This document shows, one piece after another, positions 1 to 60,237 of a stretch of DNA of 60,237 nucleotides; position 1 is the first letter of the stretch; each line of letters begins with the position of its first letter. The position numbers were made by a program, and so were the translations under genes. This DNA is from a virus. The stretch lies in IMG/VR virus record IMGVR_UViG_3300032048_000003, positions 1-60,237 of that record. One strand, written 5' to 3'. The notes below the pieces were generated by a model. The model saw only the letters and a list, made by a program, of their open reading frames with translations. It was not told where the DNA came from and ran no database searches.

Positions 1-1
1 A

Positions 2-322
2 AAATATAGAAAAGTTGAAAAACATATACCAGGCTTTACAGTATCCCGTAATCCACATGTGGTTTGTAAAGATGGATTTAAAATGTCTGTTCAAGCAGGA
101 CAGTCCTTATACAGTTCCCCAAGAGATATAGCAAATAATTATAAAGAAGCTGAAGTTGGATTTCCATCTACAGAAGAATCATTGCTCGCATCCTACGCAG
201 ATGATGAAGAAAATCTTTGTGGTACTGTTTATGGTTATGTACCATGTTCAGTTATTGATGCGGTGATTGAAAAACATGGTGGAATAGATGAATCAAAAAT
301 TGACCCAAAATGGTATCTCTAG
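2..322 (+). CDS. Conserved phage protein, 5' end cut by the window edge
   Basis: The reading frame is open from base 2 with no upstream stop, so the gene begins before the window; a GTG at 59 and an ATG at 78 are internal codons rather than convincing starts. The visible 106 residues contain the run SVQAGQSLYSSP followed by EVGFPSTEE and VYGYVPCSVIDAVIEKHGG. I associate this combination with a widespread small protein of tailed phages of unknown function. It is soluble, with no signal peptide or membrane segment. The next gene follows after 9 bases with its own ribosome site. Function is not known. Confidence 0.7.
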   Translation, partial: KYRKVEKHIPGFTVSRNPHVVCKDGFKMSVQAGQSLYSSPRDIANNYKEAEVGFPSTEESLLASYADDEENLCGTVYGYVPCSVIDAVIEKHGGIDESKIDPKWYL

Positions 323-331
323 GAGAAAATT

Positions 332-523
332 ATGAGTTTTACACAAAAAGAATCTAAATGGGATTCGAATGAAATTGAAATTTGTGTGAAGTGTGGAGAG
401 CAGACTTCTTTCAAAAAAAGTGATGATGTCACTTTTAGATATGGTTACATAGAAGGAGCAGGACAGCTTTGTTTCAAGTGTAGTCAAACTAGAAAAATGC
501 ATAAGACAGGGAGTTACGAATAA
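332..523 (+). CDS. Small zinc-ribbon-like protein
   Basis: A 63-residue protein whose ATG is preceded by AGGAGA at about 8 bases. Two Cys pairs, CVKCGE near residue 18 and CFKCSQ near residue 48, are spaced as in a zinc ribbon, so it probably binds one zinc ion. Such miniature zinc proteins are common in the accessory regions of T4-like phages and may bind nucleic acid or protein. No specific family is recognised, and the role is unknown. Confidence 0.6.
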   Translation: MSFTQKESKWDSNEIEICVKCGEQTSFKKSDDVTFRYGYIEGAGQLCFKCSQTRKMHKTGSYE

Positions 524-687
524 TAAATTTACAAATTTTAGGAATAGTATTTTTTTTACTACTTACATCGTGTAGTTATCATACAGAAATACCTTGTCCT
601 TTTGGTTTAACTATGAAACAATTAGACAAAAAATGTGATTTTATTCAGCACGGGAGTACAAGTAAATGGGTACTAAAGAAGAGATAA
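520..687 (+). CDS. Possible small lipoprotein lacking a canonical start codon
   Basis: This frame reads as a short hydrophobic stretch (ILGIVFFLLLTSC) ending in a lipobox-like LLTSC, followed by a Cys-containing tail (PCPFGL) and a stop at 685-687. It looks like the lipoproteins at 8836-10214. There is no ATG, GTG or TTG before the hydrophobic segment. The best-placed codons are AUA at 520 or 523, about 6-9 bases after GGGAG (509-513). It could be a real gene with an AUA start, a decayed gene, or chance. The lipobox is seen; expression is inference. Confidence 0.3.
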   Translation: MINLQILGIVFFLLLTSCSYHTEIPCPFGLTMKQLDKKCDFIQHGSTSKWVLKKR

Positions 688-887
688 ATGAAAAACGATT
701 GAAATATGGGGGATGGTTAATCTCTTCGTTACTTATACTTATTGGTATATATTTCATTTGGCCTCATATACATACATCACTGTTAGGAATTGTACTAATT
801 TATCTTGCAGTTCGTGTTTTTAATATTTCTACTTTTAAAGAATATAAAAAAACACGAATAAAACTATTACATAAATTGATAGACTAA
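666..887 (+). CDS. Small inner-membrane protein, two transmembrane segments
   Basis: A 73-residue protein with a charged N-terminus (about 15 residues), a hydrophobic segment near residues 16-33, a short loop, a second hydrophobic segment near 38-55, and a basic C-terminal tail. The layout suggests a hairpin in the inner membrane with both ends in the cytoplasm. No family is recognised; a holin or superinfection-exclusion role is possible but unsupported. The stop overlaps the next start (TAATG at 885-889), suggesting translational coupling. Confidence 0.55.
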   Translation: MGTKEEINEKRLKYGGWLISSLLILIGIYFIWPHIHTSLLGIVLIYLAVRVFNISTFKEYKKTRIKLLHKLID

Positions 888-1069
888 TGATAGAATTAAT
901 TTACAAAATGAGGGCAACAGAAAGAACCCCTTATAAGAATTTTCACTTTAAAAAATATTTTAAGACATGGGATAAATGCTATGAGTTTGTTAACATCCGG
1001 CATCTCAAATCATATGAAACAAAGGAAGTGTTTGGAATGGGTCCTAAAGGATATGAAGAACATGAATGA
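887..1069 (+). CDS. Small basic hypothetical protein
   Basis: A 60-residue protein rich in Lys, Tyr and Phe, with no recognisable motif. Its ATG overlaps the stop of the preceding membrane protein by one base. Its stop lies one base before the start of the initiator tRNA gene, so it closes the small-gene cluster. Function unknown. Confidence 0.5.
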   Translation: MIELIYKMRATERTPYKNFHFKKYFKTWDKCYEFVNIRHLKSYETKEVFGMGPKGYEEHE

Positions 1070-1070
1070 T

Positions 1071-1144
1071 CGCGGGGACAGATCGGTATCTGGTTGGGGC
1101 TCATAACCCCGATATAGCGAGTTCGACTCTCGCCCCCGCCACCA
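1071..1144 (+). tRNA. tRNA-fMet (CAU), initiator type, CCA encoded
   Basis: A cloverleaf is readable by eye: acceptor CGCGGGG against CCCCGCC, anticodon loop CTCATAA (anticodon CAU), T arm GCGAG-TTCGACT-CTCGC, A73 and an encoded CCA. Two hallmarks mark it as an initiator rather than an elongator: the first acceptor pair is unpaired (C1 against C72), and a run of G-C pairs (GGGG/CCCC) closes the anticodon loop. The D loop is short. It may support phage translation initiation. Confidence 0.85.
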
Positions 1145-1145
1145 G

Positions 1146-1219
1146 GCGAGTGTTGTATAATGGTATTACCTCAGGCTTCCAACCTGATGATGCGGGTTCG
1201 ATTCCTGTCACTCGCTCCA
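1146..1219 (+). tRNA. tRNA-Gly (UCC), CCA encoded
   Basis: Acceptor GCGAGTG pairs with CACTCGC, the anticodon stem TCAGG/CCTGA encloses CTTCCAA (anticodon UCC), the T arm is CGGG-TTCGATT-CCTG, and the discriminator is U73 as usual for tRNA-Gly. It follows the initiator tRNA by a single base, so both are probably processed from one transcript. UCC reads GGA/GGG, and GGA is frequent in these AT-rich genes. Confidence 0.9.
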
Positions 1220-1229
1220 TAAATACTAC

Positions 1230-1385
1230 ATGGTAGTAGATAAAAAAGAATCACTTGTATCCCTAAAAGTAAAATATCCCAAACATGAAAAAGATTTTTA
1301 TATTGAAACCGTTTGTAAAACTAAAACTGATATTGGAATTATGTATACTGTAAAAATTAGAAATGTTAAACCCAAAAAATCATGA
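1230..1385 (+). CDS. Short hypothetical protein after the tRNA pair
   Basis: A 51-residue frame from ATG at 1230 (starting VVDKKESLVSL) to TGA at 1383-1385, overlapping the radical SAM start by 23 bases. It is Lys-rich and beta-prone, without recognisable motifs. No Shine-Dalgarno sequence is obvious. An ATAAATAC box (1219-1226), similar to a T4-like late promoter, lies directly upstream, so the region may be a leader instead. It is kept because it tidily fills the gap between the tRNA and the next gene. Confidence 0.4.
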   Translation: MVVDKKESLVSLKVKYPKHEKDFYIETVCKTKTDIGIMYTVKIRNVKPKKS

Positions 1386-2709
1386 TACGTATTGTCATTA
1401 TCCATTTAAAGCTATGACCTTTAAGAAGTGGTCTGACGATGGTAAGAGACCAACTAATGTTACACCTTGTTGCATGATGATGAACCCTGTGGAACAAAAG
1501 GGAGAGGCTGCAGATATGCATTATGACATGGGTCTTTCCGAAACGGCGCTAGCAGGAATGAATCCCCTTGACATATTTAATTCTCCCCAATACGAAAAGC
1601 TAAGAAACGATTTAACGAACGGCATAAAAAATGAAGTATGTTCTGTCTGCTGGAAGATGGAAGAAAAAGGTTTAGAATCGTTTAGACAATGTTCTGATTT
1701 TGATGGAGGTAAAGAAACTGATGGTTTATTTGAGTTTGACATATCTCTTTCTAACCTATGTAATTTAGCCTGTAGAATGTGCAATATAGGAAGTTCACAT
1801 CAGATAGGTAAGGATGTAGAGGCAATGCGTGCTAACGGCACTTACGATGAATTTATGAGAGTAAGTGATAGAGCAATGCCACGTAAAAAAGGTGTTATCT
1901 ATGATAAAGAGTCTAACGAAGTAATTGATTGGTTAATGAATAATACTCATCAGATAAAAATGTTAAAAGCATCTGGGGGAGAACCTTTTTATGATAGACG
2001 AGTTGTAAAGGTATTAGAAAAGTATGTTGAAGATGGTACTGCTAAAAATACAACTTTAAAGTTCCATACCAATGCTACTCAATTTACACCTGAGCTAGCA
2101 AATCTGTTAAACAACTTTAAAGAACAGGGTCATACATTTAGTATAGACGGCACACAAAGAACTTATAATTATATCAGACATCATTCTGATTGGAATAAAT
2201 TAAATGAAAGTCTAGATAGTTATCTAAGCACATGTAATAATATTAAACATCAATATTTTAATATGGTGTTATCTGGTATTAATGTTTTGAATGCTGCAGA
2301 TTATATAGAATGGATATGTAATAAATGTATATACCATAAGGTCCCTAGTTATTATATTCATTTTGCAGAAATGTTTCCAGGTAATAGGGGAACATCAATT
2401 AAAAATATTCCCATAGAACTTTTAGAAGAATCATTAGATAGACTTATAGAAGTAATAGATTCAGGTATAGCAACTGTGGCAGATTCAGATACTGTACACG
2501 CAACTATAAGAGGAAAAGAATATAAGAAGTGGTATAGATTTAATATTCATAATTTAGTTGGTCAAATACAAAATGCAATTAATAATCATAATGGGGATTA
2601 TAATAAGTTTAAAAAAGAATTAGTCATTTTAGATACTGTTAGAAATCAATCTTATAAGGATTATATAGACCCCTTACTAATAAATCACTTGGATAATATA
2701 AATGTATAA
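1363..2709 (+). CDS. Radical SAM protein, twitch-type, with Cys-rich N-terminal region
   Basis: A 448-residue protein. Residues about 11-100 hold several Cys, including a CC pair and CSVCW, as in auxiliary cluster regions. The core radical SAM motif CNLACRMC (C-x3-C-x2-C, about residues 137-144) ligates the SAM-cleaving [4Fe-4S] cluster, and ASGGEPF, near residue 205, is the GGE SAM-amino motif. Marine T4-like phages often carry such twitch-domain radical SAM proteins, whose substrates are unknown; peptide or protein modification is typical of relatives. The next gene (SET domain) overlaps by 8 bases, and oxygenases follow, so a modification cluster is likely. Assignment to the superfamily is secure; the reaction is not. 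Confidence 0.85.
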   Translation: MLNPKNHDTYCHYPFKAMTFKKWSDDGKRPTNVTPCCMMMNPVEQKGEAADMHYDMGLSETALAGMNPLDIFNSPQYEKLRNDLTNGIKNEVCSVCWKMEEKGLESFRQCSDFDGGKETDGLFEFDISLSNLCNLACRMCNIGSSHQIGKDVEAMRANGTYDEFMRVSDRAMPRKKGVIYDKESNEVIDWLMNNTHQIKMLKASGGEPFYDRRVVKVLEKYVEDGTAKNTTLKFHTNATQFTPELANLLNNFKEQGHTFSIDGTQRTYNYIRHHSDWNKLNESLDSYLSTCNNIKHQYFNMVLSGINVLNAADYIEWICNKCIYHKVPSYYIHFAEMFPGNRGTSIKNIPIELLEESLDRLIEVIDSGIATVADSDTVHATIRGKEYKKWYRFNIHNLVGQIQNAINNHNGDYNKFKKELVILDTVRNQSYKDYIDPLLINHLDNINV

Positions 2710-3007
2710 ACCACTACCCCACTATGTAACAATTAAAAGATCTCCCATTTCCGGCCTAGGCCTTTTTGCAACAGAGAGAATTGAAGCACATTCATTAATT
2801 GGAATTACCCATCATGCAGATGAGCGCTCTGACGATGGATTCATTAGAACCCCTTTGGGAGGATTTGGTAATCATTCTGATGATCCTAATTGTTTCAAAC
2901 TTTTGATGGATCCTAAAACTTGGTGGATAGGTGCTTTAAAAGACATTGAATCCGGAGAAGAACTTACTTGGTGTTATACATTATATAAAATTAAAAATAA
3001 GGCTTGA
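2702..3007 (+). CDS. SET-domain protein, putative protein-lysine methyltransferase
   Basis: A 101-residue minimal SET domain. Diagnostic motifs appear in order: GLGLFATERI near residue 19, GNHSDDPNC near residue 55 (canonical NHSxxPN, SAM-binding pseudoknot) and GEELTWCY near residue 85 (canonical GEELTxDY, with Cys for Asp before the catalytic Tyr). SET proteins transfer methyl from SAM to protein lysines. There are no pre- or post-SET domains. Its start overlaps the radical SAM stop by 8 bases, so the two are probably co-translated. The target could be a host or virion protein; this is not determinable here. Confidence 0.8.
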   Translation: MYKPLPHYVTIKRSPISGLGLFATERIEAHSLIGITHHADERSDDGFIRTPLGGFGNHSDDPNCFKLLMDPKTWWIGALKDIESGEELTWCYTLYKIKNKA

Positions 3008-3032
3008 CATTTTTAAAAAAATGCTTTATAAT
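3004..3032 (+). promoter_or_regulatory. Sigma70-type promoter (TTGACA-17-TATAAT)
   Basis: A perfect -35 TTGACA at 3004-3009 and a perfect -10 TATAAT at 3027-3032 are separated by exactly 17 bases. It sits at the end of the SET gene, 42 bases before the next start, and would drive the oxygenase cluster by host RNA polymerase. Confidence 0.85.
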
Positions 3033-3073
3033 ATTAATGTTGTGCCCACAGAGATAATATATGAAAGTTAAAA

Positions 3074-3721
3074 ATGGCAGATTATAGTTATCTAGATAAT
3101 TTAAAAATTAAATTAAAGCGACATCCAGGGGATAATACAATTTCTATACAAGATGCTAGAAAACTTATGAAAGCGAAGGCACCATTAAGAATTCAATTAG
3201 GTTCCGAACGAACAATGTCAATAAAAAAAGATATTGATATAGATAAAATTCTTGAAGAGATAGAAACTCATATTATCCTTGATTGGAAAAAACCGGGAGT
3301 GTGTCAAATAATGTTACAGGGGGTAGAAGAAGATGGTGACCCCTTTTTTGGTTCTAGAGAATTTAAAGAGATTGGAGAAGCAGGATATAAAGAAGAAGAT
3401 TTTATTATTCCTTTATTTTCGGGTATGAAGTATACTAATAAGTTGATAAAAGATTTTAAAATGTTTAGGACTCGAGTAATGTTACTAAAACCGAAATCAT
3501 GTTTATCTTGGCATTATGATCCTAGTATGAGAATACATATACCCTTATGTGGGGATAGTGATAGTTTTCATATTATGGAAGATCCTGATGGCAATAAAAT
3601 AGTTCACCAAATAGAAAAAGGAGAAGCTCATATAATGAATACAGAAGTGTATCATTCTGGAGTAAACCTTTCTAGAAAAGTAGAAAGGATTCATATAGTC
3701 GGTTGTGTTAATGTAGATTAA
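3074..3721 (+). CDS. Aspartyl/asparaginyl beta-hydroxylase-like Fe(II)/2OG oxygenase
   Basis: A 215-residue protein whose C-terminal half is a jelly-roll oxygenase. The iron site is visible as WHYD (H147, D149) and the distal His in EVYHSG (H194), with R205 in VERIHIVG as the likely 2-oxoglutarate carboxylate ligand. The spacing and IHIPL strand fit the Asp/Asn hydroxylase family (Asp_Arg_Hydrox). It would hydroxylate a protein or small-molecule substrate using O2 and 2OG. It is the first gene after the promoter at 3004. The N-terminal 100 residues are not recognised. Two further 2OG oxygenases follow within 2 kb. Confidence 0.75.
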   Translation: MADYSYLDNLKIKLKRHPGDNTISIQDARKLMKAKAPLRIQLGSERTMSIKKDIDIDKILEEIETHIILDWKKPGVCQIMLQGVEEDGDPFFGSREFKEIGEAGYKEEDFIIPLFSGMKYTNKLIKDFKMFRTRVMLLKPKSCLSWHYDPSMRIHIPLCGDSDSFHIMEDPDGNKIVHQIEKGEAHIMNTEVYHSGVNLSRKVERIHIVGCVNVD

Positions 3722-3737
3722 TAAACAGGAGACATCA

Positions 3738-3932
3738 ATGTATACTCAAAAACATCTTATAGATAAGATTAATAAACACATCAATGCTGTATATCCCTAT
3801 ACGGGAGAATATATTATAGATGAGTTATCAAGAAAGGGTACTATGTCACAAAATGTTGGTCACGTGTTAGAGGATGCACAAAAACTGTATAAAAGTCTTT
3901 GTAATGATTATAAACAAGTATTGGACAAATAA
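3738..3932 (+). CDS. Small hypothetical protein
   Basis: A 64-residue helical protein with a strong ribosome site (AGGAGAC about 7 bases before the ATG). No motif is recognised. Its 3' end overlaps the likely start of the next gene (ATG at 3904) by 29 bases in another frame. It lies in the oxygenase operon; function unknown. Confidence 0.5.
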   Translation: MYTQKHLIDKINKHINAVYPYTGEYIIDELSRKGTMSQNVGHVLEDAQKLYKSLCNDYKQVLDK

Positions 3933-4668
3933 AGGGTTTAGTTCGGGGTTCGGCGATTTAATTAATTATATATCATATGAATATATAAATGTCAAAGAAC
4001 CCACAACAATTAATTGGCATTTACAACCCCGAACACACAGACAGATAAAAAGAGTATTAAAATTTTTTAAACCAAATGAGTTGGTTACTCATAAGTTTTT
4101 ACCTCACTCTATTAAAGATGAAGAACCACATGGTTCACATCCTCATGATTATTGGCCTGCGAAAGAATTACATCAACCAGGTGATTATGTGGCTATATGG
4201 TTATATCTATCTCATGTAGGAAAATCGCTTCATCATCAAGATAAAGTTGTAAAGAAGGTTCATTTAGAAATGTTATTAAAGAGCCTTAAAAGAAATGGAT
4301 ATAAAGTAGTTATCATTCCCAGCTTAGGAAATAAGAATCGCAGTGATACATTATATAATATTAATTATGATTTTGATCAGTATGGATATTGTATAACTAG
4401 TATATTAAAGAATTGCAAATTTAGTATTTGTTCAGAAGGGGGAATTGCCCATTTATCAAGATTAATGAGAGTTCCAACTCTGGTTTATTTTAATCAAACA
4501 ATGCCTTGGAAGGGCCATGAGCATTATGATTTAAGAGAATTTTGGATTACAAAATATAGTAGACCAATTGATACTATTGTTGCTGATGTAGCTCAGACGG
4601 CAGAGCAGCTGATTTGTAATCAGCAGGTCACGGGTTCGATTCCTGTCATCAGCTCCAAAGAAAAATGA
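3904..4668 (+). CDS. GT9-like (heptosyltransferase-fold) protein whose 3' end contains a tRNA gene
   Basis: A 254-residue reading from ATG at 3904 (an upstream ATG at 3874 is in frame). The segment CKFSICSEGGIAHLSRLM followed by VPTLVYF resembles the nucleotide-sugar binding region of GT-B/GT9 transferases, where SEGG-AH contacts the donor. About the last 27 residues are simply the translation of tRNA-Thr (4582-4657), so the functional protein likely ends near residue 226 and the stop has been lost into the tRNA, or the overlap is tolerated. The gene is shorter than typical heptosyltransferases. A glycosyltransferase role is inference. Confidence 0.55.
   Translation: MIINKYWTNKGFSSGFGDLINYISYEYINVKEPTTINWHLQPRTHRQIKRVLKFFKPNELVTHKFLPHSIKDEEPHGSHPHDYWPAKELHQPGDYVAIWLYLSHVGKSLHHQDKVVKKVHLEMLLKSLKRNGYKVVIIPSLGNKNRSDTLYNINYDFDQYGYCITSILKNCKFSICSEGGIAHLSRLMRVPTLVYFNQTMPWKGHEHYDLREFWITKYSRPIDTIVADVAQTAEQLICNQQVTGSIPVISSKEK
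4582..4657 (+). tRNA. tRNA-Thr (UGU), CCA encoded
   Basis: Acceptor GCTGATG/CATCAGC, D arm GCTC/GAGC, anticodon stem GCTGA/TCAGC around TTTGTAA (anticodon UGU), T arm ACGGG-TTCGATT-CCTGT, and discriminator U followed by CCA. All stems pair fully. It is embedded in the 3' end of the preceding coding sequence and ends 7 bases before the next ATG, so processing of the tRNA would cut the polycistronic message. Confidence 0.92.
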
Positions 4669-5126
4669 TACCTATAATAATACAAGATAACTTTTTAAGT
4701 AGTGAGGAATGTAAACAACTTATAGATTTTTATAAATCTCGTAGCCATGCCTCTGAAAAATATAGTACAACATATCCATTAGTTATTAAAACTGATGAAC
4801 ATAAATTATTAACAGAAAAAATTAATAAGGTTGGTTTTAATGTAAATAATACAATAGTTGATTGGTTTCAAATTGTTAGATGGCCTTCTCCTAATTCAGG
4901 TAAAAATTTACATAAAGACATATCATCAGTGCTTAGTAGTGTCATTTATCTTAATGATGATTATGATGGCGGACATACATATTTTAAGGATGGTACAAGT
5001 TTTGCACCCGCTATAGGCCGTGCAATTTTTTTTGATGGTAATAATTACCCTCATGGTGTATCACACATTGATAGAAATGATAGATATACTGTAGCAACGT
5101 GGATGAAAAAGTGTATAATATTATAA
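4665..5126 (+). CDS. Prolyl-4-hydroxylase-like Fe(II)/2OG oxygenase
   Basis: A 153-residue protein matching the P4Hc core: HKD (H83, D85) iron ligands, YLNDDYDGGHTYF strand-loop, FFDGNNYPHGV carrying the distal His (H130), and R140 in DRYTVATW for 2OG binding. Length and order match the compact prolyl-4-hydroxylase-like proteins common in marine phages. It follows tRNA-Thr and overlaps the next oxygenase by 28 bases. The substrate is unknown. Confidence 0.8.
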   Translation: MIPIIIQDNFLSSEECKQLIDFYKSRSHASEKYSTTYPLVIKTDEHKLLTEKINKVGFNVNNTIVDWFQIVRWPSPNSGKNLHKDISSVLSSVIYLNDDYDGGHTYFKDGTSFAPAIGRAIFFDGNNYPHGVSHIDRNDRYTVATWMKKCIIL

Positions 5127-5668
5127 ATGGATTCTTAGATGAAGATTATTGTAAAGCATTTACAACATATGCACTTCATGAACGATTCGAAAATTTTTCA
5201 CCTTATGATACAAAGAAGCATTTACATCCGGGTGCTGAAACGCATGCGGTTTATAAGGATCCCTTTACTGAAGCGTCGCTCAGAGCGATGTTAGAAAAAG
5301 TTCAAAGATACTTTCCGGATAAGGAGATCTTTCCTTCTTATTCATTTTATATTGTGTATGAATATGAAGCACAATTATCACAACATATAGATAAAACTGA
5401 ATGTGAAATATCTATTACTGTACCTACAGGTTACCTTTATGGTGATAGCTATAAAGGGTCTGTATGGCCTTTATATATGGATGGTAATTCAATAGAGCTA
5501 AATATAGGTGATGCTCTTTTATATACGCAACATCCCAAAAAGTTGAAGCATTGGAGAGAGCCATTCGATGGGATCTACCAAGTCCAACTATTACTTCATT
5601 ATATAACTCAACCGGAAAATAAATCTTCAGCGCCTGCTCCCAATAAAAGGCTGCTGCAAACAGCTTAG
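5099..5668 (+). CDS. Putative Fe(II)/2OG oxygenase
   Basis: A 189-residue protein with an HID iron motif (H96, D98) after LSQ, the strand CEISITV, then WPLYMDG, a GDALLY strand and KHWREPF with a plausible distal His (H151) and Arg (R153), followed by QVQLLLHYI. I recognise this order from 2OG-oxygenase-like proteins of tailed phages. It overlaps the preceding P4H-like gene by 28 bases, and the two may act on the same pathway. The C-terminal tail of about 20 residues is low complexity (Ser/Ala/Pro). Substrate unknown. Confidence 0.65.
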   Translation: MDEKVYNIINGFLDEDYCKAFTTYALHERFENFSPYDTKKHLHPGAETHAVYKDPFTEASLRAMLEKVQRYFPDKEIFPSYSFYIVYEYEAQLSQHIDKTECEISITVPTGYLYGDSYKGSVWPLYMDGNSIELNIGDALLYTQHPKKLKHWREPFDGIYQVQLLLHYITQPENKSSAPAPNKRLLQTA

Positions 5669-5675
5669 GAACTTA

Positions 5676-5756
5676 ATGGCTCGCAATATAATTATTATTT
5701 GCATTTGTTTAGCCTTTGTTGCATTTTATCTCCATATTGTCATGACAGGGATGTAG
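5676..5756 (+). CDS. Possible 26-residue membrane peptide
   Basis: From ATG at 5676, preceded by AGGA, the frame encodes a single hydrophobic helix (ARNIIIICICLAFVAFYL and onwards) and stops at 5754-5756. Phage membrane micropeptides of this kind exist, but the case rests only on hydrophobicity and position directly after the oxygenase operon. Confidence 0.35.
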   Translation: MARNIIIICICLAFVAFYLHIVMTGM

Positions 5757-5780
5757 TTCACCTACCAATTTCATTACATT

Positions 5781-5912
5781 ATTGAAATCATTACAGATAT
5801 TTGTTTATCAATGATATCAATGCCTTCTAATTATCTTATTGAAATCATTGATAATCTTTTATCAGCAATGATATCAACGGTTTCTAATTATCCTATTGGA
5901 ATCATTGATAAT
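5781..5912 (+). repeat. 57-bp tandem repeat array with ATCATTGAT operator motifs
   Basis: Two full 57-bp units (5781-5837 and 5838-5894) and a partial third (5895-5912). Each unit begins with ATTGAAATCATTGATAAT (or a close variant) and carries its inverse ATCAATGATATCAA 27 bases on, so the motif alternates in orientation at 5781, 5808, 5838, 5865 and 5895. The last copy starts exactly 26 bases before the -35 box at 5921. The same cassette recurs at 21175 and, as one site, at 23892. It looks like a transcription-factor binding array, not a CRISPR. Confidence 0.8.
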
Positions 5913-5920
5913 CATTTCTG

Positions 5921-5949
5921 TTGCTTTTTTGAGCTAGATATGATATAAT
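5921..5949 (+). promoter_or_regulatory. Sigma70-type promoter (TTGCTT-17-TATAAT) after the repeat array
   Basis: A -35-like TTGCTT at 5921-5926 and TATAAT at 5944-5949 are separated by 17 bases. The weak -35 box, preceded by the repeated ATCATTGAT sites, suggests that a DNA-binding protein modulates it. It drives the small genes from 6004. Confidence 0.75.
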
Positions 5950-6003
5950 ATAATATAGGATAAAAACAGGGTGTGATTATTCTTAACCGCAAAGAGAGAG
6001 ATT

Positions 6004-6096
6004 ATGTTTATTACCGAATTAATTAGATTTATTGGAACAATCGTCGTGTTCGCAGGACTGATGTATATGGTCACTATTCTTTATTTTGTATTATAG
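6004..6096 (+). CDS. 30-residue membrane protein
   Basis: ATG at 6004 follows a purine-rich GAGAGAG ribosome site and encodes one hydrophobic helix (LIRFIGTIVVFAGLMYMVTI) with almost no soluble part. It is the first frame after the repeat-controlled promoter, and its stop is 7 bases before the next ATG. Function unknown; a small membrane-active early peptide is plausible. Confidence 0.5.
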   Translation: MFITELIRFIGTIVVFAGLMYMVTILYFVL

Positions 6097-6103
6097 AGGC
6101 ATA

Positions 6104-6361
6104 ATGATTGATGTTGATTTGACAAATATGATTCCAGAAACAGTTCAAGCGGTAAGCGCATTTGATTTGGAAACATCATTAAAATCATATGTTGAAACAA
6201 CGTCCACAATTGGACTTATTAACGCAGATGATGGCACAGCATTGATGTCCGGATTCACTTTATATTGTTCGACATTTCCAGCGGCTGCACCAGTTTGTAT
6301 TCCAATGGCAATCGGATTTGTATACCAATGGTTCGATCAAGTTTTCGGACATATGTTATAA
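6104..6361 (+). CDS. Hypothetical protein with C-terminal hydrophobic segment
   Basis: An 85-residue protein; ATG 6104 is preferred over the in-frame upstream ATG because GAGG precedes it. Residues about 52-76 are hydrophobic with two Cys (LYCSTFPAAAPVCIPMAIGF), possibly a membrane segment. No family recognised. It is the second gene of the repeat-controlled unit. The 86 bases after the stop are GC-richer, with a GGCG/CGCC hairpin near 6372, suggesting a structured 3' or intergenic RNA segment. Confidence 0.5.
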   Translation: MIDVDLTNMIPETVQAVSAFDLETSLKSYVETTSTIGLINADDGTALMSGFTLYCSTFPAAAPVCIPMAIGFVYQWFDQVFGHML

Positions 6362-6447
6362 GATCATACCGGCGATCAACCGCCGAAGCGAAGAGTTGGG
6401 TGGGGAAGGTGGTACACAAAAATTAAAACTTTAAGAGAGAGAATATT

Positions 6448-6678
6448 ATGATGAATAAAAGCCAGATTAAAAAGATTATGGAGATTTCAGGAGACTTGAG
6501 TGAGTTTGATATCCCCAGCATTGATTTAAGTTTAAACAGATCCTTATCTGAACTAGAAAGTTCATATTGGGAATTTATTGACAAAACTGAAGGTGAAGAT
6601 TCTTCTGAATGGAACAAATCCGTCCAAGAAGATTTTGGTGCCCTTGAAGGTTATTTAATGAAAATGGATTTAATATGA
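6448..6678 (+). CDS. Acidic hypothetical protein
   Basis: A 76-residue acidic, helix-prone protein with GAGAGAGA 13 bases upstream of the ATG cluster. It is soluble, with no motif. It overlaps the next gene by 4 bases (ATGA). Part of a run of short early genes typical of phage host-takeover regions; function unknown. Confidence 0.5.
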   Translation: MMNKSQIKKIMEISGDLSEFDIPSIDLSLNRSLSELESSYWEFIDKTEGEDSSEWNKSVQEDFGALEGYLMKMDLI

Positions 6679-6875
6679 AATATGCAACAATTGAGATTTT
6701 AAGTGATGTCGAAGCCCATTGGGGTGTGAGTGCCCCATTTGGAGGAAAGCCAGGTGGTAAATACTTAGTCCGCGAATATGAACTAGATGATAAAAATAAA
6801 TCTGTAGAACAAAGTGGGACGTTTTATAAAACAATTAAAGAAGCTGAGGATCATGTTATTAAATACCAAAGTTAA
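6675..6875 (+). CDS. Small hypothetical protein
   Basis: A 66-residue soluble protein with mixed alpha/beta character, including the Gly-rich PFGGKPGGKYLVREYE near residues 20-37. It starts at the ATGA overlap with the previous gene and overlaps the next gene start by 23 bases. No family recognised. Confidence 0.5.
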   Translation: MKYATIEILSDVEAHWGVSAPFGGKPGGKYLVREYELDDKNKSVEQSGTFYKTIKEAEDHVIKYQS

Positions 6876-7005
6876 AAAAAAGAAAAAGATTCCTCAACAT
6901 ATTTTAGATGAGGAACGTGGAGATGAGATTAGACAAATGAGGAAAGAACAAGCTCAAAGGGAAATGTACGATGACCCTTATTTGAATTGGAGCGGCCACA
7001 GGTAA
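6853..7005 (+). CDS. Small basic protein
   Basis: A 50-residue protein; ATG 6853 is chosen because GAGG lies just upstream, although the frame is open to an ATG at 6814. A Lys-rich N-terminus (KVKKKKKIPQ) and an Arg/Glu-rich helix suggest nucleic-acid or protein binding. Function unknown. Confidence 0.4.
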   Translation: MLLNTKVKKKKKIPQHILDEERGDEIRQMRKEQAQREMYDDPYLNWSGHR

Positions 7006-7006
7006 A

Positions 7007-7177
7007 ATGTTTAAATACATATTTCTAGGATTTATATTAGGTTATGCATTCAGTTTTGTTAGTCCAGAATGGTATGCATTTGTTAATAGTAACTTTATCC
7101 AATTTTGTAGGTGGGCAGAATTACCAGATGTAATTTGGCTTTGGATGGATAAATGGATTTTTTTCGGAGCACTATAA
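7007..7177 (+). CDS. Small membrane-associated protein
   Basis: A 56-residue protein starting with a hydrophobic signal-anchor-like helix (KYIFLGFILGYAFSF), followed by an aromatic region with many Trp (five in all). It has no lipobox. The stop overlaps the next start (TAATG at 7175-7179), arguing that both are real and coupled. Unknown function. Confidence 0.5.
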   Translation: MFKYIFLGFILGYAFSFVSPEWYAFVNSNFIQFCRWAELPDVIWLWMDKWIFFGAL

Positions 7178-7425
7178 TGATTATGACAAGACAACGACCC
7201 CATGTGAAAAAGAGCAAGAAGGTTTATAACCGGAAAGCAAAGCACCCAGAACCAAAATTAGATAGGCATTACGTATCAATGATGGTAGAAGAATATCTTG
7301 CAAAGGGTGGAGAGATCACAAAAATAACTGCAGATGGTACTGTTAACCAAAATTCATGGAAAGACCAAGCAAAGAAAAGTTGGAACACGCGACAAAAGAA
7401 AGCCTCGCAGTGTCCGAGCGGCTAG
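7177..7425 (+). CDS. Basic hypothetical protein overlapping tRNA-Cys
   Basis: An 82-residue Lys/Arg-rich protein read from the TAATG overlap at 7177. The last 7 residues lie inside the tRNA-Cys gene (from 7404), as in the GT9-like/tRNA-Thr pair. The central region (residues 27-55) is alpha/beta-like; no family is recognised. The strong positive charge suggests DNA or RNA binding. Confidence 0.45.
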   Translation: MIMTRQRPHVKKSKKVYNRKAKHPEPKLDRHYVSMMVEEYLAKGGEITKITADGTVNQNSWKDQAKKSWNTRQKKASQCPSG

Positions 7426-7477
7426 GAGATGGTTTGCAAAACCATATACATCGGTTCAAATCCGATCTGCGAGTCCA
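7404..7477 (+). tRNA. tRNA-Cys (GCA), CCA encoded
   Basis: Acceptor CTCGCAG/CTGCGAG, anticodon stem ATGGT/ACCAT around TTGCAAA (anticodon GCA), T arm ATCGG-TTCAAAT-CCGAT, and U73 then CCA; U73 is the expected identity base for Cys. It overlaps the end of the preceding coding frame and lies 8 bases before a promoter. Confidence 0.9.
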
Positions 7478-7485
7478 TTTTTTTC

Positions 7486-7514
7486 TTGACATTCCATTTT
7501 TAATATAGTATAAT
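7486..7514 (+). promoter_or_regulatory. Sigma70-type promoter (TTGACA-17-TATAAT)
   Basis: Perfect TTGACA at 7486-7491 and TATAAT at 7509-7514 with a 17-base spacer. It would transcribe the short gene at 7537 and the structured RNA that ends at the terminator near 8000. Confidence 0.88.
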
Positions 7515-7536
7515 AATTTTATTATAAGGTTACAAG

Positions 7537-7746
7537 ATGCATTCAAATAAACGATTACGCCAAGAAGGGGCTATAGCGCGCTTAGAGAAGACAATTGAAG
7601 CGCATCAAGCGGACTTTAAATTGGTAAATAAGATCATAGAAGATAAAAAGTTAACAAAAACTTCAAAAGAATTAGAGACCCTTCGAAATAAAAAAATTGA
7701 GCGTGCTCAAAAAACGATTGAGAATACAAAAATAGCAATGAGGTAA
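7537..7746 (+). CDS. Small helical (coiled-coil) protein
   Basis: A 69-residue, almost entirely helical, highly charged protein (Lys/Glu/Arg heptad-like pattern over residues 6-68). It is the only coding frame between the promoter at 7486 and the structured RNA, so it may share a transcript with that RNA. No family recognised. Confidence 0.5.
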   Translation: MHSNKRLRQEGAIARLEKTIEAHQADFKLVNKIIEDKKLTKTSKELETLRNKKIERAQKTIENTKIAMR

Positions 7747-8002
7747 TATCTGTCCAGGGTAGGTGGGACAGAAGTGATCTATTCCACTGTACGCCATAAT
7801 AGAGGGCGGGAATAGACATTCTATAGGCTGGCCGCGTTATTCATCTTATCAATGAGTACGGTGGAGGGGGTGATGCTTTATCTTGAGCGTTTATGTTCTG
7901 TCCGAAAACTTTTCGGCATAACGATCATACGCCAGGTAACCAGGTGTAGACAGATATAGGAAGCAGGGGTCGCTTAGCTAGCTTCCCCTTCTTCCGTTTT
8001 TT
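7747..8002 (+). ncRNA. Unidentified structured RNA (about 255 nt) ending in a terminator
   Basis: No credible gene lies here, and GC is above the surroundings. The segment folds by eye into a closed domain. TATCTGTC (7747-7754) pairs perfectly with GACAGATA (7949-7956). Inside are CTATTCC/GGAATAG (7779-7785/7809-7815) stacked on CGCC/GGCG, an arm CCGAAA/TTTCGG (7902-7916), and ACGCC/GGTGT (7929-7947) over GG/CC. It is followed at once by a Rho-independent terminator. It lacks the signatures of tRNA, tmRNA, RNase P or group I introns as far as I can see. It could be a phage regulatory RNA or an mRNA 3' element. Confidence 0.6.
7959..8002 (+). terminator. Rho-independent terminator of the structured RNA
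   Basis: GGAAG-C-AGGGG (7959-7969) pairs with CCCCT-T-CTTCC (7985-7995), and the stem is followed after one G by six T residues. It should end transcripts from the promoter at 7486. Confidence 0.8.
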
Positions 8003-8016
8003 AATTGGAGATTATA

Positions 8017-8379
8017 ATGAAATATGCTTTTGATATAGATGGTACTATTTGTACTAATCGCGAAGACGTCAGAGAAGAAAAGAAAGATAATACTATAACA
8101 TATTTGGATATGAAACCGTATCCGAAACGAATTCAATTGGTAAACGATCTCTATGATCAAGGTCATGAGATTATATATTGGACAGGTAGAGGTGGAGATT
8201 CATTTAAAGAAGATCCACATCATTGGTATGATGATACAGAAAGACAATTACAGGAATGGGGAGCCAAATACCATGAGCTTATTGTAGGTGGTAAACCATG
8301 GTTTGATATGTACATTTGTGATAAATCTTATAATTCAGAAACCTGGTTTCCTATTTTTGAAAAGATGAAGGATGCCTAG
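8017..8379 (+). CDS. HAD-superfamily hydrolase, small phosphatase type
   Basis: A 120-residue protein from ATG 8017, chosen over an in-frame upstream ATG because GGAG lies 6 bases before it. FDIDGTIC (residues 4-11) is HAD motif I with the nucleophile and acid Asp pair. YWTGRG near residue 54 is motif II (Thr), and DMYICDK near residue 101 fits motifs III/IV. There is no cap domain, resembling small phosphatases annotated in capsule or polynucleotide metabolism. It would hydrolyse a phosphomonoester. Substrate unknown. It overlaps the next gene by 8 bases. Confidence 0.75.
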   Translation: MKYAFDIDGTICTNREDVREEKKDNTITYLDMKPYPKRIQLVNDLYDQGHEIIYWTGRGGDSFKEDPHHWYDDTERQLQEWGAKYHELIVGGKPWFDMYICDKSYNSETWFPIFEKMKDA

Positions 8380-8659
8380 TGAAATTCGGACAAGAACAGA
8401 AGAAATTGAAATTACGGCTAATGAGGTTGAACCAATGAAAGCGATTTTAGAATTTCAGCTACCTGAAGACCAAGAACAACATCGTCAATCAATTGATGGA
8501 ATGAATTGGGCTTTATCTATGTGGGACTTAGAACAGTTTATTAGGAACGAAAGAAAATATAATGATAAGTTAACAGATATAGAATTAGATGTATATGAAA
8601 AGATATCTAATCAGATAGTGGGAATTATGAATGAAAATAATTTAAAATATCCGACTTAA
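8372..8659 (+). CDS. Conserved small phage protein
   Basis: A 95-residue frame; a second plausible start is ATG 8435, where GAGG lies about 8 bases upstream and the family-like segment MKAILEFQLPEDQ begins. The core (LEFQLPEDQEQH, then WALSMWDLEQFIRNE) resembles small acidic proteins widespread in tailed phages. No catalytic motif. It ends 2 bases before tRNA-Tyr. Function unknown. Confidence 0.55.
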   Translation: MPSEIRTRTEEIEITANEVEPMKAILEFQLPEDQEQHRQSIDGMNWALSMWDLEQFIRNERKYNDKLTDIELDVYEKISNQIVGIMNENNLKYPT

Positions 8660-8661
8660 TG

Positions 8662-8745
8662 GGGGAGGCTGTGCATTGGTGAGCTCAACAGACTGTAAAT
8701 CTGCCGCCTGAGGCTGTGATGGTTCGACTCCATCTCTCCCCACCA
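8662..8745 (+). tRNA. tRNA-Tyr (GUA), long variable arm, CCA encoded
   Basis: Acceptor GGGGAGG/TCTCCCC (one G-U), anticodon stem CAGA/TCTG around CTGTAAA (anticodon GUA), a long variable arm GCCTGAGGC as expected for class II tRNA-Tyr, T arm GATGG-TTCGACT-CCATC, A73 and CCA. Confidence 0.9.
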
Positions 8746-8748
8746 CAT

Positions 8749-8824
8749 AGGCGATTAGCTCAGACGGGAGAGCAGGTGTTTTACAAGCATCAGGTCACTG
8801 GTTCGATCCCAGTATCGCCTACCA
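8749..8824 (+). tRNA. tRNA-Val (UAC), CCA encoded
   Basis: Acceptor AGGCGAT/ATCGCCT, D arm GCTC/GAGC, anticodon loop TTTACAA (anticodon UAC), T arm ACTGG-TTCGATC-CCAGT, A73 and CCA. It sits 3 bases after tRNA-Tyr, so they form a tandem pair. Confidence 0.9.
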
Positions 8825-8835
8825 CTAGGAAAAAA

Positions 8836-9042
8836 ATGAAAAGGCTATTATTAATTTTTATAATGATGGCAACATGGATAGTTGTTGGTTGTAGTACAGC
8901 AGGATGTTATGGACATTGGGTTAAAGGACCCGGTCATCATAGAGGAACTAGAGCGCTCCTTAAAGACGCTCATTTACCTTACTATCAATGTGTAGATGAG
9001 AATAACAAAGGCAGCAATTTGGAGAAACGGAGATATTTGTGA
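8836..9042 (+). CDS. Small lipoprotein, paralogue of the one at 9335
   Basis: A 68-residue protein from ATG 8836; the frame upstream only translates the tRNA-Val. A basic tip and hydrophobic core (KRLLLIFIMMATWIVV) end in the lipobox VVGC at residue 19. The mature part begins CSTAGCYGHWV with a Tyr/His/Cys-rich tail. It is probably acylated and anchored in the inner or outer membrane. The signal region is nearly identical to the 9335 protein and both share GCxGHWV and YxQCVD, so they arose by duplication. A superinfection-exclusion or spanin-like role is speculation. Confidence 0.65.
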   Translation: MKRLLLIFIMMATWIVVGCSTAGCYGHWVKGPGHHRGTRALLKDAHLPYYQCVDENNKGSNLEKRRYL

Positions 9043-9287
9043 CCAAAGAACAAACACAATTAGATCAAGACATTAAATTACCTCTTGACGTGCCGACATC
9101 CCATTCATTTTCGATGGAAAAGATATATCATTTTGTTTGTGGAGAATGTAAAAATTGGTGGAGCCATGCAACTGATATGGTTTACAGGCGAGGTCAAAAT
9201 ATGTCTTGTCCTCATTGTGGGGAAATGAGAGGAATTGTTAAAAATGATATGGATGAAAATCCCCGATGGGAAAGAGATGTAACGTAA
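9039..9287 (+). CDS. Zinc-ribbon protein
   Basis: An 82-residue protein starting at GTG 9039, which overlaps the preceding TGA (GTGA). CGECKNWW near residue 34 and CPHCGEM near residue 57 provide four Cys spaced as a zinc ribbon. It lies between the two paralogous lipoprotein genes. Function unknown; a nucleic-acid-binding role is possible. Confidence 0.6.
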   Translation: MTKEQTQLDQDIKLPLDVPTSHSFSMEKIYHFVCGECKNWWSHATDMVYRRGQNMSCPHCGEMRGIVKNDMDENPRWERDVT

Positions 9288-9334
9288 ATGGTAAGAGTAT
9301 TCCAATATAAAAAATAAAATAAAAGAAGGAGCAA

Positions 9335-9568
9335 ATGCAGAAAAAGCTATTATTAATTTTTATAATGATGGCGACATGGACGGTTGTAGGGTGTGAATCA
9401 GTAAAACAAGCAGGATGTTTTGGTCATTGGGTAGAACATAATGATGGATCCAGAAGCGGTCATAAGAGAGGTACGATTTATTCTAATCGACATAATGTTA
9501 CACCTTATAGACAATGCGTGGATGCAGAAGCCCCACACTTAAATAAAGAACGGAGGCCATTCGGATGA
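9335..9568 (+). CDS. Small lipoprotein, paralogue of the one at 8836
   Basis: A 77-residue protein preceded by AAGGAG at the right distance. The signal peptide KKLLLIFIMMATWTVVGC carries the lipobox VVGC (Cys 20). The mature chain keeps GCFGHWV, an Arg/Gly-rich centre and YRQCVDA, paralleling the 8836 protein. It overlaps the next lipoprotein gene by 4 bases (ATGA), so three lipoproteins may be made together. Confidence 0.65.
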   Translation: MQKKLLLIFIMMATWTVVGCESVKQAGCFGHWVEHNDGSRSGHKRGTIYSNRHNVTPYRQCVDAEAPHLNKERRPFG

Positions 9569-9780
9569 GAATAGCATTACTCGTTTTTGTAATGTTATTG
9601 ATGAGTAGTTGTTCGAGCAACACAAATAATTGGCCAAGAGGTATGACACCATTTTTTGCAGAGTGCGAAGGAGAAGGTGGAACATATACAGATAAGGCAT
9701 ATGCGGTTAGAAAAAGACAGCCGTGTCCTGGAGGATGGAAATTTTATGACAGAGGCGAACCAACTCTAACAAATGATTAA
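9565..9780 (+). CDS. Small lipoprotein
   Basis: A 71-residue protein with a signal sequence RIALLVFVMLLMSSC (lipobox LMSSC, Cys 16) and a mature region containing two further Cys (FAECEGEGG, QPCPGGW), which could form a disulfide in the periplasm. It starts inside the end of the previous lipoprotein gene. No family recognised. Confidence 0.6.
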   Translation: MRIALLVFVMLLMSSCSSNTNNWPRGMTPFFAECEGEGGTYTDKAYAVRKRQPCPGGWKFYDRGEPTLTND

Positions 9781-9785
9781 AGATA

Positions 9786-10214
9786 ATGTGGATCGCAATA
9801 ATCACTATTGTATTAGCGGTAACACTAAGTGGATGTGCAAGGGATGCATCTGGTGATGATCATAAAGATGAAGTGACTGTAACTTCTGAAGTAACAGCAG
9901 ACAAAGATGTTAGTGATGAAACGATATGGATTGCAATAGTCATGACATGGAACCCTGTCGTTTATACAATAGACAAAGAATTTTCATCTGAAGTAAACTG
10001 TTGGAACTACTACGATAATGGTGCCGGAGAAAGTAAAATGCTTAATAGTTACGGCACACAAGTTTTAGACCATCAAGGCAATAAGCCTGACAAAGAATAT
10101 ATGAAAAAACATCGCCCATCACACCGAGAATACCCAACTAGAATATACAAGAATTTCGGAGGATGGATGATGTGGTTAACCTGTGACATAAAAGGAAGGC
10201 TTGAAGGATTATGA
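9786..10214 (+). CDS. Lipoprotein, 142 residues
   Basis: Signal WIAIITIVLAVTLSGC with lipobox TLSGC (Cys 17), an acidic Asp/Thr-rich linker (residues about 18-45), then a Trp-rich beta-like domain with paired Cys (EVNCWNYY and WLTCDIKG), plausibly disulfide-linked outside the cytoplasm. It is the largest of the cluster. It overlaps the next gene by 4 bases. Function unknown; membrane-anchored phage lipoproteins sometimes block receptors. Confidence 0.6.
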   Translation: MWIAIITIVLAVTLSGCARDASGDDHKDEVTVTSEVTADKDVSDETIWIAIVMTWNPVVYTIDKEFSSEVNCWNYYDNGAGESKMLNSYGTQVLDHQGNKPDKEYMKKHRPSHREYPTRIYKNFGGWMMWLTCDIKGRLEGL

Positions 10215-10537
10215 GTATAACAAATGGCGCATTGTATGATAGGTTTGATCTTGAAGAATCTATCATGCAAATGGCAAATATATTAGATGATATAAAAATT
10301 TTATCTGAAAATGTTATGGAAGATTCAGAATGTGATAAAGATAAAATAATAAATGCTTTAGTTGGAATGGAAACAATATATCAAATGCGTTTTGATAAAA
10401 CAATTGATATTATGGAGTATTGTGTTCGGACCCGCATGTTAGATAATAATAATCATATTTCACCAAACCCTAATTTAGATTATAAGGGAAAACAGCTAGA
10501 TGATGAAGGAAATTCTGAATCTAGATTTAATTTTTGA
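10211..10537 (+). CDS. Hypothetical helical protein
   Basis: A 108-residue protein, helical over residues 10-75 with many Met and acidic residues and a disordered C-terminal tail. It begins at the ATGA overlap with the lipoprotein gene. No motif. It is the last gene before the late promoter at 10567. Confidence 0.5.
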   Translation: MSITNGALYDRFDLEESIMQMANILDDIKILSENVMEDSECDKDKIINALVGMETIYQMRFDKTIDIMEYCVRTRMLDNNNHISPNPNLDYKGKQLDDEGNSESRFNF

Positions 10538-10566
10538 TTATTTTTAAATGAGTAATGTTAAAATCA

Positions 10567-10574
10567 TATAAATA
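10567..10574 (+). promoter_or_regulatory. T4-like late promoter box TATAAATA
   Basis: An exact TATAAATA, the T4 gp55-type late -10 element, lies 41 bases before the prohead-core-like gene at 10615 and has no -35 box. That position and the nature of the gene fit late transcription. Confidence 0.65.
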
Positions 10575-10614
10575 AATCAAATGACAAAACGATAATATAT
10601 TACGGAGTGTATCA

Positions 10615-11646
10615 ATGTCGGATAAGGAAATAAAAGAAGAAGTAAATGATGAAGAGCAAGCTGAGGCCATGGAAGATCCTTCGAATCCTGCGTCAGAACT
10701 GGTGGATTTAGTCCTTTCCGGTGAGCTACACGCAGCAAACGAGAAGTTTAATAGTATTGCAGAATCTAAAGTAGTTACAGCAATTGAAGATGAGAAGTTA
10801 AAAATCGCTCAAACTCTTTTCAGTGAAGATGAAGAGCCCCTTGAAGAAGCACCTAAAACTAAAGTAAAAGAAGATGATGATGAAGACGAAGACGACGAAG
10901 ACGATGATAACGAGGCAGGGGAAGATGATGGCGATGATAAGCCAGCTGCTCCTAAAGATAAGGAAGATGAAGATGATGATTCAGATTCAGATGATTCCGA
11001 TGAAGGAGATGATAAACCGAAGAAAGGTAAAATTCCTCCTCAGTTTATGAAGAAAGAGGAAGTATCTGCATCAGAAGGGGTCACCGGTGATGATGATGCG
11101 AATGAAAAAGCGTTAGCTAAAAACCGCGCTATGGCAAAGAAGTATGGCCAAGTTCGTCAGGGCATCCCCGCAGATAAAAAAGAAGAAGTAAAACCTGAAC
11201 AATCTTTTGATCCAGGTGAAGCAAGCACTAACATGCCACTTCCGGAATACTCTTTTGTAGCACAAGTAGCTAATCATTTATCTGGAAATAGAGGTGGATA
11301 TATAAAAGAAGATCTTGCCAGAGATATTGAAGCCGGCTTTAAAAAGTTATCTTCAAAGAAGGCTAAAGCTGGTAAGTCCGATGGCTTCGAAGGTAATGCA
11401 ATAAAATGCGGAGATTATAAGATTACTCCAGTTAAATATCACGATGCATCAGATACCACACCAGGTGCAGATGAAAGTATTGCCTTTCACGTATATGTTG
11501 AAGACGGTAAAGGAAAAGCTGTGACGGGTAAGATAAATGCAAGTCAGGGTGCTGACGCGATAGATTTTGAAACCGAATCCGGAAAATTTTCTTCGAGCGA
11601 TAAAAAGACAGCTAAAGAAATCGAAAAGTGGTGTAATTCAAATTAA
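10615..11646 (+). CDS. Late structural protein: prohead-core-like N-terminus, acidic linker, and a duplicated C-terminal domain
   Basis: A 343-residue protein. Residues about 22-70 (SELVDLVLSGELHAANEKF onwards to IAQTLFSE) resemble a helical segment found in T4-like prohead core or scaffold proteins. Residues about 72-145 are an extreme Asp/Glu/Lys-rich linker. The C-terminal part (from about residue 215) has SFVAQVANHL, then GGYIKEDLARDIEAGFK, IKCGDYKI and KEIEKWC, closely matching the whole protein at 42307 (GGYIKEDLARDIEKGFK, IKCGDFFI, KSIEQWC). It is preceded by a late promoter. Assembly or internal head protein is my inference; the shared domain is directly visible. Confidence 0.6.
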   Translation: MSDKEIKEEVNDEEQAEAMEDPSNPASELVDLVLSGELHAANEKFNSIAESKVVTAIEDEKLKIAQTLFSEDEEPLEEAPKTKVKEDDDEDEDDEDDDNEAGEDDGDDKPAAPKDKEDEDDDSDSDDSDEGDDKPKKGKIPPQFMKKEEVSASEGVTGDDDANEKALAKNRAMAKKYGQVRQGIPADKKEEVKPEQSFDPGEASTNMPLPEYSFVAQVANHLSGNRGGYIKEDLARDIEAGFKKLSSKKAKAGKSDGFEGNAIKCGDYKITPVKYHDASDTTPGADESIAFHVYVEDGKGKAVTGKINASQGADAIDFETESGKFSSSDKKTAKEIEKWCNSN

Positions 11647-11707
11647 AGACTTTTCATTCAACGTTGGAAATCGTAAGTAACAATTTGTGGGAGGCTTATG
11701 TCTCTCA

Positions 11708-11802
11708 ATCGGCTGCACTGTAAGATTTGGTTTTTGGAGAAGCTGGTAAAGCAAGGATAAAGACTTGGATGGGATCCGATGATCTTGCTGTCAGCAGCCG
11801 AT
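11708..11802 (+). ncRNA. Candidate small structured RNA (nested helices, U-rich tail)
   Basis: The gap from 11647 to 11832 holds a closed fold: ATCGGCTGC (11708-11716) pairs perfectly with GCAGCCGAT (11794-11802); inside, AGCAAG (11750-11755) pairs with CTTGCT (11784-11789), enclosing TTGGAT-GGG-ATCCGA (11765-11779). The outer helix is followed by AACTTTTGTTTTTTG, so it may end as a weak terminator. No promoter is obvious nearby. It may be a small RNA or the 3' end of the 10615 transcript. Confidence 0.5.
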
Positions 11803-11832
11803 AACTTTTGTTTTTTGATATGGATTGATCAA

Positions 11833-12039
11833 ATGAATATTTGGTTAGAGTATTTTAAATATAATGATAATAGAAATAATAATCATGCGCAGATGAAAGA
11901 GAATGCCAAGTGGAAAGCGCCTGATCCAAAAGATATTCAAAGAAGACCTTGCATTGATAGAGAACAAGCACAAAATATAGCTAAGTCTCTGCAAGAACAA
12001 GGATACCACGTAAGTATAAAAACAGATGGCCCAATGTGA
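11833..12039 (+). CDS. Small hypothetical protein
   Basis: A 68-residue protein from ATG 11833; the upstream in-frame ATG at 11779 lies within the RNA fold and is less likely. The C-terminal half (RPCIDREQAQNIAKSLQEQG) looks like a short helical domain followed by a beta strand. No family recognised. It ends 3 bases before the glutaredoxin start. Confidence 0.45.
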   Translation: MNIWLEYFKYNDNRNNNHAQMKENAKWKAPDPKDIQRRPCIDREQAQNIAKSLQEQGYHVSIKTDGPM

Positions 12040-12042
12040 AGT

Positions 12043-12294
12043 ATGAATTTAAAAATGACAGGGAATGTTATTGTTAGACATCAATCAGTTCCCGATTGTG
12101 AATGGTGTGACAAATCAAAAGATTTATTAGATCTAAAAGGTATCAAGTATACAATTATAGATAGTGATAAAAAATTATTTTGGAATCTTATGCAAGAAAC
12201 AAATAGTAAAAAAGTCCCCCAAATAATTTTGAATGGACAGTTCATCGGAGATTATAACGATCTTTTAGAATATTTCGATGATGAATTATCTTAA
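12043..12294 (+). CDS. Glutaredoxin
   Basis: An 83-residue thioredoxin-fold protein. The redox motif CEWC follows VPD near residue 22, KKVPQIILNGQFIGDY carries the cis-proline (VP) and glutathione-binding GxFIG region, and the C-terminal helix is acidic. It would reduce disulfides with glutathione. T4-like phages use glutaredoxins to feed ribonucleotide reductase, though the class II NrdJ at 58257 could also accept thioredoxin. ATG 12043 gives an N-terminus slightly longer than usual; ATG 12055 is an alternative. Confidence 0.85.
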   Translation: MNLKMTGNVIVRHQSVPDCEWCDKSKDLLDLKGIKYTIIDSDKKLFWNLMQETNSKKVPQIILNGQFIGDYNDLLEYFDDELS

Positions 12295-12303
12295 ATAATA
12301 ACG

Positions 12304-12378
12304 TCGACTTTCCCGGTCGAAGGAGGTGTAATGCTTACCGGGTACAGACATGATAACTATTATATGTACACTCTTTAA
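12304..12378 (+). promoter_or_regulatory. Leader with alternative hairpins and a 15-codon leader peptide
   Basis: TCGAC/GTCGA (12304-12308/12316-12320) and CCCGGT/ACCGGG (12312-12317/12337-12342) are mutually exclusive hairpins. The second places a strong AGGAGG (12321-12326) in its loop. That site serves ATG 12331, a 15-residue frame (MLTGYRHDNYYMYTL) stopping at 12376-12378, which overlaps the glycosyltransferase start at 12350. Ribosomes on the leader could open or block the downstream start. The structure and frame are seen; the control is inference. Confidence 0.45.
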
Positions 12379-13051
12379 AGGGGCCCGACTCGGTATACCT
12401 CATTCAACAGAAATATATAATGCTGAATGGGCAGATAAATTATATCGGGGTCTAAAGAGAAATATAACAACAGATTTTGAGTTGGTTTGTTTAGTTGATG
12501 AAGACTATAAATTTAAAGAACCAATTCGTGCTATCCCCTTCCTTGATCCCAACTCTCCAGGTTGGTCACTTTTAATAGAGTTTTATAGACCAGATATTAC
12601 AACGAATCGTAGACTAACAATTGGTCTAGATACTGTTATAATGTCTAATATAGATGACATTCTTACATTTCCTTTAGATGTTGGCTTATTGACTGACCCA
12701 ATGATAGAGGATGAAGTATGTAATGGTATAAGTATTGTTAGTGATCAAACAGCAAATAAAATTTGGGATGTATGGACTAATCAACGAGAATGGGTTTTAA
12801 AAAATTGTAGATTATTACCATGGAATACTCCATCAGAATTATCGATGATGAGAAAATTATTTAATGCAGATGGTAAAGTTCCCAGAATAGATATTGGCTT
12901 TCCAGGACGAATATTTTCTTATAAGATTCATATAATGAAAGATCCTAGTCTTTTAAATAACGCATCTATTATTTACTTTCATGGTAAACCAAAATTACAA
13001 CAACTATATAACATTAAATATAATAAAAAGATATTGGAGAATTGGGTATGA
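12350..13051 (+). CDS. Putative glycosyltransferase (GT8-like)
   Basis: A 233-residue protein beginning with an alternating beta strand (ITIICTLFKG) as in GT-A folds. RLTIGLDTVIMSNIDDIL near residues 85-102 resembles the nucleotide-sugar/metal site of GT8-like transferases (LDT-I in place of DxD), and IYFHGKPK near the C-terminus resembles the terminal His-Gly motif of such enzymes. It probably transfers sugar to a surface polymer or nucleotide. It lies next to the acyltransferase-like gene with a 4-base overlap. Confidence 0.6.
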   Translation: MITIICTLFKGARLGIPHSTEIYNAEWADKLYRGLKRNITTDFELVCLVDEDYKFKEPIRAIPFLDPNSPGWSLLIEFYRPDITTNRRLTIGLDTVIMSNIDDILTFPLDVGLLTDPMIEDEVCNGISIVSDQTANKIWDVWTNQREWVLKNCRLLPWNTPSELSMMRKLFNADGKVPRIDIGFPGRIFSYKIHIMKDPSLLNNASIIYFHGKPKLQQLYNIKYNKKILENWV

Positions 13052-13653
13052 CCATGTTAAATAATTGGGACTATGTAGGTTCAAATAAGATACATAAAAC
13101 TGCTCTTATCGATTGGAGAAATGTTGAAATAGGAGAGAACAATATTATAGGACCATATACTTGTATTGGTACAGATGCCCAGAGCGTAAGAGATGAATCT
13201 AAGGGTAGGATATCTATAGGAGATAATAATATATTCAGAGAAGCTGTTTCTGTAAATAGGCCTACTGCATGGTCAGAGATAACAGCTATAGAAGATAATT
13301 GTTATTTGATGATTAACGCTCATATCGCTCATGATTGTTATATTGAGTCTAATTGTGTTATTAGTAATAATGTAGCTTTTGGTGGACATGTGTATGTTAT
13401 GAATAATACACAAATTGGTTTTGGTGTTCTTGTTCATCAATATAATGTTATTGGTTCTTATTGTATGTTTGGTTTGGGAACTGTTATTCCTAAAGGAGCA
13501 GATCTTAAATGTGGAACATTGTGGTATGGTAATCCAGCAAGATTTAAAAAGTATAATGAAGTTGGATTACAACGAAACGAACTTGCAGTAGAAGATATGA
13601 AACCTGAAGATGAAAGACGACAAAGTATTATTGAAGAAAGATCTAAATACTAA
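13048..13653 (+). CDS. LpxA-like left-handed beta-helix acyltransferase
   Basis: A 201-residue protein with hexapeptide repeats from about residue 25. NAHIAHDCYIE (H92, H95) matches the LpxA active-site region, where the second His is catalytic, followed by ISNNVAFGGHV and GNPARFKKYNEVGLQR as in LpxA/LpxD-like enzymes. E. coli LpxA is 262 residues, so the C-terminal helical domain is reduced here. LpxA adds the first acyl chain to UDP-GlcNAc in lipid A synthesis; a phage copy could alter lipid A or build an acylated sugar. Start at ATG 13048 (ATGA overlap), with ATG 13054 as alternative. Confidence 0.75.
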   Translation: MTMLNNWDYVGSNKIHKTALIDWRNVEIGENNIIGPYTCIGTDAQSVRDESKGRISIGDNNIFREAVSVNRPTAWSEITAIEDNCYLMINAHIAHDCYIESNCVISNNVAFGGHVYVMNNTQIGFGVLVHQYNVIGSYCMFGLGTVIPKGADLKCGTLWYGNPARFKKYNEVGLQRNELAVEDMKPEDERRQSIIEERSKY

Positions 13654-13654
13654 T

Positions 13655-13894
13655 ATGAATAAAGAAGCCTTTCTAACTATTGTAAATAATAAATTGTGCG
13701 TAGATAGAACTGTGTTTGAATTACATGAATTAAGAGAATGTAAAGAGTATTTACAACAGAACGGTTATGAATCATCTCAATTCTTTGCTAAGAGCGATCA
13801 AGAAATAGATAAGTTACATGCTATTATTGAGAGGATGGCTGAATTGTCTCCGGAGTGTGCCAGCAAAGATATTGAAAGTTTTTATTTAAATTAA
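13655..13894 (+). CDS. Small hypothetical protein
   Basis: A 79-residue helical protein from ATG 13655, which follows the previous stop by one base; longer in-frame readings overlap the acyltransferase gene. Three Cys (CVD, ECKEY, ECASK) are not in a metal motif. It immediately precedes isocitrate lyase. Function unknown. Confidence 0.5.
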   Translation: MNKEAFLTIVNNKLCVDRTVFELHELRECKEYLQQNGYESSQFFAKSDQEIDKLHAIIERMAELSPECASKDIESFYLN

Positions 13895-13908
13895 TATGAA
13901 AGAATATA

Positions 13909-15105
13909 ATGTACACACAAGACGATGTTAAAAGGTTAAGTGGTTCAATCCAAATCGAATATACCTTTGCGAAATTAGGTGCAGAAAAATTACGCAAAAA
14001 GTTAGATGAAAAACCATACGTTAGTGCTTTAGGAGCGTTAACAGGTAATCAAGCTATGCAACAAGCAAAAGCTGGGTTGGATTCAATTTATCTTTCGGGA
14101 TGGCAAGTTGCAGGAGACGCAAACGATAGTCTACAAATGTACCCCGATCAATCACTTTATGCAGTTGGAAGTGTACCTACCATAGTTAAGCGTATTAACA
14201 ATACGTTTCAACGTGCAGATCAAATTCAAACAATGGAAGGTGAAGGCGATGTAGATTATTTTCTTCCAATTGTTGCGGATGCTGAATCCGGATTTGGTGG
14301 TGTCCTCAATACTCACGAATTAGTAAAACATTTAATTGAAGCAGGTGCCGCAGGGATACATTTAGAAGATCAATTATCTTCAGCTAAGAAGTGTGGTCAT
14401 ATGGGAGGAAAGGTTTTAGTTCCTACTCAAGAAATGGTAAATAAATTAATTGCTTCAAAATTAGCAGCCGATATAATGGGCGTTCCAACTGTAATTATTG
14501 CAAGAACAGATGCTCTATCAGGTGCGTTATTACAATCAGATTCTGATGCTCATGATAATAGATTCATAACAGGTGAACGTACCGATGAAGGTTTCTTTAG
14601 AGTGACTGCAGGAATGGATCAAGCGGTTTCTCGAGGACTTGCTTATGCTCCATATTGTGATTTAATTTGGATGGAAACATCAGTACCAGATATAGGGGAA
14701 TGTAAGGAGTTCATACAAGAAATACGAAAAGAATACCCAGATAAAGTATTTGCATATAATTGTTCTCCATCATTTAATTGGAAAGCAAAATTAAGTGATA
14801 AAGAAATATCTAGTTTTAAAGATGAACTTGGAGATATGGGAGTAAAATATCAATTTATAACTCTTGCTGGATTTCATTCCTTGAACTATAGTATGTTTGA
14901 ATTGTCTGAAAATTATAGAGATCGTGGAATGACAGGATTTGTTGAGCTTCAAGAAAAAGAATTTGCAGCTCAAGTTAGAGGATTTACTGCTGTCAAACAT
15001 CAACGCGAAGTTGGTGCTGGATATTTTGATCAAATCGGACAAGTATGTACTGGAAGTACAGATCTTAGCGCAATAGAAGGATCGACAGAAAAAGAACAGT
15101 TCTAA
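13909..15105 (+). CDS. aceA: Isocitrate lyase
   Basis: A 398-residue enzyme cleaving isocitrate to glyoxylate and succinate. Diagnostic motifs are all present: [10 protein letters not shown] and MYPDQSLY near residues 63-85, [21 protein letters not shown] (metal site, about 123-131), the catalytic loop KKCGHMGGK (160-168, Cys162), [15 protein letters not shown] and [16 protein letters not shown]. The NCSPSFNW and QV-DAN regions separate it from methylisocitrate lyase. It is 30-40 residues shorter than typical bacterial enzymes but appears intact. No malate synthase is present in the window. Codon and base composition match its neighbours. It could reroute host carbon through the glyoxylate shunt. 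Confidence 0.93.
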
Positions 15106-15824
15106 TGGAAATATTTCTTAATGGTCCAGGCGGTACAGTATCAACCTGGAAATTGACTGAAGCAGCTTATAATTATTGGAAGGATAAACCTAGAAAATTT
15201 TTATTTGATTTTTCTTGGAATTTGCCTGATCTTAGAAGTGATAATATTTTTGATGAAGAACATCCTCCTAGAGATAAACTTGGTGTTCCCGATGAAGCAT
15301 GGTTTTTTAAACCGTTAGATGGAATATGGCGAAATGGAGACTGGTCGCAACCGGTCACGCCAACCGGTTGGTGCATAGATATTTGTGAGTATGATAAAGC
15401 AACGATTTATGTTGAAGAAGATAATGTAGTAACCCAATATCATCCAGATGAAATAGATACTATAAGATTTGAGAAGACATATAAACCACCATCTGAATTA
15501 TTCTATTCAGCAGTTTCCACAGAAATAGGTAATTGGCAACATAAGATGTATAATAAATCTATACCGTTGCACAAGTTTAGATTACATATAATACGTATTA
15601 ATGATAAGAGATGGATCTTTAATCTCGATACAACTCAAAGAGAAAGTTGGGATATGTATAGAGAGGTCAGAACTGATTGGTCTTATAGACTCCATGTTAG
15701 GAATAAATTATTTGTTGATGATATGAGTTCATTTACAGATATTGATTTATCATATGATATGAATACTGGAAACCACGAACAAGATTGTTCTCACTTTAAA
15801 GTACATGATACACATATTCGGTGA
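15105..15824 (+). CDS. Hypothetical protein, Trp-rich
   Basis: A 239-residue soluble protein starting at ATG 15105, overlapping the last base of isocitrate lyase. It is unusually rich in Trp and Tyr, with beta-strand character, and has no recognisable catalytic motif. It overlaps the SGNH-like gene by 20 bases, so it belongs to the surface-modification transcript. A carbohydrate-related role is a guess from context. Confidence 0.5.
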   Translation: MEIFLNGPGGTVSTWKLTEAAYNYWKDKPRKFLFDFSWNLPDLRSDNIFDEEHPPRDKLGVPDEAWFFKPLDGIWRNGDWSQPVTPTGWCIDICEYDKATIYVEEDNVVTQYHPDEIDTIRFEKTYKPPSELFYSAVSTEIGNWQHKMYNKSIPLHKFRLHIIRINDKRWIFNLDTTQRESWDMYREVRTDWSYRLHVRNKLFVDDMSSFTDIDLSYDMNTGNHEQDCSHFKVHDTHIR

Positions 15825-16497
15825 TTCATATTGTGATCCTCTCAATGGATTTGATGGAGGGATATCATCAGAAAAAAGATGGTTCAATCTTTTAGACGAG
15901 CCTTCATTTGTTTTTGGTTTAGCGGGTTCTAGTATTGATTGGTCTTTAGATGTATTTCTCAAAGGTCATAATTATAGAGAAGGCAAAGTAATTTATATCG
16001 AATCTATTCCAAGAAGATTTCATTTTGAGTTCTTACAATATCCTGGACATGCCGGCGCGGTTGTGTTTGATAATATGAAGATGTGGGAAAATGATGAGTG
16101 GCTTTCAAATCCTAGGATGAAATATCTTTCCCGTCATAAAAAATTTATAGGATATTTCCATGAAAATTATAAGGACTATCACAAAGCAACAAAGGCTAGA
16201 TGTACATTAAAGGCTTTATCAGAACAATATGAAAAGGTTATATATTTTGCTACTTCACATAATAGAAATTTATATAGTTCTGTAAATATAAAAAATACAG
16301 AAAAATTTATTATGCCTGACATAAGATTAATGGATATATCACGAGCAGAGATAAAGAGCGATTATGATCCTTCATTTAGAGATAAGAGATCAAATCATTT
16401 TACTGAATCTAATCATAAAAATTTAGCAAGATATATTAAAAGAATATTTAATAATGAATCTATAGAAGATATAGTTTTTGATACGGATATGATATGA
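15805..16497 (+). CDS. SGNH-hydrolase-like protein
   Basis: A 230-residue protein. IFGDSYC (residues 4-10) resembles block I (GDS) of SGNH/GDSL hydrolases, FGLAGSSIDW near residue 37 could provide the block II Gly, and NHFTESNHKNLARYI near residue 198 fits the C-terminal block V region, with His in place of the usual DxxH layout. Such proteins act as esterases or O-acetyl modifiers of sugars. It overlaps the carbamoyltransferase start (ATGA). The assignment is by motif only. Confidence 0.5.
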   Translation: MIHIFGDSYCDPLNGFDGGISSEKRWFNLLDEPSFVFGLAGSSIDWSLDVFLKGHNYREGKVIYIESIPRRFHFEFLQYPGHAGAVVFDNMKMWENDEWLSNPRMKYLSRHKKFIGYFHENYKDYHKATKARCTLKALSEQYEKVIYFATSHNRNLYSSVNIKNTEKFIMPDIRLMDISRAEIKSDYDPSFRDKRSNHFTESNHKNLARYIKRIFNNESIEDIVFDTDMI

Positions 16498-17939
16498 TAT
16501 ATTGGGGAATTACTTGTGGGTCACACGATGGCGCGATATCTGTTTATGAAAGTGACACACAGAATATAATATTTGCAACTGATGCGGAAAGATTTTCCAG
16601 AAAAAAGAATGATCCTCAAATACCTCTAAGCTTGTTAGATTATGTACGAGAAGAATATGGGGAACCAAGTAAAGTTTATTTTTATGAAAATCCCTATGTA
16701 AAAGTTTCCCGAAGATGGTATGCTGGCCAAAAACCAATTTGGAAACCGCCTGAGTTACCACATCCATATAATACTAAGTATTATAAGATGAAGTATACTT
16801 CTCATCATAAGTCTCATGCCGCCTATGGATATTATACATCACCATTTACTGAATGCATGGTATTATGTATTGATGCCATAGGAGAATGGGAAACATTAAC
16901 TGTCTGGCATGTTAAAGATCATAAGTTTAAAAAATTATGGAATTGGAAATATCCTAAGTCATTAGGGCTAATGTATTCAGCATTAACTCAATATTCAGGT
17001 TGGAAACCTAATGAGGAAGAATATATTATGATGGGGGCAGCTGCCAGACAAGTATATCCATATGAACTAGCAGTTAAAAGAATAAAACAATGTTGGGATA
17101 AAAAAGCGACTTGGCATAAGGGATGTACTAATATTTCAGAATGGAATATAAAACCTGAAATACATCCAGAAGACGTGCCCACTGCTGCTCAAGCAGTTTA
17201 TGAAGAAAAATTTGAAACAATTTTAAAATCAATTAATAATCATAAATTAAATAATGGTAATATTGTATACGTGGGAGGATGCGCCTTAAATGTTAGTGCC
17301 AATAGATTTCTATCAAATTATTTTTCTAATATCCATATACCATCTAATCCAGGGGACTCTGGTTCTGCTATTGGATGTATTCTCGCAAGAGCTAGACACC
17401 ATATTGATCCTACTCCTTATCTTGGTTATAATATTCAAGGACCATATCCGATCAAAGAAATAATTGAAGAGTTAATGATTAAAAGAGTAGTTGGTGTAGC
17501 AAATGGTAGATGTGAATTTGGTCCGCGCGCTTTAGGTAATAGAACATTATTTGGTGATCCCAGAGATCAAAATATAAAACAAAAAATAAATGAAACAAAA
17601 GGTAGAGAACAATTTAGACCTTTCGCTCCAATGATATTGCCCGAAGATGTGCCGAAATATTTTAATGGTGGTTTTCTTTCACCTTATATGAGTTGTGCAT
17701 TAGAAGCAACAGAAGAATTTAAACAGAAGTATCCTGGTGTTGTTCATATAGATGGTACATCAAGATTACAAGTAGTTGATTCAGAACCACATATATCATT
17801 ATTAAAAGTTTGGAAGGACATAACTAAATGTCCTATATTGTTAAACACTTCTTTAAATGTAAAAGGACAACCAATTGTCAACACAAGAAAAGATGCCAAA
17901 GATTTCTCTAAGAGAACGGGTGTCGTTGTTTATTCTTAA
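16494..17939 (+). CDS. Carbamoyltransferase (NodU/TobZ family)
   Basis: A 481-residue protein. The N-terminal Kae1-like domain starts GITCGSHDGAISVY and contains HHKSHAAYGYY near residue 103 (metal-binding His motif) and YVGGCALNVSANRF. The C-terminal YrdC-like part contains GRCEFGPRALGNR near residue 339, FRPFAPMILPED and LNTSLNVKGQPIV. These enzymes move carbamoyl from carbamoyl phosphate via carbamoyl-AMP onto sugar hydroxyls or nodulation factor-like molecules. Marine T4-like phages often carry one. It sits among SGNH-like and glycosyltransferase genes, suggesting modification of a sugar. Confidence 0.85.
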   Translation: MIYWGITCGSHDGAISVYESDTQNIIFATDAERFSRKKNDPQIPLSLLDYVREEYGEPSKVYFYENPYVKVSRRWYAGQKPIWKPPELPHPYNTKYYKMKYTSHHKSHAAYGYYTSPFTECMVLCIDAIGEWETLTVWHVKDHKFKKLWNWKYPKSLGLMYSALTQYSGWKPNEEEYIMMGAAARQVYPYELAVKRIKQCWDKKATWHKGCTNISEWNIKPEIHPEDVPTAAQAVYEEKFETILKSINNHKLNNGNIVYVGGCALNVSANRFLSNYFSNIHIPSNPGDSGSAIGCILARARHHIDPTPYLGYNIQGPYPIKEIIEELMIKRVVGVANGRCEFGPRALGNRTLFGDPRDQNIKQKINETKGREQFRPFAPMILPEDVPKYFNGGFLSPYMSCALEATEEFKQKYPGVVHIDGTSRLQVVDSEPHISLLKVWKDITKCPILLNTSLNVKGQPIVNTRKDAKDFSKRTGVVVYS

Positions 17940-18012
17940 ATATTATTTAAGAATTAAAGAAAAAATTTATGGTAAAGAAAAACAAGATTTAGATCCATTT
18001 ATATATGATTGA
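17920..18012 (+). CDS. Possible 30-residue protein after the carbamoyltransferase
   Basis: From GTG 17920 the frame SLFILKYYLRIKEKIYGKEK to TGA 18010-18012 bridges the carbamoyltransferase stop and the next ATG. A short hydrophobic start then a basic/acidic tail ending DLDPFIYD recalls tiny proteins that sit next to phage carbamoyltransferases. A hairpin TTCTTAAAT/ATTTAAGAA lies inside (17933-17954). No clear ribosome site, so confidence is limited. Confidence 0.35.
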   Translation: MSLFILKYYLRIKEKIYGKEKQDLDPFIYD

Positions 18013-18502
18013 AAAAGTATTAATTGGTCCATCAGATCAATATCATCTTGATGGTATGGTAAAATGTCATGGAAAATTTTGCAGCATGTATGATGATAAA
18101 GATCTAGGATTTGATTATCAAGAACATTTGATTCGTAAATGTTTTAAAGAGAAAGGATCTGATATTTCTGTATATTTGGTATATCAAGATTTTCATAAAA
18201 GCATAGGATTTGATGAAGATAAAATTTATCCTAGAGATAAGGAACACGTTGAAGGTAAGAAGACATTATCTGAGATAGAAGGAAAACAAGGTAGTAAATT
18301 ATTCATGAGATCAAAAAATATAAAAGTTAAAAAAAGTCTTCATTGGAAGCCTTTTTTAGAATATTACTGTAACCATGAATATTGGAATATTGAATATAAT
18401 AAATTTTTAAAAACTTTACCATATTATAAAAAAGTGTTTACAGAATTTAACTATGGACATATAAAAGATTATGAAAGTTGGAATAATTGGTTGTTCTCAT
18501 AG
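18005..18502 (+). CDS. Hypothetical protein
   Basis: A 165-residue soluble, Lys/Tyr-rich protein with no recognisable motif. It begins with VLIGPSDQYHLDGMVKCHG, a beta strand followed by a loop reminiscent of SGNH-type block I (IGPSDQ), but without the rest. It overlaps the following SGNH-like gene by 32 bases. Part of the surface-modification transcript; function unknown. Confidence 0.5.
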   Translation: MIEKVLIGPSDQYHLDGMVKCHGKFCSMYDDKDLGFDYQEHLIRKCFKEKGSDISVYLVYQDFHKSIGFDEDKIYPRDKEHVEGKKTLSEIEGKQGSKLFMRSKNIKVKKSLHWKPFLEYYCNHEYWNIEYNKFLKTLPYYKKVFTEFNYGHIKDYESWNNWLFS

Positions 18503-19373
18503 TGCCGGAGTAAGTGAACAGGGCATGCTTCATAAAGCAGGTGGTTTTAATGCTTGGAAAGGATGGCCAATTCAATTAGCAAAGAAATTTCCTCAACATG
18601 AATTTCATTTATTTGCTTCTCCGGGAGGTGGACAAAATAATATGGAAGCTGCTTTGAGGTCTTGTCTTATTGAAGATTATGGAATGGTAATTCTTCAATT
18701 TACAACTCAACGTCAAATGTGGCCTTTGACAATAGAAAGAAAATCAAAGAAGAAAGATGGTACAATAGATTCATGGTATCAATCCGGACGTAAAGATAAT
18801 TTCTTTTTACATCAACAAAGAATGAAATCTCTTTCTGTAAAGAATTACGTCCTGGAACGAAAATGTGTTATGGTTGGTCCGCATTGGGATAGACGTATGG
18901 GATTAAATCTTGACGGCACAAAAGTAAATGCATATGAGCTACCTCAAGTTATATTAGATGCTCTTTTAGATAATCAGTATTTTAATGAGATGGCAGAAAC
19001 ATTTTATAATTGTCGAAAAATATATAAAAAATTATTTAAACATTTTTTCTCTCTATTATGGGTACCCACTCATAAGTACGGTCCAACTAATAGTGATCAA
19101 GCTTTAATTGAGGTGAAAGGAAAGGTTCCAATTTTTGTAGAAGAATTTTTAACTGGAAAAAAAATAAAGAATTATGTTGATTGGGAAAAAACAGTATATG
19201 AATGGCTGATTGAGAATTGGACTGAAACAAAAAATTTATCTAAAGAAGATGCAACACGAATGATTTTTAATGAATATAAAAAACATAAGGGACATCTGGG
19301 AGAGAAATCACAATATAATGTGTTAGAAAATTATATTTTAAAAAATCCAGAATTAAAAGAGGCATTAGGATAA
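18471..19373 (+). CDS. SGNH-like protein
   Basis: A 300-residue protein. VGIIGCSHSAGVSEQG (residues 3-18) has a beta strand followed by a Ser-containing loop as in block I, and FASPGGGQNNMEAAL (about 48-62) provides the Gly/Asn pair of blocks II/III. MVILQFTT is the next strand. A C-terminal His in VPTHKYGPTNSDQ may complete a site. It ends the plus-strand surface cluster; the minus-strand tRNA-Asn follows. The likely role is acyl transfer or hydrolysis on a saccharide, by inference. Confidence 0.5.
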   Translation: MKVGIIGCSHSAGVSEQGMLHKAGGFNAWKGWPIQLAKKFPQHEFHLFASPGGGQNNMEAALRSCLIEDYGMVILQFTTQRQMWPLTIERKSKKKDGTIDSWYQSGRKDNFFLHQQRMKSLSVKNYVLERKCVMVGPHWDRRMGLNLDGTKVNAYELPQVILDALLDNQYFNEMAETFYNCRKIYKKLFKHFFSLLWVPTHKYGPTNSDQALIEVKGKVPIFVEEFLTGKKIKNYVDWEKTVYEWLIENWTETKNLSKEDATRMIFNEYKKHKGHLGEKSQYNVLENYILKNPELKEALG

Positions 19374-19396
19374 ATAATCTTTTCAACTCTGAAGAA

Positions 19397-19475
19397 TGGC
19401 TGCGGAGGGTGGAGTCGAACCACCAGTTTTATTCGTCCAACAAACGATTGCGTTTACCGATTTCGCCACTCCGCA
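19397..19475 (-). tRNA. tRNA-Asn (GUU), minus strand, CCA encoded
   Basis: On the minus strand: acceptor TGCGGAG/CTCCGCA, D arm GCG/CGC, anticodon stem TCGT/ACGA around TTGTTGG (anticodon GUU), T arm GGTGG-TTCGACT-CCACC, G73 and encoded CCA. U1-A72 and G73 are the tRNA-Asn identity pattern. The anticodon stem has one A-A mismatch, position 37 is G, and the variable region is 7 nt, so it is slightly divergent. It is just downstream of the AsnRS-like gene on the same strand. Confidence 0.8.
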
Positions 19476-19620
19476 ATTTTTCTAATTCTATTGCTTGTCT
19501 TTGCAATTGATCTAATACTTCATGAACACCAGCACCATTTTTATAAATTGGAATTGCTTTATTACTTTTTACTGAAAATAATTTTCCATCTTTATAAACT
19601 GGAATTATTTCTTCAGTCAT
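19429..19620 (-). CDS. Small protein between AsnRS-like gene and tRNA-Asn
   Basis: A 63-residue frame whose ATG overlaps the end of the AsnRS-like gene (ATGACTGA). Residues 5-29 contain an internal repeat (IPVYKDGK and IPIYKNGAG) suggestive of two beta hairpins, followed by a helix. The last 15 residues are the translation of the tRNA-Asn. The natural protein probably includes the repeat and helix; the tail is a by-product of the overlap. Function unknown. Confidence 0.45.
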   Translation of the reverse strand: MTEEIIPVYKDGKLFSVKSNKAIPIYKNGAGVHEVLDQLQRQAIELEKLRSGEIGKRNRLLDE

Positions 19621-20545
19621 TTTCTAATTTCACCCCATATTTCCGCCGGCCATTATCATCTGCATCTGGATTCAAATTACTATATATCTTCAAGGCACTT
19701 ATAAGTCTGGTAAGGCCTATTCCTCCACCATATCTTGGAAAAAATTTATGACTTAAAAATTCTTTCAATTCTTTTTCTACCCGTTCTTTACCGAATAATT
19801 TAAATAATAATCCAGCATATTCTCCATCGGAAATTGTATGAAACTGGTCTTCCATCTCTTTCGGATCAGCAGACCTTTCAGCGGAACCAATAGTTTCCAT
19901 GCCTCCCATAATTACATCGCATTTGTTAGCAAGTTCTTTTTCTTTTTTCATATTCCAAAAGGGAGAAGTATGGTAAGGAAATTTAGTTATAAATCCAACT
20001 CCGGTAGGATGAGAATCAGATATCATTTGTTCGTGCTCGTGATCTAATTCTTCGCAATTAAATTCTTGACACCACATTTTGTAAGTTTTTTCAGGAAATG
20101 GTCCATTGGTTATGAAATTTCCAAACCCAAATTGTCTGGCAACGAAGTCAGGAACTGTGAAACCTAAGTGCTTAACTAAATCTCTTTCCATATTAAGCAA
20201 GTCCTCAAAGTCACCTGGCGCTTCAAATTCAAACATGGGAAATATAACTTCATGTCTACCTTCAACAGGATTCTGTTCTTGTCTATAAGATGTTGAAACA
20301 CAGAATACACCTTTTAAATCTGGATTATTTAATAGCTCGTATTCCAACCACATTTGGCCGGTTTGAGGTAAAGGCCATATGATATCATTATAATTATATG
20401 TTGCGACAGTTGTAGGATCTTCGCATGCGGCTAATATGGATAATCTGTTTTGGGTATGGACTTCGAGGAAATTTTTATCTAAAAAAAATTGTCTAAGGGA
20501 GGTTGTCACTTTGGTAAAATCATGAGGCGAGATGTTCGTCGTCAT
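19613..20545 (-). CDS. Class II aminoacyl-tRNA-synthetase-like protein (AsnRS/AspRS catalytic domain)
   Basis: A 310-residue minus-strand protein without the N-terminal anticodon-binding OB domain of true AsnRS (about 430-470 residues). Motif 2 is clear (SYRQEQNPVEGRHEVIF then MFEFE, about residues 85-110) and motif 3 is RYGGGIGLTRLISAL near residues 273-287. IWPLPQTGQMWLEYELL resembles the Asp/Asn pocket. It could be an asparagine synthetase-like paralogue (as in archaeal AS-AR and AsnA) making Asn from Asp, a stripped AsnRS, or an amino-acid ligase. Its neighbour is tRNA-Asn, favouring an Asn-related role. The lone strand flip suggests separate acquisition. Confidence 0.75.
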   Translation of the reverse strand: MTTNISPHDFTKVTTSLRQFFLDKNFLEVHTQNRLSILAACEDPTTVATYNYNDIIWPLPQTGQMWLEYELLNNPDLKGVFCVSTSYRQEQNPVEGRHEVIFPMFEFEAPGDFEDLLNMERDLVKHLGFTVPDFVARQFGFGNFITNGPFPEKTYKMWCQEFNCEELDHEHEQMISDSHPTGVGFITKFPYHTSPFWNMKKEKELANKCDVIMGGMETIGSAERSADPKEMEDQFHTISDGEYAGLLFKLFGKERVEKELKEFLSHKFFPRYGGGIGLTRLISALKIYSNLNPDADDNGRRKYGVKLEND

Positions 20546-20617
20546 TTTTTCTTTCTATTAAATATTCTATTCAAATTAATATATTTAGGAAAATAAAATC
20601 TTAATAAATATTTATGT

Positions 20618-21112
20618 ATGAAAAAGAAACATAGACAACTCTACGATTCGTGGAAATATAAATCAAGAAATTTTATGGAATTTAATAATCCCGTTTTTCA
20701 GGCCCTATTAGGTCTTGTCATATTCTATATCGGACTCAAGATGTTCTCAGGTGGAATGAAATCAATGAGTCATTTAGAACAACTTGAATGGTTTTTAGGA
20801 AATCCTTATTGGATGTTTCTTGGAGCAATTGTATGCACTCTTCTTTGGCAATCTTCATCTCTTACCACAACCGCTGTTATAGGACTTGTTGCATCTGGCG
20901 CATTACCACTTCCGTCTGCGATTGCGGCAATACTTGGAGCAAACGTAGGAACAACAGGAACAATATGGATTGCAGGAATATTAGTGAGCGATGGACTACC
21001 TACCGGAATTACTAAACAAGTGGCTCTTGTACATACAGGAGTGAATACAGTTATGGCGATTGCCTTACTTCCATTTATACAACCTATATCACGATTTATA
21101 TCAAAGTTTTAG
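20618..21112 (+). CDS. Half-size Na+/phosphate cotransporter (single PF02690-type repeat)
   Basis: A 164-residue membrane protein. LWQSSSLTTTAVIGL (residues 76-90, with the QSSS Na+/Pi motif) and AILGANVGTTGTIWIAG (104-120, GANVGTT) are hallmarks of the Na/Pi cotransporter family (NptA/SLC34-like), which normally contains two inverted repeats of this unit in one chain of 300-600 residues. Here only one repeat is present with about four membrane segments, so a homodimer would be needed for transport. Phosphate uptake would support phage DNA synthesis. TAATAAATATT upstream resembles a late box. It is followed by a structured RNA and the next promoter cassette. Confidence 0.8.
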   Translation: MKKKHRQLYDSWKYKSRNFMEFNNPVFQALLGLVIFYIGLKMFSGGMKSMSHLEQLEWFLGNPYWMFLGAIVCTLLWQSSSLTTTAVIGLVASGALPLPSAIAAILGANVGTTGTIWIAGILVSDGLPTGITKQVALVHTGVNTVMAIALLPFIQPISRFISKF

Positions 21113-21165
21113 ATGGTCTGGGGGCGCCAAGCAGGGTTCTTGCGCCCTGGACCTTCGGGCCATCT
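21111..21165 (+). other. Highly structured GC-rich element after the transporter gene
   Basis: Starting at the stop codon, AGATGG (21111-21116) pairs with CCATCT (21160-21165), enclosing a stable hairpin GGGCG-CAAG/CTTG-CGCCC (21122-21147, one bulged C). The last segment can instead form a C(UUCG)G tetraloop hairpin (TGG-A-CC-TTCG-GG-CCA), exclusive with the closing helix. No poly-T follows, so it is not a classic terminator; it may protect the message end or act as a switch. Confidence 0.5.
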
Positions 21166-21174
21166 ATCTACCTT

Positions 21175-21250
21175 ATTGAAATCATTGATAATCTTTTATC
21201 ATCAATGATATCAACGCGTTTGATGTATCCCTATGGAATCATTGATGATC
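21175..21250 (+). repeat. Second copy of the ATCATTGAT promoter cassette
   Basis: ATTGAAATCATTGATAAT (21175-21192), its inverse ATCAATGATATCAA (21201-21214), and ATGGAATCATTGATGAT (from 21233) repeat the layout of 5838-5912 with the same roughly 57-base period. The shared sequence continues through ATCATTTCTGTTG into the -35 box, so the entire control region is duplicated. Confidence 0.8.
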
Positions 21251-21257
21251 ATTTCTG

Positions 21258-21286
21258 TTGACATTTTGGGTAAATTATAGTATAAT
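21258..21286 (+). promoter_or_regulatory. Sigma70-type promoter (TTGACA-17-TATAAT) for the CobT-like gene
   Basis: TTGACA at 21258-21263 and TATAAT at 21281-21286, spacer 17. The proximal operator-like site begins about 25 bases before the -35 box, as at 5921 and 23918. A GAGAGA ribosome site precedes the ATG at 21325. Confidence 0.9.
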
Positions 21287-21324
21287 ATAAGTAGAGAATA
21301 AAACAATATCGAGAGACGAGAGAG

Positions 21325-23847
21325 ATGAACGAATTACGAGAACAAAAATCAATCCTAGCTAAGTTAATGGCAACCGAGAATATAACGGTTCGTCATGCTA
21401 AAGTCCCCACCGCAGGATTTGATCCAAGATCACGAACACTACTTTTACCAATCCTCAAGGAGATGGAAGGCGAAGTCTATGACTTGTTTGTCTGCCATGA
21501 GGTCGGACATGCATTACATACACCAGCAGAAGGTTGGCATAAAGCGCTTTGCGAAGAAGGACCTAATTATAAGGGATTTTTAAATATTGTCGAAGATGCG
21601 CGAATTGAGAAACTCGTTAAGCGCAAATATCATGGTGCAGCCAAAGCGATGCACAAAGGATATAAGAAGCTGATACATGAGCGCGATTTCTTCGGGATTC
21701 AAAAAAATGGAATTGATATCAATAAAGGTTCACTGATTGATAAACTCAACGTTCATTTTAAAGGTGGTCCGCTCGAAGCTGTTCGGTTTACTGACGAAGA
21801 AATGTATTATGTTCGTGAGATGGAAAATCTTGAGACATGGGATGATGTAGAACAATTGACTGGAGAGCTTTTTGAATATTGTAAAGGTGAAGAACAACAA
21901 CTTCAGGATTTTGATCAAATGTCAATAGATTTAGAAGAGGATGATGAGTTCGACGAAGATGAAGATGAAAATGAATGTATGGGCGAAAATTATCAAGAGT
22001 TCGCACCAGAAACTCCATCGGAAGAAAATCCAGAAAGTGAAGATCAAGCAACAAAAGAAGATTGTGAACAGCCGGTTGATACATGCGACGAATCAACCAG
22101 TAAAGAAGATGGCGAAAAAGAAGAAACACAACTTGAGCAAAATGCGGATGCAGAGAATCAAGGCTCTCCCGAAAAGAAGGAAGAAAAGAAGGATTCGACC
22201 GGCAAGGATGCAGGCACTGGTGGACATGATTCATGGTATGAAGAAGATCCATGGACATGGGAACCTAAGGCATTCACCGATGAAGAGCATAGATCCCATG
22301 AAGACGAATTAGTCCATGAAGATGCAATCGAGATTCGATATTATAATTCTCCGAAGATGTATATCAAAAATAATGATCTAATTGTTGATTATAAAACATT
22401 AATAAAACAATATCGCACAATCACTTCAGATCTTGACGGAAGAAGAAAAGAGGTGCCAGCACATATTTGCATTGAATATGCAAAAGAATATCTAAAACGA
22501 ATCGATAAGGACAATAAACCAGTTGTCAATTATCTCGCAAAGGAATTCGAGATGAAGAAGCGCGCGACTGAATATAAAAGATCTCAGACCTCTAATTCAG
22601 GAATTATATCATTGACAGATATCCATAAGTACAAATATTCAGATAACATTTTTAAGAAAGTTACAATTATTCCAGAAGGCAAGAATCACGGATTGTACAT
22701 GTTGGTTGATTGGTCAGGATCGATGCACGATAAGATCTTACCAACATTTATTCAGTTATTGCAGCTTATGGATTTTTGTAGGAAATGTGATATCAAACAT
22801 GAAGTGTATGCTTTCGTTGATTATAGTTGGGATGAAGAAGGAAAAGATATCACTGGTGAAAAAAAGGAGAGAATATTAATTGAACCAGAAATAGGATCGA
22901 TCACAACTGGAGATCGTTGCTTGACATTGATGCAAATGTTTTCGGATAAAATGTCTGCGAAAGATTTTCGAGAAATGAGAGAATTTATGGTCTTGACTTT
23001 GGTTAGATGTGATAAAGATTTTCATGATGCTCCTTGGACGATGCAAAGAAAGGCGAATGCCATAGCACGAGCGGAACATTTTGGAAGAAAGCCTCGTGAA
23101 GTTAAAGAGACTATGCAATTTGAAATTTGGCGCGATTGGGCTAGAGAAAAGCATGAACTGGGAACTTGGGAATGGCAAGCAATGACACACAAGTGGGATT
23201 TTCCAATGTCTAGACTTTGCGGGACCCCGTTAAATGATGCAATAATGTTAAGTATTCCAAATTGTATCAAATTCAGAAAGGATAATAAGTTGGATATTGT
23301 TAATACGATTATTTTAACAGATGGAGAATCAAATTCTTCTAATAAATATTTCAAGGAATATTTTGATGAAGAAGGAGAATCATATAAAATTGATACAGCA
23401 GAAATAGAACATAAAGATGTTCGTAACAAGTTAGTTGATCGTGACTCGAAAAAAGTATTCAACTGGTCACGCAAGGATCGTAGACAAGAAACTAAGAATT
23501 TTCTTGAATATTATAAATGGAAAACATCATCGAATGTTTGTGGATTCTTTCTTTGCACTAGTTCTGAAACAGCAGGAAGAGTAGGAAGCGGTTCTTATTA
23601 TTCTCCGGAATTTAGAGAGAAAAGAAAAGAATATAATAGGAACGGATTTATTATTAATACTGATCTTGGCTATACAGAATTGTATGTGATCAAGGCGAAC
23701 ACGAAAGTCGATACTGAAGATGAGATCGATCTGGATACCGATAAAAAATTATCCACCGCGCAAATAACACGAGCATTCAAAAAGTTTCAAAAAGGAAAAC
23801 TTGAGAAGCGCATTCTTCTTAATCACTTCGCTGAATTGGTTGCTTAA
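21325..23847 (+). CDS. CobT-like VWA protein with N-terminal HExxH metallopeptidase-like motif
   Basis: An 840-residue protein. HEVGHALHTP (H58-H62) is an HExxH zinc motif with VEDARIEK about 30 residues on, as in the N-terminal region of phage CobT/VWA peptidase-like proteins. Residues about 195-330 are a very acidic, low-complexity linker as in CobT. A VWA domain follows, with MIDAS DWSGS near residue 462 and LTDGES near 666. It pairs with the AAA+ CobS-like protein under matching promoters. CobS-CobT with CobN insert cobalt in B12 synthesis; no CobN is present, and an AAA+/VWA protein-remodelling machine is an equally good reading. Confidence 0.7.
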   Translation: MNELREQKSILAKLMATENITVRHAKVPTAGFDPRSRTLLLPILKEMEGEVYDLFVCHEVGHALHTPAEGWHKALCEEGPNYKGFLNIVEDARIEKLVKRKYHGAAKAMHKGYKKLIHERDFFGIQKNGIDINKGSLIDKLNVHFKGGPLEAVRFTDEEMYYVREMENLETWDDVEQLTGELFEYCKGEEQQLQDFDQMSIDLEEDDEFDEDEDENECMGENYQEFAPETPSEENPESEDQATKEDCEQPVDTCDESTSKEDGEKEETQLEQNADAENQGSPEKKEEKKDSTGKDAGTGGHDSWYEEDPWTWEPKAFTDEEHRSHEDELVHEDAIEIRYYNSPKMYIKNNDLIVDYKTLIKQYRTITSDLDGRRKEVPAHICIEYAKEYLKRIDKDNKPVVNYLAKEFEMKKRATEYKRSQTSNSGIISLTDIHKYKYSDNIFKKVTIIPEGKNHGLYMLVDWSGSMHDKILPTFIQLLQLMDFCRKCDIKHEVYAFVDYSWDEEGKDITGEKKERILIEPEIGSITTGDRCLTLMQMFSDKMSAKDFREMREFMVLTLVRCDKDFHDAPWTMQRKANAIARAEHFGRKPREVKETMQFEIWRDWAREKHELGTWEWQAMTHKWDFPMSRLCGTPLNDAIMLSIPNCIKFRKDNKLDIVNTIILTDGESNSSNKYFKEYFDEEGESYKIDTAEIEHKDVRNKLVDRDSKKVFNWSRKDRRQETKNFLEYYKWKTSSNVCGFFLCTSSETAGRVGSGSYYSPEFREKRKEYNRNGFIINTDLGYTELYVIKANTKVDTEDEIDLDTDKKLSTAQITRAFKKFQKGKLEKRILLNHFAELVA

Positions 23848-23891
23848 TGCAAGTTTGTTTCACAACAATTTCAACAGGTTATGAGAAACTC

Positions 23892-23946
23892 ATTGAAATC
23901 ATTGATAAACAAAAGGGTTGACATTTTTGCCAAAATAGCGTATAAT
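23892..23946 (+). promoter_or_regulatory. Operator-like site plus sigma70-type promoter for the CobS-like gene
   Basis: ATTGAAATCATTGATAA (23892-23908) begins exactly 26 bases before TTGACA (23918-23923), with TATAAT at 23941-23946 (spacer 17). This is the minimal, single-site form of the control cassette at 5781 and 21175, and the sequence after the -10 (ATAAGTAGAGAATAAAA) is shared with the 21281 promoter. Common regulation of the three units is implied. Confidence 0.85.
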
Positions 23947-23990
23947 ATAAGTAGAGAATAAAATAATAACATAACGAGAGAGAGTATATT

Positions 23991-25154
23991 ATGAGACACC
24001 GAGACCAATTAGTAGAAGCCTGGAAGCAAGCACATGGAGATTCAAAAGTGCTTGACAGATCCGCGGTAAATAGAGTAGCCGAGGAAGCAGGGCTTAAAGA
24101 ACCGAATCAGAATTTTCTGAGTAAACTTAGAGTTGGCCGAAATCAATTTTCGATTGCCAATTATGGACAAGCATTACAAATTATGCCACAAGCGAAGTGG
24201 GGCGATCGTTATCGTAAACCAAAAGTCGTTGAAGATGCCCGCGTAGTTCAACACGAGACCGCAATTAAAAAGGTTGACGAAGCAGTTTCATTCGTTCCTT
24301 CTCCTGATCCTAATTATATCAAGGCAGGTTATTTTGCTGAGATTGTTAAGATCATGCAGGCAGGAATGTTTATTCCTACGTTCGTTACAGGTCTTTCCGG
24401 AATGGGTAAAACCAAAGAAGTCTTCGAAGCCGCAGCGAAATCAAAACGCGAATTGATTCGTGTTAATATTACAATTGAAACCGATGAAGATGATTTGCTC
24501 GGTCACTATACCCTTAAAGATGGAGAAACTGTTTGGGAAGACGGACCAGTGATTGTCGCAATGGAAAGAGGCGCGATTCTTCTTCTTGATGAAATTGACC
24601 TTGCGTCAAATAAGATTATGTGTTTGCAGCCAGTACTTGAAGGCGGCGCCATTTTTTTGAAGAAGATTAATCGACTTGTTAATCCAGCACCGGGATTTAA
24701 CATTATCGCAACCGCGAATACTAAAGGTAAGGGATCTGATGATGGCCGGTTCATTGGAACCAATATTCTTAATGAAGCGTTTCTTGATCGTTTCCCAATT
24801 ACATTTGAACAGAATTATCCAAATGCATCAACAGAGAAAAAAATTGTTGCTAAAATCCTTTCAAATTATGAAGTCAAAGATGATGAGTTTGTTGACCATT
24901 TGGTTCAATGGACTGATGTAATTCGTCGAACATTTGACGATGGAGGAATTGATGAAATTATTTCAACTCGTCGTTTAGTAAATATCGTTAACGCTTATAT
25001 GGTTTTCAGAAGCAAGGAAAAAGCGATCGAATATTCGATCAACCGTTTCGATGAAGATACAAAAAATGGATTTATGGACCTCTGGAGTAAAGTAGATCCT
25101 TCTGCCGTGCCTGAAGAAGAAAATCAGGACTTGGAAGACCAAGCATTAGAATAA
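23991..25154 (+). CDS. cobS: CobS-like AAA+ ATPase
   Basis: A 387-residue protein. Residues 1-90 form a small helix-turn-helix-like region; Walker A is GLSGMGKT (about 134-141), Walker B ILLLDEID (about 196-203), and sensor-type NIIATANTKGKG with the arginine-finger region NEAFLDRFPI follows. The order matches the MoxR/CobS AAA+ group, and cobS-like genes are common in marine T4-like phages. Its partner is the VWA protein at 21325. A cobaltochelatase role would tie with the B12-dependent reductase at 58257; a chaperone role is the alternative. The ribosome site is GAGAGAG before ATG 23991. Confidence 0.8.
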   Translation: MRHRDQLVEAWKQAHGDSKVLDRSAVNRVAEEAGLKEPNQNFLSKLRVGRNQFSIANYGQALQIMPQAKWGDRYRKPKVVEDARVVQHETAIKKVDEAVSFVPSPDPNYIKAGYFAEIVKIMQAGMFIPTFVTGLSGMGKTKEVFEAAAKSKRELIRVNITIETDEDDLLGHYTLKDGETVWEDGPVIVAMERGAILLLDEIDLASNKIMCLQPVLEGGAIFLKKINRLVNPAPGFNIIATANTKGKGSDDGRFIGTNILNEAFLDRFPITFEQNYPNASTEKKIVAKILSNYEVKDDEFVDHLVQWTDVIRRTFDDGGIDEIISTRRLVNIVNAYMVFRSKEKAIEYSINRFDEDTKNGFMDLWSKVDPSAVPEEENQDLEDQALE

Positions 25155-25163
25155 AAATAATCC

Positions 25164-25192
25164 TTGACATTTATAACGTTATCATTTATAAT
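25164..25192 (+). promoter_or_regulatory. Sigma70-type promoter (TTGACA-17-TATAAT) for the cold-shock gene
   Basis: TTGACA at 25164-25169, TATAAT at 25187-25192, spacer 17. It overlaps the left arm of a perfect palindrome and lies 52 bases before the cold-shock ATG. Confidence 0.9.
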
Positions 25193-25210
25193 ATAAATAA
25201 ATGATAACGT
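25176..25210 (+). promoter_or_regulatory. Perfect 14-bp inverted repeat overlapping the promoter (operator)
   Basis: ACGTTATCATTTAT (25176-25189) is exactly mirrored by ATAAATGATAACGT (25197-25210), spacer 7. It covers the -10 box and the expected transcription start, as a repressor operator would; it could also fold in the message. The half-site differs from the ATTGAAATCATTGAT motif, so a different regulator is likely. Confidence 0.75.
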
Positions 25211-25243
25211 AAATAATTTTAATTTTAAAAATAAGAAAGTAAG

Positions 25244-25438
25244 ATGGCAACAGGTACAGTAAAATGGTTTAACCCTAGTAAGGGTTTTGGTTTCATCAAT
25301 CAAGATGATGAAAGTAAAGATGTTTTCGTTCATTCAAATGAACTCAATGGTGTTTATATTAATGAAAACGATAAAGTAGAATTTGATATAGTTAATGCGG
25401 AAAAAGGCCTCTCAGCTAAAAATATTAGGCTGCTCTAA
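25244..25438 (+). CDS. Cold-shock domain protein (CspA family)
   Basis: A 64-residue protein, nearly the full CspA length. VKWFNPSKGFGFI is RNP1 and DVFVHSNEL is RNP2, with beta-barrel spacing as in CspA. It binds single-stranded RNA or DNA and may act as an RNA chaperone or antiterminator during infection. It is alone between its palindromic promoter and the next gene, so it is probably controlled individually. Confidence 0.93.
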   Translation: MATGTVKWFNPSKGFGFINQDDESKDVFVHSNELNGVYINENDKVEFDIVNAEKGLSAKNIRLL

Positions 25439-25515
25439 TCATCCCCCTATATATTAGTAATTTAAGATAGAGTTTTATTAAGTATTTTTCTGTTTTATCA
25501 TTATGAAAGGAGTGA

Positions 25516-26514
25516 ATGCAGATTGAAGTACCTATAGCAGATTTAAGAAAGAAACGTATATTTGTTGCTACACCAATGTATGGTGGTATGTGTAGTGGAA
25601 TGTATACGAAAGCTTGTTGTGACTTAGCAACGACTGCTACCAAATATCAAATAGATTTAAAGTTCTTTTATCTTTTTAACGAATCCCTAATTACAAGAGC
25701 ACGAAATTATTGCACAGATGAGTTCTTGAGATCTGAATATACACATCTCATGTTCATTGATGCAGATATTTGTTTCGATCCGAATTATGTTTTAACATTA
25801 GCAGCATTATGTGATGACGAACATCCAATTATTGGCGGAATATATCCTAAGAAATGTATTGCTTGGGAGAAGGTTCGTAATGCAGTAGATAAAGGATTAG
25901 GTGATGATGACCCAATGATGTTAGAGAGGTACACTGGGGATTTTGTTTTTAATCCAGTAGGAGGAGAACAAACAATTTCTTTATCAGAACCCGTAGAAGC
26001 TTTGGAAATTGGAACTGGATTTATGATGATGCAACGTGATGTATTAGAAAAATTCACAAAAGAATATCCTAAATTTCGATATAAACCCGATCATAATCGC
26101 TCAGAACATTTCGATGGTTCCAGATATATCCATGCATTTTTTGATACAATTATTGATAATGATCAATGGATGGGTGAAGGTAAATCGGAAGGATCCGATC
26201 GTTATCTGTCTGAAGATTATATGTTTTGTCAATTAGCACAAAAGATTGGCATTAAAACTTGGTTATGTCCATGGATGAAATTGTCACATGTTGGAACATA
26301 TGTATTCTCTGGTAATTTGCCAGATATGGGTAATTTAGAATATGCAGCCCATGGATACGATACTGAGAATAGACCTTTCTTAGAAGACAGAAAAAAGAAG
26401 TTATCTTCTCAAGGTAAGAATAGAAAGGAACGCAGAAAGCTCGCTGCCAGTAAACGTAAAGAGCAGAAGAAGTCAGGGAAACCTGATTATACTAAAAGCC
26501 CTAACCATTTATAA
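25516..26514 (+). CDS. Glycosyltransferase-like protein (GT-A fold)
   Basis: A 332-residue protein with AAGGAGTGA before the ATG. RIFVATPMYGGMCS opens the fold, HLMFIDADICFDP near residue 80 gives the DxD metal site, PIIGGIYPKK follows, GTGFMMMQRDV near residue 160 matches the acceptor region, and EDYMFCQLAQKIG near 235 is the base-proximal motif. The C-terminus is a basic Lys/Arg-rich tail. T4-like marine phages often have such a gene just upstream of gp45. It may glycosylate DNA, virion or surface sugars; the target is unknown. Confidence 0.75.
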   Translation: MQIEVPIADLRKKRIFVATPMYGGMCSGMYTKACCDLATTATKYQIDLKFFYLFNESLITRARNYCTDEFLRSEYTHLMFIDADICFDPNYVLTLAALCDDEHPIIGGIYPKKCIAWEKVRNAVDKGLGDDDPMMLERYTGDFVFNPVGGEQTISLSEPVEALEIGTGFMMMQRDVLEKFTKEYPKFRYKPDHNRSEHFDGSRYIHAFFDTIIDNDQWMGEGKSEGSDRYLSEDYMFCQLAQKIGIKTWLCPWMKLSHVGTYVFSGNLPDMGNLEYAAHGYDTENRPFLEDRKKKLSSQGKNRKERRKLAASKRKEQKKSGKPDYTKSPNHL

Positions 26515-26519
26515 AAAAT

Positions 26520-27206
26520 ATGATTATACATAATGAGACTGTTGAGACATTAAAGAACTTTGCCGAAATTAATCAAAGTTTGGTTATTGAAGCCGGCGAT
26601 GTTATTAAGACAGTTAGTGAACAGACAAATGTGTTGGCGAAAGCGAAACTTAGTCAGAGCTTCGCACAGGATTTTGCGATCTATGATCTCAATAAATTCT
26701 TGGGTGTTCTTTCTTTGTTTACAGAACCACAATTTGAATTTAGTGAAAAATCTGTAAAGATTCAATCAAGCGTTGATGCAAATAATTACACAGCTGGTGA
26801 TTCAGTTGCTGAATATCAATTTGCAAATATGTCTTTGTTTGAAAACGAAAAAAAGATTCTTGCAAAAGATATTGAGTTACCTTCCGAGGATGCTTCATTC
26901 ACGCTTGAAGAGAAGTATTTTATTGCTATTACGAGAGCAGCATCAGTTATGAGTCTCCCCGAGATTGCTGTTATAGCGAGTGATGGTAAACTCAAAATGC
27001 AAGCAATCGATTCCAAAACATCCGTCGATAGCTTCGCAGTTGATTTAGGAACCTCTAATTCTAACTTTAAAATGATTTTTAAGATAGAGAATCTTAAACT
27101 TATGAGAGGCACTTATGATGTGAAAATATCAAATAAAGGTCTTGGGCATTTTAAAAATACAAATAAAGAATTAGAGTATTGGATTGCAACTGAACAAACA
27201 ACATAA
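26520..27206 (+). CDS. 45: DNA polymerase sliding clamp (gp45)
   Basis: A 228-residue protein, the same length as T4 gp45. It lies directly upstream of gp44 and gp62, the order seen in T4. The sequence has the two-domain beta/alpha pattern of trimeric PCNA-like clamps, without catalytic motifs. It tethers gp43 to DNA and in T4 also activates late transcription with gp55/gp33, relevant to the TATAAATA boxes seen here. The assignment is based on length, order and general character. Confidence 0.88.
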   Translation: MIIHNETVETLKNFAEINQSLVIEAGDVIKTVSEQTNVLAKAKLSQSFAQDFAIYDLNKFLGVLSLFTEPQFEFSEKSVKIQSSVDANNYTAGDSVAEYQFANMSLFENEKKILAKDIELPSEDASFTLEEKYFIAITRAASVMSLPEIAVIASDGKLKMQAIDSKTSVDSFAVDLGTSNSNFKMIFKIENLKLMRGTYDVKISNKGLGHFKNTNKELEYWIATEQTT

Positions 27207-27211
27207 GGATT

Positions 27212-28150
27212 ATGTCAGATAATATATTATGGGTTGAGGCATATAGACCTCAAAGGGTATCAGACTGTATTCTTCCCAATCATTTGAAAGAACCATTTCA
27301 AGCATTTGTAGATAAAGGTAATATTCCTAATCTATTATTGAGTGGAGGACCAGGTGTAGGTAAGACAACAATTGCTAAAGCAATGTGTAAAGAAATCGGT
27401 CTAGATTATCTTGTTGTGAATGGCTCACAAGAATCAGGTATAGATTTATTGAGAGTTAAATTAGAAAATTATTGTAGCAGTGTTTCGTTATTAGGTGGTA
27501 GAAAAGTTGTAATTATTGATGAGGCGGATTATTTAAATCCACAATCAACCCAACCAGCATTAAGGGGGTTTATTGAAAGATTCTCAGAAAATTGTAGTTT
27601 CATTTTTACTTGCAATTATATACATAGGATTATTGATCCTATTCATTCTCGGACTTCAGTAATTGAGTTTAAAATAGATAAAAAGGATGCTCCTAAAATA
27701 GCATCTCAAATGTTAGATAGGGCTAAAGAAATTCTTGATGAAAGTAATGTCAATTATAATGAGAAGGTTCTTGTTGAATTGATAATGAGGTATTATCCAG
27801 ATTTTAGGAGAACTTTAAATGAATTACAGCGATATAGTAGTACAGGAAGCATTGATAGTGGGATTCTCAGTCAATTGGGCGATTCTAACTTTCTTGCTCT
27901 TATTAATGCATTAAAAGAAAAGAATTTTTCCAATGTTCGTAAATGGGTAAATGATTCAAGTCATACAGATCCAAGGAATATATATAGACAATTATATGAT
28001 AATCTACATGAACATTTAACAGCTAATACGTTACCACCAATTATTTTATTGTTAGCAGATTATCAATATAAATCTGCATTTGCCGCCGACCAACAAATTA
28101 ATTTAACAGCATGTTTGATTGAGATAATGGTTGAAGGGAATTGGCAATGA
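27212..28150 (+). CDS. 44: Clamp loader large subunit (gp44)
   Basis: A 312-residue AAA+ ATPase (T4 gp44 is 319). ILWVEAYRPQRVSDC is the classic clamp-loader N-terminal motif, Walker A SGGPGVGKTT lies near residues 44-53, Walker B VVIIDEADY near 98-106, and sensor/Arg-finger region IHSRTSVIEF near 147. It works with gp62 to load the gp45 clamp. It overlaps gp62 by 4 bases. Confidence 0.95.
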   Translation: MSDNILWVEAYRPQRVSDCILPNHLKEPFQAFVDKGNIPNLLLSGGPGVGKTTIAKAMCKEIGLDYLVVNGSQESGIDLLRVKLENYCSSVSLLGGRKVVIIDEADYLNPQSTQPALRGFIERFSENCSFIFTCNYIHRIIDPIHSRTSVIEFKIDKKDAPKIASQMLDRAKEILDESNVNYNEKVLVELIMRYYPDFRRTLNELQRYSSTGSIDSGILSQLGDSNFLALINALKEKNFSNVRKWVNDSSHTDPRNIYRQLYDNLHEHLTANTLPPIILLLADYQYKSAFAADQQINLTACLIEIMVEGNWQ

Positions 28151-28566
28151 ATCCATTTGATTTTGTAAAAGATATAAACTATAAGAAGAAGGATTTACTG
28201 AAAGATGATCCTGATGGACACTTAGAACGCGAATACAAGTCATTTTTAATTAATAGAACGTTAAGTTTTACCTCCGATACGGCCCTTCATGCTAATGAAA
28301 TGAACATACGCCCGTTTCTAGATAATAAACTTCAATACCATTATTTGCTAAATATCATTAGACCCAAGAACAGATTTGGTCGATGGTTAAAGGCTGAGAA
28401 GTACGAAGCTATAGATCTTATCGTTGAATATTATGGATATTCCTTTCAAAAAGCAAGAGAGGTCATTGATATATTCACAGATGAGGATTTGAGAATTCTT
28501 AAGCAAAAATTATTTACAGGTGGATTGAAGGAGCACGATGAATATAGAGGTCGAAGCACTCGTTGA
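28147..28566 (+). CDS. 62: Clamp loader small subunit (gp62)
   Basis: A 139-residue protein from ATG 28147, in an ATGA overlap with gp44. Sequence begins NPFDFVKDINYKKKDLL, resembling gp62 proteins; T4 gp62 is 187, so this is a shorter version. Position between gp44 and RegA matches T4 order exactly. It forms the clamp-loader complex with four gp44 subunits. Confidence 0.85.
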   Translation: MNPFDFVKDINYKKKDLLKDDPDGHLEREYKSFLINRTLSFTSDTALHANEMNIRPFLDNKLQYHYLLNIIRPKNRFGRWLKAEKYEAIDLIVEYYGYSFQKAREVIDIFTDEDLRILKQKLFTGGLKEHDEYRGRSTR

Positions 28567-28972
28567 AATCATATTAAAACAACCAGATGATTTTTTAAAA
28601 GTAAAAGAGACTTTAACAAGGATTGGTGTAGCATCTAAGAAAGATAAGACGTTATATCAGAGTTGTCATATTTTACATAAGCAAAGTCGATACTATATTG
28701 TTCATTTTAAAGAGTTGTTTATGTTAGATGGAAAACCATCTAACTTTTCTGATAATGATGCAGCGAGACGTAATACAATAGTTAATTTATTATCAGAATG
28801 GGATTTAGTTCAAATTGTTGATAATGATAAGGTTAAAGATAATGTAGTTCCAATTAATCAGTTAAAAATTATATCTTTTAAAGAAAAAGATGAATGGAAC
28901 TTAGTAGCTAAATATAATATTGGAAATAAAAAAAGTGATGATGCTAAAGTTGAAAATACACAAATTATATGA
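28538..28972 (+). CDS. regA: RegA translational repressor
   Basis: A 144-residue protein strongly resembling T4 RegA (122 residues). DDFLKVKETLTRIGVA, LYQSCHILHKQSRYYIVHFK and ISFKEKDEWNLVAKYNIGN correspond closely to the T4 sequence, with extra residues at the C-terminus. RegA binds start regions of early messages to block translation. It overlaps gp62 upstream (29 bases) and dUTPase downstream. Confidence 0.95.
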   Translation: MNIEVEALVEIILKQPDDFLKVKETLTRIGVASKKDKTLYQSCHILHKQSRYYIVHFKELFMLDGKPSNFSDNDAARRNTIVNLLSEWDLVQIVDNDKVKDNVVPINQLKIISFKEKDEWNLVAKYNIGNKKSDDAKVENTQII

Positions 28973-29444
28973 TGATGTTATCCTTCCAAGCTTTTCCACA
29001 AGAGGTGCGGCATGCTTTGATATACATGCATATTATAAACCTGAATTAGGATATAAAGTTTGGAACGATGATAGGAAGAAGTTTATTGATAGAAAAGATT
29101 CTTCCATTACAATACATCCATTTCAAAGAGTATTAATTCCAACCGGAATGATCTTAGATATTCCGCCGGGACATTCAGTAAGAATACATCCAAGATCTGG
29201 AACAGCAATTAAACAAGGTTTGAGTTTAATTAATTGTGAAGGAGTAATTGATTATGATTATGTGGAACCATTATTTATTGCTTGCATAAATTTATCAGAT
29301 ATTCAGACAGTCGTTATAAATAATGGTGATAGGATCGCTCAGGGCGAACTTGTCAGGGAACTTCAATATGATATTGATGAAACATCTACTAAACCTCTAC
29401 AAAAAACCGACCGCGATGGTGGTTTTGGGAGTACTGGTAAATGA
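28941..29444 (+). CDS. dut: dUTPase (deoxyuridine triphosphatase)
   Basis: A 167-residue trimeric-type dUTPase. All five motifs are visible in order: GAACFDIHA, HPRSGTAIKQGL, NCEGVIDYDYVEPLFI, NNGDRIAQGEL and RDGGFGSTGK at the C-terminus (the flexible closing motif). A 20-residue insertion between motifs 1 and 2 is unusual. It hydrolyses dUTP to dUMP, supplying ThyX and keeping uracil out of DNA. The start is ATG 28941 (or 28938) inside the RegA end. Confidence 0.93.
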   Translation: MLKLKIHKLYDDVILPSFSTRGAACFDIHAYYKPELGYKVWNDDRKKFIDRKDSSITIHPFQRVLIPTGMILDIPPGHSVRIHPRSGTAIKQGLSLINCEGVIDYDYVEPLFIACINLSDIQTVVINNGDRIAQGELVRELQYDIDETSTKPLQKTDRDGGFGSTGK

Positions 29445-29635
29445 GTAGATTTAAAGTTTTAGGGCACAGTTACGACTTAGAAATATACGAAGAAGTTTTA
29501 ACTGATCCTGAAAAAGGTACTATTGAATTCGACGAGGTCGGAGTGTATAGTGCCAACTCCATACTAACTCTAGTATGGATTGTTCTTAAACATCGGTTTG
29601 AACATCTGCTCGCTGGTGAGGGATGGAGAGACTGA
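29441..29635 (+). CDS. Small hypothetical protein
   Basis: A 64-residue protein starting in an ATGA overlap with dUTPase. Acidic N-terminal half with a predicted strand, and a hydrophobic stretch (SILTLVWIVLKH) that may be amphipathic. No family recognised. Confidence 0.5.
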   Translation: MSRFKVLGHSYDLEIYEEVLTDPEKGTIEFDEVGVYSANSILTLVWIVLKHRFEHLLAGEGWRD

Positions 29636-29661
29636 TAATCTTGCTTAATTAAGGAGATAAT

Positions 29662-30132
29662 ATGTTACATACAAACGCAATTTCACTGTTCAATAATCCC
29701 AAACATTTTGAAACCATGTTACAAACCTCATTAGGGTTTGAACACATGTTTGACAGATTATTTGGGGACTTATCTAATTTTCACCAACAAAATTCTTCAG
29801 GTTATCCACCTTATAACTTGAAAAAAGAAGGAGAACATTATATAATAGAGTTAGCAGTTGCTGGACTCAGTGAAAAAGATATTAAAGTGAACGTTGAAGC
29901 CGGCGTTTTAACCGTCGAGTCAACAGGTAAGGATTTTACCAAAGAACCAGAAAATGAATTTCTTCATCAAGGAATTGCAAGACGAAATTTCAAACGTTCT
30001 TGGACTCTTTCCGATGATATTGTTATTAAGGGAGCAGCTCTTAATAATGGTATGTTAACAGTTTCAATGGAAAAGATTATTCCTGAAGAACAAATGATTA
30101 GACAAATTCCGATTGTTACAAATCAGAAATAA
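29662..30132 (+). CDS. Small heat shock protein (Hsp20/IbpA family)
   Basis: A 156-residue protein with AAGGAGA before the ATG. The alpha-crystallin domain spans about residues 50-145: YPPYNLKKEGEHYIIELAVAG, then VEAGVLTVES and FKRSWTLSDD, with GMLTVSMEK near 131-139. It is a typical IbpA-like holdase. Marine T4-like phages frequently carry hsp20, likely to aid virion assembly. It is followed by a hairpin. Confidence 0.93.
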   Translation: MLHTNAISLFNNPKHFETMLQTSLGFEHMFDRLFGDLSNFHQQNSSGYPPYNLKKEGEHYIIELAVAGLSEKDIKVNVEAGVLTVESTGKDFTKEPENEFLHQGIARRNFKRSWTLSDDIVIKGAALNNGMLTVSMEKIIPEEQMIRQIPIVTNQK

Positions 30133-30140
30133 ATTCGACG

Positions 30141-30173
30141 GGTCGTTGGGATAAATACTTTAAACCAACGACC
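30141..30173 (+). other. 9-bp stem hairpin with a late-box-like loop
   Basis: GGTCGTTGG (30141-30149) pairs perfectly with CCAACGACC (30165-30173). The loop contains ATAAATAC, similar to a T4 late -10 box. There is no poly-T, so it is probably not a terminator; it may protect the hsp20 message or control the endolysin gene downstream. Confidence 0.5.
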
Positions 30174-30190
30174 TCATAATAGGAGTGAAA

Positions 30191-30676
30191 GTGAACGAAG
30201 CCGAAGATATTAGAGTCGCACAGAACTTTACTTTACCTGAATTAATTAAAAGTTCAACAGCAGACAGAATGGGCATTAGTAATGATCCTGCTACAGATCA
30301 AGTATTAGTTAATCTTACTAACGTAGCAAATCATATTTTACAACCGGTCCGAGATAAGTTTGGTCCGATTCGTGTAAATAGTGGTTACAGGGGGCCTGAT
30401 TTAAATAAGGCAGTGGGTGGATCAAAAACTAGTCAACACTGTAACGGTGAAGCGGCAGATTTTGAATGTTCCAGAGTTGGTAATGACGAATTAGCAGAAT
30501 GGGTCAGAGATAATTTAGAATTTGATCAATTAATTTTAGAATTTTATCAGCAGGGCAAACCATCAAGTGGATGGGTACATTGTTCTTATAAAACAGATGG
30601 CAATAATCGTGGAAAGGTTATGACAGCTTTGAGAGTCAATGGAAAGACTTCTTATAAAGAAGGATTAATTAAATGA
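30191..30676 (+). CDS. Peptidase M15-type murein endopeptidase (endolysin candidate)
   Basis: A 161-residue protein; GTG 30191 is chosen because AGGAG sits 5 bases before it (GTG 30185 is also in frame). SGYRGPDLNKAVGG then SQHCNGEAADFE gives the SxHxxGxAxD zinc motif (His, Asp) and WVHCSY the third His. These are the M15 D-Ala-D-Ala carboxypeptidase/endopeptidase ligands. It is close to the size of single-domain phage endolysins; it has no signal peptide, so a holin (perhaps at 33875) would release it. Confidence 0.85.
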   Translation: MNEAEDIRVAQNFTLPELIKSSTADRMGISNDPATDQVLVNLTNVANHILQPVRDKFGPIRVNSGYRGPDLNKAVGGSKTSQHCNGEAADFECSRVGNDELAEWVRDNLEFDQLILEFYQQGKPSSGWVHCSYKTDGNNRGKVMTALRVNGKTSYKEGLIK

Positions 30677-30685
30677 GGATTTTAA

Positions 30686-30847
30686 ATGAAATATCTCATA
30701 CTATGTTATCTCCAAGTTCTCTATACAGTTGGTGCTTTTAGAGATCGAAGATGTTGGATTGATGACCAAATATTATGGTGTTATACTAAGTTAGAAACTT
30801 ACGGACACAAAATAGATAGCCGATATTATTACAAACATACTAAATGA
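30686..30847 (+). CDS. Small hypothetical protein between endolysin and polymerase
   Basis: A 53-residue protein with AGGATTT upstream of ATG 30686 and a stop overlapping the polymerase start (ATGA at 30844). Short hydrophobic N-terminus (KYLILCYLQVLYTV), then a Cys/Arg/Tyr-rich region (CWIDDQILWCY). Possibly a small secreted or membrane protein. No family recognised. Confidence 0.5.
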   Translation: MKYLILCYLQVLYTVGAFRDRRCWIDDQILWCYTKLETYGHKIDSRYYYKHTK

Positions 30848-33348
30848 AATTTTATACTAATGTACATCAGATTGGTGATCATATATTAGTAAGAGGATAT
30901 GAGAATGGTCAGAAGTTTGATGACCGTGTTGAATACCATCCTACTATCTTTATACCTTCCAGAGAAAAATCCAAATATAAAACTATTGATGGAAAACCTT
31001 TGGCTCCTATTAAACCAGGAACAATAAAGGAAACCAGAGACTTTATTCGTAAGTATGACGGAGTTGAAAACTTTCAAATACACGGAATGAATGCTTATAG
31101 GTATAGTTGGATATATGATAACTTTCCGAAGGATAAGGGAATCGATTATGATTTTTCCTTATTAACAATTGCAACTATTGATATCGAAGTCGGCTCCGCA
31201 CATGGATTTCCTGATCCTATATCTGCGATTGAAGAAGTACAAGCGATTACCATTGGGACTGGTGGAAAATATTCTGTTTTTGGTTGTGGTGAGTTTAATA
31301 GTAATGAGGAGAATGTAGAATATTTTCAATGTTCAGATGAAAATCATTTAATTCAAGAATTTATTTCATTTTGGGAAAAACTAGCACCAGATATTATTAC
31401 AGGTTGGAATATACAAGGATTTGATATTCCTTATTTGTATAATAGAATAGTTAGATTATATAGTGTTAAAGAAGCACGCAGGTTATCGCCATGGAACAGA
31501 ATTCATGAACGGGCTACCAATTTTCGTGGAAAGGAAGTTATCTTTCATGATCTCATCGGAATTGCTGTTATCGATTATATTGATGTTTATAGAAGGAATT
31601 CTCCTCCAGCAGAAAGTTATAGGTTAGATTATATTGCTTCAATTGAATTAGGAGAAAGAAAATTATCGTTTGAAGAGTATGGTAATCTTTTTACATTATA
31701 CAAAGAAAATTTCCAAAAGTTTATTGAATATAATATTAAAGACGTACAATTAGTTGAGAGATTAGAAGAAAAGAAAAAGTTAATTGAAATGGTAGTTGCT
31801 CTCGCATATGAAGCAAAAGTAAATTATCAAGACACATTTGGAATGGTTATGATGTGGGAAGTGATCCTCGCAAATGACTTAATGAATAGAAACATTGTAG
31901 TCCCACCAAAGAGAGATAATACAAAAAATAAAGCATATACTGGCGCGTATGTAAAAGAAGTGCAAACCGGTATGCATAAATGGGTTGTCAGCTTTGATTT
32001 AAATAGCCTATATCCTCATTTAATTATGCAATACAATGTAAGTCCTGAAACTATTTTAACAGGAGTTACACAACAATGTGGTGTAGAAAATTTATTGGAA
32101 AAGAGAATTGATCTAAGTAATTTCTATGAAAAAGATATTATTATCGCTGCTAGTGGTCAAGCTTTCAAAAAAGATGAACAAGGATTCTTACCAAGATTGA
32201 TGCAAGAGAAATATAATAATCGAGTCATTTTTAAAAAGAAGGAAATTGCAGCTAAGAAAAAATTAGAAAAAGAAAAAGATCCGATTGAGATAGAAAAATT
32301 AAAAAAAGAAGCAGATTCATTTGGCAATAAACAAACTGCTATGAAATTAATGCTTAATAGTGTTTATGGCGCTTTTGGTAACCCTTATTTTAGATTCTAT
32401 GATTTAAGAATTTCAGAAGCTATTACATTAGGGGGTCAGCTCAGTATCAGATGGGCTGAAACGACAGTCAATAATTATCTCAATCAAATATTGGAAACAA
32501 AGGAGGTTGATTATGTATTGGCATCAGACACTGACTCCCTCTATATTACTTTAGATGATCTAGTTTCAAAAGTATTTCCTGAAGATCCAGAAACAACAAA
32601 AGTTATTGATTTCTTAGATAAAGTATGTGAAGATAAAATAACAAAGATAATTGATTCAGGATATGATGATTTAGCTAAGTATATGAATTGTTATGATCAG
32701 AAGATGTTTATGAAAAGAGAATGTCTTGCTGACAAGGGTATTTGGACAGGAAAGAAACATTATATTCTTAATGTCCATGATAATGAAGGTGTTAGATATG
32801 CAAATCCCCGAATTAAGGTTATGGGGATTGAATCTGTTAAATCATCAACTCCTACATCTTGTAGAGATAAATTAAAAAAGTCTTTTGACATTATTATTAA
32901 TCAAGATGAAGAAGCTATACAAAAATTCATTGCAGATTTTAGAGTGCAGTTTGAAAAGGAACCTATTGAGAACATCGCTTTTCCTAGATCTGTTAAAGGA
33001 ATTGAAAAGTATAATGGTGGAGTAGATTTATATGCTAAAGGAACACCTGTACATGTAAAAGCAACACGCTTATATAATCATTTTTTGAAACAGAAGAATT
33101 TACAAAATAAGTATCCTGTTATTCAGGAAGGTGAAAAAATTAAGTTTGTTTATTTAAAACAACCTAATCCTATTAGGGATGGGGTCATAGCCATGATGGA
33201 AGGCTTGCCTGAAGAGTTCGGACTGCATGCTTATATTGATTATGAGAAGCAATTTGAGAAATCTTTTGGAGGTCCTTTAAATGAAATTTTAAAGGTAATT
33301 GGATGGTCCCCTGAAAAAAGAAGTACATTAGAAGCGTTTTTTATTTGA
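30844..33348 (+). CDS. 43: DNA polymerase, family B (gp43)
   Basis: An 834-residue protein (T4 gp43: 898). The exonuclease motif ATIDIEVG lies near residue 108. Polymerase motif A is SFDLNSLYPHLI near 382, motif B KLMLNSVYGAFGNPY near 500, and motif C ASDTDSLYI near 559 with the catalytic Asp pair. A KxY-type KRECLADKGIWTGKKHYIL segment follows. The C-terminus likely carries the clamp-binding tail (STLEAFFI). It is the replicative polymerase with proofreading. No intein or intron is seen. Confidence 0.97.
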   Translation: MKFYTNVHQIGDHILVRGYENGQKFDDRVEYHPTIFIPSREKSKYKTIDGKPLAPIKPGTIKETRDFIRKYDGVENFQIHGMNAYRYSWIYDNFPKDKGIDYDFSLLTIATIDIEVGSAHGFPDPISAIEEVQAITIGTGGKYSVFGCGEFNSNEENVEYFQCSDENHLIQEFISFWEKLAPDIITGWNIQGFDIPYLYNRIVRLYSVKEARRLSPWNRIHERATNFRGKEVIFHDLIGIAVIDYIDVYRRNSPPAESYRLDYIASIELGERKLSFEEYGNLFTLYKENFQKFIEYNIKDVQLVERLEEKKKLIEMVVALAYEAKVNYQDTFGMVMMWEVILANDLMNRNIVVPPKRDNTKNKAYTGAYVKEVQTGMHKWVVSFDLNSLYPHLIMQYNVSPETILTGVTQQCGVENLLEKRIDLSNFYEKDIIIAASGQAFKKDEQGFLPRLMQEKYNNRVIFKKKEIAAKKKLEKEKDPIEIEKLKKEADSFGNKQTAMKLMLNSVYGAFGNPYFRFYDLRISEAITLGGQLSIRWAETTVNNYLNQILETKEVDYVLASDTDSLYITLDDLVSKVFPEDPETTKVIDFLDKVCEDKITKIIDSGYDDLAKYMNCYDQKMFMKRECLADKGIWTGKKHYILNVHDNEGVRYANPRIKVMGIESVKSSTPTSCRDKLKKSFDIIINQDEEAIQKFIADFRVQFEKEPIENIAFPRSVKGIEKYNGGVDLYAKGTPVHVKATRLYNHFLKQKNLQNKYPVIQEGEKIKFVYLKQPNPIRDGVIAMMEGLPEEFGLHAYIDYEKQFEKSFGGPLNEILKVIGWSPEKRSTLEAFFI

Positions 33349-33372
33349 TAAATATAGTATGGAGATTTTGTT

Positions 33373-33855
33373 ATGAATAAATTATGGTACACTTGGCAAG
33401 AAATGTGTTTAGATGTAAATCAACTTTGTAGAGAGATTACATTAGACCATTTTGAACCAGACGTGATCGTGGGTTTAAGCAGAGGAGGTCTAACGCCCGG
33501 CGTTATGATGTCTCATTGGTTAAAGAAGCCTTTTAAGCCCGTGAAAAGCTCTCTCAGAGACTTTCCAGAATGGGAAGAATATCTTCCTAGAAAGACTGAT
33601 GAAAGAGTTCTAATAGTAGATGACATATGTGATAGTGGTGAAACGTTTGAACGTATATCATCTTTTATTAAGGGCCCAAGAAAGGATCAGCCCTTAGAAA
33701 TCAGTTGTGATGTAAAGTTTGCATCCCTCTGGTGGAATAACGAGGTCAATTTTGAACCTCATTATTACGTAAGGGAGGTCGCAAAGGACACTGAGAATCT
33801 ATGGATACATTTTCCGTGGGAATCATGGTGGTCAGCACCTCTGACATTTAATTAA
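33373..33855 (+). CDS. Phosphoribosyltransferase, type I
   Basis: A 160-residue protein. VIVGLSRGGLTPGVMMS gives the N-terminal loop, and VLIVDDICDSGET near residues 76-88 is the PRPP-binding motif. Similar to hypoxanthine/xanthine-type phosphoribosyltransferases (short, XPRT-like, with DDICDSG). It would convert a purine base and PRPP to a nucleotide. Less than 400 bases before the BMP/permease/PRT set, suggesting purine salvage. GATAAATATAG upstream resembles a late box. Confidence 0.8.
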   Translation: MNKLWYTWQEMCLDVNQLCREITLDHFEPDVIVGLSRGGLTPGVMMSHWLKKPFKPVKSSLRDFPEWEEYLPRKTDERVLIVDDICDSGETFERISSFIKGPRKDQPLEISCDVKFASLWWNNEVNFEPHYYVREVAKDTENLWIHFPWESWWSAPLTFN

Positions 33856-33874
33856 CAATTTAATAGGAAAATTC

Positions 33875-34096
33875 ATGTTAGATAAAGCACTCGGTTGGAT
33901 TAGAGGTATAACCGAACTAGGTCTTGCAATAATTGCCCTTGGAGTTGTTCTTCAGATAATTTTTGGTGCAGCAGTGCCGTTTCTCGGAATGGATATCGTG
34001 GGTTCAGTTGTGTCACTCGTAAAACAATTAGGAGCCGAAGGTTTAATTGGCTTAGTTGCAATATGGGTGCTCTGGGGAATATACGAAAAGAAGTAA
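33875..34096 (+). CDS. Small membrane protein, two transmembrane segments (holin candidate)
   Basis: A 73-residue protein with hydrophobic segments near residues 14-35 and 55-69, a short charged start and an EKK tail, a topology common to small holins. A terminator follows 14 bases after the stop. A holin role would fit the endolysin-like gene at 30191 but is not supported by specific motifs. Confidence 0.55.
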   Translation: MLDKALGWIRGITELGLAIIALGVVLQIIFGAAVPFLGMDIVGSVVSLVKQLGAEGLIGLVAIWVLWGIYEKK

Positions 34097-34110
34097 GACA
34101 ATAAAAAAAT

Positions 34111-34135
34111 AAAAGGCTCTTTCGGGAGCCTTTTT
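34111..34135 (+). terminator. Rho-independent terminator
   Basis: AAAAGGCTC and GAGCCTTTTT form a stable stem around TTTCGG, followed by a T run (34131-34135). It ends the transcript before the BMP gene. Confidence 0.92.
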
Positions 34136-34218
34136 ATACGCGAGAGCGGTGAAGGGGTTGGAAGACCCGTTAATAATGAGCGAGAGAAATTAACAAACAC
34201 TTTTCTTGGAAGGAGAAA

Positions 34219-35310
34219 ATGAAAAAATTAATTTCAATTTTTATAATTTTGGTTGCAGTCGCAACCTTATTTGGTATTACGGCAGTTGGTAAGAAATTGC
34301 CTTCAGTTGGTTATGTTCTAGTGGGACCAAAAAACGATGGCGGATGGTCAATGAGACATTATCATGGATTCATGTCATTAAAAAAACATGGTTATAACGT
34401 AGCTGGTGTCGAAATGGTGCCAGAATCAGAATCAACAAAAGTATTTCGTAAACTTGCCAGAAAACATGATATTGTATTTGCTACCTCATTCGGTTATATG
34501 GATGGAATGGTGAAGGCTGCAGAAAAAGCACCAGATACAATTTTCATGCATGCCACGGGTTACAAGGGCAATGATACAAATATGGACAACTACGTTTGTC
34601 ACTCATTTCAAGCACGATACCTAACAGGGATTGCAGCTGGAATGTTGACAAAGACAAATAAAATTGGTGTAGTGGGTTCACATCCAATACCTGAAATCAT
34701 TCGTAATATTAATGCACTTACACTTGGTGCACAAACAGTAAATCCTGATATTGAAGTTTCTATAGTATGGATAAATTCTTGGTTTGATCCACCTAAAGAT
34801 ATGGATGCGGCCAAGGCTCTTCTTGATGCAGGAAATGATATACTCTATACAACAACCGATTCACCTAGTGTAGTTGCTCTTGCTCAACAAGCATGGAAAA
34901 CTAATGGTAAAGAAGTTTGGAGTATGGGTAATGATGCACCTATGGGAAGTAACGGCCCAGACCGATACATCACAGGAATGATGTTCAACTGGAATGTTCT
35001 TTACAAAACAATTGTTGATCAACTTGCAGCTGGAAAACTCAAAATGAACCAGAGATGGAATTGGGGCTTACAAGAAAATTGTGTAGGTCTATCGCCATGG
35101 GGTAAGAATGTTCCGGGTGAAGTTGTTAATAAAGTTGAAACTGTCAAGATGCAATGGATTCAAGATGATCTGGATACATACTTTCCTTTTGATCAAGGAA
35201 TCACAAAAGCTGATGGAAGCACAGTTGGTAAAGGTGAAATTGCTAGACCTCAAATAGAAACTATGCAATATTTTGTTAAAGGGGTTGTTTCCCGATTTCC
35301 CTCAAAATAA
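34219..35310 (+). CDS. BMP-family periplasmic substrate-binding protein (PnrA-like)
   Basis: A 363-residue protein with AAGGAGA before ATG 34219. Residues 1-21 are a signal sequence (KKLISIFIILVAVATLFGI), without a lipobox, so it is exported as a soluble periplasmic protein in a Gram-negative host. VGYVLVGPKNDGGWSMRHYHG opens the fold, DIVFATSFGYMDGM, YVCHSFQARYLTGIAAGM, KIGVVGSHPIPE and DILYTTTDSP follow, all characteristic of BMP/PnrA nucleoside-binding proteins. No ABC ATPase is present; the next gene is a permease. It probably captures purine bases or nucleosides. Confidence 0.9.
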   Translation: MKKLISIFIILVAVATLFGITAVGKKLPSVGYVLVGPKNDGGWSMRHYHGFMSLKKHGYNVAGVEMVPESESTKVFRKLARKHDIVFATSFGYMDGMVKAAEKAPDTIFMHATGYKGNDTNMDNYVCHSFQARYLTGIAAGMLTKTNKIGVVGSHPIPEIIRNINALTLGAQTVNPDIEVSIVWINSWFDPPKDMDAAKALLDAGNDILYTTTDSPSVVALAQQAWKTNGKEVWSMGNDAPMGSNGPDRYITGMMFNWNVLYKTIVDQLAAGKLKMNQRWNWGLQENCVGLSPWGKNVPGEVVNKVETVKMQWIQDDLDTYFPFDQGITKADGSTVGKGEIARPQIETMQYFVKGVVSRFPSK

Positions 35311-35327
35311 TATAATGAAAGGTATAT

Positions 35328-36461
35328 ATGGAAGGCTTATTTGAAAGCATTCTGACCGCAATAGCGGTTGTTATTAATGGCATACCACAGGGAATTTTAG
35401 CGTTAAGTTTTGGCTTCGCAGCTTTTCCTACGGCAATAGCATTTGTAATTGGTATTATTGGTTCGGCATTCTTTATGTCTGTCGCAACTATATCCTTTCA
35501 AGCAGAAACAATCACGTTAGCTGGTACTCTAGGTAATAATATAAAAGAAAGACTTTCTCTTATATTTTGGGGTGCCACCCTACTGTTGATTCCCTCTTTG
35601 CTTGGAATGAATGAAGCGTTAGTTAATTTTATTGGTCCACTAGTTGTCACATCAATGATGGCTGGAGTGGGTATTATGTTAGCGAATGTTTCTGTAGATT
35701 TGTTTAAGTCAGAAAAATGGACAGGAGGAGTATCTTTAATTAGTGCTTTACTTGCTTGGTTTTGGACCAAAGACTTAGCACAAACAATTATATGGTCCGT
35801 AAGTTTATCCACACTTTTTTATGTTGCATTAAAGTTTAATGCTGAATTGCGTGAAAAGTTAGGTGTCGTACTAGAAGAAATTGTAGTAGACAAATCACGC
35901 GAAAAGTTTACAACGGGCAACATTGAGTGGAAGTTTTGGACTAATAGAAACATTGTTATTGGTGCTTTATCATTAGCATGTTTAAACATTGGCGCCAATA
36001 TTTCATTTGGTAAAATTACTGGAAGTATTGCAGGGACTAATACAAATATAGATCATCTTGCAATTTATTCTAGTCTTGCAGATATGGGATCAGCATTCTT
36101 TGGTGGTGGCCCAGTTGAAGCGATAATTTCTGGAACCGCGGCCGCACCTATGCCAATAGTTGCATCTTGTATTATGATGGGAATTATGGCAGTCATTCTA
36201 TTAAGCAAAGCATTGCCTTTGATCGGGCAGTATGTACATAGAGCATCTATTGCAGGTTTTCTTTTTGTATTAGGTGTATTTGTTACCTTTGCTACAAATA
36301 TGGCTGGTGCTATTAGCATTGGTGGAACTTTTGCAGGACCATATGGATTTGGACCAGCAGGAATGGTAATTGGTTCCGCAGCATTTGTAACTGCAAAATT
36401 TAATCCTTTTTATGGTTTGCTTGCAGGATTTGCTACAAGCCTAATCATGATGGGAGCTTAA
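35328..36461 (+). CDS. NCS2-like nucleobase permease
   Basis: A 377-residue polytopic membrane protein with about 10-12 hydrophobic segments. FFGGGPVEAIISGTAAAP near residue 260 resembles the NCS2/AzgA half-helix region, and ATISFQAETITLAGTL near 55 resembles the paired half-helix. NCS2 proteins are usually 400-450 residues; this is slightly short. It likely imports a nucleobase, probably purine, judging from the binding protein before and the phosphoribosyltransferase right after (1-base gap). Family assignment is moderately confident; substrate is inference. Confidence 0.6.
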   Translation: MEGLFESILTAIAVVINGIPQGILALSFGFAAFPTAIAFVIGIIGSAFFMSVATISFQAETITLAGTLGNNIKERLSLIFWGATLLLIPSLLGMNEALVNFIGPLVVTSMMAGVGIMLANVSVDLFKSEKWTGGVSLISALLAWFWTKDLAQTIIWSVSLSTLFYVALKFNAELREKLGVVLEEIVVDKSREKFTTGNIEWKFWTNRNIVIGALSLACLNIGANISFGKITGSIAGTNTNIDHLAIYSSLADMGSAFFGGGPVEAIISGTAAAPMPIVASCIMMGIMAVILLSKALPLIGQYVHRASIAGFLFVLGVFVTFATNMAGAISIGGTFAGPYGFGPAGMVIGSAAFVTAKFNPFYGLLAGFATSLIMMGA

Positions 36462-36462
36462 T

Positions 36463-37038
36463 ATGGCTTGGGGAGAACCATTTACAGATGAGTTCTATGA
36501 ATTAAAAGTCGCAGGACTTATACGTAAGTTGCCCAAAGTCAAAATCAATGACGAGCTCGCTATTGCGAGCTTTGTCATATTGGGTGATACAGAATTAATA
36601 GAAGAATGTGCTGAAGCAATTATTCTTCTGAATGATTTTCCAAAGAAAGATGAAATTGATATTTTTTGTACACCAGAAGCAAAGGGAATACCATTGGTAC
36701 ATACCATTGCAAGAAGGTTAGGAAAAGATTATGTCATTGCAAGAAAATCTATCAAAGGATATATGGATGATCCTATGATAGAAAAAGTTCAATCTATCAC
36801 TACAATCGGCGCACAAACACTTGTCCTTGATAGGAGTGATGTTAAGAAATTAGAAGGAAAGAGAGTAGGTATTATTGATGATGTAGTATCTACAGGTGGT
36901 TCTTTGATAGGGCTTCAGACAATGTTAGAAAAAATTGATTGTTCTATTGTATGTAAAGCGGCAGTCTTATTGGAAGAGGCTGGATATGATAAAGGTGATA
37001 TACTTTATTTAGAAAAACTCCCAATTTTTAAACCATAA
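36463..37038 (+). CDS. Purine phosphoribosyltransferase (Apt/Xpt-like)
   Basis: A 191-residue type I phosphoribosyltransferase. FCTPEAKGIPLVHTIARRLG near residues 67-86 is the APRT-type hood/loop region, DYVIARKS and YM follow, and RVGIIDDVVSTGGSL near residues 135-149 is the PRPP motif. It would trap imported adenine or xanthine as nucleotide. It is separated by one base from the permease, indicating one operon. Confidence 0.88.
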   Translation: MAWGEPFTDEFYELKVAGLIRKLPKVKINDELAIASFVILGDTELIEECAEAIILLNDFPKKDEIDIFCTPEAKGIPLVHTIARRLGKDYVIARKSIKGYMDDPMIEKVQSITTIGAQTLVLDRSDVKKLEGKRVGIIDDVVSTGGSLIGLQTMLEKIDCSIVCKAAVLLEEAGYDKGDILYLEKLPIFKP

Positions 37039-37102
37039 GGTTTTGTAGGATTGTACCTTAGAACAACCCTATTACACACAACACACACATAAAGGAGACA
37101 AT

Positions 37103-37333
37103 ATGTCTAATCCATATGAATTAAGATTTAGACTCTTAGAAATGGCATCGAGCTATCTCTATGACCAACAAGAAAGACAACGGGGCTTTGCCGTTGATGC
37201 ATGGGAATTTGCAAAAGAACAAGGTGAAGCAAATATGAAGTTATGGAAAGAACTTCAACCTGAATCCTTTACCATTGAGGATATTAAGACGAAGGCAACT
37301 GAACTCTACGAATTTGTTGAGAAAAAAGCCTAG
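37103..37333 (+). CDS. Small helical protein
   Basis: A 76-residue protein with AAAGGAGAC before the ATG. It is mostly helical and resembles small acidic proteins common in marine T4-like phages (starting NPYELRFRLLEMA). Function unknown. It is a separate unit after the purine genes. Confidence 0.6.
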   Translation: MSNPYELRFRLLEMASSYLYDQQERQRGFAVDAWEFAKEQGEANMKLWKELQPESFTIEDIKTKATELYEFVEKKA

Positions 37334-37351
37334 GTAAAATCAGGGAAATAA

Positions 37352-38248
37352 ATGATTCCGATAATTGATTTCAGAAGTAAAACCTGCATAGAAGAAATGC
37401 ATAGAGCATATACTACTTGTGGGTTTGCTATCTTTACCAATGTCTATGATAATTGGTTATCGGAATTTACTGATTGGAAAGAACTTATGGAAGAGTTCTT
37501 TCAACTACCACTAGATACTAAAAAACAATATCAATATAGTGGAGTAAGAGGCTCATTAACGTGTCGCGCTGGCTGGGGTGAAATGGGTTATATTCAGAAT
37601 CGATCAGGTGATTTGAAAGAGTCTTATAACTGGATTGATTCAGCAAGAATGCAAGATCAATACTGGCCGACAGAGATTCCAGAGTTCAAATCATCCGCTC
37701 AACAGATCCTTCAGATCTCTCAACAACTTTCTCATCAGTTTTTCGACAAGTTCGAAAGCATGTTCAAACTCAAAAAAAAATATTTAATAGATAAGCATAT
37801 GAGTGGTTATGTTAATATGAGAATGATTCATTATCCAGCGCATGAGAAGCAAGAGGAACACGAGTCTGGAGGAGAACATACTGATTATGGTTCTATTACT
37901 TTACTCTTTCGTTTCAATGATGTTGGTGGTTTACAAGTACAGGATAGAAAAACAGATGAATGGATTGATGCTCCTGTAGTGGAGAATTCAATAGTATTAA
38001 ACATTGGAGATATGTTTCAAAGATGGTCTAATGATACGTTAAAATCAACTAATCATAGAGTTGTTAATACATTTCATACAAAATCTTGCTATTCAATGCC
38101 TTATTTTGTAGATCCCGGTAGAGATGTATTAATTAAGAATTTCACAGATGAACCAGATAAGCATTTACCAATTTCTTCTGAAGAGTACTTACAGGACATG
38201 CTGCGTTTGAATCATGACAAAAAGAATTGGGAACTACAGATTAATTAA
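37352..38248 (+). CDS. Isopenicillin-N-synthase-like Fe(II)/2OG oxygenase with altered 2OG-binding motif
   Basis: A 298-residue protein with the IPNS-family layout: N-terminal IPIIDF, ACGFAIFT-like strand TCGFAIFTNVYD, iron ligands HTDYGSITLL (H176, D178) and TNHRVVN (H235). The usual R-Y-S that binds the 2OG carboxylate is C-Y-S here (residues 246-248, in CYSMPYF). This would impair normal 2OG binding or imply another cosubstrate, as in IPNS/ACC-oxidase variants. It may modify a nucleobase or small molecule. Substrate unknown. Confidence 0.8.
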   Translation: MIPIIDFRSKTCIEEMHRAYTTCGFAIFTNVYDNWLSEFTDWKELMEEFFQLPLDTKKQYQYSGVRGSLTCRAGWGEMGYIQNRSGDLKESYNWIDSARMQDQYWPTEIPEFKSSAQQILQISQQLSHQFFDKFESMFKLKKKYLIDKHMSGYVNMRMIHYPAHEKQEEHESGGEHTDYGSITLLFRFNDVGGLQVQDRKTDEWIDAPVVENSIVLNIGDMFQRWSNDTLKSTNHRVVNTFHTKSCYSMPYFVDPGRDVLIKNFTDEPDKHLPISSEEYLQDMLRLNHDKKNWELQIN

Positions 38249-38297
38249 TGAACACTTAACTAAATACTTATATTAATAATTATAGAAAGAGGATATT

Positions 38298-38603
38298 ATG
38301 TTACCGATATTATTATTCAATGTTATTTCTAGTCTTGTCGTGGACAAAGCAACAGATTTAGCAACAGAGCATGTGGAAAATATGATAAATGATCTACTTC
38401 CAGATGAAGCAAAAAAAGAATTAGATGAAGTAATTGCCAGCGATCCTTCGCATGCATTTGATAATGCCAAAGATGCATTGATGGGAGCAGTTGAAGGTAA
38501 ATTACCTATATCATTAGCAGACGGAACGTTGAAACCAATAGAATTAAATTTTAAAGTTACTTATAATCCTACAGATGGGTCAGTTGATATAGAAAAGTCT
38601 TGA
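38298..38603 (+). CDS. Hypothetical protein, hydrophobic N-terminus
   Basis: A 101-residue protein beginning LPILLFNVISSLVVDKATDL, an amphipathic or membrane-associated helix, then an acidic helical region and a C-terminal beta segment (IELNFKVTYNPTDG). It is preceded by AGGATAT and by CTAAATAC, resembling a late box. No family recognised. The uvsX promoter overlaps its 3' end. Confidence 0.5.
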   Translation: MLPILLFNVISSLVVDKATDLATEHVENMINDLLPDEAKKELDEVIASDPSHAFDNAKDALMGAVEGKLPISLADGTLKPIELNFKVTYNPTDGSVDIEKS

Positions 38604-38628
38604 TATTTTTTTTAATGTGTAGTATAAT
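38600..38628 (+). promoter_or_regulatory. Sigma70-type promoter (TTGATA-17-TATAAT) for uvsX
   Basis: TTGATA at 38600-38605 and TATAAT at 38623-38628 with a 17-base spacer, 27 bases before the uvsX ATG. One mismatch in the -35 box. Confidence 0.8.
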
Positions 38629-38654
38629 ATATTATGTTTAAGTGAAAGGATTAA

Positions 38655-39716
38655 ATGGGATATTTTGATGAAATGCTGAAAGTGGCGAATAACACTTATG
38701 GCTCTAAAGTAAGTGATGGTGTTGAAGCTGGTGATGTGGAAAGCTTTATTGACACCGGATCATATATATTGAATGGATTATTATCAGGGAGTATCTATGG
38801 AGGATTACCCTCAAATAAAATTACTGCATTTGCAGGTGAAAGTTCCACAGGTAAAACTTTTTTTGTTTTGGGCTGTGTCAGACAGTTTCTCGCAGATAAT
38901 CCTACTGGTGGGGTTATATATTTTGAAAGTGAATCTGCCCTAACCAAAGATATGATTGAAATGCGCGGAATAGATTCTAAGCGCATGGTCATCCTTCCTG
39001 TTGCAACAGTTCAGGAATTCAGAACACAAGCAACTAAAATTTTAGAAAAACATTTAGAAGAACCTGAAAAAGATCGTCCCCCAATGATGATATGTCTTGA
39101 TTCATTAGGTAATCTGTCTACTACTAAAGAGATGGAAGATATCGGTGAAGGTAAAGAGACCAGAGATATGACCAGAGCACAAATGGTTAAAGGTACTTTT
39201 AGGGTTTTAACTTTATTAGGTGGTAAAGCTAAAGTGCCCCTTGTTGTTACTAATCACACATACGATCAAATAGGAACATTATTTCCTCAAAAAATTATGG
39301 GTGGAGGAACTGGCTTACATTATGCCGCATCTAGTATCATATTCCTATCTAAAAAGAAAGAAAAAGATGGTACTGAAGTAATTGGTAATATAGTTCATTG
39401 TAGGACTTATAAATCAAGACTTACAAAAGAACATAAAATGGTAGATGTTCTTCTTACATATAAAGAAGGATTGAATAGATATTATGGTTTAGCAGAGTTA
39501 GCAGAGAAGTATGGAATCTTTAAAAAAGTTTCTACGAGATTAGAAATGCCTGATGGAGAAAAGGTATTTCTAAAAACAGTTTTAAAAAATCCCACAAAAT
39601 ATTTTACAAAAGAAATTCTCGATCAGATTGATAAAGTTGCCGGGAAAGAATTTTTATATGGTGAAATGGGAATAGAAGAAGAATTAACTCTTGAAAATGA
39701 TAGTAGAGAAAGTTAA
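38655..39716 (+). CDS. uvsX: UvsX recombinase (RecA family)
   Basis: A 353-residue protein (T4 UvsX: 391). Walker [12 protein letters not shown] lies near residues 58-68, and [13 protein letters not shown] near 146-157 is the Walker B-type strand. [10 protein letters not shown] and [18 protein letters not shown] match the DNA-binding loop/L2 region. It performs strand exchange and recombination-dependent replication. The next small gene overlaps its end by 20 bases. Confidence 0.93.
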
Positions 39717-39876
39717 AGTAGTAGAACTAACATTAGAAGACGGATCAAAAATGATATGTCGCGGGGGTGAAGAAGCAGTACTTAGAGCTTGGGGAACTTA
39801 TCCAGTAGTTTCCGCTAGGTGGACAGGAGAAGAAGAAACGATGCAATGGATTCCGGAAGGAGAACTAAATGAGTAA
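39697..39876 (+). CDS. Small hypothetical protein
   Basis: A 59-residue protein from ATG 39697 (an in-frame ATG at 39691 also exists). It starts within uvsX and ends 8 bases inside the next gene. Acidic with beta character ([17 protein letters not shown]). No family recognised. Confidence 0.5.
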
Positions 39877-40288
39877 TGAATTAACAAAAGAAGATTATGA
39901 TAGAATAGACAGTTATTATAGAATGGTCCTACATCCCAAACATCCTGAAGACGTCACACAACAATGTATAGAGATGATGACAGGCCCGTTTAAGGGCGTA
40001 GTATATAAGTATGGCAAATTCCAAGTATCACCACCAGATACGGAAGATGAAAGTACTGCTAAGTATGAATATGATATTATAATGGTACCACCCGAATTAG
40101 AAGGTGTTGAACACACTGATGAAGAAGGTGAAGAATTTGAATTTATGATTGGTGAAATATTAGTAAAAATGCTATGGGACAGACATCAAGAAACACTAAA
40201 ATCAGAAACAACAAACCCAGTAACTTTCGTGGAGGACAATGAATCAGAGGATAGAGCACCTAATACTATCACATTTGATACACAATGA
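39869..40288 (+). CDS. Acidic hypothetical protein upstream of the helicase
   Basis: A 139-residue acidic protein between uvsX and gp41, with GGAGAA before its ATG. It has a beta-rich centre (YDIIMVPPELEG). Its 3' end overlaps the helicase start by 50 bases. In T4-like phages a small gene often lies here, but no family is recognised. Confidence 0.5.
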   Translation: MSNELTKEDYDRIDSYYRMVLHPKHPEDVTQQCIEMMTGPFKGVVYKYGKFQVSPPDTEDESTAKYEYDIIMVPPELEGVEHTDEEGEEFEFMIGEILVKMLWDRHQETLKSETTNPVTFVEDNESEDRAPNTITFDTQ

Positions 40289-41648
40289 ACTATTTTCTCG
40301 TAAAGTTTCGCCCTATATAAAAGCAGAATATTTTGATGATAATTCAGAAAAGATTATCTTCAAACAAATACAAGAGTATATTCTCAAACATAATAGCTTG
40401 CCCACAAAGCAAAGCCTTTTAATTGATTTAGATCAGATAGAAGGTTTGCATGAAACAGAATTCCAACAAGCTACAGATATAATTAAAAAGTTAGATAAGC
40501 CAGAAGAAAAAGATATAACATCTTGGCTTACCGAAGCTTCAGAAACGTTTTGTCAAGATAAAGCAATTTATAATGCAGTTGTCGATGCAATTGCTATTTT
40601 AGAAGGTAATGAAAAACAAACTAATTTATCTAAAGGTGCAATTCCAAGTATCTTATCTGATGCTTTAGCAGTATCATTTGATCCACATGTAGGTCATGAT
40701 TTTATTGAGGATGCGAATGAAAGATTTGATTTTTATCATAGGGTTGAAGAAAAGATTGAATTTGATTTAGATATGTTTAATAAAATTACTAAAGGAGGGT
40801 TGCCTAACAAGACACTTAATATTTGTCTTGCTGGAACAGGTGTAGGTAAGTCCTTGTTTATGTGTCATCATGCAGCAAGTTGTCTTTCTATTAATAAGAA
40901 TGTTCTTTATATAACTTTAGAAATGGCTGAAGAAAGGATCGCTGAAAGAATAGATGCAAATCTTTTAGATGTTCCTATTAGTCAATTGGAAGAACTTTCA
41001 AGAAACATGTATCAAAATAAAATTGATAAGATAAATGCAAAGACAAAAGGTAAAATTATTATTAAGGAATATCCTACAGCGGCAGCTAGCTCAATGCACT
41101 TTAAAAATCTTTTAGCAGAATTAAAGTTGAAACGTAATTTCGTTCCGGATATTATATTCATAGATTATTTGAATATATGTTCTAGCGCAAGAATTAGAAC
41201 AGGAGCAAATGTAAATTCATATACTTATATTAAATCAATTGCGGAAGAATTGAGAGGATTAGCAGTAGAATTTAATGTTCCAATTCTTTCTGCAACACAG
41301 ACCACAAGATCAGGATTTACAAGTACAGATATAGGATTAGAAGATACATCTGAAAGTTTTGGTTTACCGGCAACTGCAGATTTTATGTTTGCTATAATAT
41401 CTTCGGATGAAATGGAAGAATTAAATCAATTACTTGTAAAACAATTAAAGAATAGATATAATGATCCTACATCTTATAAAAAGTTTATTATTGGTATAGA
41501 CAGATCTAAAATGAGGTTATATGATGTAGAACAAAAAGCTCAAGAAGATATTGCAGATAGTGGACAAGACGATGACCCGTTATTTGATGTTTCTACTAGC
41601 AATAGAATGCGTAATAAAGCAGACTTCGGGGCTTTTCAATATGAATGA
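40239..41648 (+). CDS. 41: Replicative DNA helicase (gp41, DnaB family)
   Basis: A 469-residue protein (T4 gp41: 475), with TGGAGG upstream. N-terminal helical DnaB-like domain, Walker A CLAGTGVGKSLFM near residues 197-209, VLYITLEMAEERIAERID motif (H1a/Glu), DIIFIDYLNIC near 306-316 (Walker B), PILSATQTTRSGF (H3) and arginine finger region near 400. It unwinds DNA at the fork with the gp61 primase. Confidence 0.95.
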   Translation: MNQRIEHLILSHLIHNELFSRKVSPYIKAEYFDDNSEKIIFKQIQEYILKHNSLPTKQSLLIDLDQIEGLHETEFQQATDIIKKLDKPEEKDITSWLTEASETFCQDKAIYNAVVDAIAILEGNEKQTNLSKGAIPSILSDALAVSFDPHVGHDFIEDANERFDFYHRVEEKIEFDLDMFNKITKGGLPNKTLNICLAGTGVGKSLFMCHHAASCLSINKNVLYITLEMAEERIAERIDANLLDVPISQLEELSRNMYQNKIDKINAKTKGKIIIKEYPTAAASSMHFKNLLAELKLKRNFVPDIIFIDYLNICSSARIRTGANVNSYTYIKSIAEELRGLAVEFNVPILSATQTTRSGFTSTDIGLEDTSESFGLPATADFMFAIISSDEMEELNQLLVKQLKNRYNDPTSYKKFIIGIDRSKMRLYDVEQKAQEDIADSGQDDDPLFDVSTSNRMRNKADFGAFQYE

Positions 41649-42258
41649 TTTAGATTTTGTTAAAAATTCATTAGGATGTATAAACGAAGCCTTTAAAGAA
41701 TTTAAGGATTTTTATAATACGTTGGAATTCGGTTTCCGGAAACCTATTTCTCATTGGCATGCCTGCGCCAACAGAATGGAAGAAATATTAGAAGAAGAAT
41801 TAGATTTTTCTTGTTATGTTAATATACGAAAAGATAGAAGCCATGCTTTATATGAAATAACCTTTGATGGAGCCGCTAATGTTCCCGAAGAACATATTTC
41901 AGAATCTGAATTAGAAATAACAATTAATTTATCACCAGAATTTTATACGCAACAACTATCCATTCCGGAAGATGCTTGGGAAAACTATAAACAACAACTC
42001 ACCCTCACTTTCATTCATGAATTAACACATTCTTTACAATTAGATGACGGCAAAAAACAAAAATATAATGATTATTTTTCAAGCCCATTTGAAATAGATG
42101 CGTATAGTTCTGAACTCGCCTTTGATATGTTTCTTTATAATAAAGAAGAAAAAACTTGCGATTCGTATGCAAGGTATGCTACAATAGATACTAAGGTTTC
42201 TAATAAAATGAAAACCTTGGCAAAAGAGAAATATCAGTATCTTAAAAAGACTAAATAG
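41641..42258 (+). CDS. Putative zinc metallopeptidase (HExxH)
   Basis: A 205-residue protein from ATG 41641, overlapping the gp41 stop. FIHELTHSLQ near residue 126 is a gluzincin HExxH, and FEIDAYSSEL about 25 residues later supplies a plausible third ligand Glu. No signal peptide. It lies just upstream of the capsid-targeted operon, and a protease here could act on the head or on host proteins. It does not resemble the T4 prohead protease gp21 (a serine protease). Confidence 0.65.
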   Translation: MNDLDFVKNSLGCINEAFKEFKDFYNTLEFGFRKPISHWHACANRMEEILEEELDFSCYVNIRKDRSHALYEITFDGAANVPEEHISESELEITINLSPEFYTQQLSIPEDAWENYKQQLTLTFIHELTHSLQLDDGKKQKYNDYFSSPFEIDAYSSELAFDMFLYNKEEKTCDSYARYATIDTKVSNKMKTLAKEKYQYLKKTK

Positions 42259-42306
42259 TTAAGTAAACTATATTAATAATTAATAGGTAAGTAATAAGGA
42301 AAAAGT

Positions 42307-42828
42307 ATGAAAACTTATAAGGATCTAACCCTCGAAGGACTGACGGATGGATTAAGCGGAGGGCATTTTGGTGGATATATAAAAGAAGATCTTGCTCGTG
42401 ATATTGAAAAAGGCTTTAAACAGTTCGATAAGCTTGAAACAGATTATAGTACTGGTAACCATTACGGTAAAAAAATAAAATGTGGAGACTTCTTTATTAT
42501 TCCGGAAATTATGATTGAAGGCGAAAAAGGAGGAGAAGGATACAAAGAAGAAATTAGGAACGTTTCGATAACCCTTCAAGATAAAAAAGGAAAGGATGTG
42601 ACGAAGCTTCTTGATGATTCTGATGATGTATACGACCCCATAGGTCGCAACAAAGGAAACCGCGACATGGAATGGCACAAGTTACAGGGTACTCTTCCCG
42701 GTTGGCAATCCGGTGACCCAGTAGATATTCATGGAGCGAGTGAGAATTTAAATGGAAAATTAACTTCAGTTGATAAAAAATTGGTCAAATCAATTGAACA
42801 ATGGTGTAAGCAAAATTCAGGTAAGTAA
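42307..42828 (+). CDS. Leader-bearing late protein, shares a domain with the 10615 protein
   Basis: A 173-residue protein starting MKTYKDLTLEG, the T4-like capsid-targeting pattern (MKTYQEFIAEA in T4 internal proteins). GGYIKEDLARDIEKGFK, IKCGDFFI and KSIEQWCK match the C-terminal domain of the 10615 protein. No enzyme motif is visible. CTAAATAG upstream (42253-42260) resembles a late box. It probably functions as an internal head or head-associated protein. Confidence 0.6.
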   Translation: MKTYKDLTLEGLTDGLSGGHFGGYIKEDLARDIEKGFKQFDKLETDYSTGNHYGKKIKCGDFFIIPEIMIEGEKGGEGYKEEIRNVSITLQDKKGKDVTKLLDDSDDVYDPIGRNKGNRDMEWHKLQGTLPGWQSGDPVDIHGASENLNGKLTSVDKKLVKSIEQWCKQNSGK

Positions 42829-42829
42829 T

Positions 42830-43057
42830 ATGGATAACGTAGCAGATTCTGCAAAAGAAGTTCTAGAGACTATGGCAATTAGTAAGTTAGCTGTAAAATC
42901 AATAGAGGATGTAGCTAAGCGCGCTAATAGAATTACTAGATGGGCCCGGAATAACGGTCAGATGGGCGCGGAAGCTAATTCAATTAAAAAGATGGCTAAA
43001 GAACTTAATGATATTATGGATAAGTGGACAAAAGGCGATACGGTAATTGTACCATAG
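42830..43057 (+). CDS. Small helical protein
   Basis: A 75-residue helical protein from ATG 42830, one base after the previous stop (TAATATGG). Lys/Asn/Ala-rich amphipathic helices (KSIEDVAKRANRITRWARN). It has no leader and no family. It is in the late operon. Confidence 0.5.
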   Translation: MDNVADSAKEVLETMAISKLAVKSIEDVAKRANRITRWARNNGQMGAEANSIKKMAKELNDIMDKWTKGDTVIVP

Positions 43058-43064
43058 AGAAAAA

Positions 43065-44594
43065 ATGAAAACATATACAACTTTTATGGCACCTGGTTAT
43101 ATTAAGAAGGATATCCGGACTCTCTTAGAAAGAGTAACGCCGGAACTCAAAAAACAAGTGCTCGATAAAATCGAAGATGTTCAAGAAGATGAGGTTTTAA
43201 GATCTATTCTCGAAGCTATACAACGAGATGTTATGGTTGCTCTTCTTGAGGAGAAGTGTGAAACTGCTAACATAAAAATGAATAAAGAAGCTTTTATTGA
43301 CTCTATCATTTTAGCAATTAATAAATCAGGTGCACCAGCTAATGACCAAATGGATTTTTTAAAAGAACTTTTAGCCGGTGAAGTATTTGATTGTAAAAAA
43401 ATGGTACAAGATAGTCACAAAAAAGTAGTAAGATTAGATTCATATGTTAAAACCAGAAGCCCCATATGGCCAAAAGTTAAAGATAAGTTTATAGAAAATA
43501 TAACAAAAATAGATAATCAGAATATTGGTCCAGGTGAAATTTTATTTATTTTAGCTACTCCCGGAGCAACGAAGGGTAATGAAAACAATAAAGGCGATGT
43601 CGAATTAGCAGACGGTTATAATGTAGAACTTAAAGCATCCGGAGGCACGTTTTCCAAACCTGACAAATTTGCAGATGCTAAATTATTTTTTATTAATGCG
43701 TTCAAAGATTTAGGTAGCGATATAACAGCAAAAGAAGCAGATAAAATGGGTCTTGGAGGTAGAAGTGTTTATAAGGATAGCAATGCGACAGGTGGTATAC
43801 CTAAAGCCCTTTCTCTTGGTAGTAAAAAATATACTACTTTATGGATGGAAAAAAATGGCGGTTCACAAAGACAAGCAGATAAAGCTTGCGAAAAACTATG
43901 GCATGATATTTGTGTTGAAGCAATGCCTTTTGACAAAGCCTCGAAATATGTTTTTAATAAGACTGTAAAGAATGGATTAACCGATCCTAATGAATTTATA
44001 AAACAATGGAACGCCAATGCATTAAATGATTATAAAGAACATGGATGGGATTATGTTACATTATTTGATAAAATATCATTGGATGTCATCTCATTTAAAG
44101 ATGGGAAAGATCTCTATACTTCTAAAGAATGGAATCCAGGTACTGAATGGATGTTAAGATGGACTGGTGGAGGAGGTTTTTCTGGTACAGGATCATCTAC
44201 AAGAATAAAAACAGGTCCTTTCAAAAATGAAGCAATTTTTGATCCTGGTGATACCGATTTTGAGAAAAAGATAAAAGAAAAAAATGCAATAAGAAGTTCA
44301 TTAGAATCAACTTTTAAATCACTTAGTAAAAAACAATCTAATAAACAGGCTTTTGAATATTCTAGTGTGAAAGCTCTAAAAAATAAAAGAGGTAAGCCAA
44401 TTGGCTACTCTTCAAAAGGTTTGATGAATGATAACAATTCACCGGAAGATTTTAAAAAGGTGAGCAATGAACTTGGAGCAGCTTTGGACAGGTATTTTTC
44501 TCTTAAAAATGAATTGAAATTTGGTAGAGATAATGCTGATAGAGATCTTGGAAAAAGTTTTGCGGATATGAAACGGAAATTGGGTGTCACATGA
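43065..44594 (+). CDS. Putative capsid-packaged PD-(D/E)xK-type nuclease
   Basis: A 510-residue protein beginning MKTYTTFMAPGYIKKD, similar to the leader of its neighbours but without a clear (L/I)xE site. GPGEILFILATPG near residue 158 and KGDVELADGYNVELKASG near residues 176-193 show a Glu, Asp and ExK arrangement like PD-(D/E)xK nucleases. The rest is not recognised; a C-terminal Lys/Asn-rich region is present. If a nuclease, it could be injected to degrade host DNA. Structural comparison is needed to accept this; confidence in the family is modest. Confidence 0.5.
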   Translation: MKTYTTFMAPGYIKKDIRTLLERVTPELKKQVLDKIEDVQEDEVLRSILEAIQRDVMVALLEEKCETANIKMNKEAFIDSIILAINKSGAPANDQMDFLKELLAGEVFDCKKMVQDSHKKVVRLDSYVKTRSPIWPKVKDKFIENITKIDNQNIGPGEILFILATPGATKGNENNKGDVELADGYNVELKASGGTFSKPDKFADAKLFFINAFKDLGSDITAKEADKMGLGGRSVYKDSNATGGIPKALSLGSKKYTTLWMEKNGGSQRQADKACEKLWHDICVEAMPFDKASKYVFNKTVKNGLTDPNEFIKQWNANALNDYKEHGWDYVTLFDKISLDVISFKDGKDLYTSKEWNPGTEWMLRWTGGGGFSGTGSSTRIKTGPFKNEAIFDPGDTDFEKKIKEKNAIRSSLESTFKSLSKKQSNKQAFEYSSVKALKNKRGKPIGYSSKGLMNDNNSPEDFKKVSNELGAALDRYFSLKNELKFGRDNADRDLGKSFADMKRKLGVT

Positions 44595-44932
44595 AAAAAT
44601 ATAAAGAATTTATAACAGAAGCATCAGGCTTCGATAAAGATGTTCATGTATCTTATTATGAAAGGTTTCCAGAATATACTGGAGGTGGGTGGTTTACTGA
44701 TGTACATAAATTTCATGATTATCTTATGGATCCGACAAGTTATTATCATACGCGCGCAGTGCGTTCTCCGCAACATCCAATTACTGGAAAAAAAGAACTT
44801 CGATTTAAAATGATAGATAAACGAATAGTCAACGATGCGGATTTTGAATCTAGATATTATGCGGCGATAAATGCGCCATGGCCAGATAAGGAATTGGCTG
44901 CTATTATGAAAGCTGCTAAAGATAAGGTATGA
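44591..44932 (+). CDS. Leader-bearing internal protein
   Basis: A 113-residue protein starting MKKYKEFITEASG. The leader resembles T4's MKTYQEFIAEA and ends with ITE before Ala, an (L/I)xE site for gp21-type prohead protease. The mature part (from about residue 11) is Tyr/His-rich (HVSYYERFPEYTGGGWF). Enzyme function not apparent. It overlaps both neighbours by 4 bases. Confidence 0.6.
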   Translation: MKKYKEFITEASGFDKDVHVSYYERFPEYTGGGWFTDVHKFHDYLMDPTSYYHTRAVRSPQHPITGKKELRFKMIDKRIVNDADFESRYYAAINAPWPDKELAAIMKAAKDKV

Positions 44933-46155
44933 AACAGTATAAACAATTTCTTACAGAAGCATCTGGAAAAAATCTTCATATGGAGCATCTTGAAGATGAG
45001 GTGTTAAATGGTGGAGTTAATGGTACTAGAGGTGCTATTGATTTTTTGAGATCCTTAAGAAATATGTTAGCTGGTCATAATAAAGAAGCTGTTAATGTTA
45101 CAGTAAAGTGGGATGGTGCCCCTGCTATATGTGCTGGGATTCATCCTAATGGAAAGTTCTTTGTTGATTATAAATCAATGAGACGACCATGCTTTACACA
45201 AGCTGATGTTGATGAACATTTTAGTGGAGGACCTCTTCAGTCTAAAATGAGTGCTTTATTAGAACATTTACCTAAGTTAAAGATCCCTGGAAATATTTTT
45301 CAAGGTGATGTGCTTTGGACAGATGATAGAGAAAAGAAAATTAAAACAATTGGTGGTGAAAAACAAGTTACGTTTACACCTAATACAATAACATACGCTG
45401 TCCCTTTAAATACGGAACTATCAAATGCTATAATTAAAGCAAAAATAGGAATTGTTTTTCATACAACATATAGAACAGCAGGACAAGAAGATTTAACAGA
45501 TCTGAAAGCAGAGTTTGGAGCTGATGTAAATGAATGGACAAAACATAAAGATGTTTGGGCAGTTAATGCTGATTTTACAGATTTAAGCGGAACAGCAACA
45601 TTTACTAAAACTGATGAAACTAAAGTTACCGGAATGTTATCTCAGTTAGGAAAAGATTTTAATAAAGTTAATGGCCGATTTCTTGATAGTATCAAAGATG
45701 ATAATATATTAAAAGTTCATATTAAAACCTATATAAATTCGAAAGTCAGAGAAGGAGAATTTATAGATGAAAGATTAGCGAGAGATGCTGTAAAATTTAT
45801 TAAATCTAAATTGGATAAAGAAGTATCAAAGCTGAAAACAGAAAGAGGACGTTCGCGGAAACAAATGACAGTTGATGAATTCTTAAAAAAATTAAATGGA
45901 AATTTAGATCAAATAGGTACTGTTTTTCGTATAATGGCTTTAATAAATAATATTAAACTATATATTGTAGAAAAGTTAGAAGAAGTTAAAGGTTTAACTT
46001 CTACATTTATTAAAACCTCATCAGGATATAAAGTAACCAAACCAGAAGGATTTGTTGCTATAGATTCATTTGATTCTGGTAAGGGATTAAAATTAGTTAA
46101 CAGAATGGAATTTAGTAGAATAAATTTCACTGCAGAAAAGGATTGGGACCAATGA
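44929..46155 (+). CDS. Leader-bearing KxDG nucleotidyltransferase-like protein
   Basis: A 408-residue protein starting MKQYKQFLTEASG, with LTE before Ala as a protease site. VTVKWDGAPAICAG near residue 57 contains K60-W-D-G, the adenylylation motif I of the ATP-dependent DNA/RNA ligase superfamily; IFQGDVLW near residue 126 may be motif III. The family (DUF6267-like in my memory) is present in marine T4-like phages. It may seal or repair DNA or RNA after ejection. The C-terminal half is unrecognised. Confidence 0.6.
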   Translation: MKQYKQFLTEASGKNLHMEHLEDEVLNGGVNGTRGAIDFLRSLRNMLAGHNKEAVNVTVKWDGAPAICAGIHPNGKFFVDYKSMRRPCFTQADVDEHFSGGPLQSKMSALLEHLPKLKIPGNIFQGDVLWTDDREKKIKTIGGEKQVTFTPNTITYAVPLNTELSNAIIKAKIGIVFHTTYRTAGQEDLTDLKAEFGADVNEWTKHKDVWAVNADFTDLSGTATFTKTDETKVTGMLSQLGKDFNKVNGRFLDSIKDDNILKVHIKTYINSKVREGEFIDERLARDAVKFIKSKLDKEVSKLKTERGRSRKQMTVDEFLKKLNGNLDQIGTVFRIMALINNIKLYIVEKLEEVKGLTSTFIKTSSGYKVTKPEGFVAIDSFDSGKGLKLVNRMEFSRINFTAEKDWDQ

Positions 46156-46580
46156 AAACATATAAGGATTTTAAATTAGACTTCGGCGGAGGTTTATCAG
46201 AAGGTAAAATAGGCAGGGTTAGGGTTGATGAAGCAAAAGCAAAACCTTACACTTTCCTAGGAACACTACAAGGTGGAAGACCAAGCGACAAGGATGGAAA
46301 AGAAAGTAGAGGCCAACAGGTCGTTATTGATTTTATAGATGAGGGTTATTGGCATGAAGAACTTAGCAAAGTAAAAAATCCAGATCAATTTTTTGAGGAT
46401 ATTGAAGAATATTGCGATATCAATATGGCACCAAATAATAGTAGAGATGGAAAGAAAGTCATGCAAGCTATAGCAAAAAAGAAACTGTGGGTTGACAGAG
46501 ACTCTTTTGGTGATTCCATTATTGGTACTGGACCAGACAAAAGAAAACTAAGAACAGCTTTAATAGATTACAGAGATTAG
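46152..46580 (+). CDS. Leader-bearing internal protein
   Basis: A 142-residue protein from ATG 46152 beginning MKTYKDFKLDFGGGLSEG; the LSE before Gly (residues 15-17) is a possible prohead protease site. The start region GGATTGGGACCAATG is repeated at 46580. The mature domain is alpha/beta and unrecognised. Confidence 0.6.
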   Translation: MKTYKDFKLDFGGGLSEGKIGRVRVDEAKAKPYTFLGTLQGGRPSDKDGKESRGQQVVIDFIDEGYWHEELSKVKNPDQFFEDIEEYCDINMAPNNSRDGKKVMQAIAKKKLWVDRDSFGDSIIGTGPDKRKLRTALIDYRD

Positions 46581-46591
46581 GATTGGGACCA

Positions 46592-46834
46592 ATGAGAAAT
46601 TATAAAGAATTTTCAATAATAAATGAATCTAAGTATTCTGATAAAATGATTAAGGCTCTTGGTGAATGTATTGATGCCGCGCCAGATAGAGCTAAAAATA
46701 AATTGGCTCAAGTATTTGAAGAATATATGGAAAAGTTTGGTAGAAAACAACCCAAATTACCTTATATGATGCAAGGTTTTTTTGATGCGATAGAAGAATT
46801 TTCAGATGCAAGAGTAGACAGAGAAAACTGGTAG
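46592..46834 (+). CDS. Leader-bearing small internal protein
   Basis: An 80-residue protein from ATG 46592 beginning MRNYKEFSIINES; INE before Ser may be the protease site. The rest is a Cys-poor helical domain. Its start region GGATTGGGACCAATG is identical to the preceding gene's, suggesting that the two share a duplicated 5' end. Confidence 0.6.
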   Translation: MRNYKEFSIINESKYSDKMIKALGECIDAAPDRAKNKLAQVFEEYMEKFGRKQPKLPYMMQGFFDAIEEFSDARVDRENW

Positions 46835-46841
46835 GAGTTTA

Positions 46842-47867
46842 ATGAAAAATTATAAAGAATTTACAGAAGAAGTTTTTAATCATCATATAGTTCAAGGTAG
46901 TACTGAAAAGGGTAAAGTTACACATTCCGGCTCGCTGCGGCAAATGCAAAAAGCGATAAGGGACCCGAAAATGCCTACCGATCACGTTCTTGTAAAAACT
47001 AGACATGATTTAAAGACAGGCGATGATTGGAAAAAACATATGCATGCAGAAGATGCTACGGATAATCTTTTAAAGAAAAAGAAGAAAATTGCACAGACAA
47101 TCAGTCATCCAGGATATGATGCAGAATCAAAAAATGAAGGGATCTTCGGATCAACTTCAGCGAAGAAATCTCGGGACAAAATGTTTCTTGCTAGAAGCCG
47201 CGGAAATACAATAAAGAAAGACGAGCCCGTTAACGAACTTTCAAAAGGTTTATTACAACGAGCAGCGAACACTGCTAGGGACCAAGCCGGCCAAAAGAGG
47301 GGTGAGGCAGATAAGGCCGCTTCAAGGGTTGGGGATACTAGTCAACCACCAGGTCAAAACCTTAAATCGAAACGTGCAAATTACCAAGCAGCTAAAAAAG
47401 ATTATCAAGCATTTAAATTCAGTAAAGCTGCTGACAAGAAAGAAGCATGGGAGAAACCAAGAGATAAAGACTTTGAAAAGCTAGGACCTCTCTCCAAGGG
47501 TGAACTGAAAAAGAAGAAAGATACCAAAGAAGGCGTTGATATGTATGATAATAAAAGAAAAGAAGCAGAGATGAGGAAGAAGGCTAGAGAAACTCCTTCC
47601 TCTCCAGAAACTCAAGCTAAGCTTAAAAGGGCAAGAGCGGGAGAAGTTGTTAAAGAGAGCATTAAACCACAATCACATGAATATTTTGGTAGCGGACCGT
47701 TCTCGGGCGAATATAGTGATGTTGCGACAGCCGTATTAAGAATCGCGAAAAAAGTTGCAAAAGAAGGTATTGAAGAGGAAGAAATAGGATTTGAAAAAAT
47801 GTCTGATGATAAAGTAAACAAAGCCGTTACAGACGCTTATCTTGAAAAGGTTCAAGGAGAAAATTGA
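46842..47867 (+). CDS. Leader-bearing basic internal protein
   Basis: A 341-residue Lys/Arg-rich protein beginning MKNYKEFTEEVF. Residues about 134-150 (VNELSKGLLQRAANTARDQ) are a repeated motif also seen in the 49255 protein (VDELSVKTLNRAAGAAKKD). Much of the rest is disordered and charged, as in DNA-associated head proteins. It overlaps the next gene's start (TTG) by 4 bases. Confidence 0.6.
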   Translation: MKNYKEFTEEVFNHHIVQGSTEKGKVTHSGSLRQMQKAIRDPKMPTDHVLVKTRHDLKTGDDWKKHMHAEDATDNLLKKKKKIAQTISHPGYDAESKNEGIFGSTSAKKSRDKMFLARSRGNTIKKDEPVNELSKGLLQRAANTARDQAGQKRGEADKAASRVGDTSQPPGQNLKSKRANYQAAKKDYQAFKFSKAADKKEAWEKPRDKDFEKLGPLSKGELKKKKDTKEGVDMYDNKRKEAEMRKKARETPSSPETQAKLKRARAGEVVKESIKPQSHEYFGSGPFSGEYSDVATAVLRIAKKVAKEGIEEEEIGFEKMSDDKVNKAVTDAYLEKVQGEN

Positions 47868-49255
47868 TCTCATTTACGCAATTGCGGGAAGGTTCGTTAA
47901 AAACCGCTGTATTTACATTTGGTCGATTCAATCCCCCTACGATTGGACATGAAGTTTTAGTTAATAAAATTGAAACTGTGGCTAAACGAAATCGAGCCGA
48001 CGCTTTTGTTTTTTTAAGTTCCTCTCAAGATTCGAAAAAAAATCCATTGGATTATAAAGATAAAGTTAAATGGATGAAGAAAATGTTTAAGCCTAGAGGC
48101 CAAGATATTTTCAAATATTCCAAAGATCAACCCAATGATGTTATGAGAGTCGCTTCACTATTGCATGATGATGGATATGAACAAATCATTATGGTTGCTG
48201 GAAGTGATAGGATAAATGAATTTAAAAAGCTTTTGTCTCAATACAATGGTGTTAAGGATAAACCACATGGCTTTTATGATTTTAAAAAAATAGATATAGA
48301 AAGCGCAGGGGAAAGAGACCCTGATGCAGATGATGCGTCGGGTATGTCAGCATCTAATTTAAGATCTCTTGCAGTTGATGCTGATTTTGATAAGTTTAAA
48401 GAAGGGTTGCCTGATTCATTAGCTGAAAGAGATAAACGTTTGTTATATCAAACTTTACGAAAAAATATGAAATTAGCAGTTGTTGAAGCGCAAATAAAAG
48501 AAAAGTTAGGTCCTGGTGCGCCAATTGGGAAAATGAAAAATTCAATAAAGGATCCCAAAAAAGCAGAAACTGATTTTATTAATGCAAATAAACCAAAGAC
48601 AAAAAAACAGCACAGTACAAATATAGATGACATTCTTGCAAAAGCGGCCGCGGGAAAAAGTCCCTTAGAAAAAAGTGCTCCAAAAGAATCTATAATGATG
48701 GACAAGGTCACTTTTGAAAATAAGGAATATTGGGTTGATGATATCACTAAAGATATATTTGAATATTTAAAAGAGTTCGCAACTACTAAAACAACAAAAG
48801 AATATTATAAGCGCGCTTTAAAAGAAGCAGCGGATTTTTGGGGAAGATTTGAAATGGCTTTTGGAGCACCAATAGCTTTATGGGAAGTATCTAAATTAAA
48901 AGAACATACGAAAAAAGCAGCTGATTTTATTACCCTATTAGGTGAAGATGTTAATTATGATGTAGCAAATCTTTCATATATGTACGAAAGAATAGATGAA
49001 TTACCTACTAATGAAATTGATATTAGTAAGCCAGTACGCCCAAAATTGCAGAAAATACTCGGATTAAAGGAATGGCACAAGGATAGAGCTAAAGAAGGTA
49101 AACAGTTAGAATTAGGAACAGATAAATATAGACAATATGTTGTCGATTTAACTCCCGGAGAGGATTTTAAATCAGAACAAGACAAAATTAGGAAACAACA
49201 AATGGAAAGATTCGATAAGATGATTTCCAAAATTATTGCCAACAGGAGCAAATAA
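47864..49255 (+). CDS. Leader-bearing nucleotidyltransferase (NMNAT/cytidylyltransferase-like)
   Basis: A 463-residue protein starting at TTG 47864, after AGGAGA. Begins MISFTQLREGS with LRE before Gly as a protease site. TFGRFNPPTIGHEVLV (about residues 17-32) is the nucleotidyltransferase HxGH-type motif (TIGH), and SGMSASNLRSLA near 160 is the ISxTxxR-type motif. This domain could adenylylate NMN or similar. The C-terminal about 250 residues are unrecognised. Capsid cargo of this kind could alter NAD metabolism early in infection; inference. Confidence 0.7.
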   Translation: MISFTQLREGSLKTAVFTFGRFNPPTIGHEVLVNKIETVAKRNRADAFVFLSSSQDSKKNPLDYKDKVKWMKKMFKPRGQDIFKYSKDQPNDVMRVASLLHDDGYEQIIMVAGSDRINEFKKLLSQYNGVKDKPHGFYDFKKIDIESAGERDPDADDASGMSASNLRSLAVDADFDKFKEGLPDSLAERDKRLLYQTLRKNMKLAVVEAQIKEKLGPGAPIGKMKNSIKDPKKAETDFINANKPKTKKQHSTNIDDILAKAAAGKSPLEKSAPKESIMMDKVTFENKEYWVDDITKDIFEYLKEFATTKTTKEYYKRALKEAADFWGRFEMAFGAPIALWEVSKLKEHTKKAADFITLLGEDVNYDVANLSYMYERIDELPTNEIDISKPVRPKLQKILGLKEWHKDRAKEGKQLELGTDKYRQYVVDLTPGEDFKSEQDKIRKQQMERFDKMISKIIANRSK

Positions 49256-51264
49256 TGGATTGGTCAAAATATTATCCCGCTAATTATACGGCGATAACAC
49301 CCGAAGATATTGAGATGATAAAGGAGTTAAAGAGAACACCTCCTGTTGAAGAAGACAATACTAATGATAAGTCAGATGATGGAGAAGAAATAGATAAGGT
49401 CCAACCTAAAGCATTAAAGAAAAAGTTTGATGATCGTAAAGATAAAGATATCGACAATGATGGCGATACAGATGATTCTGATGAAGTTATTCACGCTAAA
49501 AGAAAAGCTATTAGTAAAGCTATTGATAAAAAAGAAGAGGTTGAAGACGTAGATGAAATGTCTAAGGATGAATATAAAGATGATAATATGAAGAAGCAAC
49601 AGAAGAAGAAGAAAAAGAAAGGTGATCCAGAAGAGGTTGAGTATTCCAAGAAACAGGATACAGTTACAAATATGGAATCAGTCTCTCATGGAAAACCAGG
49701 CGTAATTGATATCTATAAAGAAACATTAGCGTTAGCAAAAGTAACAAGAGGTAGAGATAAATTGGCTCTTGAAGGTGCTGCAAAGTTAATAAAGCAACGT
49801 TCTTATGATAAGTTAGCACCTTACTTAGATAGTATGGAAGAAGAACCCCGGCAATCTATTTTAATGATCTTAATGAATGATCAAAAGATTGCTGATAAAG
49901 TCATGAAGAAAATGAACACAGAAAATTATCATGGCTGGTTAATGTCTGAAATGCATCAGAAGTATGATGGACTTACATGGACTGAAATTGGTGAACGTTT
50001 AATTAAAACACCAGAACGTAGATTAGTTGCGCTTGCATATGCAACTAAGATGGGAACAATAGATGCTCCTTCGCCTGAAGTACAAAGATTAGCAGATGAA
50101 TGTGAATTAGAGGATTTAGAAAAAGCAGCCGGCTCAATAATAGATGAAGATGATGAGCTAGATGAGGCAAAATCCGAAGGAGAAAAAATTGCAGATAAGA
50201 ATAAAGCTGATAATGCAAAAAAGGCTGCTGGGACAAATCAAGATAATCAATCAGATGCTAATACAGCTGATAAAGAACGTGAAACACAATCTAATGTAAA
50301 TGATAAAGAACAAGAAAAACGAATGGCACAATCAGAAAAAGAAAGAGCAGCAAAAAAGAAGCAACAAGCCACTGCACGTGCTAGAGAAGTAGATGATCCT
50401 TCAGTGAAAGTCGATACAAGAGATCGAACTATGCGTTCTAAACTGGTTGGTATAGCTCATGCCGCATTAGAAAATGCTGAAGAAGTGCCTGAAACAATTG
50501 ATGCAAGACGTAGAGTATTTAAAGAAAAACTAAAAAAACTTGCATATGAAAAGGCTAAAGCAATAGTTGCAAATCGTAGTAAAAAAGACTTAGAGCCTGA
50601 TTTTGCTCATACAGAAGAACCTGTTGATGAACTCTCAGTAAAGACATTAAACCGCGCAGCCGGTGCAGCAAAGAAGGATGCCGAAGTACACAGAGCCACA
50701 CAAGCTCACGCGAAGATGGTGAAAGACAAGTATGGCCTCAAAAGTACTGTGGGTAAAGGAGAGAAGTCCGGGGAGTGGGCAGCAAAGAGAGATAAACAAG
50801 CCGGAAAATTCAGGGCGGCAGCCGATCAGAAAGAAGCAAAAAAAGAAAAAGAAGAAGATACTGATAGTATCGGATCTAAAATTAAAGAAACAGGAAAAGT
50901 TGATAACAAAGTAAAAATGGAGCCAACGGTGAAAGAAAGCGCAGGAGTTTCTTTTGTACGTAAATACAAAGAGAAAATAACAGAAGAATCTAAAGACATA
51001 AAACTTACAACGTCAATATTGGAATATTTGGGCAGTTCTTTTGGTCGTGTAAAAAGGGCAGTACCGGTTGGTGCTGAATTTGCTTCTGATGACGCGCCCG
51101 CTTCCGCGACTTCAATTGCACGAGCATTGAAGTGTAGTCCACAGCAAGTACAAAAAATGTTGGACGATATGGTAGAAGCAGGAACAGTTAGTCGTGTCGG
51201 AGATGCATATTCATATGCCGCACCTAGACCAGCAGAACCTTTAGGAAATGCTGATTATCATTAA
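49255..51264 (+). CDS. Large late protein, disordered and charged with a C-terminal winged-helix-like domain
   Basis: A 669-residue protein starting MDWSKYYPANYTAI, without the leader. Long Lys/Asp/Glu low-complexity stretches (about residues 25-135 and 300-440) flank a helical domain near 145-290. The VDELSVKTLNRAAGAAKKD segment matches the 46842 protein. The C-terminus has SATSIARALKCSPQQVQKML and then AGTVSRVGD, like a winged-helix fold. An internal SFVRKYKEKITEES resembles the leader pattern. Likely an internal or core head protein. Confidence 0.55.
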   Translation: MDWSKYYPANYTAITPEDIEMIKELKRTPPVEEDNTNDKSDDGEEIDKVQPKALKKKFDDRKDKDIDNDGDTDDSDEVIHAKRKAISKAIDKKEEVEDVDEMSKDEYKDDNMKKQQKKKKKKGDPEEVEYSKKQDTVTNMESVSHGKPGVIDIYKETLALAKVTRGRDKLALEGAAKLIKQRSYDKLAPYLDSMEEEPRQSILMILMNDQKIADKVMKKMNTENYHGWLMSEMHQKYDGLTWTEIGERLIKTPERRLVALAYATKMGTIDAPSPEVQRLADECELEDLEKAAGSIIDEDDELDEAKSEGEKIADKNKADNAKKAAGTNQDNQSDANTADKERETQSNVNDKEQEKRMAQSEKERAAKKKQQATARAREVDDPSVKVDTRDRTMRSKLVGIAHAALENAEEVPETIDARRRVFKEKLKKLAYEKAKAIVANRSKKDLEPDFAHTEEPVDELSVKTLNRAAGAAKKDAEVHRATQAHAKMVKDKYGLKSTVGKGEKSGEWAAKRDKQAGKFRAAADQKEAKKEKEEDTDSIGSKIKETGKVDNKVKMEPTVKESAGVSFVRKYKEKITEESKDIKLTTSILEYLGSSFGRVKRAVPVGAEFASDDAPASATSIARALKCSPQQVQKMLDDMVEAGTVSRVGDAYSYAAPRPAEPLGNADYH

Positions 51265-51269
51265 AAAAT

Positions 51270-52013
51270 ATGTATATAGTGATTGGGAATGGTGAAAGTC
51301 GTAAAGATTTTGACCTTAGTTTATTATTAGATCATACAACATATGGTTGTAATGCGATGTATAGAGATTGGACACCAACCAATCTTATATGTATTGATAA
51401 TAAAATGTTACATGAGTTGGTAGAATCGCAATATCCTAAATCAAATCAATGTTGGTTTAGAAATTTTCAGTTACTGGATCCTGATATGTATCCAGTTTTC
51501 AGGTCAACATTGACACCTGATATAAAAGTAATAGAGAATGAGAAAACAGATTATAAATTCGCCTATTACGGACAAGAGATTAGTAGAGTTTTTCATGATG
51601 ATACCCATACAATGGATTTACTAGCAAATCCTTGTCATTGGTTTACATGGGTAGATAAGCATGATAAAATAAATGTGGTAGATGATTTAAAACATATACC
51701 TATGTTAGATTCCGGACCACTTGCAACTTGGATATGTTGTGAGACAGAAAAACCAGATAAAGTTTATTTAATGGGGTTCGATTTTAACATAAATGACGGA
51801 AAAGTAAACAATATATATAAAGATACTGATTGTTATGCTCCTAGTTATGCATTGCCAGTGAAAGCGGCAGGGTGGATTCAAAATTTTGAAACAATGTTTA
51901 CTGATTATTTTCCTGAAGTTGACTTTATACATATTCAGGAAGAACAATGTTTTAATAAAGATATTTCTAATATAGATACTATATCTATAAATGAGTTTAA
52001 AAAGTTGTTATAA
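51270..52013 (+). CDS. DUF115/glycosyltransferase-like protein
   Basis: A 247-residue protein starting YIVIGNGESRKDFDL (a nucleotide-binding-like strand and loop), followed by TTYGCNAMYRDW and LICIDNKML. This resembles the DUF115-like family placed near glycosyltransferase genes, found in marine phages. Function is unknown; maybe sugar modification of virion proteins. A late box overlaps its end. Confidence 0.6.
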   Translation: MYIVIGNGESRKDFDLSLLLDHTTYGCNAMYRDWTPTNLICIDNKMLHELVESQYPKSNQCWFRNFQLLDPDMYPVFRSTLTPDIKVIENEKTDYKFAYYGQEISRVFHDDTHTMDLLANPCHWFTWVDKHDKINVVDDLKHIPMLDSGPLATWICCETEKPDKVYLMGFDFNINDGKVNNIYKDTDCYAPSYALPVKAAGWIQNFETMFTDYFPEVDFIHIQEEQCFNKDISNIDTISINEFKKLL

Positions 52014-52016
52014 ATA
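52009..52016 (+). promoter_or_regulatory. T4-like late promoter box TATAAATA
   Basis: An exact TATAAATA lies 24 bases before the structural gene at 52040, at the end of the 51270 gene, without a -35 box. This fits a gp55-type late promoter. Confidence 0.65.
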
Positions 52017-52039
52017 TTAAAAATTAATAAGGAGACATA

Positions 52040-52609
52040 ATGCCTTTATGGGGAAAAGCCGCTGCTGGTACGCAAGCACAAAAACCAAAGTGGATAGGTA
52101 CTACAGAAGGTGCAGTATACAATAAACAAGACATCTATGGCGCTGACAATGGCTGGGTCATCAATACTAAAGCCAGTAAGAATTCTGGCGCGGCCCCTGA
52201 AATTTTAGTTGCTATGGGCGGTCTTGGTACAACACTTGCCGCACCATCTATTACATCAATGAGATTTACTGCGTCAGCAATCACAGGTGGATCTCGAACA
52301 GTATCTGTTCAGGTCACTTGGGATGAAAGAGTTACAGTTACTGGATCGCCTACAGTTTCCATTGCTAATGGTAACCAAGGATCCGGATCAGGTCGAGGAC
52401 CACACGTTTGTGTTTATGCTTCAGGTTCCGGAACGAATAGACTTACATTCACCAAAGCATCTGAAACAGTTGCAACAAGCGATGTTCTTACATTAGGTGG
52501 AGCTAACGTTTTACTTGCTGGTGGAACAATTAAAGATACAACCGATGGATCAACTGTAGCATTGTTAGTTCTTTCAGGATTAACTGCAGTTACATTGACA
52601 GTAACTTAA
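52040..52609 (+). CDS. Virion decoration or structural protein
   Basis: A 189-residue protein, AAGGAGAC upstream. Ala/Gly/Thr/Ser-rich with beta-strand alternation (RTVSVQVTWDERVTVTG), an Ig-like or decoration-domain pattern seen in phage head or tail appendages. The N-terminus (MPLWGKAAAGTQAQKPKW) resembles structural proteins of marine T4-like phages. Preceded by a strict late promoter. Confidence 0.65.
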   Translation: MPLWGKAAAGTQAQKPKWIGTTEGAVYNKQDIYGADNGWVINTKASKNSGAAPEILVAMGGLGTTLAAPSITSMRFTASAITGGSRTVSVQVTWDERVTVTGSPTVSIANGNQGSGSGRGPHVCVYASGSGTNRLTFTKASETVATSDVLTLGGANVLLAGGTIKDTTDGSTVALLVLSGLTAVTLTVT

Positions 52610-52623
52610 TTTAATTAAATATT

Positions 52624-52848
52624 ATGGAATATATTGAAAATGTTAATGTTGCTCAAATAATGCAACAACAGCAAAATTATAAAACTGAGAAGGATGCACT
52701 TGAATTGCGTCTTTCTCAGTTACAGAATGAAGTTGAGAGTACTAAACGAGGTATACATAGTTATGACGGTGCAATACAAGCATGTAGTGCATTATTACAA
52801 ACCGCTGAATCTAAAGAGGTAGAGATCCCTGAATTGGAAGAAAAGTAA
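52624..52848 (+). CDS. Small coiled-coil protein (first of a pair)
   Basis: A 74-residue protein, almost entirely coiled coil over residues 10-60 (QQQQNYKTEKDALELRLSQL). Similar in plan to the 54538 protein, both ending with an acidic tail and with an AIQ-S-L segment (GAIQACSALL versus GAIQVSNHYL). Probably a spacer in a virion appendage or assembly factor. It ends directly before the next gene's ATG. Confidence 0.55.
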   Translation: MEYIENVNVAQIMQQQQNYKTEKDALELRLSQLQNEVESTKRGIHSYDGAIQACSALLQTAESKEVEIPELEEK

Positions 52849-53691
52849 ATGGCAGATAAAACAATTCCCGCTTTAAATACACATGATAGTCCTACAGCGG
52901 AAGATTTATTAATTATCGTTGATGACCCTTCTGGAAATCCTGTAAATAAGAAAATTCGTGTAGATAATTTATTATCAGCACTTTCTACAGATACGACAAC
53001 TAGAAGTGTTTCAAATAAAATTCAATCGCGAGCGGATACGAATATTGCAAGGGATCTAAATTTACGAAATGCTAAGACCGTTTTACAGCCTGAAAAAATA
53101 AAAGGTGAGGTAGATGATTTAACAGTTGTTTTAGGAACTTTAGATTTAGAAGAAAATTCGTGTTGGCACGTTGAAATTGATGGTACTTCCGTAACTGCTA
53201 ATGATACTTTTAAATGGTGGAGAGACGGCGATACTTCAACTGGAGCAGCAACTGTTGATATTGATGGAACTGATCAAGCGCTTGCTAATGGTATCAGCAT
53301 TAAATTTGATACAGTTACCGGACATAAGGTAGCCGATCGATGGCAAATTGTTGGTTTAATAGAATCAAGAATTGATTTTCAAGGTAGCCTATTAATAGAA
53401 GATAGTGTTCCGGATAATGGTTCTTTTACCAGTAACTTTTCTGAAACTGGTAATATGCAATTAGAATCTGGAATAGATATGGCATTTGAAGATGGTACAG
53501 AAAAAGATATGTACATATCTGCAAATACTACTGTTATTAGATTTGTTGGTGGCTTACAAATAGGAACCGCAACTGATATAGTTGGATTTTATGGAAAAGC
53601 TCCCGTCGCAGCTAATTCTACTTTTGTTGCCGGTGCATCAACCGCTGCACATATTATAACAGAATTGACACGTTTAGGATTGGTATCCTAA
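52849..53691 (+). CDS. Virion appendage protein with MADK-type N-terminal domain (first copy)
   Basis: A 280-residue protein. The N-terminal 45 residues (ADKTIPALNTHDSPTAEDLL then IVDDPSGNPVNKKIRVDNLL) match the 53791 protein. The body is beta-rich, as in head fibre or tail appendage proteins. These N-terminal segments usually attach to the virion. The start follows the 52624 stop without a gap. Confidence 0.65.
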   Translation: MADKTIPALNTHDSPTAEDLLIIVDDPSGNPVNKKIRVDNLLSALSTDTTTRSVSNKIQSRADTNIARDLNLRNAKTVLQPEKIKGEVDDLTVVLGTLDLEENSCWHVEIDGTSVTANDTFKWWRDGDTSTGAATVDIDGTDQALANGISIKFDTVTGHKVADRWQIVGLIESRIDFQGSLLIEDSVPDNGSFTSNFSETGNMQLESGIDMAFEDGTEKDMYISANTTVIRFVGGLQIGTATDIVGFYGKAPVAANSTFVAGASTAAHIITELTRLGLVS

Positions 53692-53785
53692 ATATTTGGA
53701 TGTCTGAGAAAGACCCTTCGCAAGAGCGATTCTCAGCATGATTTTAACTGGTGGTGAGTCCCACCGCAAAAGCCAGCAAGGAGAT
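53688..53785 (+). promoter_or_regulatory. Late-box-like CTAAATAT and structured leader
   Basis: CTAAATAT (53688-53695), at the end of the 52849 gene, resembles a late -10. Downstream CTGAGAA...TTCTCAG (7 bp) and CTGG-GTGG/CCAC-CCAG form two hairpins that precede AAGGAGA at about 53780 before ATG 53791. It is probably a 5' leader rather than a terminator (no T run). Confidence 0.5.
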
Positions 53786-53790
53786 AAGAG

Positions 53791-54516
53791 ATGGCTGATA
53801 AGAAAATTACCGCTTTAACGCCCGCGTCAGAAGCGGCGTCAGAAGATTTACTACATGTAATTGATGATCCTTCCGGATCCCCGGTTAATAAAAAGTTAAC
53901 CGTTAAATCATTTTTCGGAAATGTAACACATACAATTACCGGAACTACACAAGCAACAACAGAGATGATTCATAAAACTCTGCATACTGCTAATATAGCA
54001 CCTTCCTCATCGGATATTTTTGATAGCATTGTTACTTCAGATATTACTGTTGATGTTAAAGCAACAGGATTGGCCCAAGGTAATGTTGCAACATTAACTG
54101 CATCTGCAGCTACAGCAAAGATCCATGATGGAAATGTTGCTTTCACTTCAGAGGTATCAGCTGTTAAAGGTATCTTAGATCTTAATACATGGGATAGTGC
54201 TGATTCTTCAGCTGGTTCATCCTATTGTATTATTGCAGCTCATGCAAACAGTGCAGCTGCTCCAAGTGCTTCACCCACAGCATTTTTAAAAATGGATGTA
54301 GCGGCTTCTTTAACAGGAGCTTCACAAAATGTTTCGTTTGCTATGGATTGTGCACCCGGAGGTGGTTACGGTGCCGCAGCCGGCGCGAACGTTGGTCCTT
54401 TCTTTACAACTGGGGCTAATACATCTGGTTCTTATACCGCGCCTGCAAATGGTGCTATTAAGTGCCAAGTTTCAGGTGTAACTAAGTATTTGTTAATGTG
54501 GGATAATATTGGTTAA
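53791..54516 (+). CDS. Virion appendage protein with MADK-type N-terminal domain (second copy)
   Basis: A 241-residue Ala/Ser/Thr-rich protein. The N-terminus [20 protein letters not shown] then [20 protein letters not shown] duplicates the 52849 start; the bodies differ. The C-terminal part is beta-rich. It fits a head fibre or appendage protein whose tip diverged for host binding. Confidence 0.65.
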
Positions 54517-54537
54517 TATTTAATAAAATGGATAATT

Positions 54538-54828
54538 ATGTTTAAACGTGAAGACATTGAAAAGCAAATAGGGTTTTTAGACAAAGATGTTACAAGCGTA
54601 CAGGAAAGAATAGAAGCAGTGAGGGCAGAAGAAACACAACTTGTGTCCACACTCGCTTCTCTTAACGGCGCTATACAAGTATCTAACCACTATTTGTCTA
54701 TGATGGATAATCAGCCTGAGAAAGTTGAAGAAGATAAAATGGTTGATAAAGCATTTGAAGAGAAGAAAAAGAAGGTCGAAGCAAAACGCCTTGTGAAAGA
54801 CCAAAAGATCGACGCGAATGAATTTTGA
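54538..54828 (+). CDS. Small coiled-coil protein (second of a pair)
   Basis: A 96-residue protein with a coiled coil (FKREDIEKQIGFLDKDVTS onwards) and a basic/acidic tail. It is a likely homologue of the 52624 protein, sharing TLASLNGAIQVSNHYL with GAIQACSALL. Order relative to the MADK genes is mirrored. Overlaps the next gene by 11 bases. Confidence 0.55.
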   Translation: MFKREDIEKQIGFLDKDVTSVQERIEAVRAEETQLVSTLASLNGAIQVSNHYLSMMDNQPEKVEEDKMVDKAFEEKKKKVEAKRLVKDQKIDANEF

Positions 54829-55210
54829 TGATATTAATGAAAATAATATCGAATTTTTTTGTATGAATCATTATAATAATCCTCAATGTATAAGTACAGA
54901 GGATTATAGCGATGACATGAAACGATTTAAATATTTAAAAAGACATTTAAATCATTATTTGGCATGCGGCGAGTTAAAAGAAAGATTGATTCTTAACCAT
55001 TTAATTATGATATATAATTTATTTGATAATGAATCTGGAACGCGAATATTATTTTATAAAATTGAAGAAAATAGTTGGACAGTATTAAAACCTTTTTTAA
55101 TTTATTTAAGAAGGATGCCCAAAATTATTCGCGGTGTCAAGGGTAGAGATATCCGAGATAGTGATATACAATTAGATAAACTTGTAATAAAGCAATTAAG
55201 ATGCCTATAG
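54818..55210 (+). CDS. Conserved marine phage protein
   Basis: A 130-residue protein of a family I recall from marine T4-like phages (FFCMNHYNNPQCISTEDYSD, then DMKRFKYLKRHLNHY and ELKERLILNHLIMIYN). Mostly helical and basic; perhaps a late-gene factor. It overlaps both neighbours. No enzymatic motif. Confidence 0.6.
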   Translation: MNFDDINENNIEFFCMNHYNNPQCISTEDYSDDMKRFKYLKRHLNHYLACGELKERLILNHLIMIYNLFDNESGTRILFYKIEENSWTVLKPFLIYLRRMPKIIRGVKGRDIRDSDIQLDKLVIKQLRCL

Positions 55211-55974
55211 GATTAAGATCAGTATTAACGCAAGGTTCAGATTTATTCTTTCTATTTTCCTTTTTAAAACGATTAGTAACACCTTTTGAAAAAACAAAAG
55301 CGTTTGCATTAGGCATTATTGATAAGAATGGTAAAAATCTTATTAAGAAAAGAAAATTTACTACTCAAGATCAACGCGATGCTTATACAATGATGGATAC
55401 ACTTATTTTCAATTTAAAAAGATTGTTAGCTGTCGTACCAGGAGGAAAATCAAGAATAGCAACTTATGCTGCAGCACTGTTATTGCTTAAAGAAGAAAAA
55501 GCGTTAAAATTACTTCAAAATGAAAAGTTATTGAAAGAAGAATTTTTAATTCTTTATGAAGACATGTGTTATGAATGGCAATTAGATATGAATGATCCTG
55601 ATCAGATGTTTTTAATTGAAGAAACAATTGATGAAAATTTAGTAGCAAAATTTAAAGATGTTCATAGAAACATGTCTAATAAAAAAGCAATGCATGCAAT
55701 TGCAACTGCCCAAACAATGGGATTAGATCCTCTCAAAATGCAAATGTATTTGGCAGCAATCATACCAGTAATAACAACTTTAGGTTCAAATTATGAACCC
55801 GAAGAAAAAGTAATTGAAGATGCGCCCGCAATGTCAATGGGTGCAGGTGGAATCGCAGGTTCTGCCGAAGCAGGCGATGATCCACCTGTTAGAAAAAAGA
55901 AGAAAAAAGGTGATGCTATGCCGATTCTAGCTAGAAAAGGCATTAAAGAACATCTAAGAGTTTTCCCATCTTAA
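55201..55974 (+). CDS. Conserved marine phage protein, helical
   Basis: A 257-residue helical protein (LKRLVTPFEKTKAFALGIID near residue 23 is the recognisable family segment), with a C-terminal Ala/Gly/Pro/Lys tail. It belongs to a set of late genes common in marine T4-like phages, after the DUF-type gene at 54818. Function unknown; virion or assembly role is likely. Confidence 0.6.
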   Translation: MPIGLRSVLTQGSDLFFLFSFLKRLVTPFEKTKAFALGIIDKNGKNLIKKRKFTTQDQRDAYTMMDTLIFNLKRLLAVVPGGKSRIATYAAALLLLKEEKALKLLQNEKLLKEEFLILYEDMCYEWQLDMNDPDQMFLIEETIDENLVAKFKDVHRNMSNKKAMHAIATAQTMGLDPLKMQMYLAAIIPVITTLGSNYEPEEKVIEDAPAMSMGAGGIAGSAEAGDDPPVRKKKKKGDAMPILARKGIKEHLRVFPS

Positions 55975-56006
55975 AATTATATTAGAATTAGATTAGAAAG
56001 GTAATT

Positions 56007-56336
56007 ATGGCAGGAATACAAGAGACAAAAGACGTTTTAGCTTTTGTGTTTTCATTTGGAAAAGCAACGGCTTCGGCAATGGAAGACGGTGATATTGGTT
56101 GGTCAGATGCTCTCAAATTTATAGAACCATTACAAAAGTTGGGGCCAGCTATTGATAATATTGAAGACATTTTAGTTGAACTCCAAGACCTAGACGATGA
56201 AGAATTCGCAGAATTGGTGCAATTTGCCAAGGACGAATTTGGATTAGAAGACCTGGCTGATGATACCGAAGTAATGGTAGAAGAAGCGATTAATGCGGGG
56301 GTTGAAATCGTTAAGATCATACGAATGTTCAAGTAA
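56007..56336 (+). CDS. Acidic helical hypothetical protein
   Basis: A 109-residue protein with strong acidic character (DDEEFAELVQFAKDEFGLED) after GAAAGGT at a suitable distance from ATG 56007. It is all-helical, found in similar positions in other marine phages by memory. Its terminator follows 14 bases later. Confidence 0.55.
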   Translation: MAGIQETKDVLAFVFSFGKATASAMEDGDIGWSDALKFIEPLQKLGPAIDNIEDILVELQDLDDEEFAELVQFAKDEFGLEDLADDTEVMVEEAINAGVEIVKIIRMFK

Positions 56337-56350
56337 AGAACATCCTTGGC

Positions 56351-56380
56351 AAAAGGGAATCATTGAGATTCCCTTTTTTT
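56351..56380 (+). terminator. Rho-independent terminator
   Basis: AAAAGGGAATC (56351-56361) pairs with GATTCCCTTTT, loop ATTGA, and a run of T to 56380. It separates late genes from the primase promoter just 5 bases downstream. Confidence 0.92.
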
Positions 56381-56384
56381 ATCC

Positions 56385-56413
56385 TTGAAATTAATTTTTT
56401 ATTATGTTATAAT
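56385..56413 (+). promoter_or_regulatory. Sigma70-type promoter (TTGAAA-17-TATAAT) for the primase operon
   Basis: TTGAAA at 56385-56390, TATAAT at 56408-56413, spacer 17, and GAGAG ribosome site before ATG 56450. It drives primase, ThyX and NrdJ, whose genes all overlap. Confidence 0.85.
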
Positions 56414-56449
56414 ATAATTTTATATTAAATTCCCCAATTATTGAGAGAT

Positions 56450-57457
56450 ATGAGTCTTTACATAGATCATAAGTATACTAATTTATTATCCTCCCGCCTT
56501 CAACGTTTTACAAGAAAATCTAGAGATCTTTATAATTTCAGATGTCCATTATGTGGAGATTCATCTAAGAATCTATTCAAAGCAAGGGGATATCTTTTTA
56601 ATAAGAAACAAAATTTAATTTTCAAGTGTCATAATTGTGGTTCTGGTGGCCCCTTAAAAGTTTTAATAGATAAACTTGATCCTGTTTTATCAAAGCAATA
56701 TACTTTTGAAAAGTGGAGAGAAAAGGAGGGTGATGATACACATCCAGATAAAGAAGAAAAAGTACCTGTCTTTAGAAAACCTGTATTTACAAAAGTAGGG
56801 TGTCCTAAGTTAATAGAATTAGGAGCAAATCATCCTGCTGTAAAGTTTTGTGATTTAAGAAAAATACCTAAAGTTCGGTATAGTGATATGTACTTTGCGG
56901 ATTGTTTTAAAAGTTGGGTAAGTAAATATGATGTTGAACTTGCTGCGCGATTAAGACCACATGACCCCAGAATTATTATCCCGTTTTTTAATAAAGAAAA
57001 AAAATTAATTGCAGCACAAGGAAGAAGTTTAGAGGATTCAACTCTAAGGTATTTTACTGTTAAGATTGATAAGGATGCAAGTAAAATATTTGGATTAGAT
57101 AGAAATGATCCAACTCAAAGGACTTACATTGTTGAAGGCCCTATTGATAGTATGTTTCTCCCTAACGCTCTGGCTATGGCCGGTAGTGATATAGATGACA
57201 CTACTCAATTTTACGCTCGCGATGTTGTTTTTGTTTATGATAACGAACGACGAAATAAAGAAATTGTGGCTAAGATGGAGAAAGCCATGAAAAAAGGATT
57301 TGCAGTTTGTATATGGCCGGATGCAATTAAAGTTAAAGATATTAACGATATGGTGCTGATTGGAATGGACATTTTGCAGATTGAAGAGACGATAAATACT
57401 AACACCTTTCGTGGCTTACCTGCACGGGTAAAATTAAATCAATGGAAAAGGACATGA
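56450..57457 (+). CDS. 61: DNA primase (gp61)
   Basis: A 335-residue protein (T4 gp61: 342) from ATG 56450, preceded by GAGA. Zinc-binding CPLCGDS (about residues 32-38) and CHNCGSGG (about 60-67) form the N-terminal ribbon, and TOPRIM motifs YIVEGPIDSMF near 226 and FVYDNERRNKE near 264 follow. It synthesises RNA primers with gp41. The ThyX start lies within its last codons. Confidence 0.92.
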   Translation: MSLYIDHKYTNLLSSRLQRFTRKSRDLYNFRCPLCGDSSKNLFKARGYLFNKKQNLIFKCHNCGSGGPLKVLIDKLDPVLSKQYTFEKWREKEGDDTHPDKEEKVPVFRKPVFTKVGCPKLIELGANHPAVKFCDLRKIPKVRYSDMYFADCFKSWVSKYDVELAARLRPHDPRIIIPFFNKEKKLIAAQGRSLEDSTLRYFTVKIDKDASKIFGLDRNDPTQRTYIVEGPIDSMFLPNALAMAGSDIDDTTQFYARDVVFVYDNERRNKEIVAKMEKAMKKGFAVCIWPDAIKVKDINDMVLIGMDILQIEETINTNTFRGLPARVKLNQWKRT

Positions 57458-58260
57458 CAGAAGAAGTGAAAGTCCATGAATTTGGATTTGTTAAATTATT
57501 AGATGTTATGGGTGATGATGAAGAAGTTGAGAACGCAGCGCGAATTAGTTATGGTGTTGGCACTCGGAAGGCTAGTCAAACAAGAAATCTCATTCGGTAT
57601 TTAATGAGGCATAAACACACATCACCTTTTGAGATGTGTGAAGTTAAGTTTCATATTAAGTTACCAATTTTTGTGATGAGACAAATAGTTCGGCATCGGA
57701 CGGCGAACTTAAATGAGTATTCAGGACGATACTCAATTATGAGCAATGATTTTTACGTACCACATGATAATGATATTCAAAAGCAATCAAAACAGAATAA
57801 CCAAGGTAGGGGCGAAGATCTTGAAAAAAAAGGACTGGTTAAATATGAATTTAATCGCCAATATGATAATGCTTCCTGGGCCTACAAAAATTTACTAGAT
57901 CTGGATTTAGCTCGAGAATTAGCACGCTCAGTACTGCCTGTTGGCAATTATACAGAAGTTATTTGGAAAACAGATTTACATAATTTTTTTGGATTTTGTA
58001 AATTGAGAATGGACAAACACGCACAGAAAGAAGTTAGAGATTATGCATCAGTGATGTATAATCTAGTGAAACCCAAATTTCCCCTTTGTTGTGACGCGTT
58101 TGAAGATTATATTTTAAATGCAGTTTCTTTTTCTCAAAAAGAAATGCGTATAATTAAAGACAATTTAAATGGTAGTTGGGTAATGGCAAAGTACGGGTTA
58201 TCAGAGCGCGAATCAACGGAATTTTTACAAAAGCTCAAACCAGAAGGGAAAGAAGAATGA
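57454..58260 (+). CDS. thyX: Flavin-dependent thymidylate synthase ThyX
   Basis: A 268-residue ThyX from ATG 57454 (ATG 57442 is a longer in-frame alternative). RHRTANLNEYSGRYS near residue 79 is the RHRxxSxNExS-like motif, with Ala for the first Ser; RHR-x7-S is intact. It makes dTMP from dUMP with FAD and methylene-THF, using dUTPase's product. No ThyA is in the window. It overlaps the primase end by 4 bases (ATGA) and NrdJ by 4 bases (ATGA). Confidence 0.93.
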   Translation: MTEEVKVHEFGFVKLLDVMGDDEEVENAARISYGVGTRKASQTRNLIRYLMRHKHTSPFEMCEVKFHIKLPIFVMRQIVRHRTANLNEYSGRYSIMSNDFYVPHDNDIQKQSKQNNQGRGEDLEKKGLVKYEFNRQYDNASWAYKNLLDLDLARELARSVLPVGNYTEVIWKTDLHNFFGFCKLRMDKHAQKEVRDYASVMYNLVKPKFPLCCDAFEDYILNAVSFSQKEMRIIKDNLNGSWVMAKYGLSERESTEFLQKLKPEGKEE

Positions 58261-60218
58261 ATTTGCCTACAGAATACCAATCCTTTATACATCTTTCTAG
58301 ATATGCAAGATGGAATTATGAAAATGAAAGAAGAGAAACATGGCCAGAAACAGTTGGCAGGTATTTTAATTTTTTTAAAGAAGATTTAAATGAAAAATGT
58401 AATTATGATTTAACTGATGAAGAAAGAAAACAATTAGAAGATGAAGTTTTAAATTTAGAAATTATGCCGTCTATGAGATGTATGATGACAGCCGGGGTTC
58501 CATTAAAAAAGGAAAATGTATCCGGTTATAATTGCTCATATGTAAAATGTGATAATCAAAGAACGTTTGATGAAATTATGTATGTTTTAATGAACGGAAC
58601 AGGTGTTGGATTTTCTGTTGAAGAAGAATATACAAAACAGATGCCGACAATCGCTGAAGAATTTTATCCAACAGATACTGTTATTGTTGTTGCTGATAGT
58701 AAGTTAGGATGGTGTAAATCATATAAAGAATTAGTTGCTTTATTATATCAAGGTTTGATACCTAAATGGGATGTTAGTAAAGTAAGACCTGCTGGGATGC
58801 CATTAAAGACTTTTGGTGGTCGGGCTTCAGGACCCGAACCATTAGTTGATTTATTTAATTTTGTTAAAGATATATTTAAAAATTCAGCCGGAAGAAAACT
58901 TAAACCTATTGAATGTCATGATATTATTTGTAAAACAGCAGAAGTTGTTGTTGTCGGAGGAGTTCGTAGAAGTGCTCTTATTAGCTTGTCTGATTTAAAC
59001 GATAGAGAGATGCGATTCGCAAAACATGGCGAATGGTATAAACTTAATGTACAACGGTCACTCGCAAACAATTCAGTTAATTATAAAGAAAAGCCAGATG
59101 TTGGGACTTTTATGCGAGAATGGTTATCTCTCTATGATTCAAAATCTGGAGAGCGTGGAATATATAACAGCGTATCGGCTAAAAGCCAAGTTCAAAAATT
59201 AAATGAAAGAGAACCAGATGGAAATGGAAATTTTATTAGAAGACGAGATGCCAGAGACGATTTTGGCACAAATCCGTGCAGCGAAATCATTTTACGATCA
59301 AGAGAATTCTGCAACCTCTCCGAAGTCGTTGTCAGAGGATCAGACACTAGCGAGTCTCTCAAAAACAAAGTTCGCAGTGCGACCATTCTTGGAACATTTC
59401 AGTCCACCCTCACCGACTTCAAATATCTTACAAGAGAGTGGAACAGAAACTGCGCAGAGGAACGATTGCTCGGAGTTTCTCTTACCGGGATCATGGACAA
59501 TGGATTAACTAATGGTAAATCTGGTAAAAAGAAAACTGGTGAATTATTGGATGAACTTCGTAAGATTGCCATTAAAACGAATGCAGAATGGGCTGATAAA
59601 CTCGGTATCCCTAGATCAGCCGCCATTACGTGTGTTAAACCTTCGGGTACTGTTTCTCAGTTGGTTGATTCTGCTAGTGGTATTCATGCCCGTCATAATC
59701 CTTATTACATCAGAACAGTGCGAGCAGATAATAAAGATCCTTTGTGTAAATTTATGAAAGATCAAAATTTTCCTAATGAACCTGACGTAACAAAACCAGA
59801 TCATACTACAGTTTTTGCGTTTCCACAAAAAAGTCCAAAAGGTGCTGTTTGTAGAACAGATCTGACCGCACTCGAACAATTAGATCTTTGGAAATTATAT
59901 CAAGATCATTGGTGCGAACATAAACCATCTGTTACTGTTTCAGTTAAAGAACCTGAATGGTTAGGTGTTGGTTCTTGGGTATGGGATAATTTTGAAAATA
60001 TTAGTGGTATTTCATTTTTACCATTTAGCGAACATAATTATAAACAAGCTCCATATCAAGATTGTAATAAAAAACAACACGATGAATTAGTAACGAAAAT
60101 GCCTAAGAATGTAAATTGGAGTAAGTTAGGAGATTATGAGAAAGAAGATCACACTGCAGGAGCGCAATCACCGGCATGCGGGGCTCCTGGTGGTTGTGAA
60201 GTAGTTGATTTAATATAG
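58257..60218 (+). CDS. nrdJ: Class II (adenosylcobalamin-dependent) ribonucleotide reductase
   Basis: A 653-residue protein from ATG 58257; an upstream in-frame ATG lies inside ThyX. NCSYVKC near residue 91, NGTGVGFSVEEEY, GGVRRSALISLSDL near 239, NPCSEIILRS near 338 and FCNLSEVVV, then KPSGTVSQLVDSASGIH are the RNR barrel motifs; GAPGGCE ends the chain. The single-chain layout with GVRRSAL fits the monomeric B12-type (NrdJ/RTPR) reductase. It reduces ribonucleoside triphosphates to deoxy forms and needs B12. No NrdA/NrdB is in the window. Confidence 0.9.
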   Translation: MNLPTEYQSFIHLSRYARWNYENERRETWPETVGRYFNFFKEDLNEKCNYDLTDEERKQLEDEVLNLEIMPSMRCMMTAGVPLKKENVSGYNCSYVKCDNQRTFDEIMYVLMNGTGVGFSVEEEYTKQMPTIAEEFYPTDTVIVVADSKLGWCKSYKELVALLYQGLIPKWDVSKVRPAGMPLKTFGGRASGPEPLVDLFNFVKDIFKNSAGRKLKPIECHDIICKTAEVVVVGGVRRSALISLSDLNDREMRFAKHGEWYKLNVQRSLANNSVNYKEKPDVGTFMREWLSLYDSKSGERGIYNSVSAKSQVQKLNEREPDGNGNFIRRRDARDDFGTNPCSEIILRSREFCNLSEVVVRGSDTSESLKNKVRSATILGTFQSTLTDFKYLTREWNRNCAEERLLGVSLTGIMDNGLTNGKSGKKKTGELLDELRKIAIKTNAEWADKLGIPRSAAITCVKPSGTVSQLVDSASGIHARHNPYYIRTVRADNKDPLCKFMKDQNFPNEPDVTKPDHTTVFAFPQKSPKGAVCRTDLTALEQLDLWKLYQDHWCEHKPSVTVSVKEPEWLGVGSWVWDNFENISGISFLPFSEHNYKQAPYQDCNKKQHDELVTKMPKNVNWSKLGDYEKEDHTAGAQSPACGAPGGCEVVDLI

Positions 60219-60237
60219 TATCTTTTTACTTGATTTT

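Follow-up and report, generated by a model that had tools for sequence, protein, structure and literature searches.

Activators that touch RNA polymerase from one face of the helix (class I) act at a fixed or phased distance, from a site centred near -55 that does not overlap the core promoter. The locus described here resembles CRP-type class I promoters in having a site at about -60, in its apparent dependence on the face of the helix and in its displacement by whole turns; it differs in that the sequence of the element is unrelated to the CRP site and in that the element is spread over unrelated phages. A second comparison is IHF at lambda pL, for which Giladi in 1998 reportedly described upstream stimulation of this phage early promoter. 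The lambda pL and attP IHF sites share with our element a YAA-N4-TTGA frame, an A/T-rich flank and, if our reading is right, stimulation of a phage early promoter from upstream, whereas our sites miss the IHF core consensus and carry extra conserved positions.

The DNA analysed here is a stretch of 60,237 nucleotides (the window) and is, judging by its genes, a fragment of a T4-like marine phage: its DNA polymerase is ~49% identical to a cyanophage DNA polymerase, and it encodes homologues of the sliding clamp, the clamp loader and a RegA-type translation repressor. At T4-type early promoters the -35 box is GTTTAC-like and the stretch from -44 to -40 is rich in A, and at T4 middle promoters a Mot box at about -30 takes the place of the -35 (PMC1524935). 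The promoters studied here are, like the early ones, phage promoters for a sigma70-type polymerase with sequence preferences upstream of the -35, but they have TTGACA-type -35 boxes and a specific element of 24 bp. As at the middle promoters, the -10 of these T4-like phage promoters is preceded by a specific DNA element; a T4 MotA middle promoter nevertheless fits poorly, since the window promoters have a -35 (TTGACA twice, TTGCTT once) and the site starts 25 bp further upstream.

Nine sites at three places in the window

Tandem Repeats Finder independently found an array at 5779-5917 with a period of 57 bp, 2.4 copies and a score of 178, and the 57-base repeat with alternating orientation that an earlier, sequence-only reading had noticed is thus real. 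Five copies of TTGAWATCATTGATRA alternate in orientation within 5782-5912, and the array consists of five 17-bp sites (TTGAWATCATTGATRAT) with centre-to-centre steps of 29, 28, 29 and 28 bp. Hence, the 57-bp period corresponds to two steps of the array. The same reading had seen the last two units recur at 21175; they do, but there are three copies of the 17-mer TTGAAATCATTGATAAT there (span 21176-21249), together with a promoter, and a third place with a single copy at 23893 had been overlooked. The stretches 5822-5968 and 21159-21305 match at 78% over 147 bp. The sites, with mismatches to TTGAAATCATTGATAAT and scores from a matrix built from all nine, are as follows.

5782..5798, + strand: array site 1, most distal and degenerate; 4 mismatches, score 18.1
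5804..5820, - strand: array site 2; 2 mismatches, score 21.6
5839..5855, + strand: array site 3; exact, score 24.0
5861..5877, - strand: array site 4; 3 mismatches, score 22.9
5896..5912, + strand: array site 5, promoter-proximal; 1 mismatch, score 23.2, -35 offset 25
21176..21192, + strand: second cluster, site a; exact, score 24.0
21198..21214, - strand: second cluster, site b; 2 mismatches, score 23.7
21233..21249, + strand: second cluster, proximal site; 3 mismatches, score 21.4, -35 offset 25
23893..23909, + strand: single site; 1 mismatch, score 22.5, -35 offset 25

With their own matrix the nine sites score 18.1-24.0, and nothing else in the 60-kb window scores above 14.3; at a lower cut-off of 11, each of ten block-shuffled windows had between 1 and 8 matches. 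With up to 3 mismatches allowed, we found 11 matches in the window; third-order Markov simulations averaged 2.1 and never gave more than 6. Positions 2, 7 and 11 of the sites hold an invariant or almost invariant G or C. Random distribution of the motif, which the earlier reading had named as an outcome that speaks against a regulator site, is not what the window holds: the nine strong sites are confined to three intergenic promoter regions.

Promoters, register and downstream genes

Each of the three places has a sigma70-type promoter with a 17-bp spacer, and from the start of the proximal copy to the -35 hexamer the distance is exactly 25 bp every time. The promoters, read from the sequence, and the genes that follow them are listed below.

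5921..5949, + strand: sigma70-type promoter TTGCTT-N17-TATAAT
6004..6096, + strand: ORF for a 30-aa hydrophobic peptide, the first ORF 3' of the 5921 promoter
21258..21286, + strand: promoter TTGACA-N17-TATAAT of the second cluster
21325..23847, + strand: 840-aa CobT-like 'peptidase' of T4-like marine phages (phrog_459, E=9e-170), downstream of the 21258 promoter
23918..23946, + strand: promoter TTGACA-N17-TATAAT at the single site
23991..25154, + strand: CobS/MoxR-like AAA+ ATPase (PF07728, E=2e-17; phrog_249, E=1e-108), downstream of the 23918 promoter

The array had been described as ending 26 bases before the -35; instead, its last copy starts 25 bp upstream (5896 to 5921) and, like the other two proximal sites, stops 8 bp short of the hexamer, with no overlap with the core promoter. 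Sigma70-like promoters of the window at 3004, 7486, 25164, 38600 and 56385 are without a site. The 5921 promoter precedes the small-peptide ORF and a cluster of small ORFs. The earlier reading had called it an early promoter; with its sigma70-type -35 and -10 boxes and the small ORFs behind it, it may be one. The product of 21325..23847 has ~31% identity to cyanophage peptidases, and we take it to be CobT-like from its position beside CobS and from general knowledge.

Several other features of the window were observed. Just 3' of the CobS-like gene (25164-25222), a TTGACA/TATAAT promoter has its -10 flanked by an inverted repeat, AACGTTATCAT ... ATGATAACGT, which looks like a separate repressor operator. 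A tRNA-Asn adjoins a gene for a 310-aa class II aminoacyl-tRNA-synthetase-like protein on the same strand (19397-20545; PF00152, phrog_29758), and just upstream of the second cluster lies a short, possibly truncated Na+/Pi-cotransporter-like protein of 164 aa (20618-21112; PF02690). Separate ORFs have 88-89% DNA identity over short stretches (11293-11348 with 42370-42425, and 8838-8892 with 9340-9394), which suggests paralogous gene copies in the phage.

Conservation in T4-like relatives

For IMG/VR contigs with a CobS identity of 74% or more, the site is found before cobS at an unchanged offset in most of the loci that extend as far as the promoter, and there is often a site before cobT too; the single site before cobS is retained in most of the relatives L007-L036. 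Loci with a CobS identity of 58% and below are without the site. In a 177-kb relative (G003), a site pair stands before a similar small peptide gene (promoter 102406, MSKRIILTEIVRFVG...). Hence, the 5.8-kb promoter has a counterpart in G003. Another relative (G008) has a four-site cluster with the 57-bp repeat of the window array, and BLAST of the array against named phages gave no match.

In some relatives (G003 86364-86450, which is L239, and L026-L036), the cobT-side cluster is inverted, faces a divergent synthetase-like gene and adjoins a GATAAATA late-promoter-like box. By eye, a relative of the window's synthetase-like protein is encoded beside the cobT-side cluster in G003 and also in G018.

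The element in unrelated phages

When we searched for the site at a distance of 25 bp from a downstream TTG, we found the clade of the window and a group of contigs with a terminase that shares ~40% identity with the Pelagibacter phage HTVC023P terminase; this group has almost no proteins in common with the T4-like clade. Several element-bearing lineages have few or no BLAST-detectable proteins in common with the window clade, and the lineages differ in gene content, with a G+C of ~0.30-0.5. With the spacing left open (ATTGAWATCATTGA-N4-34-TTGACA), the matches formed 46 distinct sequence families. An offset of 25 or 26 bp accounts for 16 families, of which 12 have a -10 box, and other offsets mostly held 0-2 families.

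When the motif was searched together with a complete promoter, 44 contigs matched, compared with 2 for the reversed-motif control. The 20 distinct families have offsets of 25 (two families), 26 (four), 34 (two), 35 (three), 36, 37, 38, 42, 44 (two), 45 (two) and 47 bp; they group at 25-26, 34-38 and 42-47, with none at 20-24 or 27-33. For these 20 families, which by eye include a few coding regions (e.g. L277, L496), the offsets are periodic at 9.5-10.5 bp (Rayleigh R 0.73, p ~2e-5 to 1e-4), and none of 20000 random offset sets was as periodic. Offsets of 25-26, 34-37 and 44-45 bp keep the element fixed or in helical phase relative to the -35, as at a helix-face-dependent upstream activator site. 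In phage G016 (L526), an element-bearing promoter lies directly 5' of another MoxR-type ATPase gene, recognised as such by eye from its sequence. The element is found at matching distances before promoters in many unrelated phages, beyond the clade of the window.

An extended element and its other contexts

Flanking columns from 30 families give a sharply defined element, [CG]TAA[GC]T[CA]A-TTGAWATCATTG-A-n-G-A-A, with an A/T-rich stretch after it and a preference for G/C at -8, -4 and -2; the left flank is somewhat inflated, as part of it was already required in the searches that yielded some loci. The earlier reading had proposed a specific regulator that binds a ATCATTGAT palindrome. A specific site upstream of promoters is borne out by the 25-bp register at three promoters, by the relatives and by unrelated phages; the palindrome, however, is only the core of an element that the flanks extend to ~24 bp with asymmetric halves, and the element is not particular to this phage.

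The 20-mer TAASYCRTTGAWATCATTGA has at least 120 copies in IMG/VR, where about one would be expected by our own estimate, and of 82 copies examined, 74 lie between genes. The hosts of named phages with such intergenic copies are alpha-, beta- and gamma-proteobacteria and Myxococcus. In RHph_N65, copies lie inside iteron-like repeats 3' of the primase gene, and in Myxococcus phage Mx1 they form tandem arrays.

Inverted copies in Rhizobium phage RHph_Y1_20 (L484 701-860) flank a tRNA-like core directly after the integrase gene, placed as arm-type sites would be. Integrase arm sites were rejected as a general explanation, as Phage_integrase occurs in only 2 of 85 flanking ORFs. On Acidovorax plasmid pACP3.1 (L486 941-1150), four tandem 63-bp repeats, each with one copy, lie upstream of an IS481 transposase gene. 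At L359, L363, L364, L372, L382, L389, L420 and L428, the element has dif-like sequences of the CATAAT...TTATG type as neighbours, which hints at a connection with Xer recombination. Since the element also occurs without an obvious promoter (the integrase/tRNA-like core, iteron-like arrays, dif-like sequences and plasmids), transcription is perhaps not its sole role, and it may serve several nucleoprotein structures.

Search for a binding factor

No regulator shared among nine element-bearing records was recognisable by blastp, which returned only other proteins and a 73-aa membrane protein, and no phage-encoded IHF/HU homologue was found in 13 element-bearing phage records. The MotA profile PF09114 matched none of 13 such records, with the control genomes silent too. 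The exact 20-mer was absent from 274 Gammaproteobacterial genomes, in which no host regulon was thus seen; the strict module gave 10 scattered matches in 84,980 species genomes, mostly without a -10, and in E. coli a weak match occurs in 24 of 5,426 genomes, mostly inside a TIR-domain gene. Consensus sites of Fur, FNR, PhoB, CtrA and FIS, compared by eye, do not fit. A literature search for the core strings of the element, with most subscription journals outside its scope, returned nothing relevant. The upstream promoter element is apparently undescribed in the literature searched and common to many phages.

Discussion

The sites are probably bound by a sequence-specific factor that acts at a subset of sigma70-type promoters and likely aids the polymerase, as their arrangement in the DNA suggests. 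The proximal copy, at about -60 of the likely start, would put the factor on the same face of the DNA as RNA polymerase, which it would most likely recruit or stabilise through the alpha C-terminal domain or sigma region 4. From this pattern we infer binding by a protein and activation rather than repression; the extra upstream copies, 28-29 bp apart and alternating, may make binding cooperative. Since the element and its register recur in unrelated phages, the factor would probably be a host protein that phages exploit, or else a very widely exchanged phage protein.

The sites could instead be operators at which a phage repressor or a temporal switch turns off the three promoters, cooperatively through the array, which we consider unlikely. 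The site-bearing promoters have near-consensus -35 and -10 boxes, and since such boxes do not strictly need an activator, a repressor or an anti-silencer is conceivable; arrays of many sites are also typical of repressors. However, the proximal sites leave the core promoter clear, the element is kept when displaced by one or two helical turns, as in the pattern of a face-dependent activator, and the nine records yielded no shared phage regulator gene.

Equally unlikely, in our estimate, is a high-affinity site for IHF, a nucleoid protein of the host that serves in promoter activation and at attachment sites and origins. IHF is the most serious named candidate factor: the flanks read YAA-N4-TTGAWW and then an A/T-rich stretch, as in lambda H', the hosts of the carriers are alpha-, beta- and gamma-proteobacteria and Myxococcus, and the contexts include integrase/attachment and primase regions. 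Yet it fits poorly. None of the nine window sites matches the IHF core YAANNNNTTGATW (WATCAANNNNTTR) perfectly (at best 1 mismatch at six and 2 at three), and of the three promoter-proximal sites, two come no closer to it than 2 mismatches. Where IHF sites leave four positions free, our element has a strong bias to GTCA; a second conserved TCATTG lies outside the core, and with the element matrix lambda H1, H2 and H' come only at ranks 1752, 174 and 419. The top lambda match is at 35766 on the minus strand (L625), ~180 bp upstream of pL, with a score of 21.4 against a shuffled maximum of 15.1 ± 3.0; this match is only suggestive.

We give still less weight to a promoter UP element, to which the alpha subunit of RNA polymerase would bind directly. 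The site occupies about -60 to -44, inside the UP range of -60 to -40 (PMC2613000), and helical displacement is tolerated. UP elements, however, are A/T tracts, whose subsites in -60 to -40 have no specific G/C; our element conserves G and C positions across unrelated phages, and the motif is also seen outside promoters and as inverted copies in multi-copy arrays. That the array belongs to a replication origin as iterons, with the promoter association secondary, is very improbable: some phages have copies in repeat arrays beside primase/helicase genes, but the window clade has its sites at three separate promoters in exact register, and two clusters precede CobT/CobS-like genes.

Returning to a factor that aids the polymerase, we propose more tentatively that the element may be a shared upstream activation site of proteobacterial phages, which would have converged on one host factor to switch on selected promoters through an exact site that is rare in or absent from host genomes. 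For pelagimyophages, prediction of middle and late promoters was unsuccessful (PMC7029224). If it is true that one factor reads the element in so many unrelated phages, it would be a common dependency of phage takeover. The element would then point directly to the host (or exchanged) protein by which phages raise transcription, and could serve as a ready-made signature when regulated promoters are sought in uncultured marine phages.

Follow-up and report, generated by a model that had tools for sequence, protein, structure and literature searches.

To our knowledge, lytic phages encode few complex structured RNAs, and most of these lack an explanation (T4 rnaC/rnaD, GOLLD and ROOL). Marine T4-like phages carry cis-regulatory RNAs of a size similar to the RNA described here, manA and wcaG, upstream of metabolic genes (PMC2864571). 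Our element, found in a 60-kb window (the whole stretch of DNA analyzed, 60,237 nt), shares with manA (RF01745) its occurrence in marine T4-like phages, a length of around 200 nt and a position 5' of genes, and with wcaG (RF01761) the same phage group and position (PMC2864571). Of known families, manA comes closest in size and habitat; its model (gathering threshold 55 bits) found no match in the records of the window and of the two relatives that carry the RNA (G000, G006 and G036), and scored 182 bits on P-SSM2 as a positive control; wcaG likewise has no match in the window. The L17 downstream element offers a further parallel, as a structured RNA located right after a stop codon (PMC2864571), but the gene upstream of our element, ORF69, is not a ribosomal protein gene and most of its homologues lack the RNA.

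The DNA of the window, an IMG/VR record, belongs to a marine T4-like phage whose DNA polymerase best matches that of cyanophage S-CAM9 (49.5%); IMG/VR also holds close uncultured relatives with DNA polymerases 79-100% identical to it. The gene order around the element is tRNA-Cys, promoter, ORF69, RNA, terminator, HAD phosphatase, ORF95, tRNA-Tyr and tRNA-Val (Table 1). The original prediction, made from this one sequence, described an RNA with GC content above its surroundings, a perfect closing helix spanning about 200 bases, several internal stems and no credible gene inside, and our analysis bears out each of these points. GC content is 0.44-0.48 in the RNA region vs 0.30-0.37 across most of the neighborhood, the closing stem P1 pairs exactly over 9 bp, and the internal stems are present, with P2a, P3 and P5b backed by compensatory changes in a relative. 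We found no open reading frame of at least 40 amino acids inside the RNA, and 1-nt insertions and deletions between the window and its close relative L003 argue against conserved coding.

Table 1. Positions of the RNA, its parts and its flanking features in the window.
Feature	Position	Strand	Remarks
Promoter TTGACA-17-TATAAT, 12/12 exact	7486..7514	+	Exact in G036 and G010; 11/12 (TTGACT) in L003
ORF69, small charged protein of 69 aa, no Pfam/PHROG family	7537..7746	+	Many marine T4-like phages encode homologues, most of them without the RNA
Structured RNA core, ~212 nt	7746..7957	+	Scores 199 bits with model R2, which includes the window sequence and so gives no independent support
P1 closing stem, 5' strand ATATCTGTC	7746..7754	+	Overlaps ORF69 stop codon; two-sided changes in 6/9 pairs
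P1 closing stem, 3' strand GACAGATAT	7949..7957	+	Exact 9 bp with 7746-7754
Conserved GGTGG motif	7762..7766	+	
P2 arm, P2a and P2b	7770..7822	+	
P2a AGAA/TTCT	7770-7773 / 7819-7822	+	Compensatory in 3/4 pairs
P2b TCTATTCC / GGAATAGA	7778-7785 / 7809-7816	+	Support from window and L003 only
Conserved AGGCTGG motif	7825..7831	+	
P3 hairpin TATTCAT/ATGAGTA	7838..7858	+	Compensatory in 4/7 pairs
P4 hairpin around invariant GGTGAT (GGGTGA/TTATCT)	7868..7883	+	One-sided changes only
P5 CGTTtATG/CATAACG with 6-nt 5' bulge, enclosing P5b	7888..7923	+	
P5b hairpin CCGAAA/TTTCGG	7902-7907 / 7911-7916	+	Compensatory in 5/6 pairs
3' region with best conserved sequence GGTRACCAGGTGTAG (7935-7949)	7928..7949	+	
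Intrinsic terminator GGAAG-c-AGGGG...CCCCT-t-CTTCC-G-TTTTTT	7959..8002	+	11-position stem, one mismatch, T6 tail
HAD phosphatase, PNKP-phosphatase type, gene 3' of RNA	8017..8379	+	Same place after the RNA in L003 and G036

The window also encodes several genes of separate interest. An isocitrate lyase family gene at 13909-15105 (PF00463, E 4e-96) is an unusual auxiliary metabolic gene for a phage. A substrate-binding protein of a PnrA/Bmp-type ABC transporter (PF02608) with a predicted membrane protein after it (34219-36461) and a Na/Pi-cotransporter domain protein (PF02690; 20618-21112) are apparently phage-borne uptake genes. Judged from its translation alone, the gene at 19613-20545 on the minus strand is AsnA-like (aspartate-ammonia ligase), and it adjoins tRNA-Asn (19397-19475) on the same strand. 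A direct repeat of about 93 bp (8838-8921 and 9340-9432, 81% identical) begins two small lipoprotein-like genes, apparently tandem duplicates.

Five perfect TTGACA-17-TATAAT sites occur in the window (at 3004, 7486, 21258, 23918 and 25164), all on the plus strand and all beginning TTGACATT, and we regard sites of this TTGACATT type as a predicted strong, host-type promoter class of the window phage. The site at 7486, which the original prediction had named as a perfect promoter upstream of the RNA, matches at every position, and its sequence and location are conserved across relatives; in L003, a 378-nt insertion with another small gene directly follows it. Its assignment to the RNA needs amending, as the promoter serves ORF69 first, and the RNA would form the distal portion of a short operon rather than a transcript begun at its own promoter. 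The last base of the ORF69 TAA stop codon is the first base of P1, and P1 also starts on the ORF69 stop codon in G036. In about ten other phages with an ORF69 homologue, no RNA tail follows ORF69, and other genes or a tRNA come next.

The RNA had also been credited with a terminator of its own. The hairpin with its T6 tail is indeed present in the window, and L003 replaces its single internal mismatch with an A-U pair; G036 keeps the hairpin and lacks the T tract after it, so the complete terminator is not a conserved property. P1 and the terminator abut and share no bases. When we forbade the terminator, the best fold cost ~14 kcal/mol in the window and ~17 kcal/mol in G036, and neither sequence offered a compact alternative hairpin sharing a terminator arm, that is, an obvious antiterminator. 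We thus did not find the exclusive antiterminator overlapping the closing stem that defines a terminator-type riboswitch or attenuator.

We identified two further copies of the RNA in relatives of the window phage. The copy in L003/G006 is 89% identical at the nucleotide level and occupies the same genomic place; two 18-mer scans of IMG/VR returned only L003 and a near-identical contig (3300021443_000316). The copy in G036 was found by synteny, between an ORF69 homologue (61% amino acid identity) and a HAD gene (62% identical); the 305 nt separating these two genes contain an RNA that has diverged strongly and keeps its motifs in the same order. All three sequences begin with P1 on the stop codon, followed by GGTGG, 3 nt, a 4-bp helix, 2 nt, AGGCTGG and a hairpin, and all three end with GGTGAT, a bulged stem with an inner hairpin, GGTRACCAGGTGTAG, the end of P1, AGGA and a hairpin. 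The spacing from AGGCTGG to GGTGAT is 36 nt in each of the three, and the stem at the P5 position carries a 5-6 nt 5' bulge plus an inner hairpin throughout; G036 adds about 50-60 nt of hairpins ahead of the last motif. The 15-mer GGTRACCAGGTGTAG by itself occurs 91 times in the phage and bacterial DNA examined, and is accompanied by AGGCTGG, GGTGAT and the closing stem only in the window-type, L003 and G036 sequences.

The family so far comprises these three distinct sequences. A model built from the two close sequences only (R1) found L003 alone among 36 relatives and missed the G036 copy, and the three-sequence model (R2) found nothing convincing over the relatives and the other phage records examined. 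Matches of R2 in T4, HTVC008M, P-SSM2, S-PM2, S-CAM9 and S-PRM1 were at chance level, those in P-SSM2 and S-PRM1 being weak and inside coding sequences; an 18-bit match at 138 kb of G012 lies within a repetitive coding gene, and we treated weak matches in G053, G058, G060 and T4 (E 0.01-0.6) as chance. R2 found none in 299 genomes from the phylum of a Pseudomonas, a weak negative for which no positive control genome exists, and blastn against phages and plasmids gave nothing or 25-nt chance matches.

Several relatives have the neighboring genes and no RNA. G001, G017 and G020 encode a shorter ORF69 homologue (41-42%) with the HAD gene elsewhere. In G010, a relative of G036, the start of ORF69 is joined directly to the sequence 3' of the G036 hairpin and HAD is retained (L132, about 31300-31340 of the contig, minus strand). 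G010 thus appears to have lost ORF69 and the RNA together by a clean deletion, a natural knock-out of the element; in G036, GTCCG stands at both ends of the corresponding ORF69-RNA segment, consistent with recombination between short repeats. Because related phages lack the RNA and G010 has apparently deleted it, we consider the RNA an accessory element of one phage lineage.

The original prediction had set conservation of pairing in relatives as its test, and the diverged G036 copy provides it. When the three copies were aligned with general MAFFT, their 5' arm came out misaligned, so we used a hand-trimmed three-way alignment (A6) with bulges and variable loops removed and P2b masked in G036. 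In A6, G036 rebuilds P1, P2a, P3 and P5b through 18 pairs with two-sided changes, 96% of cells are paired, and none of 500 shuffles equals this; the signal collapses once the structure is slid by one column. Double-changed pairs fall in P1 (6/9), P2a (3/4), P3 (4/7) and P5b (5/6), and none in P4, P5 or P6.

Because a hand-trimmed alignment leans towards its structure, we ran two further controls. A scan of every possible helix in A6 ranked P1, P5b, P3 and P2a first, exactly those four. We also permuted the differing letters of G036 among the same columns (n = 2000): the real alignment contains three helices with at least four double changes over at least 6 bp, and 27 of the 2000 shuffles contained such a helix, never more than one apiece. 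Folded on its own for minimum energy, with no alignment, the G036 sequence forms P1, P3 and the P5b hairpin together with the pairs of P2a. Plain sequence alignment with G036 is mildly significant, its score being reached by 0.1-0.5% of shuffles with the terminator included and by 1-6% without it. The covariation rests essentially on this one deep comparison among three sequences, and the compensatory base-pair changes in a homologue are those expected of a new structured RNA family.

The remaining helices are less well defined. The P6 hairpin in the 3' region is present in the window and L003 and poorly kept in G036. P4 competes with two alternative pairings, P3-loop/UGAUG and UUAUCU/AGGUAA, and none of the three passes a control alone: the UUAUCU/AGGUAA helix (P4') has two double changes, but an equally good helix arose in 19% of shuffles, so we list it as a possibility, and the P3-loop/UGAUG pseudoknot is consistent in all three sequences yet not above shuffles.

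The RNA region folds at -91.9 kcal/mol (z -3.6), and the L003 and G036 copies reach z -3.8 and z -4.45, each of the three folding better than all 200 of its shuffles (dinucleotide shuffles for the window). Energy by itself is weak evidence, and the strong evidence is comparative: a coarse 220-nt fold scan of the window, which scored 981 of 1092 segments, showed elsewhere segments, most of them coding, that fold as strongly or more so, and segments over the RNA reach no more than z -0.5 to -2.5, so an argument from energy alone is insufficient. Nor is one inverted repeat of 8-9 bp rare in 255 nt. The lowest-energy fold of the window (GGGACAGAA/TTCTGTCC) differs from the conserved fold, and L003 breaks the GGGACAGAA/TTCTGTCC helix; a fold drawn from the window sequence alone would mislead. 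The strongest predicted fold among the scanned segments lies at 36411-36630 on the plus strand (z about -8.5, 12 shuffles) and runs from the end of one gene into the start of the following one (36463-37038).

With Rfam 15 at curated thresholds, the window contains tRNAs only, and at E<=10 the window and G036 copies gave chance matches only (17 bits vs 99; 13 vs 50), in keeping with the earlier statement that the RNA fits no familiar class. A clear match to a known RNA family had been the other refuting outcome named in the original prediction, and it did not occur. The RNA also has no match to permuted tmRNA by RF04321/RF01849 or ARAGORN. RNase P, SRP, 6S, T-box, retron and omega-RNA were weighed as well; none has Rfam support, and no partner gene was seen. 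Taken together, the compensatory changes and the lack of an Rfam match uphold the reading as an unknown structured RNA: conservation and covariation show the element to be a real structured noncoding RNA, not catalogued before, in a clade of marine T4-like phages.

On balance we favor, with slightly better than even confidence, a stand-alone phage noncoding RNA that is derived from a short operon and acts in trans. A strong host-type promoter would transcribe one or two small open reading frames, the RNA and the terminator; the terminator would set the RNA 3' end, and a nuclease would set its 5' end by trimming where the 9-bp P1 begins. In the infected cell, the resulting multi-branched RNA of ~212 nt would act in trans, its most likely target being the translation machinery or a protein of host or phage, and its junction would present the conserved purine-rich motifs GGTGG, AGGCTGG and GGTRACCAGGTGTAG for binding. 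We prefer action in trans because the terminator separates the RNA from HAD in two of the three members (window and L003), because no antiterminator was found, because HAD occurs RNA-free in several relatives, and because G010 appears to have lost the RNA without losing HAD. A bolder version, which we regard as unlikely, makes the RNA the first known case of a new class of phage multi-branched RNAs that mimic the ligand of a host RNA-binding factor or act as its decoy, in phages whose hosts are presumably alphaproteobacterial and whose relatives have a permuted tmRNA of their own; its candidate targets, equally speculative, would be the ribosome, an RNase, RNA polymerase or an anti-phage defense protein.

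The main competitor, tentative and somewhat unlikely in our estimate, is a cis-regulatory leader that senses a metabolite, a protein or ribosome state and gates read-through into HAD-ORF95. The RNA lies immediately 5' of HAD in all three phages (one synteny lineage is known), structure is followed by terminator and then ribosome-binding site as in terminator-type riboswitches, and manA and wcaG set a precedent in marine T4-like phages (PMC2864571). In G036 the hairpin has no U-tract, so HAD may be co-transcribed with the RNA there; the missing tract would suit a control that does not work by simple termination. Against such a leader, P1 shares no bases with the terminator and no antiterminator is obvious, HAD is present without the RNA in G001, G003, G017, G020, G010 and L007, and G010 keeps HAD with ORF69, RNA and hairpin all gone. 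Quite unlikely, in our view, is that the RNA belongs to the 3'-UTR of ORF69 and, with no separate RNA made, stabilizes or feedback-regulates that message as its structured tail: translation of ORF69 would touch the stem that begins on its stop codon in the window and G036, and the L17 downstream element is a precedent (PMC2864571), but the RNA-free ORF69 homologues of about ten phages, and a fold far bigger than a stability hairpin requires, speak against it. The insertion in L003 and the apparent deletion in G010 mark a gene-swapping region, which would suit an RNA left in a variable region by a mobile element or by decay (ribozyme, guide RNA or retron-like); we consider this very improbable, given that no reverse transcriptase, nuclease or transposase was found beside the RNA, Rfam gave no match to families such as introns, ribozymes or HEARO, and the compensatory changes show selection, not decay. 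That a GC-rich spacer happens to fold is scarcely credible: other window segments equal or exceed the RNA by folding energy alone, but the compensatory changes and motif conservation in G036 contradict it, and the 2000-shuffle control refutes it unless the G036 alignment is wrong.

Near-relative phages carry a tmRNA of their own: we detected permuted tmRNA (RF04321) in G001 (L096:6658-7043, minus strand, 109 bits) and G012 (L109:17473-17817, plus strand, 100 bits; ARAGORN tag ADNTDYFPAQVALAA). This permuted, alphaproteobacterial-type tmRNA hints at alphaproteobacterial hosts.

Compact and well bounded, with a promoter, a terminator and a fold supported by covariation, the RNA lends itself to experiments and could show a new phage action on host RNA or translation; model R2 is a starting point for searches of ocean metagenomes and metatranscriptomes. 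Among described phage RNAs, T4 rnaC/rnaD (species 1 and 2 RNAs) are likewise small stable noncoding RNAs beside tRNA genes in a T4-type phage, but measure 139 and 119 nt and directly adjoin tRNA-Arg; on T4, R2 gave a partial 11.7-bit chance match (E 0.08) at 111 kb, not at rnaC/rnaD (70.9-71.2 kb). GOLLD and ROOL are also ornate folded phage RNAs, often near tRNA genes and with function unexplained (PMC12286853). They are much larger, many GOLLD members exceeding 800 nt; our RNA, at ~212 nt, is not large, and their own Rfam models do not match it. The resemblance of the RNA to T4 rnaC/rnaD and to GOLLD/ROOL thus most likely lies not in sequence but in setting.
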